From positions 9,186,465 to 9,250,464 of the forward strand of contig CM057149.1 of the NCBI GenBank assembly GCA_029964075.1: a stretch of DNA of 64,000 bases, written 5' to 3'. The stretch comes from Patiria pectinifera (Eukaryota > Echinodermata > Asteroidea > Valvatida > Asterinidae). The notes beneath the pieces are model-generated. The model had not been told where the DNA came from and did no database searches. It saw nothing but the letters and a program-made list of their open reading frames with translations. Shown in pieces: positions 1-64,000 of the stretch. Position numbers and translations under genes: made by a program. Every line of letters begins with the position of its first letter. Position 1 is the first letter of the stretch.

Positions 1-315
1 GCTCATGATGACGTCATTGTCAAGTTCTTGCTTTATTACGCGCATGACATCGTCTTCGGCCAATCTCACTGGGAGTCCATCTCTTCAATCCTATTTTTCT
101 TCTTTCCAAAATTTGGTTCGAATTCAAATGAATTTATTCCGAATAGTTGAGGTTTTCAGCTGTCGAATGGTGTGCCACATGTGGGTGGTCGGTTTGATTG
201 TGCGATGGTCGCGAGCAATATGCATGGAAATTTTTCGAAGGAACTGCCAAAAATTGCGAATGATCAGTATACAGTATACACGTACGTACGTGCAGCAGAG
301 CAGGGGATCTACCCG
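1..315. other. Unassigned sequence at left edge
   Basis: I see no splice-compatible coding segment, RNA gene or clear repeat here. The open frames on both strands lack any recognisable protein family. Confidence 0.4.
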
Positions 316-451
316 ATGTTCCCCAATACCAATGTTCCCCAAATCCATAGGATTAGGGTTAGGGTTAGGGTTAGGGTTATATTGGTAAGGATTTCGAGGA
401 ACATGGTATTGGGGAACATCGGAATTGGGGAACATCGGAATTGGGGAACAT
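316..451. repeat. Fold-back repeat of GGGGAACAT units
   Basis: Units reading ATGTTCCCCAAT on the left face units reading ATTGGGGAACAT on the right, so the two sides can pair. The right side has three units spaced by CGGA. The loop holds the TTAGGG tract at 353-376. The unit-based inverted architecture resembles the fold-back elements near 1.9, 6.3, 8.3 and 48 kb, although the unit sequence is different. Confidence 0.6.
353..376 (+). repeat. Interstitial telomere-like repeat (TTAGGG x4)
   Basis: Four perfect TTAGGG units lie in the loop of a fold-back repeat. The motif matches the telomere repeat of most deuterostomes. It may be a captured telomeric sequence. Alternatively it may have expanded from the GGTTAGGG motif that also sits at the ends of TTAA-flanked transposons elsewhere in this window. 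Confidence 0.85.
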
Positions 452-1486
452 AGACATTCACCCGTGCAGGAGCTATGGAAGAAGCGTTACAAAGCAAGGA
501 TTCCGTTTGTTGGTGGCCTTTTTTTTCGTCCCTTACTATCCCAAAGCGACGGGACGGGGTTGAGTGGGTGGGGTGAGGGAGGCCCGCGGGTTGGAGTGCA
601 GGTTGGAAGGGTGGGGAGGTTGGGGCGGTGCACCGGGAACACTCCATGCACATTTTTTATTGACCCTTTTGGCCTTGCCCATTATCCCGACCCCTTGGGG
701 CGGGGCGGGGATAACATTTCCTTTGTTCCTAATTTTTCCTTTTTTCCGTGCACCATTATCCAGACCCCGGGGAAGGGGGAGTTAGGGGCGGGGGGAGGGG
801 CGAATGGGGGATGGGGGCAAATGGGGGATGGGGGCCGCGTCCCCACCCATTCTGGAATTTGTATTCCTGTGGAGACATTTCTTTGTTCTCGTGTAGTAAA
901 GTTTTCGAGTGTGAAATTGAAGTTTCAAAATGCTCTTATTTTAACCAGAATTAATTTCTTGGGCTGAAATTTGGACTAAATATCCCTTTTCTAAAACTCT
1001 TCCATTTGCGACAGATCAACCTACCTTGGAAATTCCTAGTTTTTGAGTAAAATCCATATATCTATTTCGTGAAATTCTTGTGGAGACGTATTCATCTATA
1101 GAAATGTTCTTCTTGAGACGTATACAATCTTTTGTTCCCTATTGTGTTCATGTCTCCGTAAGGTAGTAAATTCCAGAACACTTCTACGCCTGTGCAATTA
1201 AGCGTGTGTGTGTGGGGTGGGGTGTTAGAGTACTCCGAATCAGGAGGTTGGAATGCCATGGTGTTTTTTATTAACCCTTCCCGCTGCCACCTGGCGCGAA
1301 ATGAATTATACTATGGGGTGAAAATATCCCATTTTCATGCAATGATGTTTTGGGGGTTTTGGGGGAGGTTGGGGGGGAAGGGGCTTTATACGAAAACTTA
1401 AAAACAGTAATCATGAAAAATATAAAATTTAAAAAAGTGCAAATTGCAGAAACCAATATCTCATATCTCTTTTGTGAAAATGTTGT
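452..1486. other. Gene-free G-rich stretch
   Basis: Positions 541-850 are strongly G-rich on the plus strand, with many runs of three or more G. The open frames here are low complexity. No gene or bounded repeat is recognised. Confidence 0.4.
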
Positions 1487-1502
1487 GGCTCTGAAAAGAG
1501 CC
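1466..1502 (-). promoter_or_regulatory. Histone 3' stem-loop and downstream element
   Basis: On the minus strand 1502-1487 reads GGCTCTTTTCAGAGCC, an exact match to the metazoan replication-dependent histone mRNA stem-loop that binds SLBP. It is followed on the minus strand by ACAACATTTT and then CACAAAAGAGA (1476-1466). The latter is purine-rich and resembles the histone downstream element bound by U7 snRNA. The pair marks the 3' end of a histone gene transcribed leftward. Confidence 0.88.
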
Positions 1503-1511
1503 GTTTTGGTT

Positions 1512-1907
1512 TTAGTTTGCTGATTCGATGATTTCTTCGAAGGCTTGGCCGACACTTTCTTCTGCTTGCTCGATGTGTTCTTGCTGGCTGGCTTCTTGGC
1601 TGGCTTGAGCTTGGTTGACTTGGCTGGCATGGCTTGGTGGAGGATTTCTTGACAGATGTATATTTGACTTGGATGGCTTTTTCTTGGCAGCTTTCTTGGG
1701 TGACTGCTTCGGCGCGGGTTTCTTGACTTTATTCACCATTGTGGCTTTCTTGGCTTTTCTGCAATCTTGGCTTTCATTTTTCGTTCCTTCTTGGCCTTGA
1801 TTCTCTCCTTCTCCTTAGCTGCCTTAGCCTTGGCTGGCAGCCTTCTCTTTCTCCTCGGTGGTGTCAAACTTGAACGTACCAGCGGCTCCCTTACCTGCCA
1901 TCCGAGT
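1512..1907 (-). pseudogene. Histone H1 pseudogene (3' part)
   Basis: The minus-strand sequence encodes Lys/Ala/Pro/Ser-rich peptides typical of a histone H1 C-terminal tail, such as KKPAPKQSPKKAAKKKPSK and STKLKPAKKPASKN. These are preceded by GKGAAGTFKFD, which resembles the end of the H1 winged-helix domain. The basic peptides are spread over different frames. Frame changes are needed near 1830, 1755, 1665 and 1520, and the stop at 1512-1514 is out of frame with the last basic segment. The histone stem-loop follows directly. A transposon at 1908-2262 cuts the 5' side, and no H1 sequence is recognised beyond about 2280. The other genes in the window keep clean frames, so genuine decay is more likely than sequencing error. 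H1 rather than another basic nuclear protein is inferred from the composition plus the stem-loop. Confidence 0.75.
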
Positions 1908-2262
1908 GGGGCCGTATCATAAGTCCGACGCCTCATAGGTCCGACGCCTCATAACTCCGAAATTTCGGACTTATGAGGCGTCGGACTTATGAGGCATACA
2001 ATTGATTAATTCCGCTTCATAGATCCGACGCCTCATAAGTCCGACGCCTCATAAGTCCGACAAATTAAACGCCTCGTTTTTACGTTGTCGGACTAATGAG
2101 GCGTCGGACTTATGAGGCGTCGGACCTATGAGGCGTCGGACTTATGAGGCGTCGGACCTTTGAGGCGTCGGACTAATGGGCCTTTATTTGGTTAGGGGAT
2201 GTGATTTTGTCGGACTTATGAGGCGTCGGACCTATGAGGCGTCGGACTTATGAGCGGACCCC
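1908..2262. mobile_element. Fold-back element of TCATAAGTCCGACGCC units
   Basis: The element is made of about a dozen units of the type GCCTCATAAGTCCGAC, direct and inverted. Its ends are inverted repeats: GGGGCCGTATCATAAGTCC at the left and, on the other strand, GGGGTCCGCTCATAAGTCC at the right. It is flanked by ATCCGAGT (1900-1907) and ATCCGGGT (2263-2270), a probable 8-bp target duplication with one mismatch. It has no coding capacity. It lies inside the histone H1 remnant. Confidence 0.8.
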
Positions 2263-2754
2263 ATCCGGGTGAGCCTCCAACTTCATTGATTCATGTTTTA
2301 TTATTTAAAAGTTTACTCTAGCATGGCTTATTACACAGAAATTCTTAGGGTGGATTATCTGGATCCGCACGTCCGTACCCCCGTGGGCTTACCAAACGCC
2401 TCCCTTATACATTCTATAGGCATGCAAAAAAAAACATATCTTTTTTTCGCCTCTTTGGCCGACGTTCTGACTTGGTGGGTCCTTTTTCCGCAAGTTCAGA
2501 ATATTTTCTCTAAAAAATGGAGCAAACTACATGTATTTGAAATGCCTTCCTTTGTCAGAAACCAACAAAATAGAAACTGCATTCTCATTTTTAGACGATA
2601 CACAATAACATCAGAGGAGAATAACAATCAGTACTGACGAACTATTCGCTCACAAGATGCCTTTGATCACTAGTTCTCCATAATTATTTAGAGTATTTTG
2701 TATTCGGAGTATTCATCATTTTCCATCGTTTCCAATGACCTTTCAATAACATTG

Positions 2755-2960
2755 GACTTAAAGGGAAATCTTAAGGGCTCCGCTAAGCCTCATATAGGTC
2801 AGACGCATATAGGCCCCAAGTCCGGCAAAATCTAATATAAGGCCCATAACTTATAAAATTCCGACGCCTAGGTCCGACACCTCATCATTCCGACGCCTAA
2901 TAATTTGGAAATTTCGGACCTCCGAGGCGTGGCGGGGGTCCAGGTTTATCATCGGAGGAG
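2755..2960. repeat. Decayed copy related to the TCATAAGTCCGAC fold-back element
   Basis: Diverged units such as CCTCATATAGGTCAGACGC and GGTCCGACACCTCATC recur here. They match the 1908-2262 element at many positions, but the ends are not clear. Confidence 0.55.
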
Positions 2961-4839
2961 TCGGACTTGCGATATATAAGGCCCCAACCTTGATAGTATA
3001 GCCTCCCATGCAGCTACGGAACAACTCGAAATTTCGGTTAATCAGGGTATATATATTGTTTTATTTCGTAGTACTATGCAGTTTTCTTTGACCATGGAGG
3101 GATGGTTTGAATTTCAAGTTTTGAGTTATCAGTGTTGACTTTATCCAGATTTCGCTTATTCCAATTTGTCAGCGTTTTCACGAAGGGGTGAATTTGCCGC
3201 AATAGGTGTTGGAGTTTAATGGTTAGGGTTAGGTTTGGGGAACAGGTATAACATAATGCACCCGTTGAACTTGCAGTGGTTGTCAGAAAAGAGGTTTTAA
3301 GTTGGTCACGATTTGGAATAAACATTTCGCCTACTACTGACTAACTTTTGAAACACAGATGAAACTTCAAAGATGTACCAATTACAGAATAATGGAACAA
3401 CAATTGCGAGGTACCGGTATCGTAACTAATCCCCATAGATGTTTGTCTGGTCGTGAAAACTAAATCCCACACACTTGTTGTTTTGGCAAATTGCCGATAC
3501 CCATTCCCCACCCTTTGCACGAATTTGTCTCTTCGTAAAAAGTCAAAAGACATTCAGGTGAAGTTTTCTCAACATTGATGTTATGATTTCGTTGATTTTA
3601 TCTGATTTTGACCCAGACTTCTTTCCAAAAAATGTTCGTTGCGTGCATTTACCAATTTCAGCCGGAACAAGAATTTTGAAAAGAGGTATGATTTTTGGAC
3701 TGATAATTTAGTCCCTCCGTAAAAACGCTGAAAAACTTTTGCAATTTGATTCAAAAAATTTCAAAACTATTTTTTAGAAGACTTGTCATGCTTACTGCTT
3801 ACTTACTTTGATTCGATTTTTTAAAGAGCGAGTTTTTGACTATGTATTAGCCTGGGGGAGATGATAATCTGGATTGTTTGTTTTGCGTCTGTTCTTTGAC
3901 GACTCTTCTGAATTGCCCCCATGATCTACCCCTTTCGTGAAGTTGGCATCAAGTGTATTTCCTTTTATTTTCATGCCTTTGTTGTTATAACTTCTCGACA
4001 TTATTGACAAGTGGTGAACATTCATATTCGTACTTTTATTAGTCATCTAAGTTAAAAACAAACACATTCTTGTCCTGGTGTAAAATCAAAGAGTAAAAAA
4101 AGTAAAAACAGCATGCAAGAACTGACAATAGTATAACTTACATTTAAATTAACCTATGAATAAAATATGCCTAACATAATAAATTTTAAAATGATAACAA
4201 AAAGACTGACAGCAAAAAGACACGATGCTTATCCGTCCCGGGCTAGCACTGTGACAATAAAATATAACTTAGAAATATGCCGGGGAAAAAAGGATAAGAA
4301 CTTTAAAAATGTTTTTTTTTTCCATCGTCGTAAAATCCACAGGTTCAGATTTTGAAAAGTTATTAAACTTAAATAAGGCTATTTTGTACTGTGTTTTCCA
4401 GTGGCTAATTCACAACAAATGATGTAGGAATCTATACGATCTTTCATATTTGCTGTATTATTATGTAACTTTGAATATAATCCAATTGCATTTTGGTCAA
4501 AAATAAAATGAAGCAAGCTTCGAGTTTAACTCCGTTTTAAAAAATTGACTTGAAGCCCCCGATCCCCTGGATCATCCAATACATGTACAAACGCATTTGT
4601 ATGCAGTATGCATGCAGTGCATAGTGTGCCTGGCCGTGGCGTGGGAACGTATCAGATTACATATCGGCCGACCGCAATATCGATCGGTTCAAAAATAGAG
4701 GGTCCGCGCGGGTATTGACCTAGATTGACCCGCAAACGTTCGGGTTGTCTGTGACGTAGGCAAGTCACCGACATATTTTTTCTAAAAATGACTGCAAGTG
4801 CGCAGGCGTGCAAATTTCCGCACGATGCATAGGCCAAGT

Positions 4840-4893
4840 TCGTATGTGGCGAAAGCTCTAGTGAGCGGGATGACTCGAGTTCGAATCCTATCG
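4840..4893 (+). repeat. tRNA-like fragment
   Basis: A box-B-like GAGTTCGAATCC is followed by TCGCCGC, which can pair over 7 bp with GTGGCGA at the start of the segment. At about 52 nt it is too short for a complete tRNA cloverleaf and lacks a clear anticodon arm. A tRNA-derived retroposon remnant is the most likely reading. Confidence 0.4.
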
Positions 4894-5330
4894 CCGCCAC
4901 ATTTTAAAGTTTTTTTTCCCATCCCCCAAAAATAAGAATATTCTTCTTTTATTATTTTAATATGTCTCAAACATTTTATTGCAGAGTATTACATTTTCTT
5001 TTTCAGATTTGTGGCTCTGGAGGATTTTTTTTAAAAGGGAAATAAAGTCCGAAATTATAAAATGGTCTGAATCCCATCTTCAATGATCTTGGGAATACGA
5101 GGTTACAACGATAATATTGGCATGGAGCCAGACTAAAATTTGCCACCGCAAAATGTTTAAAGTACAAAAAAAACAGTAACTGCGCATGTTCAGTGCATAT
5201 CCGGCAAACTAACGTTTACTAAAGGTTTGCCGTCTCCGGCAAAATATACACTGCCTAAAACTTTCTTGTGCTAGAAAATACTCGGGCTCTTGTCAGCTTT
5301 TTGCTGGAGGTTTATGTTTTGTAATATATG

Positions 5331-5533
5331 GGAAAAAATGTTGCAACCTGACGCCACTTCAGCGGTTGTGTACAAAGTCTATGGAGAGTCAAAATGTTCT
5401 AACTTTCATAACAAAATTGGAAATGTTTCTCAGTCCCAGATTCATGTCTTATCATTTTTGCAATGACTGACCTTCATTGAGATGATACATGTATATGAAG
5501 AAAAAAGTGGCATCAGATTGCAACATTTTTTCC
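5331..5533. mobile_element. MITE with GGAAAAAATGTTGCA ends, copy 1
   Basis: The ends are inverted repeats: GGAAAAAATGTTGCAACCTG at the left, and TTGCAACATTTTTTCC closing the right after AAGTGGCATCAGA. A second copy lies at 38056-38279 in the opposite orientation. It shares the internal block TGTACAAAGTCTATGGAGAG. There is no open frame of note. Confidence 0.8.
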
Positions 5534-5936
5534 AATGTTATTTAATGAGGACAACAAAGATGACAAAATGCGGCACGAACTAATGGAATATAAAAGGTGA
5601 TCAGTGATCACCGCAATTCATCAATGATGATGGCAAGTGCACCACGGTATGACGGGCAGTTTGGAAATCCTTGATGAAACCCTGCCGTCATCGACAATCC
5701 TGACTATGATCGATTTGCATTGCAACTGGAATTTTGTAGAAAAAGTGCTTTTTCTATAAAAAATAAGTTGTAACGAGGTCACCGTCACCTCAGGTTGGGA
5801 TGGGCAGAAGAGAGTCTGAAGACAATTGTGGAAGATAACTTTGAAGTTGCCGTTACGTTAACGTTCTTTCCTTGACCTTGCCTTGGTTATTCATGTCTAC
5901 TGGCAAATCTTTGAATGTTTCTCTTTCTTTATCTAG

Positions 5937-8900
5937 GATTCTGAGAAGAAGTTTTTCAAACGAGGAGATTTGATGAAGCAACAAGAAGAAGACTATTGGA
6001 AAAGACATCAGAAGGTGTGTGTTTCGCTATTCAGAAGTCGTCGTACCCCAAAACACTTCCTGCTTGGAATAGGTTATCCGATGTGGCCCGTTATGCCCCA
6101 ATGTTTTAATACAAAACTTCCAGGATCACAAACATGACTAAAAATCGAGTTTGCTGATCTACATAAATGTACCAAAAACTAGTTTGCAACGACTCCTTGC
6201 ATTGCGCTGACTGTACGGGATAGCCACGCTAGGCATTTGGGTGACTGCTCTATGTTCTGACACCCTATGTTCCGACAACCAGCACATACGATTGCATTAC
6301 TCCCGGCTAGGGTTAGGCAGTGGCGTCGCCAAGGGGCAGGGGCACGTGCCCCCCCCCGGAAAACCTAGTGCCCCCCCCCGAGTGCCCCCCCATCTGAGAT
6401 TTGGGTTGGTAAAAAAATATATATATATATGCGCGTTGTTAAAATCATTACCTCAAAAATAGCAATTTCTGGAGATATCTTCAGATCGAATTTAGCATCA
6501 AATGTGGCACCATTTTGCATCTAGCCCATCCTCCGTGCAATCTGTATCCACCTAAGTGCCCCCCCATCAAATGCTGGTGCCCCCCCCCTGTGCCCCCCCA
6601 GACTGAAAAGTCTGGTGACGCCACTGGGGTTAGGGTAAGGAATATGAATATGTGCAGTCAGAACATAGGGGTGTCGGGACATAGAGGTGTAACCAGGCAT
6701 TTGTACAGAAGCTAACAGATGCAGATGCTCAAATGATGTAAATTTTCACACTGAATAAAAAACGTTAAAAATTAAACCATTGAAACAAGAAACACTGAAT
6801 ATAAGTCTTCGTTGTACCTGAATGACTGACTGACTGACTGACTCCCCGACTCCCCGAATCACTGACTGTCTTGCTCCCCGACTGTCACTTGTGAACTGGG
6901 CAGTGCTGTCGTATAGGATCACCCAATACCCCACCGAATGGGATTAACCCGGTGTAAACTGATGCATGAAAATGCTTCCTTTGAATACCAATCTGAATCG
7001 ATTGAATAGAAATCTGTGCTCTCTGGGAGTGACGTGCCAACTGCCTTGTCTTGTATTTGTTATTTTCAGGATGACAGTTCTGATTCCAAAGAGATCAAAG
7101 ATGACAAGAAGAGAAGAGAATCAATAGAGACGATGGATCCGAATCTAGTCACTCTATCCAGACAAGAGGTGTGGTGAAAACATTGATATTTATTTCATTA
7201 TAATATTTTTACTTTGTGGTCAAATCAGAATTGTTAAAATCACACTGTGTGTACCTTTTGACTGAGTGGATGAATGATTAGTGTGAAGTGACTAGTCCAA
7301 AAATTTGGGACTCTCAACACTGTGTACATGTATGAGAGTCCCAAACTTAACCCTAACCCACCTCACTCCTCCAAAATCCTCCTGGCGGTTTTGGAGGATT
7401 CTAGAGGATTGAGGATGAATGGTGATTGAATCAAATGAGGATTCTGGAGGATTGAGGATGAATGGTGATTGAAGCACAAGAGGATTCTGGAGGATTGAGG
7501 ATGAATGCATTTTGAGGCAGGACTGTCTGATGATTTTGAAGGATTTGGCGTTGGTTATCCTTCATTTAAACACGAGTGCAAAGTTTTGGGATGAGGAGGA
7601 TTTTGGAGGATTGAGGATGAATGCATTTTGAGGCAGGACTGTCTGACAATTTTGAAAAATTTAGGCGGAGTTGCAACATTTTGGAAAATTTTGGAGGATT
7701 TTGGAGGATTGAGGATGGTTGTAAGCAACAAGGGCCTAGGGGGTTAGTTAAGGGAATAAACACATGCAATGCAAGAAAATGGACTGGCACATGAAACAAC
7801 CAGTCCAGCACCCTTTTAGTACTGCATCAATCAACTGTGTCAAAAGAAACATCTGGTACCCAGTCTCTATTTCTACACATTTCCATAGTCATGCTACCAG
7901 ACTACTGAAGGGTCATCTTCTCAAAAAGTTTGTCACGTGCCAATCTACATGTACATGTAGCATTAGGCTTCAAATTGAAATCACTTGGCTTCACTCTCAG
8001 GTGCCAAATGTTGAAGAAAAGTCTCCTTTGAAAATGGCATTGAGACCTCAAACATGGCTAGTGAAATACCAAGGACTTTGTCTTTGCCTTCTATTTTGTC
8101 GGCTATAGAGTGAGTAAAGTTGGCCTGATTTTGTTTTGCATGACCCAGTCTGTGAAGTGACATGTTTTTATTCTTTTCAGTATTTTGGTTTTATCAATGA
8201 ATTGTATTCCACTCTTTTTTTGTATCCTGTTAAACCCCAATTATAGCACTGGTCCCAACTACAGTTGACATGGTTGAGATGACCCCAACAATAAATTGGG
8301 GTCATCTCAACTGTAGTTGGGACTGTCTCATATATGTAGTCGGGCTGATGCTATAGCTGGGGCGTAACATTTCTATGAAGAATGCAAATAAATATTGTAT
8401 AAATAAGGGATTCATAAATACCTAAGACAGTTTACGCATTCCTATTGGTCGAGAGCCCGTCACGTGGCCGGTCTTAAACGGATGATAAAGACATGGCTAG
8501 CTGGTCTTAAACACTTTTCCAGTGTCACAATAAAATGTGGACTCCTAAAAATCCAGTGCCTCTTATCGTTTCATTGGTTGAACGTTCACAATCCTCACGT
8601 AGGCATGCGCAACACTACCAGGGAGTCAGAATTTTAAAGTTCTAAATTCAAAACGCAACGCGACAGGTGCGTTCTGCGCGACATCGCGCAGAACATGATA
8701 CGCGCGCGTCAATCTCCATAAAAGGGTTGTTTACATCTTACTCGCCAGCTGAACACTCCATTATTTTGCAAGAGGGATGTTTCAAAAAGCATAAAGTGAA
8801 CTTGTTGAACAAAATTGGGATGTTTTGAACGAATTATATGATTTTTTCTTACCGAAAAGGTATTTATGAATGGGAATAAATATGTGCTCCGTCGGTATTT

Positions 8901-11900
8901 ATCACTCTGTTTAAGACCACTTAGAGTCTGGGTGCTGATAATTACCCTCGCCTCCGGCTCGGGTAATTATCAGCACCCAGACTCTAAGTGGTCTTAAACA
9001 GAGTGATAAAAACCTCCGAAGCACACATTTATTCCCTTAATAAATGTGGGCTTGGCCGGTTTTAAATACTCTGTTTTAAGTCCGATTGGAGTTGATGCTT
9101 TCAAGTAATTATCAGCATCCAGACTCCAACCAGTCTTAAACATAGTGTTTAATATTGGCCAAGAACATATTTATTCCCATTCATAAATACCGTTTCGGTC
9201 AAATAATCTATACTTTTCGGTCCACAAGTCAAAACAATGCAAAAATTATAAATTTCCGACAATTTTGTTCGAAAAGTTTACTTCATGTTTTTCGAAACAC
9301 CCCTCTTGCTATATTATGGTACGTCCATGTCGTAAACAACTCCTTATATGGAGATTGGTGCATGCGTCGCGCATACTGCGCGATGTGGCGCATACTGCGC
9401 GATGTGGCGCAAAACGCAGCTGTACCGGTGTAATGTGAATTTAGGACTATGAAATACTTTCTCACTGGTAGTATTGCGCATTCCTACAGTTTGTACGTGA
9501 GCATTGTGAACGTTCAACTAATAAAACAATAACTAAATAGCACCGGTTTCCATAGGAGTCAACATTTCATGTGACACTGGAAAAGTATTTAAGACCAGCC
9601 AGCCGGTCTTTATCAACTGTTAAAATCCGGCCAGGTGACTGGCTCTCGACCAGTAATAATGAGTAAACTGTCTGAGGTATTTATGAATAACTTATAATCA
9701 GCATTAAAAAGTCGATAACATTCATGACATTTGACAAAATTGTTTTGCAAATTTTCAAGCTGATTTTCTCGTTTTGCGATAACCAGGTCATCAAACGGAT
9801 GAGGGAGAGACAGGAACCAATCAAATTGTTCGGTGAGACAGACGCCGAGGCATTCTTCAGACTACGGCGCTATGAGATGTTGGCACCAGAAGTCAATAAG
9901 GTTAGATGGGCAGATTTCAAAAGAAACATTTTGATTAACCCTAACCTTCCCGTTCCCAAATCCTCCCAAATCCTCTTTGCAAAATGGAGCATTTTGGAGG
10001 ATTGAGGCTATATGGCAAAAATGTGTGGCTGATTTTGGAGGATGCACTGTGTCAAGGTCTATTTTCTGACTTCCACTCGGGGGTAACACACTGAGTAAAC
10101 AGTGTTTAAACGTCAGTGAAGGGCAAAATCCAACATTGAATTTACATCACCTCGATGCAAATTCCATCTTATGAATAGTTTTATTGTGGTACCCGCCGCT
10201 AAATCAGATTCGAACCAGCCAACCGATCCCGCAAGCTCGGTGGTCGAGTGGTAAGACGTCTGCACTAGAATGCTGGAGGTTGTGGGTCGAGTCCCACCCG
10301 AGTGATTTTTTTTCACTTTCACTCGGGAGGTCACACACTGAGTATACAGTGTTTATACATTGGTGAAGGGCAAAACCCAACATTGAATTTCCTTCCCTGA
10401 ACAACAACAACAACAACAACAACCCCCCTGTGAAAATGTCTGGGTATGTTCATGAACACTATTCATTCCCATACTTCATGCTACCAAAGCCCAAGACCTG
10501 AACTAAAGCAGGACTTTCCTTTACCTTGTTCTGTATTTGACTCTCGACCTTGTAATTACATCCCATCTATTCCTGATCCAGGGTTTGCGCAACGACTTCA
10601 AGGAGGCCATGGACAAAGTAGATCAGCAGTATCTGGAGGAGATGGTCAAACTACAAGGGGAGGATGTACCCAACAGAGCTTATGACATCAAGTTTGAGGA
10701 CGATGGCTCGACGATTGACGACATCATCGAGATGTCATCTGGTATGGGTCAGGGGGATGATGAACTGGATAGTAATGTCATCATGAGATACGTCAAGGTA
10801 GTCTAATTAGTTTGATAAAAAACCTCAAAGTTGAAAAAGAAATTGACTGGAGCAGGGTTTGAGCCTGCAACCTCCAGATTGCCGTTCTGGTGCTCTACCA
10901 ACTGAGCTACCCATCCCTGTGTTGGCGGTTCCCAAATTTGTCAATGTGTTTGTTCAAGGGGCGCTAGTCAGAAGCCAGCATAGGGCTGGATAGCTCCAGT
11001 CAATTTGTTTGTTCAACTTTGACATTTTGTTTTATATAATTCACCTAGTCAGTTTCCCTTTGTGGTTTATTTGAAAAATTGATGATAAAAGATATATTTA
11101 TTTATTTTAACTGTCTCTGGTGATGAACCCAAGGCTTTTTTTTAAACAGTGAACATGCACTGTGGCTTAAGGGCCTTAAGAAAACTAGAGCAACAAGCAG
11201 TGTTGAAGTCAAGTTTGTTGTGATGGATCACAAGTCATCACAAGTCCAATCACAAGTCATCACAAGTCAATCACAAGTCCGTCACAAGTCCAATCACAAG
11301 TCAGTCACAAGACTTTCACAAGTCAATCACATGTCAATCACAAGTCCCACAATCTTTTCTATGAACTGTAATTTGTTTAATGCATATATTCGTCCTAAAC
11401 AAGGCTAAAAGCCTACCCAGGTACAGGGTTACAAGAGAAATAAAAAGAAGAGTAGGTACTCAGGAAAACTGAAGGTAGGAATGAACATTCCTCTTAAAAC
11501 AGGACAGATCATAGGTTGGAGGGAAACAAGCACCAGGCAAGGAATTCCAAACAGATGCAGTACGTGGGAAAATAAGCTATTGGAATATCCTTTTGTTCTA
11601 CATCTAGGTAGTACAAAAGTACATGGATGTGAACAGGCGGACAGCCGAGTTTCTCTCTCAAACACTCTGATTGGAGGACCCAGGTTGGACAGACCGGTGG
11701 AGCAGTGACCTTGATAAACGCATTCCTTTGTTATTGTTCATCTGCTGTTTCTTGTGACCAGATTTGTGATTACTTACGACTGGACTTGTGATGTACTTGT
11801 GATCCATCACAAGTGTCTTGACCATAACACTGGAGAGAAGGTGGTACAGTAATACATGTAGTCAGTTTTTAGAAGTGGGAAGAAACCTGGTATGATTTTC

Positions 11901-14744
11901 CAAGGGAAACCCTAAGGGGAATTGAACCCCGGCCACAAAGAAGGAAGACAAGTTGGTCTACCACTGCACAAACCTGACTTTCCTAAAACGTAACTTTCCT
12001 AAAACCCATGTTGTGTAATAGGTTTAGGGTATATGCATTTGATGCATGATCTGCAGATAGTTTACCCAGACCCTAACTCCATGAGAATTATTACAAGAAA
12101 ATTTCCTAAAATCCACAAAATCTATTCTGATACAGTTCTTGCTGAAGATGTGGGCCCAGGAGCTGAACCGACGAGAGGAACATGTCAAGCGCAGCAACAA
12201 AGGCAAACTGGAGAGCGCCACCTATAGTCAGACAAAAGGGTACCTCCAACCGCTCCTGAGAAAACTCAAGAAACAGGTCAGAAGAACTTGCTTGATGACA
12301 TAAAATGAGCCTGTTAAAAAAAGTGCAGAATTTAAGACTGTCTGAAACTTGAGTATCATATCTATCATTTGAATTTCATATTTCAATTTCAATTTCAATT
12401 TGACTTTATTATCCCTACCGAGAAATTCCTTTGGTCTTTTGAACAAACTAATGAAAACTTTAAAAAATTAGGAATAAATATTCAAAATAACCACAATACT
12501 TCACTAAAAAGAAAGATATAAAAAGTTGTTATTAAATTCAATAAAGGTAAAATACTGCACTTTATTGACCTTACAAAAGTGATAGTTTTTAGCAACAGCC
12601 TTAACCCCTTTACGCCGGTATCGTCCGGCCACAAACAGCTGCACTTTGAGTGGAATGTGAACGTGCTGGCATTCAGCCGTTGTCTATGAATGAATGCGGC
12701 TATGCTGCAGGAATGCTGCTATAGCACTCCCCCTGCTTATCGGCTTTTATCAAGCTGCGTCTTTTAGCCGTCACCCGGCATTAAGGGGTTAAAGAAATGT
12801 ATAGTCGGTGTGATTTCTTAATAGATCTTGATACTACTTTCAATTCCAAAGTGAGTCAATTAACCTTTTTTCTTCAGAATTTTAATAAAGAAATCTTTTG
12901 CAAACATGTTCATAGTAAAGGCTACCTCTGAAAGTCAAGGACAGCACCATTTTGCAAACATGCTAGTCTCCATTCTACCTTATTATATTTCCAAATGATA
13001 CATTTCTGTGAATTACTTCTGACAGTACGCATTGTATTGGGTTTTTTTGGTAGTCTTTAGCTCCAGACCTGCTTGACAGCCTGGTCACCATTGTCAGATA
13101 CATGCTGAACAGAGACTATGTCAAGGTAATGGAGACATGTCATATCTCTAATGTTTCATTCTCCCTTGTTTGAACTTTGTGAACATCTACAGCCTCAGAG
13201 CTAACAATAACTTCCATTACAATATGAACTAAGCGTTTCGCCTGGCTTCCGCCAAAAAAAAAAGACATGGAGGATGATAGTGACTCCGACTCACCGAAAA
13301 TCTTCTAGCCGCAAGTAAACTTTCCTGCATAATCTTTAAAACCTGTGAGTAATTCTGCAGGTTGTGGGATTCGAGTCCAGCCTGGGGTTGTGGTGCGTGT
13401 GCCCTTGGGCAAGGCACTTTGTCACTCATTGCTTCTTTCCACCCAGGAGTAAAATGGTACCTGTGAGGGCAGAGATGGTTATTGTGGTTGATATTAGCTG
13501 CTTTGCGCCGAAATGGCACCATCGAGCTGTATACTCCCCAGGGAGCTGAGATTGTGTTTGGAATGTTTTATGTGCCCAATGAGCAGGGTAATAATGATGT
13601 AGCGCCTTGAGCACCAATACTGGTGGATACGTGCGCTTTATAAATATATATTATTTTTATCTAGCATTTAATTGTTTAAGACTGTTTACGAAGCGGTTAA
13701 CATATTTTTCCAATTATTCCGAAAATGTCAATTTTGTTTTTTAACAAACCAAGTAATATTTCTTCTGCAGGCCAGTGACACATACCTTCAGATGGCTATC
13801 GGCAATGCTCCCTGGCCCATCGGAGTCACCATGGTGGGAATTCACGCTCGCACAGGCAGAGAGAAGATCTTCTCCAAGAATGTGGCTCGTATCCTTGAAA
13901 AATGTCTTCAGTTACTAGGGTGGGGCTGGGGATTTTTGATCACCAATAAAACTGAACCCTACTGACTGGTGACACGTTATTATTGATAAAAATGTTCCTT
14001 AATGAGAAACACGCATTTAAAAAGGCTATAATTTTCACACTGAAGCAAGTCAATGTCTAGGCTTCACTTCTTAACTTGACCCAAAAAGTCTTGGTTTGAC
14101 AACATTCAAACTTAATGACTCGGGGAGTCAGTCAGTCAGTCAGTCAGGCAACTGACAGTAGGCTGGCCCCTCAGGTCCACCAAAGACTATTTGTTGGCAA
14201 ATGTCCCTGTGAATATCCAGTTTTGTCTGCCGATGTTGTCTATTCTTTCCTTAATTCAAATAATCCCAGATGTGCTCAATGACGAAACACAAAGAAAATT
14301 TATTCAGGTATGTATTGTTTTTGTGTATGAAGGCAGTAACGTTTTGAATGGGAAAGGCGGTTCATTCCTATCAAGAACACATAGTTCTCAAAAGCTAGAT
14401 ATTTAAAATGGAACAGGAATATGTTGAGGTTCAAGTTTGTCATTTCACAACAGTTAAATAATCTAACCAACGTTGAAGAGAAGAAATTTTCAGTGTCGCA
14501 CAATGAATGTGTTTTCCATTTTGAAAATGTCAGGCCCAAAAACTTTTCCAATTTTTGTGCATGTTTTTCATCAGCCTTTCGTTTAAACCGAGGTCTGCTA
14601 AAAGTGACGAGTCTTTTCTGTTTTGTTTTTTTATCCCTGTGTATTTAGGCATTGAAGAGACTAATGACCCAGTGTCAGAGGCATTTCCCAACAGTTCCGT
14701 CAAGGAGTGTGGAGTACGTCAAGAGTGACATCATTGAACACTGA
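5937..14744 (+). CDS. PRPF18: PRPF18, pre-mRNA-splicing factor 18 (5' end missing)
   Basis: PRPF18 joins the spliceosome for the second catalytic step, working with SLU7 and U5 components in the nucleus. Exons: 5937-6014, 7070-7168, 9787-9900, 10582-10797, 12136-12276, 13054-13125, 13771-13888, 14270-14307, 14649-14744. All junctions are GT..AG and phases join to 323 codons plus TGA. The N-terminal part carries [13 protein letters not shown] and the SFM-like [20 protein letters not shown] followed by [12 protein letters not shown]. The C-terminal Prp18 helical domain includes the highly conserved [19 protein letters not shown] and [19 protein letters not shown]. Human PRPF18 is 342 residues, so only about 20 N-terminal residues (exon 1) are missing. 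I found no matching segment upstream, so exon 1 may lie beyond the left edge. The acceptor of the 13054 exon was chosen over a TTTAG seven bases later because only the former keeps frame. Confidence 0.96.
6250..6685. mobile_element. Fold-back element with CTATGTTCTGACACC arms, host of a hAT insertion
   Basis: The left arm CTATGTTCTGACACCCTATG is mirrored at the right by a segment reading CTATGTCCCGACACCCCTATG on the opposite strand. The centre contained GGGTTAGG, which has been duplicated by insertion of the element at 6318-6626. It lies in a PRPF18 intron. Confidence 0.65.
6318..6626. mobile_element. hAT-type MITE with 8-bp target duplication
   Basis: The ends are CAGTGGCGTC and GACGCCACTG, perfect inverted repeats. 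The element is flanked on both sides by GGGTTAGG (6310-6317 and 6627-6634), an exact 8-bp target duplication. An 8-bp duplication and CAG termini are the hallmarks of the hAT superfamily. The interior is C-rich with no transposase. It has inserted into the fold-back element around it. Confidence 0.88.
7280..8110 (+). repeat. Dispersed repeat interrupted by a TTAA element, copy A
   Basis: The sequence on both sides of the insertion at 7347-7751 matches, in reverse, the continuous copy at 28040-28380. Shared blocks include GACTGGCACATGAAACAACC, ATAGTCATGCTACCAGACTA and the GGACTCTCAA..TATGAGAG segment. No protein is recognised. Confidence 0.75.
7347..7751. mobile_element. TTAA-flanked element with telomere-like ends
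   Basis: It begins TTAACCCTAACCCACC (TTAA at 7347-7350) and ends CTAGGGGGTTAGTTAA (TTAA at 7748-7751). The interior is a minisatellite of units like GGAGGATTGAGGATGAATG. The same sequence in the opposite orientation forms 29269-29741. The uninterrupted host repeat at 28040-28380 has a single TTAA (28328-28331) at the equivalent point. TTAA duplication and CCC-starting ends resemble piggyBac, but no transposase is present. Confidence 0.87.
8230..8367. mobile_element. Small fold-back element with CCCCA units
   Basis: The ends TTAAACCCCAATTATAGC and GCTATAGCTGGGGCGTAA are inverted repeats. Inside, GTCCCAACTACAGTTG faces CAACTGTAGTTGGGAC, and GAGATGACCCCAA faces TTGGGGTCATCTC. Nearly the whole element can fold on itself. 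Confidence 0.7.
8401..9693. mobile_element. 1.3-kb near-perfect palindromic element
   Basis: Two arms of about 550-640 bp face each other around 8935-9000. The outer ends TTCATAAATACCTAAGACAG (left) and CTGTCTGAGGTATTTATGAA (right) pair, and so do the inner TAATTATCAGCACCCAGACT blocks. Several internal stretches repeat as sub-palindromes, including the GGTCTTAAAC blocks. No coding sequence is recognised. A piece of one arm recurs at 57310-57440 in the dynein gene. Confidence 0.78.
9935..10050. mobile_element. Truncated TTAA-flanked element
   Basis: It starts TTAACCCTAACCTTCCC and continues with CAAATCCTCC blocks matching the subfamily at 17976-18391 and 39028-39423. The other end is missing. 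SINE-like sequence begins where the match stops, so the copy is probably 3'-truncated by a later insertion. Confidence 0.65.
10066..10425 (+). mobile_element. tRNA-derived SINE with CAA tail, in tandem with an older tail
   Basis: Positions 10233-10304 have Pol III signals: box A TGGTCGAGTGG and box B GGGTCGAGTCCC. A body ends in the block TGGTGAAGGGCAAAACCCAA and then CAACAACAACAAC. An older, diverged tail (AACACACTGAGTAAACAGTG) precedes it at 10066-10170. Related fragments are at 41770-41850 and 63383-63590. Confidence 0.75.
10825..11022. mobile_element. Inverted-repeat element enclosing a tRNA-like sequence
   Basis: TCAAAGTTGAA..AATTGACTGGAGC at the left is mirrored by GCTCCAGTCAATT..TTCAACTTTGA at the right. 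Inside lies the tRNA-like segment annotated separately. It sits in a PRPF18 intron. Confidence 0.65.
10845..10916 (-). repeat. tRNA-Ala-like sequence, probably not a working gene
   Basis: On the minus strand it folds into a cloverleaf. The D-stem is GCTC/GAGC with loop AGTTGGTA, the anticodon stem is CCAGA/TCTGG and the T-stem is GCAGG/CCTGC. The anticodon loop ACGGCAA would give GGC but has C where the invariant T33 should be. The acceptor stem has a mismatch and the T-loop is CTCAAAC rather than TTCAAAT. These defects and its place inside a repeat point to a tRNA-derived element. Confidence 0.55.
11198..11832. mobile_element. hAT-like element with a CACAAGTC minisatellite
   Basis: The left end CAGTGTTGAAGTCAAG..TGATGGATCACAAGT is mirrored by ACTTGTGATCCATCA..CTTGACCATAACACTG at the right. 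Positions 11225-11345 repeat (CAAT)CACAAGTC about a dozen times. Flanking 8-mers (GCAACAAG, GAGAGAAG) match only partly, so the target duplication is not proven. No transposase is seen. Confidence 0.6.
12601..12792. mobile_element. Short TTAA-flanked MITE, family 2
   Basis: It starts TTAACCCCTTTACGCCGG and ends, read on the other strand, TTAACCCCTTAATGCCGG. A TTAA lies at each boundary. This is a 192-bp non-autonomous element of piggyBac-like design, with no open frame. Confidence 0.78.
13346..13660 (+). mobile_element. tRNA-derived SINE, 5'-truncated copy
   Basis: It matches the fuller copy at 57951-58300 over its whole length, including GGCAAGGCACTTTGTCACTC, TAGCTGCTTTGCGCC, CTCCCCAGGGAGCTGAGAT and TAATGATGTAGCGCCTTGAG. 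It ends in an AT-rich tail. The tRNA-like box A present in the other copy is absent here. It lies in a PRPF18 intron. Confidence 0.82.
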
Positions 14745-14914
14745 CAATATTGCGTTGTTTTAACCCCAAAAGATATGGACATTTCAGGCAGGGTACCCCC
14801 TCTTCTTTTACGTGGTCCTTGGATTTAGATAAATAGTTCTGTTGAGGATTCTGCACTGATGAACATCTGAAGGTAGCTCAAGCAAAAAAGTTCCTGCTTT
14901 AGTGTCATCTGGCT

Positions 14915-15130
14915 AAGCCGTGGTTCACCCAACCCAAGCCGTGGTTCACCCAACCCAAGCTGTGGTTCACCCAACCCAAGCTGTGGTTCACCCAACCCAA
15001 GCTGTGGTTCACCCAACCCAAGCCGTGGTTCACCCAACGTAAGCTTTTTGTTCACCCAACCCAAGCTGTGGTTCACCCAACCCAAGCCGCGGTTCACCCA
15101 ACCCAAGCCGTGGTTCACCCAACACAAGCC
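14915..15130. repeat. 21-bp minisatellite downstream of PRPF18
   Basis: About ten units of AAGCCGTGGTTCACCCAACCC recur with small changes (GCCGTG or GCTGTG). The antisense frame is open and would encode LGLGEPR-type repeats, but this follows from the unit length being a multiple of three. The array lies 170 bp after the PRPF18 stop, probably in the 3' UTR. Confidence 0.9.
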
Positions 15131-16871
15131 AAACAAAGGCATCACCCTTTACAATAGCTGCTACACAAGCTGTACCAGTATTAATGGTCAAGCTATCTAT
15201 CAAACCCCTTCAATGGTGTAATCCATAGGGGTTTCTGGCAGTTGGTGACCAGCTTGTACAAAAGCTATGGAAAATGAAGTGGATAGATTTTTGTGATGTT
15301 TTGTGACAGTTATATCAGCAGGAGGATTTTAAAGGACTCTATTTAATTTGTTTGTATCATTCTTTGCATATATTTTTGCCTCCATTTATGTAAAACGATA
15401 CTTGATTTTTTTATTTAAACTTAAGTTAAAATGGGACATTTTGGGGGATTATTTTTGCAATAGTTAAGGGTTTGGTCTGAAACTAAGAAAATATACTTCC
15501 CTTTTTATCAAGGACTCCCACAAATTAGCTGTCGCCTCAAGAACACATATCACTTTTTTTAGGGGGGATTCTTCTGCCTCAGAAACTTAATAACTGTAGC
15601 ATTTTATAACAACTTTTGTCCTATCAAGTGAATCCTTAAAAATCAAAACTGCAATAACCTTTTGGAACTTTCTTGTAGTTTGCCCACGCCAAGCTTTGAT
15701 AGCTGGACTTCACTGCCCTAAACCGAGGCTTTATTTATTAACACTTTTTTAAACCTAATTTTTGGGGAATATTAAGTATTGTAATTGTAGAGCATCTGTA
15801 TGGGTGGACACACACTGTAATGCACTTGTGAGTTCCGGAAAGTGATGTACATACATAACTGAATACTTTAATAAAATATTACTTTATTATCACAGCTTGT
15901 CCATTTTGTAAATACTTTGAACTTACTTAATAAGTAGGCAAAATGGGTATTTAAATGCTTACAAAGAAGACGTTCATGAAGACCATGATTCTCGACAATC
16001 TGACAATGCACAAAATATCATACCAAGTTCATATTTTGAAAATGAGCCGTCTGTTTTATAAAAACTAATAAATCTCTCTAAAAGGTTTGGTGAGCATTCA
16101 GAGTCAAACAGAAGGCCTGTGTGCATGCCAAGAATTATGAGAAAAGAAATGTTTGACTTGAGCAAGAGAGGAGCACGCATTGCTCAAGTTGTGTTGATCA
16201 TTGGATGGAGTGGTTATGCTGTGTAACGACTCTACTGTGTCAACTACATAACATGTGTTGAACTCAAAGATGCATATGAATAAGGGCAACAAAAAAAGAC
16301 TAGTTCTGCTTCCGATTACATGGCATGCGAAAATAGGTAGGTAGATAGGGAATTTTTTTTTGGGGGGGGGGCAATTTCTTTTGTGTACGATCATATGGAG
16401 GCGTCTGCGTGTAGTCAAGGGTAAAAGGTAGAGATTAATGGTTTTAGGTGTTTTTTTCCGTCATTTTTCCCATAAAAAAATTAGGGTAGGGGCTGTTAGA
16501 ATAGGGTAGGTAGGGAAATCGGAAGCAGAACTATTTTTTTTTGGCCTAATTAAAATAACATTTGCTATCCAAGTGAAATAAAACAATCTTTTTAGTAGAG
16601 AGGTTTTCATGAGAAAATTGTGGACACATCTGAAAGCAGAACTGGCATGATGCCATTGTATTTGAATGCACAAATGTATTTTTCAAGAAAAAAAATATTA
16701 AGGAATACAAAGTTAATGTTCTTAAAACCTACATGCTCAGGTCCAAAAAAGACAAATTTCATGCTCTGTGCACAACTACGCACTCCCCACGGCAGTAACA
16801 TTGTTTGACATTGCAGTCAAAGTAGAGCACTTCTCTGCTAAGTCCTGACAAATGTCTTTACTACAGAATGT
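15131..16871. other. Convergent 3' region between PRPF18 and RAD18
   Basis: No coding segment is recognised. The stretch probably holds the 3' UTRs of both genes, which meet near 15.87-15.89 kb where poly(A) signals point both ways. Confidence 0.5.
15870..15888. terminator. Back-to-back poly(A) signals of convergent genes
   Basis: AATAAA at 15870-15875 faces right (PRPF18 side) and TTTATT at 15883-15888 gives AATAAA on the minus strand (RAD18 side). Only 7 bases separate them. They would give 3' UTRs of roughly 1.1 kb for PRPF18 and 1.0 kb for RAD18, a positional inference. Confidence 0.5.
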
Positions 16872-19800
16872 CTATTTAATCATCTTTCTCTCTCTCTTGC
16901 TACGTCTTAAGACATTCTCTCCGTCTCCAAATGAGCTCCCGCTATCGCTGGCATTGCTTCCACCGTCTTGCTTCTTGCGTTTACGACGTCTTGTCTCAGC
17001 AACGACAGACAAAGGGCTGTCAAAAAAGGAGAAAATTAGTAAACGGTTTCACATTCCAAGAGATAAATGTCTTGAAGTCAACAGATACAAGAGGTAGCAC
17101 TAGATACTACGCTGCATTGGACTGCAAACTACTTCACATAGAGACACATACAAGGCATAAAATTGTTTGCATTTTTTGACATATAAAAAAAAAGCACAGC
17201 ACTTGCTGTAATATCAATTATTTTAACTGTGTGTATTTTACACTGCAACTTGTAGATCTAGCCACGTGAAAACGTGGAATTATTGTGATGTGCAGGCACT
17301 TCAGAAATATAAATATTTAGTCTAAATGTCTGAGAAATTTAACTAAAAAATGTTCATGAGAATCGCCTATGCAAATCGTATGGTAAAAATGGCGAACGAG
17401 ACATTGGACATATCACTAGTGGAGACGACCGCGCGTGACGTCACACTTCTATGGCGTATTACTTTGTTCAACTTATGTTTGAAACTGACACGATTGACTG
17501 AAATTAAAATTGTCTAGATGTAAACATTATTTGTACACCCTGTAAGCCAATGCAGCATAACTCTTGACTTGAGTGAAGTACACAAAGAAAATTGGATTTC
17601 TCAGTGAATGCTACAAAATATGTAATATCATTACCTCTCGGGGATACACAGTGGTTCTAGAGAATCAGGGGCAGGGTCACTCTTCACACTAGATGTCTCG
17701 TTCTTCTAGTAAGACCAAAAGAAAATTCTTGAGATGAAAACAACTTGATTCTCTCAATTTTACACTGGTACTGGTAGAGAGACTGTGTTAAAATATTAAA
17801 AGGTTTTTTTTGCATGGAAATTAGGGCTAGACTTTCCAATTTTTGAATAAAATTTAATTAGTCCTTTCACCAAATAATTATGGCACAACCGACAAGAAAC
17901 CCTCCCACTTGTTTTTATTGAACATAAAAAAATGATAACAAAAACACTTTGAAAAGCAATGAATACAGTTCTTGATTAACCCTAACTCCCTAGGCATTTT
18001 TGCTAGGATGCAACCTCAATCCTGCAAAATCCTCCAACTGCCTCCATGTAAAAATAGCATACAGCCTCAATCCTGCAAAATCCTCAGTTATTTCTTGAAT
18101 GTGGTCCTTGGAGGGGTGACCACTGCCTCAATCCTGCAAAATCCTCCAGCAATCACTGTCAATATGTTGAGGCAGAGCCAGTGACATCCTGGAGCAGTGC
18201 GGAGGATTTCAAGTGTAATCAAGGACTAAATTTATGCACGGCTGAACATAAACAACACAAGGTCTGGTCCAAGACCTTGACACAGTGCATCCTCCAAAAT
18301 CAGCCACACATTTTTGCCATATAGCCTCAATCCTGCAAAATCCTCCATTTTGTAAAGAAGATTTTGGAGGATTTTGGAAGGGTAAGGTTAAATGAGATCA
18401 GTTAATCCTTGGTTTGAATGCCTTGCTGCGAACAGAATGTCCAAAATAAAAAAGAATTATTTGTTTATAGATTTCTTTGCCATTGTGATTGGCTTGGGAG
18501 TATTTTGAAAGCAACTCCGCCCCTTTACCGTAGGAACTCCCCTTGCTGAACAACAAATCATACTAAAATTTAAGTGTTTTTTTTAAAGCAACTTACAGCT
18601 CTTGTCATGTTTTGTGATTGGCTGTCCTCCATTCCGTCCTTTGACGCAACGCTCGGTGATGAAGGAACGAGAATTCTACAATCAGCCTGCCCATGGACAT
18701 CAGGCCCAGAGAAACTAGCCATGAGCTCCGCGTTGTCTAAACAAAGAAATGGCACAGAAATAAATCAAACATTTTAAAGATGGATTATCATTTCTGGTGA
18801 TCATAACTCCCTAGGGTTTTTTTGAAGGAAACTCCCTGGATCTGCCATTTTAAACAAAAATTGAGTTCAAGGACCATAAGCAGATCACTGCCTAATCAGA
18901 TTTATCTGGTTAGCGAAAATAAACGGAGAACCAGTCAAACAATATATACCTTTATATAGCATTTTGGTTGGTAGCTTGTTTTTGCTAAGCAAGAATTTTC
19001 AGTGCTAAAATTCTCGTCTTTAGCAACACCATGAAAGTTGTGACAGTTAGTTTACCTTGCTTCATATGAAGACTGCTCTCAGATGTATCCATAACCATTT
19101 CTTCACTTTCCCCGTTGTTTTCCGTCGCCTCCTCTCCTCCGCTACCCTCTGAAAATAAACTCTCAGTTCTGTCCAACTCTGCATCTTCTTGGCTCGTGTC
19201 TTGAGCAGCATCTCCCGGTATTCTGTCATCTTGCTTTTTCTCAACTTCGTCTTCTAAAACCATCACATCTTCAAGCTCTTGTACGGCAGAATTTTCAGTC
19301 ACTGAACCGACCGGTCTGTCACTGGCGGTACTGTCCTCACTGGAGGTGGACGTCTCCGCTTCGTTGGAATCTTGTGAAGCATCTGTCTGATTTGGTCCAG
19401 CGGCTTCTGTTTTACTTGACTTATTTTTCACTCCTTTCATTCTTGCCCGGGCTACAGCAATGAGCTGACTGAACTGATCCTTGTGAGCTGACACTTGAAA
19501 AGGAAACGCAGGGTGAAGAAATAACTATTCAGATTATTTTTAAAAGATTTGGGGTTGATGTTTACCCTGCTGAAAACTTGTTGACATTGTTACCGTTATT
19601 ATAAAAATACTGTCAATTTTATAAATCTTTCCTATAAATATATCACAACACTGCAACTCCCATTATTTGATGTCACAATTCAAAGAAAAGCAAACTCACA
19701 GTATTCCTGCTTTGACTTCTCCATCTGATCCTCAGTTTGTCCTTTCTCTATCTTGAGTTTCTGGGAATCAAAATCAAAACAAAGTTAGATAAAACTGGTT

Positions 19801-22800
19801 TGTACAAAATGAGGTCGAGGGAATAAGCATGGTTCAGTCAATCACCTTTATAACAAGGTCCTCGGGACTTTACAAATTACCTTGTTATAACAGGTACCTT
19901 GTATTAACAGAAATGGAAAACAAAGATTTAGGAAATAAAATTGTCCTCGTTATAAGAAGGATGCTGTATTAACAGTGCTTAATCAGCATTCAACTGTATT
20001 CTGTAAAGATAAAGATGATTTGTTTGCTGCAAGTATAATTTTATGCCTAAAAAGTTTTGACAGTTGTGTTATGAAAGTTGTAAAGTAATATTTGTTTATG
20101 TTTAATTAATTAATTTATTCATTCTTGGGTTCTCAGTCTTTCCATGGTGTACTGTACAGATGCTATGCCAGAATCGTTTTCCGGAGAGGCGGCTGATACT
20201 TACAAACACTTTTGCCTCCTTGAGTTGCGGTGGCTGTGTCTTGAGTTGTTCCATCTTCTCAACCTCTTTGGCAATCTCTTCAGCTAAGACGACAGAAAAG
20301 ATGCCAATCAGTCAATCAAATATGACAGTGAATGGGAAAATCCAAATTCAAATTGTTGATTTGTTGAGTCGCAATTACACTTAAAAATGTCCAAATTTTG
20401 CCATGAGTTTGTGTCTTCTTGTTTACCTACGTCATCACTCCATGTTACCATAACATGAAACTTTCAAATGATTTATGCCTCCTTCTTGAAAAGGGATGTT
20501 GTTTGTTGGTCAAGTTGACTACCTATATGCCGTCAATAACGTTTGGCAAACCACAGCGCCTTTATTTTTAGTTTGCTGATATAGGACTTCCGCAGATACA
20601 AAATTCCGGATTTGATACCAGAGGTTTCCAGTTTTGCACTGATCAAAAAAGGGCGCGAGGCTTGGAGAAAATCCAGGTAATTCTTGTTGTAGCAGTACTT
20701 TCCTCACCTTCCACCGCTGTGACCCGGGTTCGAATCCCGCCTGGGTCAATATGAGGATTGGGTTTTCAGTCCCTGCCTGATTCCGTGGGTTTTCCCCAGA
20801 ATATTCCTCTGGGCTTTTCCTCCCACCTCTAAAACTGTAACTTCTTCTCATTGTCTTCTCTCCACAGGTTTCTTCAGGCTTGCAAGCTACAGTGCCTAGG
20901 GCGCTTTTGAGGAATCCTTGGTTTCATTACCAGAAACGATTAGTAATCATAATAATAATACCTGATTTAGGGTTTGCTGCATCGCACTGTGCATTGTACA
21001 TCAGTATGAACTCGTCTAGTCTCTTGATCAACTCCTGTGCAAATAAATACATCGTTAATTATACACAAACTGGACACTGACTAAAGTCCAGCTCTTACTT
21101 CATTTAAACACAGACACTAAGTAAATGTGAAACAACGAAAGTTGTCAGGACACTTCATGACAAAATTCACTAGAGTTGAAATTTATGCCACTTTTTGCAG
21201 CGTGAACACTTGCCATGATGTCACAAATTTGTGAAGCATAATTGTCTGCTTCACAACTTAAAATTGGGCCCTGTTCCAAGTTGGACCACCATTTTTTCCA
21301 ACTTGAAACTGGAGATATTTTCAACGTTCTTATCATTCAAAGTTTTGAGACATTCCCTAACTCACATGGCGTTTTCCTTTGATAGACAGGTTGTAATGTT
21401 TCATCTTCTTCTTGATTTCTTTGTCCGGCACCAGCTTCCAGACCATGGCCGGTATCCGCTTCCTCTTTTGTATTCTGAGCCAAAAAAAAATTAAAAAATA
21501 TGGAATTGATCATAATCAGTTGTATCGAACTTTTCTATCCGTTAACTGTGGCAATAAAATAAAGACTTTCATAATCTTCAGAACGTGGTTGTTTATTTGC
21601 ATATACTTCCACAAACCAATCATTTATAGATGAGATTGAAGCATAACTTGACCCTTGACCCTACCACGTTTCTCCTGCTATTTCCAAAACTGACGTAAAA
21701 AGTTTCGTTTTTTAGTCATCGCTTTGCATTTTCATACATTATGCCCCTTTTCTTTTACAAAATCGATTCACTGCACTTTATCAGTAAGGCCTACTCACAG
21801 GAAAACCGACAAACTGTGACCAGGTTGCTGCCCCATCAGGCTGTACCCAGAAATCTTGTAATCTGTAAAGTTCACTGCCTTTTTCAAGGACAAATCACCA
21901 TAAACCTCTTAAAATAACTTGAAAAACCCTGACTTTGTAATGTGGTAGTGCCCAGAGTAGGAGTAGGACTGACCTTTTATTGGTATCCGTCTGCTGTGTT
22001 CTCTTCAGGCAAGCGTCTAGATGGGTATTGATGTACTTTGTGGGTACTGGTACACCACAAACGGGACACTCCGCTAAAGACAGAACATGAAAACCAGTGA
22101 AACATCCATTAGAGAGAAAGTATGTATAGGTGGAGCAAAATAAGGTAACTTTATCACTGCTGCCCCCTGGGCGTGGTCTGGCCACAACTGGGTGTGGGCT
22201 GGCTACATCTGGGTGTGGTCTTGCTAAAACTGGGTGTGGCCTGATTACTACGGGGTGTGGCTTGATTACTACAGGCTGTGGAATGATTACTACTGGGCGA
22301 GGCCTGATTACTACTGGGTGTGGCCTGATTACTGGGCGTGGCCTTTTACTCCCTTATTACTACTGGGTGTGGCCTTGCAACTACTGGGTGTGGCCTGGCA
22401 ACTTCTGGGTGTGGCCAGGTTAATACCAGGTGTGGCATGATTACTACTGGGTGTGGCCAGATTTCTACCGAGTGTGGCCTGGGCTTAATTTCACGGTGTT
22501 GCTAAGCACAAACGTTTGCTTAGCACAAGAAAAGTCTGGCTTATAAAAGCAGGTTACCAGCCAAAACTCCATGTGATTTTCATGCTAAGCAAACAACAGC
22601 TGAATACTAATCACGAGCAATATACATTACGTGGAGTTTTGGCTGGTAACCTGCTTTTATAAGCCAGTCTTTTTTTGTGCTAAGCAAATTTTTGGGCTTG
22701 GTGTGGCCATTTTACTACTGAATGTAACTCAAAGCAAAATAAGGTACCTTTATCCCTGCTGCCACCGGGTGTGGTCTGGCTACCACCGGGTGTGGTCTGG

Positions 22801-25352
22801 CTACCACTGGGAGTGGTCTGGCTACAACTGGGCATGACCTGATTACTACTGGGCGTGGCCTGATTACTACTGGGCGTGGCCTGCCTGCGAATAGGTGTGG
22901 CTTGACCAGCTGCTGGACTACTGCTTGTTGATGTAGTTGGCTGTTCAGTTCCAAAGTCCTCAGTAATATCGATGACATCATCATTTATTTGATTGACCAA
23001 TGAACGGTCAGTGTTGGTATCAGCTGGCCTTGAACCAAGCCGATTGCTTGAATGGCGATCAGTCCTGGATGGTGACTTCAGTTTGGGACTAACGAAATCG
23101 TCATCCAATATGTTGAAGTCATCTGACGATGTTTTGGCTTGGCAGGGTTCAGAGTTGCTGACCGGGGCAGTTTTGGACGGCTTGACCGCAGTGAAATGAT
23201 CGGCCAGAGTTGATTTCTTTGGACTCTGTTTGGAGGCAAAAACCTGTAATTTTGAAGAAAAAAAAGGATAACTTAATTTCAGTTTGGGTTTTCGTCAAAA
23301 TAAAAAGAGTAGGCTGCTTGTTTGGATCCAGCGACAGATCTTGAACATAGAAACTAGTCAAGAAAAGTCTGTTTTAAGTAAAAACAATTTAGGAGAAATT
23401 AAGTTAGAAAGAAATACCTCAAATATCTCAAAATACCTGTGATTTTCCGGAATTGACTTGCTGTTTGGATGTTTTCAGGCCCTTATCTGATGAAGGGCAA
23501 CCTTCCTGATTCTCAGCATCAAATGTTTTGCAGATCTTTAAGATGTATGGTCTGGAGTAGGTACAAGAGGGATGTACAGGTAAAACCACATTATGAGACA
23601 AACTACTGAGGAATTCTCATCATCTGGAGACAAACACATTTTGCTTGGATAACCCCAAGAAACAGACTACCTGGGAACTAGCATCTGCTTACATAGTAAG
23701 CTGATGAGCTGAAGTGGCTTGAAACAGACTTTACAAATTTTGTTATTATTAACTTGCGATTGATTTGATGTGACTTTACAGCTCTGGTTTTGACATTTCC
23801 TAATCTTTATCTCTAATTTTGTGTTGCCTACCTGACAGCAACGAAAGTCTTGACGAGTTCATCCAGGGTTCTGTTGTTGCAGAGTTCCGAAGCACTGACC
23901 TCGATGTTACACGATGGACACTGCCTCTTGTACTTCATGTATCGTCTGATGCATAGCGAACAGTCTGCACACAAATCAAAATTATCAGGATAATAAAAAA
24001 ACAAAAACAAAACAGCAACCACTCCAAGAACGTTGTCTTAGAGTCTTACCCAGACAGGACAACGCCAGACTTGGTGAGTCCAGGTTGAAGTCCAAAACCA
24101 TGATGACATTCAAACAGTACTGTGGTGTCCAGAAATTAGTCTAAGTTTGAGGCAGGACTCAAATGAAGTCCAACATTGGAATCTTATTCCAATTTCAAAG
24201 CAGGGGCGAACCAGCTGGGGGGGGGGGGTGTTTAGCTGTCAAGAGGGATGGGTGGTGATGGTTTATCAGGCATGTGCGACTGCATGTTTTTCATTCTTTT
24301 CGTGACCCTGGGAGTGAAGTGTCAGGTTAAGACGGTGTGACTTTGACTCAAGCTTGAATTCAACTCCAAACTGACTAACACATACTTTTTTCATCGTGAC
24401 TTTTTTGTTTCAAGTATGGTTTTGGAAAAGACAATGACTTACAGTTGTGTGAGCATGAAGGGATGATCATGGCCACGTTCAAGTACTCGAAGCAAATGGA
24501 GCATCGTAGCAGGTTATCAATAGTCTGCAAAATAAAGACAAATGTAAAATTCAAATCAAAGTGGAACTCTCACCAGAATTTTCAAAATGCCCTCACAATG
24601 TGGGGATAAAAATTCAGGTATGTGATGCAAGAAGTTTGGAGAAAGACAGACACTTCAAAGTACACGTAGATTGTAATTTTTAATTGAATAATTTTGAGTG
24701 AAATCTGGAACTTACACTAAGTATGTAGATGTGTAATTTTTGTGAGATCCCTGAATGTTTTTAACTCTTAATATTAATGTTTAAGTTAAACTTTAACTGT
24801 TTTTGTAAATCTGTGTGATTTTTGTGTGATCCTTCATTGTTTTTAATTCTTAATTGCAATGTAAACTTTAACTTGTTTTCAACTTGATTGTCATGATTGT
24901 ACGCGTACGATGAAATGTTGATCCCAAAAGAAAAATCGGCAAATCTTGATGTGCACATACGCAGTTGGATTTGGAATATTCGAACTGGCTTATTTTTATC
25001 TGCCGATTTTTCTGATTGGCATGATTAATTCCTAGGCCTACCATATTTTCAATCATCCACATGTCTGCAAATATAATCATGTTTTATTCTAACCTTTGGA
25101 AGACTTTTTTTTTCTCTAACCTCCCCCGGCCATCAACCATTGTCCCCCTCCCCTGACACTAAATATGCTGAATACACTCGGCCTCATCAGGCCGGCTGCA
25201 TGCAAATGACAGCACTGCATGCATGCAGATTGTCAAACTTGAGCGATGCCGCGCCGCGCCGATGCCTGACAATCATGCGTAATAATTCATGTATCGCTTA
25301 CCCTAAGATCAGGCATTGATCCTGGCCAATCAGTCGGATCCGTCAGTGCCAT
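16872..25352 (-). CDS. RAD18: RAD18 E3 ubiquitin ligase
   Basis: RAD18, with the E2 RAD6, monoubiquitinates PCNA at stalled forks to start translesion synthesis. Exons in gene order: 25302-25352, 24443-24524, 23832-23964, 23437-23551, 22748-23243, 21974-22073, 21366-21474, 20962-21034, 20204-20283, 19700-19760, 19056-19493, 18597-18736, 17635-17702, 16872-17016. They total 2091 nt, or 696 codons plus TAG, with consistent phases. The RING finger spans residues 25-63 (C25, C28, C41, H43, C46, C49, C60, C63). The UBZ4 zinc finger is C295, C298, H310, C314. A SAP domain follows at about 333-370 (AMVWKLVPDKEIKKKMKHYN), then ELIKRLDEFILMYNAQCD and the RAD6-binding helix AEEIAKEVEKMEQ. Human RAD18 is 495 aa. 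The extra length comes from low-complexity sequence in exons 5 and 11, including the ATPSSNQ repeats. The C-terminus is basic. The gene diverges from TIMM17. Confidence 0.96.
17976..18391. mobile_element. TTAA-flanked element, telomere-like-end family
   Basis: It starts TTAACCCTAACTCCCTAGG and ends GGGTAAGGTTAA, with TTAA at both edges. The interior repeats GCCTCAATCCTGCAAAATCC. It is the same subfamily as 39028-39423, which lies in the opposite orientation, and shares the ATGTAAAAATAGCAT and GGTGACCACTGCCTC blocks with it. It is in a RAD18 intron. Confidence 0.85.
20690..20960 (+). mobile_element. tRNA-derived SINE against a RAD18 splice donor
   Basis: It has box B GGGTTCGAATCCC at about 20727 and the body blocks TTCCGTGGGTTTTCCCCAG and CTCTGGGCTTTTCCTCCCAC. 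It ends in (ATA)n at about 20948-20960. This tail abuts the RAD18 exon at 20962-21034, so the intron's 5' splice site GTATTATTATT contains the SINE tail. Confidence 0.7.
22138..22480. repeat. Intronic minisatellite, decayed duplicate of a RAD18 exon end
   Basis: Units of about 21-24 bp such as GGGTGTGGCCTGATTACTACT match the coding repeat at 22755-22905. The left edge, GCAAAATAAGGTAACTTTAT, also matches the exon-intron boundary at 22736-22755 (GCAAAATAAGGTACCTTTAT), so more than the repeat was duplicated. Read on the minus strand the copy encodes ATPSSNQ-like peptides but has a stop, and its donor site is altered from AAAG|GTACC to AAAGTTACC. Confidence 0.8.
22515..22688. mobile_element. MITE with about 60-bp inverted repeats
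   Basis: The left arm TTTGCTTAGCACAAGAAAAG..GGCTTATAAAAGCAGGTTAC..CCAAAACTCCA is mirrored by TGGAGTTTTGG..GTAACCTGCTTTTATAAGCC..GTGCTAAGCAAA at the right. The arms cover about two thirds of the element. It lies between the intronic repeat and RAD18 exon 5. Confidence 0.82.
22755..22905 (-). repeat. Coding minisatellite in RAD18 exon 5
   Basis: The minus-strand unit of about 21 bp encodes ATPSSNQ, drifting to TTPGGSQ. About seven units lie at residues 245-290, just before the UBZ4 exon. Because the unit is a multiple of three, copy-number changes would keep the frame. Confidence 0.88.
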
Positions 25353-26201
25353 AAAAACCACTGTTGATTTTTTAATCAAAACTAGAATTACAAATTTTCA
25401 GATCTTCTTAGCTTTCACTGAACTCAGCCAACACAAGTTTGTTTGCGCGAAGTTAGTGCTTGGCGCGCCTGTTCAAGATAAATAGCGCCCTCTATAAAAG
25501 ACAAATAAATTGTAATACTTTCGTAATAAATCGGGGGTTGGGGTGTACTGGGGGCTGGGTCTGGGGCTTGGGGCTAAACAACTGCGTTGAGTGCGTTCCA
25601 TTATTTTATGCTCAGCCTCAGGAAATTATCCAAATTAGATACATCATATAAACTCTTGGAATTCATTGGAGATACACCGTAGCAACTGGTTTTCTCGAAA
25701 AATGTTTGCATCGAGAAAAGAGGAGATACCGGTTGTCATTTGAAGACGGTCTTCTACGCGATCGAACACCCTAATTTTTACACCGTCAAATTTGTCAAAA
25801 AAATTAACAAGACTGTTGTGAATATGTGAATATTGCAGGCGTGTAAGAGGCTTTCCATGCAATAATGGAAAACATAGTGAGCCAGTTGTCTCAGCTCAGC
25901 GAATGTATATTTAGAACATTGACACAGCCCCCTCTCATCCCCTGGTGCTTTTACTTCAGACCCCCCTCCTTTTACCTAGGAGGGAGGAAGATAGCTTCTT
26001 CTTCTGTTTTGAGATATTGTTCAGTTTAAAAAAAACAATGTTTGATACATATTAAAAACCAACATGAAAAATATGATATCCATTTTTGAAATTTATAGGC
26101 AGACGACGTCCACGTGCTCTATCTCTTTCGCGTTAAATTGCGCCCGGGCGCCCTCTATCAAAAGAGGGCGCTATTTACCAAAGTAATTAGGCAACCAGAA
26201 A
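25353..26201. promoter_or_regulatory. Divergent promoter region of RAD18 and TIMM17
   Basis: An 850-bp spacer separates the two start codons. ATAGCGCCCTCT at 25482-25493 lies 130 bp before the RAD18 ATG. AGAGGGCGCTAT at 26163-26174 lies 28 bp before the TIMM17 ATG. The latter is paired with an inverted GCGCCCTCTAT just to its left, forming a short hairpin. No TATA box at a standard distance is obvious. Transcription starts cannot be fixed from the sequence. Confidence 0.55.
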
Positions 26202-29200
26202 ATGGAAGAATACGCACGTGAACCATGGTGAGTTTGCGACGAAATTTACACTTCCTACATGACATTCATGTCATGAAGGAAGCTTCAGAACACAATAACT
26301 AATTTCAGGGGTAAATAGGGGATGAGTGACCGTATGCCTCTGTTGTATTGACGGTGTTTCATTTGAATGAAATCCGAGTCGAGTTACCGGTGAAATTAGC
26401 ATCATTCATCATGAGTTAGTGTTACATCATTCGATTCCTTGTGAATGTGAAGTTGTGTATTTTATTTTTTATTGTGGGAGCCGTTTTGGGCGATTGTGTA
26501 GTGTAACTTTAGAACCCCTCTTTAGTTTTGATCAAATTAGAGTCCGGAGTGTTTTTTATCATTCAAAAATGACCTTTTCAACAAAAAAAACCCTCCTATT
26601 TCGTAATTCAAATAACATCACTTTTGAGTTTTGTAATGTAATTTAGTTATTTTATTGTAATTTCTGGTGGTAAAAAATGTGATGTTCTTTAGCGTTTTAC
26701 ATTTTGGAACCAGACTATCATATCAACCAAATCATGGTTCTCCGACTTAAATTTCTCTTTAAAAAAAAAATCCTCCAAACATGCCAAAACCACTAATTTC
26801 AAAGAAGAAAACAAAATCTACTTAAATAAAAAGAACAATTTGATTAAAAACCTGAAACTTAACATCCTTAAGAAATCTATTATTGGAGTATTAACAAAAA
26901 AATAAGGAAAACAAAATTGAGTAGCGCAGCAGGGATTCGAACCAGGGTCCCCACCACCTCATAGAGCTAAACGTCTGTACCAATCGAGCTACCGAAGTGC
27001 TCTGGTTGGAAAGGCAGTCAAATCTGATAAATTTGCATTGTGTTTTTACAATGCCGTAACAATAGTATTTGAAACTTGCGTTACGGCTGTCGTAACGATA
27101 GCCACTACGTTCACGGCCATCTTCATCGTTGCTTTACCCCAAAATGTCCCTAAAATAATAAAAATTCTGACCTCTATTTACGACATAGGCCTACCTGTTG
27201 GCTTGTAATGGCGCTAACTAGTTTGGTAAGTCAAATAACTTAAAAAGGGCATTTTTGTTCCCTACAGGGAATAGAGCCCTAGACTACACAATTGCATGAC
27301 TATTAACCTGATAGGAAAATGATAGAAGTGCTGACTAATAATCTTTAATCTGAACTACATCTACTTAATAACCTAAACTTATTTAACCTACCGGGAACGG
27401 TATCAATCATTCATTATATTTTAGTCCCTGGAGGATAGTAGACGATTGCGGTGGAGCCTTCTCCATGGGATGCATCGGTGGAGGAGTGGTTCATTCTATA
27501 CTGGGAGCTAGAAATGCACCGGCTGTAAGTATAGACACTGACAGACTCCGTGAAAAAAACTTTTAAACAAATTTTGAAACAAAACAAATTTTGAAAGCCC
27601 CAGTGGTATAGTCTATGTAATAGACCCTTGCGAAATGTTACCTGGTACCCGTGTTTTACTTCAATAGGGTACCCGGACTACCCGGTTCCCGCACTACCCA
27701 AAAATGCACACCACTACCCAGTGGAAGGGACACACTAGGTAAATCATGTTAATCACAAATCAATTCACAGGTAGGTCACAAGCAGACTGGGAAAAATATG
27801 CAAAACTAAAACAGGCCAACTTAACGCTCACTCTTTTGCCCTCCTATGGAAGCATGCATTGTCAGCCTGGTTATTACTGGGGTCAATATTGGTCAAGACC
27901 CCCATTGGTTTGTACACAGTAGGCCAGGATGTGAGGAAGAACATTTTGACCATTGGTGACCTCTTAAATAGAGGGAGGGTGAAAGAACAAAATTGTCCCA
28001 ATTCTCAGACAAAGACAAGGTTGTCAGTATTTCACCAGCCAAGTTTCAGGTCTTAATTCATCTTTTAAAGGAGATTTGCCTTCAACATTTTGCACCTTAG
28101 TGTGAAGCCAAGTGATTTCAATTTGAAGCCTGAAGCCCGGTACATGTCCAACTTTCTGAAATGATTGACCCTTCAGTAGTCTGGTGGCATGACTATGGAG
28201 AGACTGTTGACATAGAGGCTGGTACCGGATATTTCTTTGACACAGTTGACTGATGTAGGTCTAAAGGGTTGATGGACTGGTTGTTTCATGTGCCAGTCTA
28301 TTTTCTTGTGTTGCATGTTTTGAATACTTAAGGTTTTGGTGCTCTCATACACAGTATTGAGAGTCCAAAATTGATGGACTTGGTCACAAGTAACGGCTAC
28401 ATCACTGGGCACTTGTGCCTAATTAGATAACAAATCGGGCAAATAATTAAAAATAATTACCAATTGCAAAGTGATTTCACTTTTGTTTGATGGCTGTGTT
28501 TCATTGCAGGGCTTCAGGCAGAGATTTATTGGCAGTTTTTTGACAGTCAAACACAAAGCACCCATTGTTGGGGGTAAGTGTAAAAAGTTGTTGCCCAAAC
28601 ATTCTGGAGAAATGAAGTTGATGTGGCTGTCCATTGTTGCATGTTTTTGCAGAACGTTTTGGCAAGAAATATCTCATTGTGTTTAAACATCACAAACAGA
28701 CTCTTAACATTTTGAGGAGCTCCAGGTTCTGGCAAAACAGCAGTTGCGGTATTTCGTCTTCAAGATCCCCAAACACAGAATGTGAATATTTTCATTTCAG
28801 TGAAATTAAGTGTTTGAGAAAAGTTCATTTCAAAAGTTCAAAATCATTTTCAAGTTGGCTTTATCGTCAAAATTAGTAGCACACAAAAAATGTTTTGATT
28901 TTACAAAAAAATCTAAAACAGAAACAACACATGAATTTGTGATATGGCTCTCTAAGAAAAGAAACAGTTTGATCGTAATCCTGATAGATAGTTTTAACTG
29001 AAACATTTTGAACATTTTGACATTACTAGGTAATTTTGCAGTATGGGGCGGTCTGTTTTCCACATTTGACTGCGCTCTTGTTCACATACGTAAGAAGGAA
29101 GATCCCTGGAACTCCATCACAAGCGGAGCGTTAACAGGAGCGGTCTTAGCAGCGAGAAGTAAGTGTCAAGATAGTGTGTTTGTTATGTGAACATTTCTTT

Positions 29201-31486
29201 GTAAAGTGTACATTGCGTACAGCAGCCAGAGAACAGTAAACCAATGGCATAAAGGTTGCACACAACCTTTAACCCTAACCCCCTAGGCCCTTGTTGCTTA
29301 CAACCATCTTCAATCCTCCAAAATTTTGCAACTCCGCCTAAATTTTTTAAAATTGTCAGACAGTCCTGCCTCAAAATGCATTCATCCTCAATCCTCCAAA
29401 ATCCTCCTCATCCCAAAACTTTGCACTCGTGTTTAAATGAAGGATAACCAATGCCAAATCCTTTAAAATCATCAGACAGTGCTGCCTCAAAATGCACTCA
29501 TCCTCAATCCTCCAAAATCCTCTTGTGCTTCATTCACCATTCATCCTCAATCCTCCAAAATCCTCATGTGCTTCAATCACCATTCATCCTCAATCCTCCA
29601 AAATCCTCATGTGCTTCAATCACCATTCATCCTCAATCCTCCAGAATCCTCATTTGATTCAATCACCATTCATCCTCAATCCTCTAGAATCCTCCAAAAC
29701 CGCCAGGAGGATTTTGGAGGAGTGAGGTGGGTTAGGGTTAATGGCAAGGGGAGGGGCATCTTTTTTCCCCCGGTATCATCTGAAAGCAATATTTGTTTTT
29801 AGGCCTTTATAAGTTTGTAGGCTCATGTGGCAGTTTAAGACCAATTTCATAAATATTTATTCTCAAAGTTAAATTTTTTGACAAAAGGTTCCAGAAGTCC
29901 ATTGTATTCCATTGACCATGTTTAGGTAAATGTACTTATTCATGGACAGAATCGTGGAATATTAATGACCATGATGATGAAGTGCTTTGTCCAATTGTGC
30001 TAAAATTTACGGTGTACTACGCATGAATGTCTGCACTGGCTTACCGATATCGGTCGTTGTGTTTCTTTTAGATCAAATGGCCAAAATACCCCAGCTCTTC
30101 TGGGGTTAAATTTATAAACTTTATTTGAGTTATAAATTTATTTAATTTATTAACAGAAATTGTGGCTGGGCCTGAATCCATCAATATTCATTCATCAAAT
30201 TTGTTCAATTTTTTTTTTCACAGATGGAGCAGTCGCAATGGCTGGATCAGCAATGATTGGTGAGGCCTTTCAGTTTCATGTTTTACACAATGTATTTTAA
30301 AATTTTGTAATTTCCTGTGTTGTATGAGACCATTTTTGTGCATATTAAATTACTTTCACATTTCATTGTTTACATTATTACAAAAACTCAAAACCTTGTA
30401 TATTGTTTGGTTTGCTGTAACAGGTGGTGTATTATTGGCCATGATTGAAGGCATTGGTATCTTGATGACGAGAATGTCGGCAGATCAGTTCAGACCAGGT
30501 AGGAAGTTTGAAGTGTCGTATTCAAGCCATCACAAGTCACGCAGTCTCGAGTCAAGAACAAGGTGTTCAAATGAAAAATGAACCTATTGATAAGATAAAT
30601 ATGCGTAGTTTAAAAAAAATGAACTGTGCCCCCGTTTCTTGTGACCTGACTAATGATGTGTCTTGCAACTGCCCATGACCAGAAAGCACATTTCATATTT
30701 AGTTTTCATAATTGCATTACGACTTTTGTACATAATGTAGTATTAGAGAAACTTGCAACTGGATTGCAATGTATTCTCAGATTTCTGCTCTGTCAGTTTC
30801 AACAAAAAGGTGCCACAATCAGTGCCAGGAAATACATCAACACCATGAGGATAGAGTTTGAACTTAACCACTTGGTGCCGGGATTATCTTTGCCAAAAAT
30901 TTCGATTATTTGCAAAAGGCAAAATTGTCCAGCCAACTTTTGATATACAGCTAAATGCCACAATAGTGATTCACAAGAGTCATTTCAACAGTATTTGTAA
31001 GATATGTTTTTGCCGAAACCTCATATGTTTCAATACTCTGGGGTGTGCACTGGAGCATAAATTGTACAACAATAGGCCAATTCAAGATCAACACACAGTC
31101 TGCCTCCACAGACTTCACGGACTTTGTGTGTGTGTACAAAAGGCAGGAGGAATTAGCATGTTTAGACGTCACCCGGAGGCGAGTCGAGGCAATCTTGTTG
31201 TCTTAACCCGTCAGCCGTGCCTGTGTATAAAAACAGCCAGTGCATGTTATCACGGCCTCCGACATGAACTGGTTAAAAACGAACTAAAAACAAATCATCA
31301 AAATTCCCGTCTTTGGCCCAAATTTGACTTAGAAGTTAACCAATACCTCGTCTGAATGCTGTTATATGATTGATTCACAAAATTCTGTCCTTTGTCTTTC
31401 TCTCCACAGTGAATCCCCAGATGGAAGACCCCTCCCAGCTTGGACCCAAAGCTCCGCCCCCCTTCGGCAACACGCAGTATCAATGA
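26202..31486 (+). CDS. TIMM17: TIMM17, mitochondrial inner-membrane translocase subunit
   Basis: TIMM17 is a core subunit of the TIM23 complex that moves presequence proteins across or into the inner mitochondrial membrane. Exons: 26202-26227, 27425-27524, 28510-28573, 29030-29158, 30224-30259, 30424-30498, 31410-31486. They total 507 nt, giving 168 aa plus TGA, with phases that join. Diagnostic segments are [20 protein letters not shown] at the N-terminus, [19 protein letters not shown], and [20 protein letters not shown], followed by the last hydrophobic segment [17 protein letters not shown]. Four hydrophobic segments are expected for the Tim17/22/23 family and fit here. The C-terminal tail is short and proline-rich ([10 protein letters not shown]). 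Vertebrates have TIMM17A and TIMM17B; this invertebrate copy cannot be assigned to either. Introns carry a TTAA element, a tRNA-like repeat and a dispersed repeat. Confidence 0.97.
26921..27003 (-). repeat. tRNA-like sequence in TIMM17 intron 1
   Basis: On the minus strand it has box-A-like GGTAGCTCGATTGG and box-B CTGGTTCGAATCC, spaced as in a tRNA. The anticodon arm is not cleanly paired. It is most likely a tRNA-derived retroposon head or tRNA pseudogene. Confidence 0.5.
28040..28380 (-). repeat. Dispersed repeat, uninterrupted copy B
   Basis: This is the reverse-oriented counterpart of the repeat at 7280-8110. At the point where copy A carries the TTAA element, this copy has one TTAA at 28328-28331 flanked by the same sequence. 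It therefore serves as the pre-insertion site. It lies in TIMM17 intron 2. Confidence 0.8.
29269..29741. mobile_element. TTAA-flanked element, telomere-like-end family
   Basis: It starts TTAACCCTAACCCCCTAGGC and ends GTGGGTTAGGGTTAA, with TTAA at 29269-29272 and 29738-29741. The interior repeats CATCCTCAATCCTCCAAAAT. It is the inverted counterpart of 7347-7751 with near-complete ends. It lies in a TIMM17 intron. Confidence 0.88.
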
Positions 31487-34124
31487 TAGCAACCAAAAAC
31501 ATCCTTCTTGTGTACATTTGTAATTTCATGGTCTTATTTTACAAGGCCTTTGAGACATAGAACAGCTGTGGAACTGGCAGGCATGTCACATTGCCTTCCT
31601 ATTACCCTACAACTGTTTTGTGTTCCATGTTGATGTTTTCCTAGCATGGTTTGATTTGTAGTCATATTTATATTATAATTCAGTCTTACTTTATACTTGT
31701 GCACAAGTCAGGAATAACGTCAGACATTTTTTAATGGACACCATGCACATGTACCCCCCTCAACAGTTTAAAGGTATAGTCCATCATTTGTAATTTGTGC
31801 ATTTTGTTCGTGTAAAGCAACAAACGTGATCAAAATCTAAAGAAGGGTGCTGAACAACTAACCTGATGAAGTTTCAGCTCAGCTTCAGCTGTATATTTCG
31901 AGAAAAACAGCATTCTGGGATCCCGATGTCAAATCAAAAGTTGCTGAATCATGTTTTGAATTAGGCAAGAATTCAGCGTCCGAGACACGTTCTCACTGAG
32001 CCGATTGCAGCTGTACGCGATGTCGCGCACTGATCCGATGAATTATAGTAACTGCACGCGCGTGTGCATCGTGTCAACGTCTGTGCGCGCTTTGCCGAAT
32101 AAAAAAACACACCATTAATGGAATTTCCAGTGGTGCGTCTTAAGACAATACAATGCACATTAAGAAGGTTTTGTGGTCATCAGCTAGTAGTAGACAACTA
32201 CCCAGAACTATCAAATAAAAAGGGCCTCCTCCTTTTTAAGCCACATATCCTATAAGCTAAATATGGCTATTTTAGTCAATTTTTCAATAAAACAAATTAA
32301 AAATAAAAGGCCCTCGTCCTCTTTTTGAAAAAAAACCCAGACGATCAACTGGTGATTTTTTTTACTTGTCCTTATTCATCTAGTCTTTTATTTTGACGTG
32401 CATTTGTACACTCATATTGCATGATCCAGTCGAATGACTAGAATGACTAGAAATAAAACGTTTGTAACTTTCAGATATTTCAAATTTCATGTTGTTTCAG
32501 CAGAAACCGAGGGAAATGTAGCAATTTTTACATTGTGTACAAAATCGTGAATCATCTGTAAATTTCTTTTCTTTTTTTGATTTTAGCCAATTAGCGATTG
32601 TCGCCCCCATTCATCACCGATTTAAACAGGTTCGAAAAAAAAAGGACGTCTTGGGCAAATGGGAGATTTTTCTTGCCGACTTAAAGGACGAATGTTAATC
32701 AAGGTTTTGTGTGTGAAAATACATGTACATTGTATATTCATGTCCAGAAAGATTATGAACTCGTCTGGTATTTCTTTGTTTGAGTCAAATATATGAAATT
32801 CATACAAGTCATTAAATGGACAAGATAATGCGAATTTCAGGCATAATTGTCTAAAACAAGGAGATAACAGACTGTTTTCAGCTCATACTAAAATAACTTG
32901 AAGATGCAACATGTGTTTAAACATGTACAATTAACATTTTATAGTTCTGTCACCATTTGTGGTCGCAATTTTTGTCGGTAGCACCAAATTCATGTGTAAA
33001 AATGTACATGTACATGTGAAAATAAAATTATTAAAAACGCTTGTGTAAAGAGAATATGTGTTGCTAAAATTTTATAATTTGAACTTTGTCCTGGTAATGT
33101 AGCCATGCTCACTGTACGAGTGAGTTAGCCGTTTAATTCCACCTTTCGATTAACTTCTAACTCCCTAGGGTCTTTTACTAGGAACTGGACCAATTCCATC
33201 AAAATCCATCAATCACTGTGCGTCTAATACATAATTGTATGTGACATAATTGAATCCACCACAGACGCACTTGTTGACATTCATGGACTTGCTACACATG
33301 GCTTTTTATCACAGTAGCAGTAAAGGAAGCTAGGCAAAATCAATCAGATACCCCTAGCACTGCTTCAGGCTATTAGGCCCTAGTCCATCATACTCCATCA
33401 ATACTTAGTCACGCCAGGCCTTCTGGACCAAGTCCCCCCAACTCCACCAAACTGGGCGGGGGGGATGGGGGGGGGGGATGGATTGTGACGGAGTTGGGGT
33501 GGTTAGGGTTAAGATATCTTGGACTTCAAATACAAGAGTTTACCTAAACCAAAACAGCACCCTTCTTGTGTGTCCACCATATTTTCCAAATTCAAAATGT
33601 ACTTGTATATTGCAGTTTATTATTACTGATGTGCAAGATACAGTGTTGGTGTAAAGGCCCAGCAAGTTGGCAGAAAATACCCAGAATGGTAAATGGCGTG
33701 AACAAATGTATCCTTTCTGCAAGTTAATGACCTCATGGATATGCGTAATTTGAAATCCCTCATACTACACGTCATTAAAAGATCCAGTAACCCTCATTCA
33801 GCGTGTTCCATTGCTGCACTTTTCAAATTATGCGCATCATAAAAAATGCGTACACATGTACATGTCCAGCTTTTGTCAGACATTTGGTTCCACAATTGCA
33901 GCTACAGTTGGTCAAAATATTATGCTACAAGCCTCGACTGTTTTTCATTGATCCCACTTCGACTCCAATAATTTGAAAACCTAGGAAAGCATGCATAGTT
34001 TTGCCATCTTTGGACCCGCCCCCCCCCCTCCCCTAAGTATTATATATTTTCCCTCAAATCCGAGTCAGACCACAGAAAATAACTCTCACTAAGAAGGCCA
34101 GAGTAAGACATGTACACTTGTCAA
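31487..34124. other. Spacer between TIMM17 and RPS23
   Basis: No protein-coding segment is recognised. Several AATAAA sites (for example near 32098, 32213 and 32286) could end TIMM17 transcripts. A TTAA-flanked element occupies 33150-33512. The sequence from 31770 (TTTAAAGGTATAGTCC) looks like one end of a further TTAA-type element, but I could not find its partner. Confidence 0.45.
33150..33512. mobile_element. TTAA-flanked element, CCATCA-unit subfamily
   Basis: It starts TTAACTTCTAACTCCCTAGG and ends GGTGGTTAGGGTTAA, with TTAA at both edges. The interior has CCATCAAAATCCATCAATC-like units instead of the CCTCAATCC units of its relatives. The element at 41903-42121 belongs to the same subfamily. 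Confidence 0.72.
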
Positions 34125-34130
34125 TTTATT
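34125..34130 (-). terminator. RPS23 poly(A) signal
   Basis: TTTATT here reads AATAAA on the minus strand, 226 bases beyond the RPS23 stop. A short 3' UTR is usual for ribosomal protein genes. Confidence 0.5.
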
Positions 34131-34355
34131 AACATCATCCTCACCAAATGCAAGAGTATTTGATCTCAAGACAGCAGGGCTTTTGCCGAACCGTATGAGT
34201 AATCTAGAGCTAGTCAAAGCACAATGCAAGTCTCGTATGAAGATATTAATCTGGTGAACCATACAAATGTTATTCATGGTATCTGTGATCATTCCTATAA
34301 GTTCTCATTGACGGATTGGTTTGGATGGTTTTTATAAGCCAATTTTTGGAGGCTT

Positions 34356-37161
<2,806 letters not shown>

Positions 37162-37513
37162 TTTTGTGGATTGCAAAGAAACGAAAAGGACGAGCGAAAA
37201 AGATAGTCACAAGAGGGCGCTATATCAACATTTTGCATAATTTACTATTTCATGTAGTATTTATCTTAAAATGTTAAACCCCTGTAGAATTGTTACAGTG
37301 TTCTCTTAAGAGCGTGCTTCTTTGAATATATTTTTAGATAATGATTTTTAAACTCAAACTTTACAAGCAAAAAATGCTATATGTTGTTTAAATCCATATA
37401 TTTGTTATATTTTATAATTCTGCCACCCTCTGATAATGTAACAGCAAATTGCTTGTCATATGATAAAAGGTCAGCGCACTTTCTTGGTCATCATTTTGCA
37501 GAATTCAGCCACC
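37162..37513. promoter_or_regulatory. Bidirectional promoter region of RPS23 and ATP6AP1
   Basis: Only 352 bp separate the two start codons. On the RPS23 side the minus strand reads CTTTTTCGCTCGTCC and TTTTCGTTTCTTTGC just before the ATG, a pyrimidine-rich stretch that could supply a 5' TOP start. AGAGGGCGCTAT occurs at 37212-37223, about 50 bp before the RPS23 ATG. On the ATP6AP1 side the ATG context is CAGCCACCATGG, a near-ideal Kozak sequence. Confidence 0.6.
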
Positions 37514-40500
37514 ATGGAAGGAACTCTGAAATTTGTGCTCCACATTTTGGCGATATTTTCGCCTGTTTTGTGCTTTGGGGAACAACCAGTCCCACTCATA
37601 GCATGGTCAAATACAAGGTAAATATAAAAACTGTAAAATACTTAATATTGCGTATTAATGAACACATGAAAACATTTTGAAAAGATCAAAATATTTTTTG
37701 CCTTTTCTTTTCAGTTTCACAATCTGAAATTTTTTGTTCAAGTTAAATCTAGATGTAGGCCTATTATTTCGTGTGTTGTTACAAACAACACAATGTTACA
37801 GTAGTTTTACTGCAACCTTCGTAAACCGAGTGTAACGTTAATCATTTGTGTTTCATATTTTTACTTAGAGTTAGACTGAGGAAAATTTTCATGAATTTTC
37901 AATGTTGTTAATTCTGTGTTCCTTCCTCCATGCTTCTTATTTTTTACTGATGTTAGAAATTTGCACACCTGTCATGACTGTACAGTTGCCAACTGTCAGG
38001 TTTCCTAGTTTTGGATTTTTCCTAGTTCCAGATCGTTTCAATGAAAATTTACCTCGGAAAGAATGTTGCATCCTGACGCCACTTATATATTTATCTCAAT
38101 GAAGGTCAGTACATTCCAAAAATGTTGAAAAGACATAAATCTGGAACTGAGATTGAGAATCATTTCCAATTTTGTTGGAAAATACTTTGAAAATGCACTT
38201 GACTCTCCATAGACTTTGTACACAACAAAAGAAGTGGCGTCTGGATACTACATCATGTACATTCTTTCCTCTACCAATGTCTACCAATTTTGGGTTATAC
38301 TTATAGCCTACTTTTCATCCGACAAAGTGTGTTTTGTCTTTTGAAATGTAAAATGTAATCTTCTACCCAAATATCTTTTCCATAAAATCTCTACAAACAG
38401 TAAAACTAAACTGTGTACTTTGGGACCCCTTTTCTGAAATAGCTGGCAATGTTTGAAAGCAGCAGGAGTGTCTTGAAAAAAAGGGCGGGGTTTTAAATTA
38501 AGAGGAAAATTAGGAAATTAAACAACAAAAGACAATGTGAAAATGTGTGATGGTTCCAGCACACATAGTAAATGCACAACACTGTTGATTAGCACAGAAT
38601 CAACTTGAACATGTTGTGGATAAAACAGGTAGGAAAGTCGTATTTTTCATCAAAATACCATCGCTAATCTTGAAAACTAGAGAAATTTTGTCCTATGCAG
38701 AAGTCATTTTGGAGTGATAAAAAGTATTCTAGAACTGAAGTGAGAGAGGGTCCAAATTCTTTCCATTGTTAAAATTACATTCCAGAATGAAAACTTGTCA
38801 TGCATGTGTTGCCTTAAAATGTCCATTTTCCAAACTTCGTATTTTACACTGTCTACTACTACAGGTCCTTTGCCAACAAGCCCAGAATTTCTGCAGGCAA
38901 GTTGGTTACCAGGGAGGAGTTGGGTACCAACTACATCAGCAGCATCCTGCAGACGCAGCCGCAGAATATTTTCCTCTTTGTCTTTGATGAGGTGAGCTAG
39001 TGTAACCGGTATTACTGCTTGTTTCATTTAACCCTAACCTTCCCAAATCCTCCAAAATCCTCTTTGCAAAAATGGAGGATTTTGCAGGATTGAGGCTACA
39101 AGCCAAAAGTGTGTGGAAATGGCCAAAATTTTGTTGTTTATGCTCAGCCATGCATAAAGTTAGGCCTATTTTATAACTAGAAATCCTCCACACTGCTCCA
39201 GAATGTCACCGGCTCTGCCTCAACATATAGACAGTGATTGCTGGAGGATTTTGCAGGATTGAGGCAGTGGTCACCCCTCCAAGGACCACATTCAAGAAAT
39301 AACGGAGGATTTTGCAGGATTGAAGCGAATGCTATTTTTACATGGAGGCAGTTGGAGGATTTTGCAGGATTGAGGTTGCATCTTAGCAAATACATGTGTG
39401 CCTCTAGAAGGAGTTAGGGTTAATTACCCGCACTAGTCCTTTTTCCTCAAAGTACCCAGAAAAATGCAAAAATCATAAAAATCATTCCAGATGCTCGTTT
39501 TTCGTTCATGGATACAGTTTTTAGGGCCCGACCTTACCATGTTACATTTGCTTGATTCCCAGATTTGGACAAATAATGAAGTGATTTTGACTCAGAACAG
39601 ACGATGACACATTTAATTCAGTGTGGAGAAGTTGGTCATTACCTGAGAGTGCATATATCTGTTGTTTAGCTATGAGTGCCACTGTGTGGATATGACTCCA
39701 TTTCCTGTGATACTACAAACATGCAGTTGGATGGATAATACCGCATACTTGTACTTACATGTACATGTGCATCGAAACAGGAAGGTAGCAGACATGCACT
39801 ATAAATGGTCAGTTGTGTGGATGGAAGCCACACAGTTGCGAATAGATGATTTCAGTTTCTGGGGCATAGTTTTTTCCCATGCCCTAGGGAAACATGAATT
39901 CTTGAGGATGTAAAACATACATGTGCTTCATGTCACAGTAGTCTAGAGTTGTAATTGTGTTTTGTATCAATTTTGTCAAAAGTGCTTTGCCTAAGTACTA
40001 TTCAACAAATCAAGAATATTATCTGTTCTTTGTAAACGGCTTTGTAACTACATGTACATGTAAACACCCCAATGCCGCCCCTCCCCCAAAACCCCCAACC
40101 CAACAAACAAACAAACAAAACATACATGTACATTTGTTGAATATGCTATCATTTTTTTTTAACTGACATGATTGTCATTGAGTTTCAAGCTCTGAACAAG
40201 AGATATCTACAAACACTTGTGTAGTGTATTGTTTGGTTTATGAATTGTGGAAGACTAAACAAAAAAGATTAAATAATCCCAGTGCTTACATGTACTTCCA
40301 TGCAGCGCAATTCCAAACTCATGATCATTGTGCTTTACCAATGCCTAGAGGAGAAGCCTACATCGTTTTTTTATTAGGTAACTCGCATATATTTTGTTAT
40401 TCGTTACAGTTGAGTATTGACGATATCACTAAGTACAGCAATGCATACAGTGCAGATGGGCAGGGCGGTGCTCTGAGCAACCTGAAGGTAAAACATAAAC

Positions 40501-43500
40501 TCTTTCTGTTTTTTCTTCATCCTGCTACTCTGAGTTTTGCCGTGAATGTATTAAAACTTCACATTATTTAGAATGAATAAACATATTACATGAGTCGTTT
40601 GTCGACCCTGGTCAAAACATTTTTATTACAGATTTCAAAAGAGCACAGTCTCAGCTTTACTGCTGTGAAAACTGCTTGCTGATACCATCTTTAGTTCAAT
40701 AATTATGGAATTCAGAACACCAAGAGATGTAATGAAGTGATGTGATGAAGTGGTCCTACTTTGGCCTGTATCTCCACATCAATTTCCTGACAAACGACTC
40801 ATTTAGCTTGATCGCACATGTGTAAAAACGAATATGAGAAACACCAGTATACTGCAACTTCAGTAAAGAGACAAATACATTTCTAATATATTGGCTTTTA
40901 TTTGCTTCATCTTTTTTTCTATACCATCAAACTTATATCAATCAAAACTGTGAAAAGCAAAATATAAATATTTTTGTCCAAAATTTGTATATATTATTTT
41001 ATTTTAGAAAGCAATGACAGAGTCCCTGTCCAATCTGGTACTGCCCTCTGTCGAGCCCGGTGACCTCGAGAGTGACCTGAGTTCAAAGGTCACTGGTGCC
41101 ATGATTGACCTGAAGGACCCGACCCTGGAAGGCGTGACCCTTGACCCCACGAAGACCAACCTGGTGGTGACACACTTCAGTGTTTCCTCAGGGTAAGGGA
41201 ACATCCGTAATATACACAATAGAATTAGTGAAATGACAATTTTTAGAAACTGTGAGGTGGAAAGATCACTTAGCACTTGCAATGTATACTAGAATAATAT
41301 TTAAGAAAAATTATTATGTCTTTGTGGCTTTTCATTTCAGTGACTCGAAAGAAAAGGCCTTTGATGAAGCCGATAAACTGATAGCGTCCATGATCCGTGG
41401 ACAGAAGACTCACTACACAGCCATCCTGACAGCAACTCACAAATCAGTGGTAAGATAACTCCACAAATGTGTAGAGTATCACCAATTGTATTTATTGTAA
41501 TCTTCGTGGCAGACAAAACCTCACGACGTCAAAATTTGGGGCGGTGCTCGGCTTATGCACAAAATGTCAATGTATGTGTTAGGTTTGGGTCACTAAGCTG
41601 CTGGTCTGTATGATGCAACAACTCAGACATGGTGATAACGACGTCATGAAAATTCCATCAATTTCTTCTGGGCCATGTGACCAAAACCCATGGCAACTAT
41701 CCTAGATGGCAGTCTTGGTAGAAAAATACTTTTGCGTTTGTCATCCAACCTGTTTTTGTTTTGTTTTTCTCAATTTTTTTGACAGCACTTAGCGTAGAGT
41801 GTTTTTAACATGTTGGTGAAGGACAAGACCCAAAATAAATTGAAGATTTAAAGTCATATGAAAGCAGTACTGAATGTCTTATAAGCTTCAGAATTTGCTG
41901 CATTAACCCTATTCCTCCCCAAACCCCCCCCCCCCCCCCCCAATTTTGGTGGATTTTGAGGGACTTGGTCCTGCAGGCCTGGTGTGACTAAAATATTGAT
42001 GGAGTATGATGGACTTGGGCCTGGAGGCCTAAAGCAAAGCATGCATTGGAAGCAGTGTGATGGATGGATTCTGGCGGACTTGGTCCAGTACTTGGAAGAA
42101 GACAGTAGGGAGTTAGGTTAAAGTTTAACTTTTGAATTTGATGTTACTCTCAAATTTCTCATGTTTTTTTTTTAGCTCAAACCCCAGACTGATGACCGCC
42201 TGACCGTTGGCCGACATCTGCTCCAAGCAAAGGCTGCTGATCCTTTCTTTGGCTCCTACATTGACAACAAAAAAGACTGCAGTATCTACATGACGGCTAA
42301 TGCCTTCACTTTGACTGTTGGAGCGAAATCTTCTAAACCTTCGAAGCCAGTTACTCTGCCCACCACTGGATGGTCATTTTCAAACTCTTCCTGTCAGGTG
42401 GATGAAATCAAAGGACAACAATACCTGCTTGTCACGTAAGTACATGTACAATTAGTGCATGTTGACGTTAATGGGAATATATACAACATTTGCAAACATC
42501 AAAAAATAAAACCACCAAGTTTTCACAAAATACCTTAATAGGATGTTGGTAAATGACAATCTAAAGCATCCTGTAAAATTATGGCACCTGGTGTGAAGTC
42601 ATTTTCAAGAAAATTGTATTTTTGTATACATTTCCAACGCTGGTCGGCCCACCACCGTTGGAAAAACCTAACTGTTTTTCGACTTCTGCTCCAAATTTAC
42701 CCCTTTTTCAGCTAAATTTTGTTTGCTACTGGTTACATGTTCATGAACGGGTGCAGGCCAGCTAGACTGGATCCCCTAACCTTACAATTTTCTGGCATCT
42801 ATAAATTGATCCCTTTTTATCTTTAGTGGAGTCCGGGAGCCAGACTACTTGAACATTTTTGTTTTTCTCAGTTTTTTTTCCAGCATTTTCGAACACAAAA
42901 TTTCAAACATGTCAGTGTAACAATATTTGATCTATTATACTAACCCCTGAAATAGTTCATTTCTGAAAATAACAGCAAAAGCCAATGATGTACATTCCCT
43001 TTAACAAAGTCTGCTTGACTACAGGAAATCTATTGGTAAGAAATGCACAAAGTCCTGAAATCTATAAAAAGTGTAAATTTGAGTCTGAAAAATATGGAAG
43101 TCTACAAGTGTTTTTTAGATTTTTTTTTTACAGTTAATGACACTCGTTTCTGACCAATGCAATTATCTGTCAGTGAAGCTTGGCAGTTTGTTAGTTAAGA
43201 CAACAGGGCGTTGTTATTTGTAAGACGTTCTAGAAAAATGAGACAAAACTGGGGGGAGAATGCAATAAGGGTTGTGGGTATTAGGAAAGATAATAGAGTT
43301 CCCTCTGCAATACTTGTTGTTGCACTTTAATTTGACATTACATGGATAGGTTATGGCTGTTTAAAGGGAATATACAACATTTGCAAACATCGAAAAATAA
43401 AACTACCAAGTTTTTGCGAAATACCTTAATAGGATGTTGGTAAATGACAGTCTAAAGCATCCTGTAAAATTATGGCACCTGGTATACTGTCATTTTCAAG

Positions 43501-46500
43501 AAAAGTGGTATTTTTGTATCAATTTCCAACGCTGATCGGCCGATCAGCGTTGGAAACAACTGGCTTTTTTTCAAATACTGGCCCCAATTGACCATTGCAC
43601 TTGTTTGCAATCGATTACAAACCTATGAACGGGTATGAGCCAGCTAGACTGGTTCCCTGACCTTACAATTTCCCAATGTATGTAAACTGCTCTGTTTCTT
43701 CTTATATGGAGTCAGGGAACCAGACTACAGGAAAATGATCGTTTTTCTTGGTTTTTATAGCATTTTCGAACCCAAAACCTCCGAAAAGTCAGTGTAACTA
43801 TATTTGCTTTATATTTCCAACCCCCCAATTCCATCAATTTCTGAAAATTACAGCAAAAGCGAATGATGTACATGTATATTCCCTTTAAAGTTGGCATTTA
43901 CCAACATGTCAAACAAGTAAAATACTGAGGAAAAGGCTTTCAAATGTTCAACTCTTTTGTAGTGGTGAATATGAAAGATGCCTAATGTTTATCCTTAGAA
44001 CACTTTTTCTCCAGGATTTACTGTAAAATATGTGTAGTGGACATATTAAAGATAAGAAATATCAATAAATCTAAAAATCGAAGGGAAAAAACAACAACCT
44101 TTGGGATTTTTCTTTTTTTTGAAATTTTCTCCACTACAGCCTGTGCCTACTCCAGGCATGCAACTGTTCCTCGGATCAGCTGATTTCCTCGTATTTCACT
44201 TCACACTTATCCCATTCAAAATTGAAAAAAATAACACTGTACAAAGTCTTGTAAAGATTGGAGTTTCCTCTTTTTTGGTTTCTTCCAAGTTGCATGCCTC
44301 CCACTTCCATCTCGTTTTGACAGTATGCCTCACATTTAATGATTGTTGAAGTGCTAATCCCACAAGTTGAATTTTTTCCCTTATGTTGATTCACAGATTT
44401 GAAATGTCACTAGACACAGATCCAACAGGCCTGAAAGACTTCAAAATGAGGTGAGACTGATATTTCTCACTGCTTTGTTTATCATGAAATGACTGAAGGG
44501 TACTAGACCTTGTAGGTAGAATGCATGATATATCAGAAGGTCATGGGTTCGAATCCAGCTGCTGGTAGAATGCTGCGTCCTTGGGAAAAAACACTGCTCC
44601 TCAACTTACATGTACCTCTCTCTAACCAAAAAGTATCTTAACAGTCGTCAAACTCCACTTCAAGTCACTAAGATGGTCGAGTCCATTTCCACAAGTATAC
44701 GGTGTCCTTTGAAAAAAATATGGGTAGAATAACAAGCATTATCTTCAAGCAAACTTGAATCCTCGATCCTGATTGGTCGATCATGGCAACAAGCCCTGCT
44801 ACATATAACCATACCACACGGCCACGGTCCATACCGCACTCCGCGTATTGCGCTATTCTAAGCCTACGTGACGCGATTAGTGCTGCACAATTCACTGTGA
44901 ATTCAAAAGTTGCGCGTAGGTTACAGCATGCGTGTTCCAACTTTACTGTGTGTCAAGTTTGCTCGAAGATAAATTCGTTATCGCGCTCGCGCTCGTGGAA
45001 CACGGAAAATGTGGTATGTGGGACACAGACGCACTACATTATTCCGTGTTCCACTCGCGCTCGATAGATAATTAATAATATTCAAAATGTTCAAAATGGC
45101 TGCCAATGCTTGTTATTCTACCTATATTTTTTCAAAGGACAAATCTGCGATGGCCCTATAGCCAGATATCTTTCTCATGACATACTCTGACTGTGTGCCA
45201 AATGTCATGCTTGTATCATCAAAGGCACAATCCCATCATCTATCTGCCGTACTATACGTGTTATATAGTGAACTGAATTTTTTTACCAATTTTATTTCAC
45301 TGACGCTTTGCAGTTTGGTCTTCAACTCCACTGTCTCTACCGTTGCGGCGAGTCACTCTTACTACTGGTCTGTCACCTCAACCAGCTTCGTGGAGTTTGC
45401 CGTGGACGATGCGCGGCTCATCAAGTACGACGTCCAGACCGGCATCACGGACACACCACAGGACTTCTCCTTCCACTGCACAGACAGCGTCTTTACGCTG
45501 ACACCCCAGGCAGAGTATAAGGGTGCAGCATCGGCACAGCTCGCCATCACTGAATTGCAGGTCAGTTGAATGCAAGAATGGCATGAAATGTGAACCACTT
45601 TTGTCAGTTTTAGAGTAAAGATGCCCCCCAAAAAGTTGAGATATTGTCTCTGTGTGTGGACACCAGAGGGCGCTCTTTAGCCTAATTGAAGATAAGCTGG
45701 TTCCAGATTTCTCTATTTAATTAAGTATTCAGAGAGCAGATAGGCTAGGACCTGGAGTAGGAGACATTTACTGTGCTGGGCGTCATGTGTTGCCACCTGT
45801 AAATCGTCATGTGCCCGGCAGAAGGGCCCTTATGCAATGTAGCGTAAGGACCAAAATGTTCCCAGCAAAAGGGCATATGCAGAAAACTGCCTCCATTTTA
45901 ATGAAATTTAAACATTTTCGTCAAAAATTACTACCAGTTGTTCCAAAACTTACGATTAACACATGTGACAAATTTCAAATTCGTAAGATTTACATTACGC
46001 GTGGGAGAACATTGGATACATAATGCATGCGAGGGAACAATGGAACCTTTCAATGCAATTTTCTTAAATGATTTTTGCGTCAGGATGCTCATATGCCCTT
46101 CTGCCAGGCACCCGATGAAATATTATTTACAATGTATTCACATCAGAAACTTGTTCCTGGATGAAAACCATATGTTTTATTTTTTAAATACCGAGAGAGT
46201 GCTTGTTCGTAGAGCCCGTGTGTCTTAGTCCTGATGAAGTTATTGCTCGCAAAGTATTTTCCAAATCCCATATTCCCACTAAGTTTTATCTTTGATGCGA
46301 TTGAAGTTCTAAACAAGGCAAGATACTCGTTTGTTTCTTGTACCACTGTCTTCTGCCTCTGAAGAAGGTCTTAAGACCAGACCATCAGGCCATCTTATTT
46401 TTTTTGACTTTCAATCACAGTAAAACCAAGTTACCTACTGTAGTATGTTCCCAAGTGTCTTTAGTAAAATCTCATTTGTGTGCCCTCAATTGAGTCATTC

Positions 46501-46808
46501 TGGGTTCAAGTAAATAGTTTTCTGAACCAAATCTTACCTAAATGTAATTTTTTTAATCTCAACATGTTTTTTTTTTTCATACACAGGTTCAACCAACTGG
46601 AGTCAAGACAGTCAAAGATGTCCCCCAGTTTGGGACGGCCAATGACTGCGTGGGGTTCTTTACTGAAGGCATATGGATGGGTCTGTTCACGGGACTTATC
46701 CTACTACTCATCTTATCCTTTGGGGTAGGGATGATATCCAATCTTAAGGTCATGGACAAGTTTGACGACCCTAAGGGCAAAACTATTACTGTCAATGTGT
46801 CTGAATAG
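37514..46808 (+). CDS. ATP6AP1: ATP6AP1 / Ac45, V-ATPase accessory subunit S1
   Basis: Ac45 is a type I membrane glycoprotein of the V-ATPase V0 sector that helps assembly, sorting and acidification. Exons: 37514-37617, 38865-38991, 40410-40487, 41008-41192, 41341-41449, 42176-42435, 44397-44450, 45314-45560, 46587-46808. They total 1386 nt, giving 461 aa plus TAG, with consistent phases. Residues 1-22 form a signal peptide (core VLHILAIFSPVLC). The luminal region has LSIDDITKYSNAYSADGQGG, THYTAILTA and the C-terminal Ac45 domain with FSFHC. The diagnostic end runs from DCVGFFTEGIWMGLFTG through a membrane helix (LILLLILSFGVGMIS) to a short cytosolic tail with KVMDKFDDPKGKTITV. NSS and NST sequons fit glycosylation. 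Human ATP6AP1 is 470 aa. I see no obvious furin-type site. The introns carry at least seven small transposons. Confidence 0.96.
38056..38279. mobile_element. MITE with GGAAAGAATGTTGCA ends, copy 2
   Basis: GGAAAGAATGTTGCATCCTG at the left pairs with the right end AAGTGGCGTCTGG..ATTCTTTCC. The internal block CTCTCCATAGACTTTGTACA is the reverse complement of one in the copy at 5331-5533. It lies in ATP6AP1 intron 1. Confidence 0.8.
39028..39423. mobile_element. TTAA-flanked element, telomere-like-end family
   Basis: It starts TTAACCCTAACCTTCCC and ends GGAGTTAGGGTTAA, with TTAA at 39028-39031 and 39420-39423. Units of GGAGGATTTTGCAGGATTGA fill the interior. It is the inverted counterpart of 17976-18391, in ATP6AP1 intron 2. 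Confidence 0.87.
41903..42121. mobile_element. TTAA-flanked element, CCATCA-unit subfamily
   Basis: It starts TTAACCCTATTCCTCCCC and ends AGGGAGTTAGGTTAA. The interior includes TGATGGAGTATGATGGACTT and a long C run, and resembles 33150-33512. It ends about 55 bases before ATP6AP1 exon 6. Confidence 0.75.
42468..43004. mobile_element. TTAA-flanked element, family 3, copy 1
   Basis: It starts TTAATGGGAATATATACAAC and ends TGTACATTCCCTTTAA then C, with TTAA at both edges (one base changed at the left end). It is a direct repeat of 43361-43888, sharing AATAGGATGTTGGTAAATGA, AATTATGGCACCTGGT and the GCCAGCTAGACTGG block. The centre holds a small inverted repeat, CCAACGCTGGTCGGCC. It lies in ATP6AP1 intron 6. 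Confidence 0.8.
43361..43888. mobile_element. TTAA-flanked element, family 3, copy 2
   Basis: The ends TTAAAGGGAATATACA and GTATATTCCCTTTAA are near-perfect inverted repeats with TTAA outermost. This copy is better preserved than the one 360 bp to its left, in the same intron and orientation. Confidence 0.85.
44500..44600 (+). repeat. tRNA-related SINE fragment
   Basis: It has box B GGGTTCGAATCCAGC, followed by TGCTGCGTCCTTGGG, which matches the style of the SINE bodies elsewhere in the window. It is a short remnant in ATP6AP1 intron 7. Confidence 0.45.
44703..45141. mobile_element. MITE with 36-bp inverted ends in ATP6AP1 intron 7
   Basis: TGTCCTTTGAAAAAAATATG..GTAGAATAACAAGCATT at the left is mirrored by AATGCTTGTTATTCTAC..ATATTTTTTCAAAGGACA at the right. 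The interior is CpG-richer than the flanks, with further inverted pieces (GTTCCACGAGCGCGAG-like). No open frame matches a transposase. Confidence 0.85.
45811..46111. mobile_element. MITE with GTGCCCGGCAGAAGGGC ends
   Basis: GTGCCCGGCAGAAGGGC at the left pairs with GCCCTTCTGCCAGGCAC at the right (one mismatch). About 300 bp, non-coding, in ATP6AP1 intron 8. Confidence 0.65.
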
Positions 46809-47690
46809 TTTAGTTTACTTGTATGGATTTTTAATATATGCATGTTACGCAACCTGTCTGCTTTCTGATTGGTTTCTGTGAGGGAGAGTGACCAATCACA
46901 TTGGTGGTGCTAAAATTTCAACCAATCAGGATGAAAGTGTGGCATGTTTTGACCAATCAGAAGGCACCGATATCAACAGATCAAACGGCCATGTCATACG
47001 TGTCTGTGGGCTGCATAAGTTGTGTTTGTAATTGTATTGGTATTAAGTCAAGTTAAATGTGTATGCTATGCTTGGTAATATGTACAACGGTAATAATTTT
47101 GTATTATATGGGAACTACATGTACCTGAGGATAATCTGGTGTAATAGTATTATATTATTTGTGCAGAAATATAGGTAGTGGAAGTTGTATAATATGATGT
47201 ATGCTTAGTATGTATCATAGCAATGTGGTATTGGAACTAAGAACCTCAGAACCTAAAACTCAGAACGAGATCTTTTTTCAGGTTTTTTTTTTCAGGGAGA
47301 CTTCTCTCATAAAGTAGGTCATCAATGGATATAACTTGTGAAACTTTGTCGCAAAGTCTTATAGAATTGAACATAAAAAGTGGCTAGGTACTTTTCTTTT
47401 TTGCTGATATTTATGAGTTAAAACCTAACAACTCTACAGAACCAGGGGTAACTTGGAAATTCTTGGCAACACAATTGTTGTGTTATACTTGGTTTTTAAT
47501 TCTTGGTTATCCTTTTTATTCAGGAATAACATTTTCCCCACCATAAATTGTTATTTTACTGAATTATACTTTACTTTACATTCCAACTTGTCTGAATTCG
47601 AAACATGAGCAAACGTTGGAAGAAAATACAAAATCTGTTAATCATTGGTTAATCAAATCAAAGTGTCAAAATCAAAACATTGGGACAGAA

Positions 47691-48046
47691 GCTTGTTACA
47701 ACTAATAATGTAATAACCAACGGATAATGTATCACCAACCGAGTGTCACAAAAATTGACCGATACTGTATCACTAAGCCGTAATGTAACAGAAATTGACC
47801 GATAGTGTAGTAAATGATAATGTAGTAAATGATACTACACTATCGGTCAATATTTGCTACATTATCGGTCTTAACCGATAATGTAACAAATATTGACCGA
47901 TAGTGTAGTAACATTTACTACACTATCGGTCAATTTCTGTTACATTATCGGTTAGTGATACAGGTACAGTATCGGTCAATTTGTGTGACATTATCGGTTG
48001 GTGATACATTATCCGTTGATTACTACATTATCAGTTGTAACAAAGC
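47691..48046. mobile_element. CCGATAATGTAAC fold-back element, copy 1
   Basis: GCTTGTTACAACTAATAATG at the left end is mirrored by CATTATCAGTTGTAACAAAGC at the right. Arms contain ACGGATAATGTATCACCAAC and its inverse. The middle alternates ACCGATAGTGTAGTA and TACTACACTATCGGT units, so most of the 356 bp can self-pair. Confidence 0.85.
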
Positions 48047-48436
48047 TTTTTTTTTTTGATGAGGCAGTTTCTGTAAAGGGGTTATAATATTGACCAAATA
48101 ACTACAAAACTGGATGATTGTAGACATTTTATAATCAGTGAAGAGAATAGGTTTGTAGTGAACCCAAGTTCATCTCCGTTATGCAGTTAATTTCCTACCT
48201 ATGTATTTCATTATGTATTGTGATTTCTAGCATTATGCAAATAAATATCAATAAGAAAAAGATTTGTACATGTATGTAGAACATGAAAAGTACTAAGTGT
48301 AATAAATCTGGTCAGAAAACAGAGAATGTGTCAATTGTGTAATAATTCTGGAAAGCAGTTGTTCAACAAAAATGGGCAAGGGGTACCCCTTGTTTTAAGG
48401 GCATGATATAAAGAATTTAAAAAAAAAATATGAAAA

Positions 48437-49232
48437 GATTGTTACAACTGATAATGTAGTAACCAACGGATAATGTATCACCAACTGATAATGTAACACA
48501 GATTGACCGATAGTGTAATAAAAATGTATTACACTATCGGTCAATTGTTACATTATCGGTCAACCGATAATGTAACACAAATTGACCGATAGTGTAGTAA
48601 AAATGTATTACACTATCGGTCAATTGTTGTTACATTATCGGTCAACCGATAATGTAACACAAATTGACCAATAGCGTAGTAAAAATGTATTACACTATCG
48701 GTCAATTGTTGTTACATTATCGGTCAACCCATAATGTAACACAAATTGACCGATAGCGTAGTAAAAATGTATTACACTATCGGTCAATTGTTGTTACATT
48801 ATCGGTTTTAACCGATGTTAACACAAATTGACCGATAGTGTAGTAAAAATGTCAATTGTTGTTACATTATCGGTCAACCGATAATGTAACACATATTGAC
48901 CAATAGTGTAGTAAAAATGTATTACACTATCGGTCAATTGTTGTTACATTATCGGTCAACCCATAATGTAACACAAATTGACCGATAGTGTAGTAAAAAT
49001 GTATTACACTATCGGTCAGTTGTTACATTATCGGTTTTAACCGATAATGTAACACAAATTCACCGTTAGTGTAGTAAAAATGTATTACACTATCGGTCAA
49101 TTTTTGTTACATTATCGGTTAAGTTACTACACTATCGGTCATTTTCTGTTACATTATTGGTTAGTGATACAGTATCGGTCAATTTGTGTGACATTATCCG
49201 TTGATTACTACATTATCAGTTGTAACAAAGAT
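48437..49232. mobile_element. CCGATAATGTAAC fold-back element, copy 2 with expanded core
   Basis: It has the same ends as copy 1 (AGATTGTTACAACTGATAAT and the inverse). The core is a tandem array of about seven units of roughly 80 bp. Each unit is itself a palindrome: ACCGATAATGTAACACAAAT, TGACCGATAGTGTAGTAAAA, then the inverse TTACACTATCGGTCA and GTTACATTATCGGT. No coding capacity. Confidence 0.88.
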
Positions 49233-50692
49233 AACCAGTTTCAAAACGTCTTATCTAGGGAGACTACACGAAGCTCTTATTGAGGAATAAGTCAGTAAAA
49301 TAAAGCAGGAAACAAACTTGTGGGTTGTCAACAACAAATTTATTAATCCAATAAAAACTGTGAAAAAATATACACAAAATGAACCTTAGCTTATCCACTG
49401 CAATATTTAAAGATGTTGCAGTTTTCACACAGTATACATGGAATGTTAAGATTCACTTTAAATCCAGATTAAAACATTACTACAAAGAATACACCAATTA
49501 TACTCTGGATATATGGACGGAAACTTGTTTTACCAATACAAAAAGCTTCAGGACGGAATTTTTTTGTCAACACTATATTGACAAGATTTAAACTTTATTA
49601 TTATATTTAATATTCTTCAATTTAAAATATACATTTAAAAATACCCATTCAATATTCATAACCCTTGAAAGTTTGGACGCCTGTTTGACTTTGAGAAATA
49701 CAAATATGTACAATATCCAATTTTACAAGTCCTGAAAATTCAATTTGGAAAATTTGTATCTAATATTAATGTCTTAAGTCAAATAAAATGTGCCATTTTC
49801 TGGACGGTATTCATTTAAACAAACTTTTGTCTAACTTAAATACAAATTTTGGACGGATGTGTTAAGTCATGTATTTGTTTAAGTGTGGATGTACTTTTGC
49901 GACTGCAAGTAAAATAAAACTTCAAAAAATATTCATTCTTGCCCTAACTATTGTGTAACTGCAAAAACCATTGAATCTTAAGTATCAAGTGCAAATTTAT
50001 TATTAACATTTCTCCATACTCATTTAAAACTCTTTATCTGTAAAAGTGACTTTACACACATGTGTACATGACAAGCTTATTTTTTTTTTTAATTAAGGCA
50101 CTACCTGAAATTGTAAGGCAAACATATTGAAGAATTGATCATTTCTAAAAAATACTTTGGTCCAGATATACATCTGCAATTTTCTTCCTTGGGCAAAGCA
50201 TATTATATAATTTAATTACATCCGTTGAACAAAAACACAACTCCAACAGAAATAACAACATAATGAAATAAAACAATGTACAGCTGAAAAATAAGCCATC
50301 AATTGTGAAATCTCATTCCTGTAAATATTTGTCAGAAAGAAATGGAAGGTGTTAAATCTAATAAAGTCTTCACAATTGAAATAATTCATCAGAAATACAC
50401 ACGACACAACGTCAATACCATAATCTTAGCAACATATGTACAGATAAGCAACATTAAACCAACTATATACAACCTCCAACTAGTGTTCAACTTGCAACTA
50501 GTTACTACAAATAACCAGATTATCTTGGTTATTTAAACCCAACCTACTTTAAACCAGATTAACAGAGCACTCTATTGTAAATCCACATTGTTACAAAAAG
50601 TTGAAACAGGTTAACCTGTTTATGTACACAAGTCCTCAAGCTAAGATTATAACCATCAATCCACAACTAGTTGATTAACTAGTTGATCAACC

Positions 50693-53600
50693 CTAGTCGT
50701 CCAGCTGGCAGAGCAGGGCCACACCTCTCTTAATCCAGTGCTGCACTGGTTTATCGGTTGGGAGGTCCATGGGAAGGACAAAGTTAGTGGAGTGACCAGT
50801 TGTTGACAGCGTGCCTCGGCGCTCGCTGGTCTTGTACAAGGGACAGACGTAGTCGGCTTTGGGCTTGAAGTCTAGTTTCTTACCTGAATGAACAACAAAC
50901 AAAAAATATTGTTTCGATTGAAAAAAAGATGTTTCCAAAAGATCAATCATTTATGTAATTATTATCTAACAAGATGAGAAAGTCGAAAACTATAAAGAAA
51001 AATGGTTGATTGACAGTTGATTGATTAAGGCAAAAGGTACTTTCTCAAGATCATTTGTGAGGCATTTTGGCAAAATGAGACAGAACTGGGCAAAGGCAGT
51101 AGAGGAGCAAAATGCAAAAAAAAAAAATTAAGAAAATGGGGGTGACATTTTTCGGTTTAATTTGTATTGATATTTGTAATCTTTGACATCTACTACCCAT
51201 GTTTTTTTGTATAAAAATGGTAGAATAAACAAGTTTTTCAGGAAAAACAATTAGCATCTTTCATTTTCCCAGATACCTAATTCGAAACTTTCAAAGCCTT
51301 TTTCTCAGTATTTGACCTTTTTGACATGTCAATAAATGCAAACTTTACACAGCCAGAACTTGTCAACAGAACGTCCGATAAGAGTGCAACAAACAGTATT
51401 GCAAGGAGAATGTTATTCTCTTTCCTAATACCTGCAAACCCTCTATTTGACCCTCTGCCCAGTTCTGTCTCATTTTACCAGAACGCCTCGCATTTTGGGC
51501 AGGAAAATTGTGGGTATTCCTCCAACTTTCACATATTTTTTGTATCTACTTGAGGGAGTTCACGGCTTACTGGACCGTACTGTGAAGCTAAGGCCATGTC
51601 TAAAAAGTGCCACAGATGAGAATAGATTTTGCCTCACTCTACAATGTAACCAATCATGGACTTTGGTCTATTTCTTACCTGGTTTGACCCAAATAACTGG
51701 AACGGGGTCAAACAGGACCTTGGGCATGGACTCGGCAAGAAGTCCCCTGCACAAGATAAAATTAAAACAAATAAAAAGAAGATCAGATACAAACCATTAA
51801 AAAAAAAGAGTCTCAAAATCAGAAACTCTAACTATCGCAACAGAATTAACAATGATCTCTATCAAAAAACAGGCATGTACGAAACTGAAAATTGTTGGCT
51901 GTTGAACAGCAATGCAACTGTACAAATTGAGCTACATGCAAAAATGTCATTACATCCAAAACAGAAAGAAAACTAGCACAGTCTTAAACCAGCACCATTA
52001 CTACCACCATAAAGACATGAAAGCAATGACCAATTTCTGAAATTGTAGCAAGTATTCCCTCAGCAAAGTTGTTTCAAAACCAAAGTACACATTCAAACTC
52101 CAGCACATTTTTGATGTGCTTTTGATTGACATTCACTTTCATTGAAGTACCAGCCTTGTACTATAAATGACATCTTGATAGGAATGCTAAATAAGGTGAG
52201 GCCTGCACTGTCAATCCTTGAGGTTGACTTACTTCTTTCTGTCCCAGCGAGCTCCATCCAGGAACAGACCGTTGACGTACACACCATCCTCTGGAGGCTT
52301 GTCTACTGTCTCGCAAGGCAAGACCTGATGACAAGGAGGAGAAACAAAAAATGAGAATAGTTGAAGGACTTTGTGCAACACTTGCAAATAGCTGCTCATA
52401 AAAACGTTCCTGGAGAAAAAAGTAAGCAAAGAAATGTTGTGCTAGGGATTGTCTTGCAAACTGCAAGACAATCTTGACTACCCGACTCGACTACAACTCT
52501 GGAATTCAACCAAAGTGAAAACCAGAAACCCACCTCAAACTGAAATCCACACTTATCAATGGGGATAGTGTACTTCCTAGCGTAGTTCTGCATAGCTCCT
52601 GTCAGGAAGGCTTGAGTGAAGAAGAACCCTGACAGCCAGAAGATGTCCGGTTTGTTGCTATCGTACCAATCTTGAAGGAACTTGAGCCGTGCTAAGAAGT
52701 CTGTGATGTAGCTGCCGAGGGGTTTCAGGGTGGAGTAGGAGCGCTTGGACCACATCTCTGGCACCTGTAAATAGAGAGGTCAAACTTAGCCGATAGTCCA
52801 GGCTTGGAGAAATTATGACACTAAGTCTGTATTTTCTCCCAATGGGCTCTATATGCTCAAGTACTACCTTTGGGGTGGGGGTGGGGGTGCTGGTGGGGGT
52901 GGGGGTGGGAGACACCGGACAAAAGCCACGGTCTGAGTAAGTTCATTATCAGGCCTTATTAGGCACCAGAAATTGATAAAACTCAACATTCATATTTAAG
53001 TCGCCCATTGTTGGCACAACGTGCCTTTGTTGTTCACACTGGCCCTCACATCACTTGTAGAGCCTCAAATTTTTCGTGGACCCTAAACATGGCCAAGAAC
53101 ACTCCACATACAAATGGGTAAAGAAAGAGAGATGGGTCTACCTTGCCGATGAGGACGTTACTGCCCACGGCTTCCAGCTCCGAGGACATGACCACGAGAC
53201 CCTTGATGGCTTTCTGCAGGTTCTGTAGACTGGAGCGGATGGTTCGCATCAGACTGAGGACAGAGGAATTGGAATAGTCAGTGAAACTGTGAAATGGACA
53301 CACTTCATATCATTAGGGCCTACTTCCTACTTGTAAATCTGATTTAAAAAGTGTGCAATAACCAATACTCTGTCCTTTCAAATACAGTAGAACCAGGTAC
53401 AATGAACAAAGCTGTAACCAAACAATCATCTATTACTAACACCCTGACTCCAAAATTTTATTCAAAATTAAACTGTACATTGGTGGCCAACACTGTTGTA
53501 ATGAACACCCATTGTATCAAACAATCTTTTGTGGACCCCATTGTTTTCATTACGCAAAGTTCAACTGTATACTACTGCTAGATCTGTTGACATCTCATGA

Positions 53601-56600
53601 CTCGAACAAGCTTAGCAGGAAACAATGGCATTTGAATAATCAGTTCTTATACACAGGCTCCTAGAAAGCACTGTGCATACAGCTCTAAAGATGCCAAGTT
53701 GGGCGAGAAAATTATAGAAAGAAACTACTTAAATCTTGCATCATTCCTTGAAAATGCCAACACAGAAATGCGAACAGAATGCAAGATAGTCAGAAAGACA
53801 CACAGACAAACAAACAGACTGATTGTCTTACTTGTTGAATCGCTCCATCTCCTGCACCAAGACAGTGTTCATGCTCTCATTGTACACGACTGGAAACTTC
53901 TTCAGTGCCGCCTCCAAATCATAGTCCTTGGGCAACTGAGGATGGAAAAAAAGGAAGGACACTCAGAAAAATGTCAAATTGTAGAAAGAAAGTCAACGAT
54001 TTCAATGTACTCTAACTTCAATATTGCTTAAAAGGTATGATTGTCATATTGGCAAAACCCATCATGGAATTTCAATTTGTCATAGCAAAACTGTCAATGG
54101 GATACTTGACTCGTCTCAGGCAAAGCAAATCAGAGGCTACACTCACTGAGCTGAAATTTCAACACATAAGCCATAAAAAAAAAGACTTGGCAAGTAATTT
54201 TTCTACAACTAAACATAAGCAGACTTTTCCTTTCGATGTCTCATCAAAAAAGAAGTTGATTATGTACAGCAATTTAAACGAACTATCTATTTTCCAATTT
54301 CAAGTTTAAGCAGCTTTAAAGTTTTTTGGTCCTGATTACTGCCATGTTGTCATTTCTGAGTTCATGACGATCATACCTTAGACAGGATATCCTGTGCGAT
54401 CTCATAGAGCACATCGTCCGTCTTGCCTCCCCCTGCGCTCGCCCTGCCTCCCTGGGTCACCAGGATAGAATCAAAGATCTGCTTGGTCTCCTGAAGTGAC
54501 TTGGAGATGTCTACGTTCTCATGCATGCCAAAGATCTCCGGTTCTTGGCTTAGAGGTAGACTCTGAAAACAACAGAATAATAACGAAGACCGTAATAAAC
54601 AGGAAGCAATGATTTGAGTGGGTAGCAAAGTTTGGGGGGGGGGGGGGGCAAATGTCTTTATATACCATAAACCCTACACAATCCCAAATTCTCCCAAAAA
54701 AACACTGGTTTTGTAAGGTTGTAACGAATTCAGTACGCGTAAGGACAAGAAACCTTTACTTTGTGTAATACTTGAAATCTAATTGAAGAATGTGCATTGA
54801 AGAATGCAAAATTACAATACTTCACAGTGTAAAATTTTGGAGGACTTGGGAAGGGTTTTTGAAAATATACCAAAGGAATAAGGGTTCGGTTTGTTGACAT
54901 TCTTTTAGCATTTTACTAAATAAACCTGAGACTCTTTCAAATTTTGGTGATGTGATTCACACACCAAAAAAGTTCATAACTCTTTTTTTCCAGGCAACTA
55001 ATTGTGACATTGACATTGATTGCCATGACTGCTAGTCTGGGTATTTTCCTAAGAGATACCCCTCTGACCTTGATGAAGTCCAGGTACTCTTCATATGAGC
55101 TCTTGGGTGGAGCGTAGTAGTTGCCGCTAGGGGAGAACTTGTACTTGGAATCCTTGACTATCTTAGGAGTGATGAAATCAGCCAGGATGGTAAGTAAGCA
55201 GCGACGATCTCGGTCGTCTGTCACACGGCCGCCGTAGTTACACTCACCGGTCAGATAGGAGACAGCATCGTACTGCACCTCATCGTAGTCATTGACAAAC
55301 ATCTACACGGACAGCAAAGGTGGGAAGTCATAAATATGCATGAGAAAATATGTCATGAACACATATGTCATGAATATTCATCAAAAAGTAGTAAATATCC
55401 ATAAGAGAAATATGAATATTAATATACATTTTATGTAGAAAGTAACAAGTATCCATAAAAGAAATATGAATATTCATATAAACATGTATGTTTATGTATA
55501 TTTCTCATAAAGTAATAAATATCCAGGAAAGAAATATGAATATTCAAGGCATGCTTTGCATATGTTAGCTTACCTGTAGCTAAAACCTGTATACATTTTT
55601 TACACAATAATACAAGCTTTATCGCTCATATTGTGCTTTCAATAGATGATAAAATTACTTTGAATAAATGTTTAAATTAAAAGGACCTGATATTTCATTC
55701 CTAGCAAAACTTTTTTCAAAATGCTGTCCAGAAATAGCAATAAAAAATGCAGCTCATATCTGACTGTTACGATAGGAGATAGAATAAACCACAATTATAT
55801 TTTCATTGGCCTTGGTCACATGATTGTTGGCCTTGGTCACATGATTGTTGGCCTTGGTCACATGATTGTCTTACCTGTAGCTGCCTGATGCTAATGCGGA
55901 GATCCGACTCATTAAAACCATAGGGGATGTTCCAGCCCAGGGGGCCAAACTTGCGCCGTTCTTGTACCAGAGCGTGGAAGAAACACATCCCAAACAGCAA
56001 CTTCTCCCAGGCCTGGAAATTCAACAGCCAATAATATATTCTCTTTAAAACAGCAACATGCTGGTTGGGTTCTTAATTTCGAATTTTTGGGAGTGATTGG
56101 TGGGGGCTGGGGTGGTTAAAACATAATATGTTACATAAAGTTGCTGACATGGTAAAATTGCTCTTACGATGCTCTCGAAAGGTTTAATTGTGTGTAAAGT
56201 AATTATGTCACAAGTAAATAGTGGCAAGGTTTTTTATTTTATGTTTCATTCAAAATTTTATAACTTTTGTTTTGCTAGAAAAATAGCAGCTGAAAAAGAA
56301 AATCTAATGTGGGGGGGGGGGGAACTCAGAAACAGCAACTTATGCTACTGACCGCCTCCTTCCCAGGGCAAGAAGCAAAGAACTCTTCGTCACTGATAGG
56401 ATCACTGATGTAAGACTGTAGCAGGTTCATCCTCAGTCCCGTGGGTGGTTCATTGGTCATCTTGACGCCGTTCTGAAGGACAGTCACCGGGAACTGAATA
56501 AAGAAAAAAACAATTAAAAAATTCAGCAAAAATAAGTAAAATGAAATGAAATAAAATACAACTAAAGATAGACAGAGTCCCTTTGATTTTTCCCCCGACA

Positions 56601-59600
56601 GTTTCAATTCGCAATCTTCAAGTGCCTGCTTTTGACACCATGCATGAACAGAAGATAGGGCTTTGTGAATACTTCGAGAACTCCTTCAGAGAGACAAACC
56701 ACATGTACACACTCAAGATCACTGGTTCGCTCGTTAACTAATACGCACAAATAAATATCTAAACGGAATATGCACAAACTGTTCGCATCTTTGCATTCAA
56801 GTGTTTTGTCAAGTCGTGTTTGAATATTAACCTTGTCGGATGGGTAGCTAGTCAGCCAGAGTCTGAAGTCAGCAGTAACTGTTTCAGGAGTAAACTCCTC
56901 ACACAGTTTCTCTAAGGCTGTCATCCAGGAGACTGCTAAGTGACAGTTCTGTAGCACCACCCATGTACCGTCCTGCCTGGCTGCCTCGATTAACTTAGCT
57001 GCAACTGGACCCTGGAAGAAAAAACAAAACCAAATACCGTTCATAAGATGGATTTTTTTTGCATCGGGGTGATGTATATTCAATATTGGGTTTTCCCTTC
57101 ACTGACATATACATCAGCTATTTCATGTTTGTGGTTCTCCTATGTTGCTGTACTTGAGATAAGTAACGGGCAGGCATGCTAGCTAGACAAATAAATGTGA
57201 AACAGATATACAGCACTCCAACAAATTCAATTTTATTTTCTCTTTACCAATTTTTGATTTACATGTTTTATCCAAAAGCATGTTATTTTGGGTTGTTTCT
57301 GTGCCTTTAACACACATTCATAAATACCTAAGACAGTTTTCCATTCTTATTGATGGAGAGCTGCTGATAAAACACAGCTGCGTTCTGCGCCACATTGCGC
57401 GGTACGCGCCACTCGCACCAATCTCCATATTTGGCAAGGTATATAACACATAGAAAGGCACTGACTCATCGTCATACTTTACTTTTATTCATTGAGGTTT
57501 AAGTCATTTTGAATAAGAGCAATGTCCTATAGTCGTCATTAGTAACTACAGAATTGAAACAAAACAGCATGAAATGAAGTTCCATTCGTTACCTGTCCCT
57601 GTCCCAGGGATATGGCGTTGAATTTCTCCCCACTGAACCCTTTGTCGCCGGCAAACTTGAGCAGTGCAGCCATGGGGTCAGCCCCAGGGGACAGGACAAA
57701 GATGAGAGGGGCGCAGGAGTGGGAGTCCACGAAACTCTTGGCTAGGTCAAAGGGTGGAGGCTGGACAAACTTCTGACCTAGCTTACTGATGACGAAGTCA
57801 GTGACCAGTGGCCCGACCTACGTAAATCAAAAGTGGACAATTGTTGTACACAAGCAACCAGGTTTGTTAGACTGATCACAGGGGAAATTTCCAACAGGTC
57901 TTTTTTTTTCAAGCTTTAAGAAAATGTTGAAAAATTCAAAACTTAAAATTAGCACCGTGGCCTCGTGGTCTAGAGCAATGAATTTGTGATCTGGGGTAAT
58001 TCTGCAGGTTGTGGGTTCGAGTCCAGCCTGGGGTCGTGGTGCGTGTGCCCTTGGGCAAGGCACTTTGTCACTCATTGCTTCTCCCCACCCAGGAGTAAAT
58101 TGGGTACCTGTGAGGGCAGAGGTGCTTAGTGTGGTTGATTTTAGCTGCTTTGCGCCAAAATGGCAGCATCCAGCTGTATACTCCCCAGGGAGCTGAGATG
58201 GTATTTGGAATGTTTCATTGGCCCAGTGAGCAGGGTAATAATGATGTAGCGCCTTGAGCACAACATGTACTTTATGAATACACATTATTGTTATTATTTT
58301 CATAAAGTTCGAACAGACATAACAAAAAATACGTATTGAGTTGAAATCTAATTCTTCAATTGTCATAGTAATGTCTTCAATTTGAAAAAAAAATTAAAAA
58401 GAAAAGAAAAAAAAAAGCAAGAATCTTACCTTATCTGGTCTGAGACATCTGATGACAATAGCCTTCTGGAAATCTGAGAGCTTCTCATTCCAGGGGGCGG
58501 GGAAGGTCTCTTTGTGGGGCTCCTTGCTGTTGTACAATGATCTCCAATCCTCCAGGTGGTCATGGAAGTGATCCCTATGGAATGGGAACAGCAAATATAA
58601 TCAGAACACAGAAACAGAACAGTCTCATATGTTTCTTTATTTCCCCAAAAAGTTACTTTTTCCAGATTAATATCCCTTGTCTCCAAACGAATTTGGAAGA
58701 GTTTGAGAGTTTTTACATAAAGACTTTGTTTAAAATTTTAATTGTTTTTGTTTCTTGGGGTTTATTTTTCTGCGCATATTCATTCTGCTGTTTAGTAACT
58801 CGGCTGTAATATGTCCACGTCATCAACAACAAGTGCATGCAGAGATAAATAGTTGAACAGTTATAGTCTCTTCTTTTCATGACATCTTGTCAAGTTTTAA
58901 ACATTGTTTGTTTTACACTCCTGTAAGCAAATCTGTGCTAACAAGCTAATGTAGAAGTTTAGAAATAATTCCTGGGCTTGACATTTTATACCTGAATCCT
59001 TTGTAGGCCTTCCGGTCACTCATACGACAGATCTCATCCCAGCTTCTATCTGACAGCCAGGAGGGGTCTGGGTTCTCTAGTTTGTTTTCTAGACCCACTC
59101 CGCCGGTCAGGAAGAACATGAATTCCTCCTGGTCCATCTCCTTCTTATCCCTGGCGTTAGGACGAGGAGAAGGAAAGAAGCACGTCAAAATATGGTGCTG
59201 GCAACATTTGATAAGGTTGGATAAGACTTAAAGGTTTGCTTCACTTGTCCAACTTACACAATTTTACTGGTTTGCTGAGAACCAACCATACTGGTGCTCC
59301 TAATTGGTCTTTTACTTTTACTTTTTTTTAACAAACTTTATGAAGGCACACCACTGTAACAGAAGGACAACTATATATGTTGAAGATTAGCGAGATTACG
59401 TCACACACAACTTAAATTTTCCCAACAAATTTGGGAGTTGAACCTTCAATTTCAACTGCTTAATAGTTTTGTTTTCTTTTTCAGAATTTTAGAAATCCTT
59501 GTGCCACAGTGGTTAATGATATACCTTCAGTTGAATACAAAACCACCACCAAGAATATGAAGCTATTATAACCAACACCAGAATCCTATGTTACCATAAT

Positions 59601-62600
59601 AACCAACTGAAATAAAATAAAAACCCATGAACAGCGGAATGTACAGCACAAAACCCATGGAAGATAATATTCGACAACCCTTCAAACTATTCTTTCCATT
59701 TTGTTTTTAAATGACAGGTGGAACATTACAATGCCAATGACAGGTTAGACGTACTGAATAATTATTTTCTACATGTTAGTAGATGGAATATTGTTTGTAA
59801 AAATCACTCTTTGTAAATCTTACTATTTATGTGATATGTTTAAAGGCCTTGAAAAAAAATTAATAACAAAATAAGCTGGAATTAATATTTTGAACAAATT
59901 TGGAAAAGATCAAAAGTTACTTAAAGTAGTAATGTTTCAACGGTGAAGGATAATGAATTATTCATTGGAAAATATTAAAATGGAAAGTGCAAAATCAAAA
60001 CATGAATATACAAATTGAAAAATAGTGGAATCTGCAAGAAATAAATAAACTGAAAAGGAGTGTAGGGGAATAAACTTACGCATGCTGGTCGGCCTCCGCA
60101 CTGGGTTGGTGATAGGAATGGTTGGAAGAAAAGAATGGAACATGCATAGAGGAATATAATTGGTGAGATTAATTGCACATGCTCATGAATATTCAGTGGC
60201 AGATGTATGGGGACAGGCTGGGATCCGCAGGGAGCTCATGCATATTCACATACATGCAAATGAAGGTGCCGGCAAGCTAATAAATATTCATTGCAATGAT
60301 GCACAGGGCTTGTGTGGGAGCTAATCATGCTTGCACAAACAAGGTGACACGTGTATGCAAAAACTTTTGGCAAATGATGATAAGCAGTTTACATATTCAT
60401 AAGAATTAAGGGCAACAGATGCTAACTAGCATGCAATTACTTGCAAACAAAATGGTAAATTCAAGGGGTTCTAATGAAGGGTGTGGATTGGAGTTGCAGT
60501 CAGGTTTTGAAGTGGGGATGGATAGGATAGGGGAGGGATGTGGGGTTGGGGCAGTGGCGTATCGAAGCTTTGAAGACGGTTTAAATGTCGATACAGTAAA
60601 ATCTCAATCCCCTCCCCACCCACGGATAAAAAGCTGGATATGCCGCTGGGTGGGGTGGGGTGGGGTGGGTGAAGTAGGGTGGGGTGGAGTGGGGGTGAAT
60701 TAGGGTGGGGTGCAGATTTGATTCGGGTTGATGTCAAGCTACTTGCTTTTCATGTACTCTAAATTTTATATTAAAGTGATAAAACAAGAGTCCTTAGTCA
60801 ATAAGCGAGAGGTTGTTGGTTTGAACGTCTTCTCGGTATATCTTCAAACATGACGATGATCTGGGGTGTGGACTAAGCCTTTTTTGCGAGAATATTTGAG
60901 GCATTGAAAAAACACACAAAGGCTTGGTGCCAATATGTTATCTGCAATTTGAGAAAAGCCTGAAATCCTGTAGATGTAGAAGAATTTATTTCCCTGGATG
61001 GTGTCAAAGGATGAAAAGGATATCCAAATAAATAAATTTTGGTTTAAAAAAGAAAGGGTACAAAATCCAATCAATTGTTTAATTTGCCCCCCCCCCAAAA
61101 AAAATGAAGATTAGACTCCTAACTTCTGCAGGCTAATACCAATTTTTTAAAACCATAGTCGAGTGACTTAGAAGCAATATATTTGTACTTACATGAGGAT
61201 GTTTGTGCAGAGAATGAAGGAGAAGAGGAGTTTATCCTTCTCAAAGAGGGACCTACAGACGTTGCAGTACAGATTGTAGGTGAAGTGGTCCGATAGGTAA
61301 CGCAGTCGCTTCTCAAGAATCTTGGACTTGTTGCTGGGAATTGTAATAGTGAGATGTTAGAATTAACAAGTGCTGAAACTGTCTTGAAATAAATGGAACC
61401 ATTCTAAGATTCTCAAAAATTCTTAATAAACATTAGGTCAAATTTTCACAATGAAAAAGAAGTAAGTTTGATTTTCGCGAAGGACCAAGTTTAATTACAT
61501 GTACAATATGATCAAAATTAAATCCTTGATTGAAAAAAACTGCTAACATACAATTTCACAGATAAACAATGATAAGTCAAAAGCCTTTCCAGTGATTTTT
61601 GTAGTTCGAATTGCTTGATGGCTTCTAATTTTGGTCTTAGGTACGTCTATCGACACCCCAAATGTTAGGCCCTGTGGGAGCTAACGATGCTTGCTCAATT
61701 CGGGCGATTCACAATGCAGTGCGCCACCAAGAGTTTGCCATGGAGAGTCCACTTTTCAAGTTTACAGTCGACAAAACATGGCCCATCTGAAGGAGTGTCA
61801 GTAGAGAACTTGAGCTAATTTGTTACAGACTGATAAAAAGAAATGAAAAGGGCAAACGGATACTCAAATCATACTCTTACGAAACTACTGACTGGAAAAA
61901 CTAACATTTTCATATGTCCCGCGCTGCGAATTTGTTGACCATCTCCCACAATGCACTGGGAAAAATGAACTCTCCGTGGCAAACTCTTGGTGGCTTACTG
62001 CATGTGAATCGCCTGAACAAAAATAAGCCGAACAAACAACTGACCTGTCATGGATTGAGTTGATGTAGAGATTGACGAACCACATCAGTGAGTATTGGTA
62101 CATAGGGTCGATGTTAGGCAGATCGGCAATACTGAAGAATAAGACACTGGAGTGCTTGGCGATGGGACGGTAGCCAGCTCGAGACTCGTTCAGTTTCTTC
62201 TCAGTCTCTTCTGCAATCTTCTGCTTCTTGGAGATCTCGTCCGAGAGAACCTGAGTGAAAAACAGAGGGCGTTGTAAAATTCACTTAATAAAAAATCATT
62301 TAAGTCTGCCTGAAATTATACCTTTGTCTCATACGTTGCACTTTAAAATTTCAAATTCTACAGTTCAACTTTCAAGACAAGATTATGATTAAGAGATAAA
62401 TATTTTCCATCTCCTCAAGTAAGAAAAAAAACAGCAAAAAGAAATACGGTGTCTCAGCTGAAGTAATTCTTGTCTTTCAATACTGATTAAGTATGATTTT
62501 CAAGCTGCATGAAAGTGTGTGTGGGTATGTAGTAAGGAGAAGTGTTTATTTTCTGTCAGTTTTCCCCCAAAAAATAATGCATACAGATATAATAAGCATA

Positions 62601-63087
62601 CGATATGATGTGAAGTGAAACATCAATTTACAAATTGTTGACTGCTGCGATATGGGATACGACATTTTTAACACCCGAGAGGCGCAAAGCCCACACGAGG
62701 CACGAGACTGAGCAGTTGCAGTTAGTGGCGAGAGCAGGCACACAGGCCCTATTCTACACACACGCGCAATGCGGTGTATATGAAGTCAACTGCACACGTG
62801 GCCGTTCTAGACCAATGAAATTACAGTATTTGAGCACACGATGTAACAATTCAATTTGTTAGTAATAATGTTTGAGGAATCCTGCAAGAATTTTTCATTC
62901 AGATTGGGTGATTATTTTCGTTTATACCTTAGAGGAATCCAAGATGCGGATTGCACTCTCATCCTCCAAGATGTTCCCCTCGGAGGAGGACAGCGTCTCT
63001 AAGATCTTATCTTCAATCTCCTTGAGCTGTCTCTTGTTGGCTGCGCTCTGGAGGACCATGGCCTGTCGCTCCTCCTCAAGCTCTGGT
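50693..63087 (-). CDS. DNAH12: Axonemal dynein heavy chain, C-terminal part (DNAH12-like)
   Basis: Inner-arm dynein heavy chains are AAA+ motors that slide axonemal microtubules in cilia and flagella. Exons in gene order: 62928-63087, 62045-62250, 61193-61333, 58992-59150, 58430-58574, 57593-57817, 56832-57011, 56353-56493, 55875-56012, 55069-55302, 54377-54562, 53832-53935, 53142-53253, 52534-52764, 52233-52324, 51679-51746, 50693-50883. They give 903 aa plus TAG. Phases agree at every junction. The 5' portion lies past the right edge. Hallmarks: [17 protein letters not shown] after the stalk, [30 protein letters not shown] (AAA6 region), [50 protein letters not shown], and the C-terminal domain with [15 protein letters not shown] and [12 protein letters not shown]. 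The end [15 protein letters not shown] favours DNAH12 over DNAH7 or DNAH3, from memory. A candidate 21-nt microexon lies at 60080-60100. Confidence 0.9.
52871..52912 (+). repeat. G-run array, potential G-quadruplex
   Basis: Seven runs of four or five G separated by single T or short spacers lie in a dynein intron, G-rich on the non-template (plus) strand relative to the minus-strand gene. The sequence satisfies the usual four-run G-quadruplex pattern several times over. Confidence 0.7.
57310..57440 (+). mobile_element. Fragment of the 1.3-kb palindromic element
   Basis: TTCATAAATACCTAAGACAG and the later blocks GCTGCGTTCTGCGCCACAT and CACCAATCTCCATAT match one arm of the element at 8401-9693, with the segment between them deleted. 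It lies in a dynein intron. Confidence 0.72.
57951..58300 (+). mobile_element. Full-length tRNA-derived SINE
   Basis: The head has box A TGGCCTCGTGGTC (57959) and box B GGTTCGAGTCC (58014). The body is shared with 13346-13660. The tail is CATTATTGTTATTATTTTC. It lies in the dynein gene, in the opposite orientation to the gene, 130 bases from an exon. Confidence 0.85.
60080..60100 (-). other. Candidate 21-nt microexon of the dynein gene
   Basis: On the minus strand a pyrimidine-rich tract (TTCTTTTCTTCCAACC) and ACCAACCCAG precede TGCGGAGGCCGACCAGCATGC, which is followed by a consensus donor GTAAGTTT. The neighbouring exons (61193-61333 and 58992-59150) join in phase with or without it. Inclusion changes one Met to Ile and adds the seven residues AEADQHA just before DKKEMDQEE. 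Skipping gives exactly the loop length I remember from other family members. It is an alternatively spliced exon candidate, predicted only from sequence. Confidence 0.5.
60480..60715. repeat. G-rich stretch with a small hAT-like remnant
   Basis: GGGGT units recur on the plus strand, especially at 60651-60712. CAGTGGCGTATC at 60552 and GATATGCCGCTG ending at 60648 are imperfect inverted ends like those of the hAT MITE at 6318-6626, but no clean target duplication is present. Confidence 0.5.
61699..62018. mobile_element. Inverted-repeat element in a dynein intron
   Basis: TTCGGGCGATTCACAATGCA..CCACCAAGAGTTTGCCATGG at the left is mirrored by CCGTGGCAAACTCTTGGTGG..CATGTGAATCGCCTGAA at the right. 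The arms of about 55 bp lie within a 320-bp non-coding element that ends 27 bases from a dynein exon. Confidence 0.78.
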
Positions 63088-63194
63088 CTGTAATGAGAGA
63101 AGGAAAAACCAACACTAGTAAAAAACAAAAAGCAACCAAAGTCTGGGCTTCCATTCCTGGTGGGGTGGGTCTTTGGGGTGAAGAAATATGCTTC

Positions 63195-63324
63195 GGCCCT
63201 GTCCGAATCACAAGGCTACGACTACAAATAACACACACCTATGGAAGCCACTGGCCAGCGGCTGCTGCCGCTTCCCATAGACTTGTGTTATTGCCAGCCA
63301 CAGCCATATAGTTTCGGACACGGC
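63195..63324. mobile_element. Short MITE in dynein intron
   Basis: GGCCCTGTCCGAATCACAAG..AATAACACACACCTATGG at the left is mirrored by CCATAGACTTGTGTTATT..TTCGGACACGGC at the right. The 130-bp element is almost entirely arms. Confidence 0.72.
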
Positions 63325-63382
63325 ATTCATAAATGTTCATCTGTTCTCCAAAACAAGAGATAAGCCTTCACACTGGGAAAGG

Positions 63383-63590
63383 GCAAAAATCAATATCAAA
63401 TATTCACCTCTTCCAAAGGCAAATTTCATCTTACGCGATACTAATTGCATTATCTGGTTGTACATCAGATTCAAACCGGCCAAAGTATCGTGGCAAGCTC
63501 ATGGTCAAGTTGTTAAGGCATCAACACTAGTACATGTAGGAGGGCGTGGGTGCAAGTCTCCCCCAGTGAGCTAGTGAAAGTTTTGTTCTC
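63383..63590 (+). mobile_element. Degenerate tRNA-derived SINE
   Basis: It matches the 10066-10425 SINE region at AATTTCATCTTA, CAGATTCAAACCGGCCAA and GGTGCAAGTCTCCCCCAGTGAG, in the same order, with many substitutions. Confidence 0.55.
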
Positions 63591-64000
63591 CCAATAGAGC
63601 AAAATCACAATTATTACATATCAAAACTCATCTTCCTAATGAATTGTCCTCTCAAACATAGTCAGATAATGATTTTTTTTTAGGTACCGGTTTCTTTGAA
63701 CGGTTTTATATTCAGATTCTGTGCACCTTGTGAATGCTTTGTGTTATTATTATATCTTCGAAGTAAGATGAGATTTGAAAGTTTGCATGGTGGAAAGATA
63801 CTTAGACAAGATAAGTTTGTCATACTGCTTGAAACGTTGAGTCCCTCCGGTTCTTTTCAGAACCACACATACTCACAAAAGAGATTTATTCACATGGTGC
63901 TACCACAAACTTATCTTGTCTTATTATATCTTCCCAATGCACAATTCCATCTTATACAATAAAAGCCTTTGTTACTTTCACAACCAAAGCTTGAAATATG

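Follow-up and report, generated by a model that had tools for sequence, protein, structure and literature searches.

The 397-bp element considered here, which lies in a stretch of 64,000 nucleotides of Patiria pectinifera DNA that was analysed as a whole (the window), is a member of a family (family A) that almost certainly consists of non-autonomous, TTAA-inserted transposons of the piggyBac type, i.e. MITEs. The affiliation with piggyBac had been proposed in a preliminary description of this DNA and was substantiated: the termini start with CCCT and are not of the RR..YY type, and the same genome holds complete transposons of the piggyBac superfamily that encode a DDD transposase and agree with the element in their outer ends.

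The TTAA that had been reported for each edge was indeed read on both sides of the element (Table 1). The preliminary description took the whole of 7347-7751 as the element; that range is bounded by TTAA, but the element proper covers 7351-7747 and the last GG of the family end is gone. At its right edge the window copy reads TTAG directly followed by TTAA, versus TTAGGG followed by TTAA in the family. Since this last GG is missing in the window copy and in one other copy (L044), the right boundary as first described is correct and it is the window copy that is slightly changed with respect to the family. As had been stated, no transposase is encoded: the longest open frame that touches 7351-7747 comprises 81 amino acids and runs out of the element, and a piggyBac transposase domain (PF13843) was not found within these 397 bp, which hold no frame above 81 aa. 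Because such a transposase is absent from its interior, the element was filed as non-autonomous, a class for which that absence is expected.

Table 1. Coordinates, in the window, of the family A element, its relatives and the host repeat
Feature	Position	Strand	Remarks
Left TTAA target duplication	7347-7350	+	read directly
Family A non-autonomous element, 397 bp	7351-7747	+	ends CCCTAACCCACC / GGGGGTTAG; last GG of the family absent
Right TTAA target duplication	7748-7751	+	read directly
Internal tandem 43-bp units, 2.7 copies	7394-7507	+	more diverged units at 7596 and 7684
Host dispersed repeat, left part	7288-7346	+	hairpin arms 7301-7316 / 7333-7348
Host dispersed repeat, right part	7752-8089	+	7759-8089 79% identical to 28007-28321, with indels
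Uninterrupted host-repeat copy, related empty site	28007-28387	-	alignment with joined flanks
TTAA at matching point of uninterrupted copy	28328-28331	-	read directly and by alignment
Second family A copy, 465 bp plus both TTAA	29269-29741	-	extra 43-bp units
Family B related element	17976-18391	-	TTAA on both sides
Family B related element	39028-39423	+	TTAA on both sides; first 68 bp 87% identical to L063/L056
Family C related element	33150-33512	-	ends CCCTAACCACCCC and changed CTTCTAACTCCCTAGGG; TTAA on both sides
Family B-like fragment, left end only	9935-10058	+	
Fragment with CCCTAATCC end	36080-36178	+	similar subterminal repeats

The claim that the element sits inside a dispersed repeat was upheld by the alignment of its joined flanks with a second copy of that repeat. 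Compared with the minus strand of 27801-28420, the joined flanks aligned through the insertion site on both sides with a score of 371, versus 32 for the best of 200 shuffles. Therefore, the two host stretches are homologous across the site and the flanks continue over the junction as proposed, which disposes of the possible non-homology that had been raised at the same time. The second copy is uninterrupted and on the opposite strand, with its TTAA at 28331-28328, as described, but its extent is 28007-28387 and it is a paralogous rather than an allelic empty site. Likewise, the count of exactly one TTAA holds for the matching point, the whole uninterrupted 620-base stretch used in the alignment containing five. 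Both arms of the host hairpin end beside the TTAA. Downstream of the host repeat, visual inspection revealed an inverted repeat at 8252-8323, one short insertion being present in an arm (GTCCCAACTACAGTTGA...).

The genome was also searched for further filled and empty sites, as had been suggested. With the uninterrupted host repeat as query the best 40 of 1988 candidates were scored. The element was absent from all of the 39 further copies (these 40 minus the window's) read over the site, and a TTAA, counted within 32 bases before the landmark, was present in 29 of them, where such a query disfavours filled copies and the window's own filled copy is missing from the list. These empty sites are paralogous copies of the repeat and not excision products. 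One copy of family A (L047) was found at the same TTAA of another host-repeat copy in the opposite orientation, where one junction has preserved the TTAA and the other shows a small deletion; together with the window copy it makes up the two insertions seen at the hairpin-side TTAA.

A DNA search of the 613.5-Mb genome with the element, in which 40 of 1795 first-look candidates were scored, yielded 42 matches, of which 40 were almost complete. These 40 (L001, L009-L047) and the second copy of the window make up 41 distinct copies, which were listed in 42 rows because W7 and L001 describe one and the same copy. A strict end pattern was passed by 36 of the 41, where the pattern demands near-consensus ends; clean copies are thereby favoured, and conservation of the end columns looks higher than it is. 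The copies that fail are L001, L018 (with TTAA at both sides), L013 (which runs into a second copy), L044 (which has a right end without GG like the window copy, and no TTAA at its left) and L045 (with a damaged right end). The ends of the family read CCCTAACCCACC... and ...CCTAGGGGGTTAGGG, the family end being GGGGGTTAGGG, and CCCTAACC is found at both termini; the window copy has lost two of these bases on the right. Termini of piggyBac elements are given as beginning with CC[C/T]T in excerpts of PMC2872659 and as CCYT in those of PMC5601938.

A pair of flanking TTAA was present in 27 of the 36 clean-ended copies, a pair of TTAG in one (L033), and another arrangement in eight; at the left end alone TTAA was found in 29, and the background in the flanks of the same copies amounted to 17 TTAA in 2376 other positions. 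Given these TTAA pairs, the single TTAG pair and the low background, clear target duplications other than TTAA, the possible occurrence of which had been pointed out before, are rare (1/36). With the related empty sites, the pairs confirm the TTAA target-site duplication that was originally proposed. The direct TTAG pair suggests an origin of the four bases from the target, and TTAG is listed among the rare piggyBac targets in the accessible part of PMC10813416. In four of the eight deviating copies (L027, L028, L035 and L046) two or three additional bases separate a TTAA from the element end, symmetrically on both sides in the case of L046, and these bases could reflect variant cleavage or end repair; the other four (L015, L024, L029 and L047) have no matching pair. 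These eight copies without identical four-base pairs have to be set against the predicted mobility of family A as a piggyBac-type MITE.

The copies of family A fall mainly into two length classes, of 389 and 399 bp. Because mean pairwise identity is 97.2% in the short class (23 copies of 387-391 bp) and 97.6% in the long class (10 copies of 399-400 bp), in both cases for copies that had been selected by their similarity to the window copy, a fairly recent spread of the family is suggested. Being under ~500 bp and non-coding, with inverted ends and many copies of homogeneous size, family A has the properties by which MITEs are recognised in excerpts of PMC2872659.

The genome contains 110 matches to the piggyBac transposase domain PF13843, 30 of which were cut out and read as loci. 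About twenty piggyBac transposase matches are located within less than 1 Mb of one contig (G000:C20:27.97-28.82 Mb). Two of the loci are complete, L063 with 3519 bp and L056 with 3463 bp, both TTAA counted. They have the ends CCCTAACCGCCC and CCCTAACTCCCT, CCCTAAC and TTAA on both sides, open frames of 822 and 811 aa, and subterminal repeats similar to those of family A. The protein of L063 combines PF13843 with a zinc finger (PF13842, zf-Tnp_2). It is similar to the piggyBac transposase of known structure (6x67, E 7.1e-30) and to piggyBat (9c0f, E 3.3e-27), with alignment of the three acidic motifs (DDD), which we take to be the catalytic residues. Over its left 154 bp, a stretch rich in repeats, family A shows 72% identity to the left ends of both elements (E 1e-15), and the right end matches significantly over 29 bp only (E 7e-5). 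For family B, the first 67-68 bp are 82-87% identical to L063/L056. The match between family A and L055, a member of the same transposase clade as L063/L056, is confined to the outer 13-19 bases. L075 was considered as a complete source of family B and rejected, its match being nearly the whole of a family B element (27-414 of 416) beside the gene. The autonomous relative for which a search had been suggested was found as far as TTAA, CCCTAAC ends and a DDD transposase are concerned: L063 and L056 are the closest complete relatives of family A among the 30 loci read, none of which is a complete transposon that reproduces the ends of family A exactly. A parent of family A would be expected to combine a CCCTAACCCACCTCACTCC end with a CCCTAACCCCCTAGGCCC end.

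A transposase tree was made for the 22 of these 30 loci that have frames of at least 420 aa; L064, L067, L068, L072, L073, L074, L076 and L077 were left out for their short frames, and the last of these bears CCCTAAC. All eight rows with a CCCTAAC end cluster in one clade of nine rows (support 98/95), where the label means that a TTAA-CCCTAAC end occurs on either side of the gene, at any place in the available stretch. It was found on both sides only in L055, L056 and L063, and could for the one-sided rows belong to a neighbour. Because the ninth row, L070, lacks the label, a strict reading requires the label to change twice on the tree (a single change sufficed in 0% of 200 bootstrap trees). 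L070 is nearly identical to L059, L062 and L065, and its stretch stops at base 3798, just before the position of the end in L059 (3805) and L062 (3803). The stretches of the sister rows L061 and L069 contain no CCCTAAC end. Other piggyBac copies of this genome for which ends were found carry CCCTTTG (L048, L049) or CTCTTTC (L060, L071), in contrast to the CCCTAAC of this clade.

The ends had been described as telomere-like. This is true of the letters, and no link to telomeres was shown. Within one piggyBac clade of otherwise different elements, the ends joined to the target read TTAGGGTTA at each junction, presumably a telomere-type Myb binding site. That the clade and its miniature derivatives would use telomere-binding proteins of the host as helpers, or to mark insertions, is highly improbable. 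Slightly less probable still is the more specific proposal that family A is a piggyBac MITE of which the ends were selected to mimic telomere repeats, with TTAGGGTTA arising from end plus target and the host proteins helping or steering. It would account for the maintenance of TTAACCCTAAC within one clade of transposases, the elements of which differ in the terminal sequence beyond it, but according to the excerpts of PMC2872659 and PMC5601938 elements of the superfamily usually have CC[C/T]T next to TTAA, and this leaves about four further matching bases. A CCCT after TTAA is common in the superfamily, and about four bases of the likeness lie beyond what a piggyBac end usually shows; the likeness is best and most economically explained as coincidence. 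In the titles and abstract openings that were available no connection between piggyBac ends and telomere repeats is made, and CCCTAACC appears in none of the papers returned on the subject, as far as their accessible text goes; the telomere passage in the excerpts of PMC5601938 concerns herpesvirus integration. The start of contig C21, on which the window occupies positions 9186465-9250464, reads N.

Even less credible is an origin of family A as a non-autonomous element of the Kolobok type. Such elements duplicate TTAA as well, and KolobokP was reported from echinoderms, among seven phyla, in the accessible part of PMC9587614; yet the same text gives their ends as 5'-RR and YY-3', in contrast to the CCC...GGG of family A, and complete piggyBac elements with the same outer ends are present in this genome. 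Kolobok was rejected on these termini. The least credible explanation of all, to the point of being negligible, is that transposition never took place, that a minisatellite arose inside the host repeat or recombination occurred between two repeats, and that the TTAA pair is due to chance: the 43-bp tandem units inside the element would fit, but the same unit of 387-400 bp with the same ends recurs in many different flanks with TTAA at both edges in most clean-ended copies (27/36), none of the 39 other host copies read contains the element (in a list that favours uninterrupted copies), and a pure minisatellite origin was rejected on the genome copies with clean ends in different flanks.

As a piggyBac-type MITE, then, family A shares the TTAA target and the CCCT ends with the piggyBac superfamily (DDD; 6x67, 9c0f), and its complete relatives share the PF13843 transposase, the DDD motifs and a Cys-rich end. 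Unlike that superfamily, the window element has too little length to accommodate a transposase gene, and the relatives in this genome have a long acidic N-terminal region (811-822 aa in total). A further close comparison is offered by the CMITEs, piggyBac-type MITEs of Acropora corals. In the excerpts of PMC2872659 these are small elements with ends starting with CCC and a TTAA duplication, and for one CMITE family a piggyBac-like transposon with matching ends occurs in the same genome. A filled and an empty allele are described there, comparable to the filled and empty paralogous sites seen here. The CMITEs measure ~100 bp with a conserved interior, as compared to ~390-465 bp with internal 43-bp repeats for family A. 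Family A is an ordinary piggyBac-type MITE family, possibly new, and then only as one more member of its kind.

The window harbours several related elements. With at most one mismatch, TTAACCCTAACC occurs 13 times versus 0.29 times expected, and TTAA adjoining CCCTAAC eight times versus 0.03 expected from base composition. Four of the 13 matches (357, 363, 369 and 3221) are plain telomere-like repeats, the others being ends of family A (7347, 29269-29741), family B (17976, 39028-39423), family C (33501-33512) and the fragments (9935, 36080). By eye, four TTAGGG units stand between short inverted arms (GATGTTCCCCAATACC type) at 300-420, and this is a different repeat with a real telomere-like array. 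A weaker match to tRNA was obtained at 10234-10305 (36.3 bits), about 200 bases past the family B end at 9935, which is broken; the match may represent a tRNA-derived SINE. Stem-loops of histone 3' UTRs are located near both edges of the window (1462-1507 on the minus and 63844-63889 on the plus strand), and there may be replication-dependent histone genes at both sides.

The ends, the TTAA duplications, the related empty sites and the transposase genes with matching outer ends were all observed directly. For the process behind them we infer mobilisation in trans by a transposase of the CCCTAAC clade. A piggyBac transposase encoded elsewhere in the genome would recognise the CCCTAACC ends of family A together with subterminal repeats of the GGAGGATT type, and would excise the element and insert it into TTAA by cut-and-paste chemistry, with duplication of the four bases. 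The copy at 7351-7747 would in this way have entered the TTAA beside the small hairpin of a dispersed repeat that was already there.

The general picture of transposition is unchanged by these findings. They provide a clean natural case of TTAA insertion with related empty sites, and a miniature family of many copies that is tied to complete piggyBac relatives in the same genome. Moreover, several repeats of the window are explained at once. For the builders of piggyBac tools, the CCCTAAC-ended clade may constitute a further source of transposase and ends.
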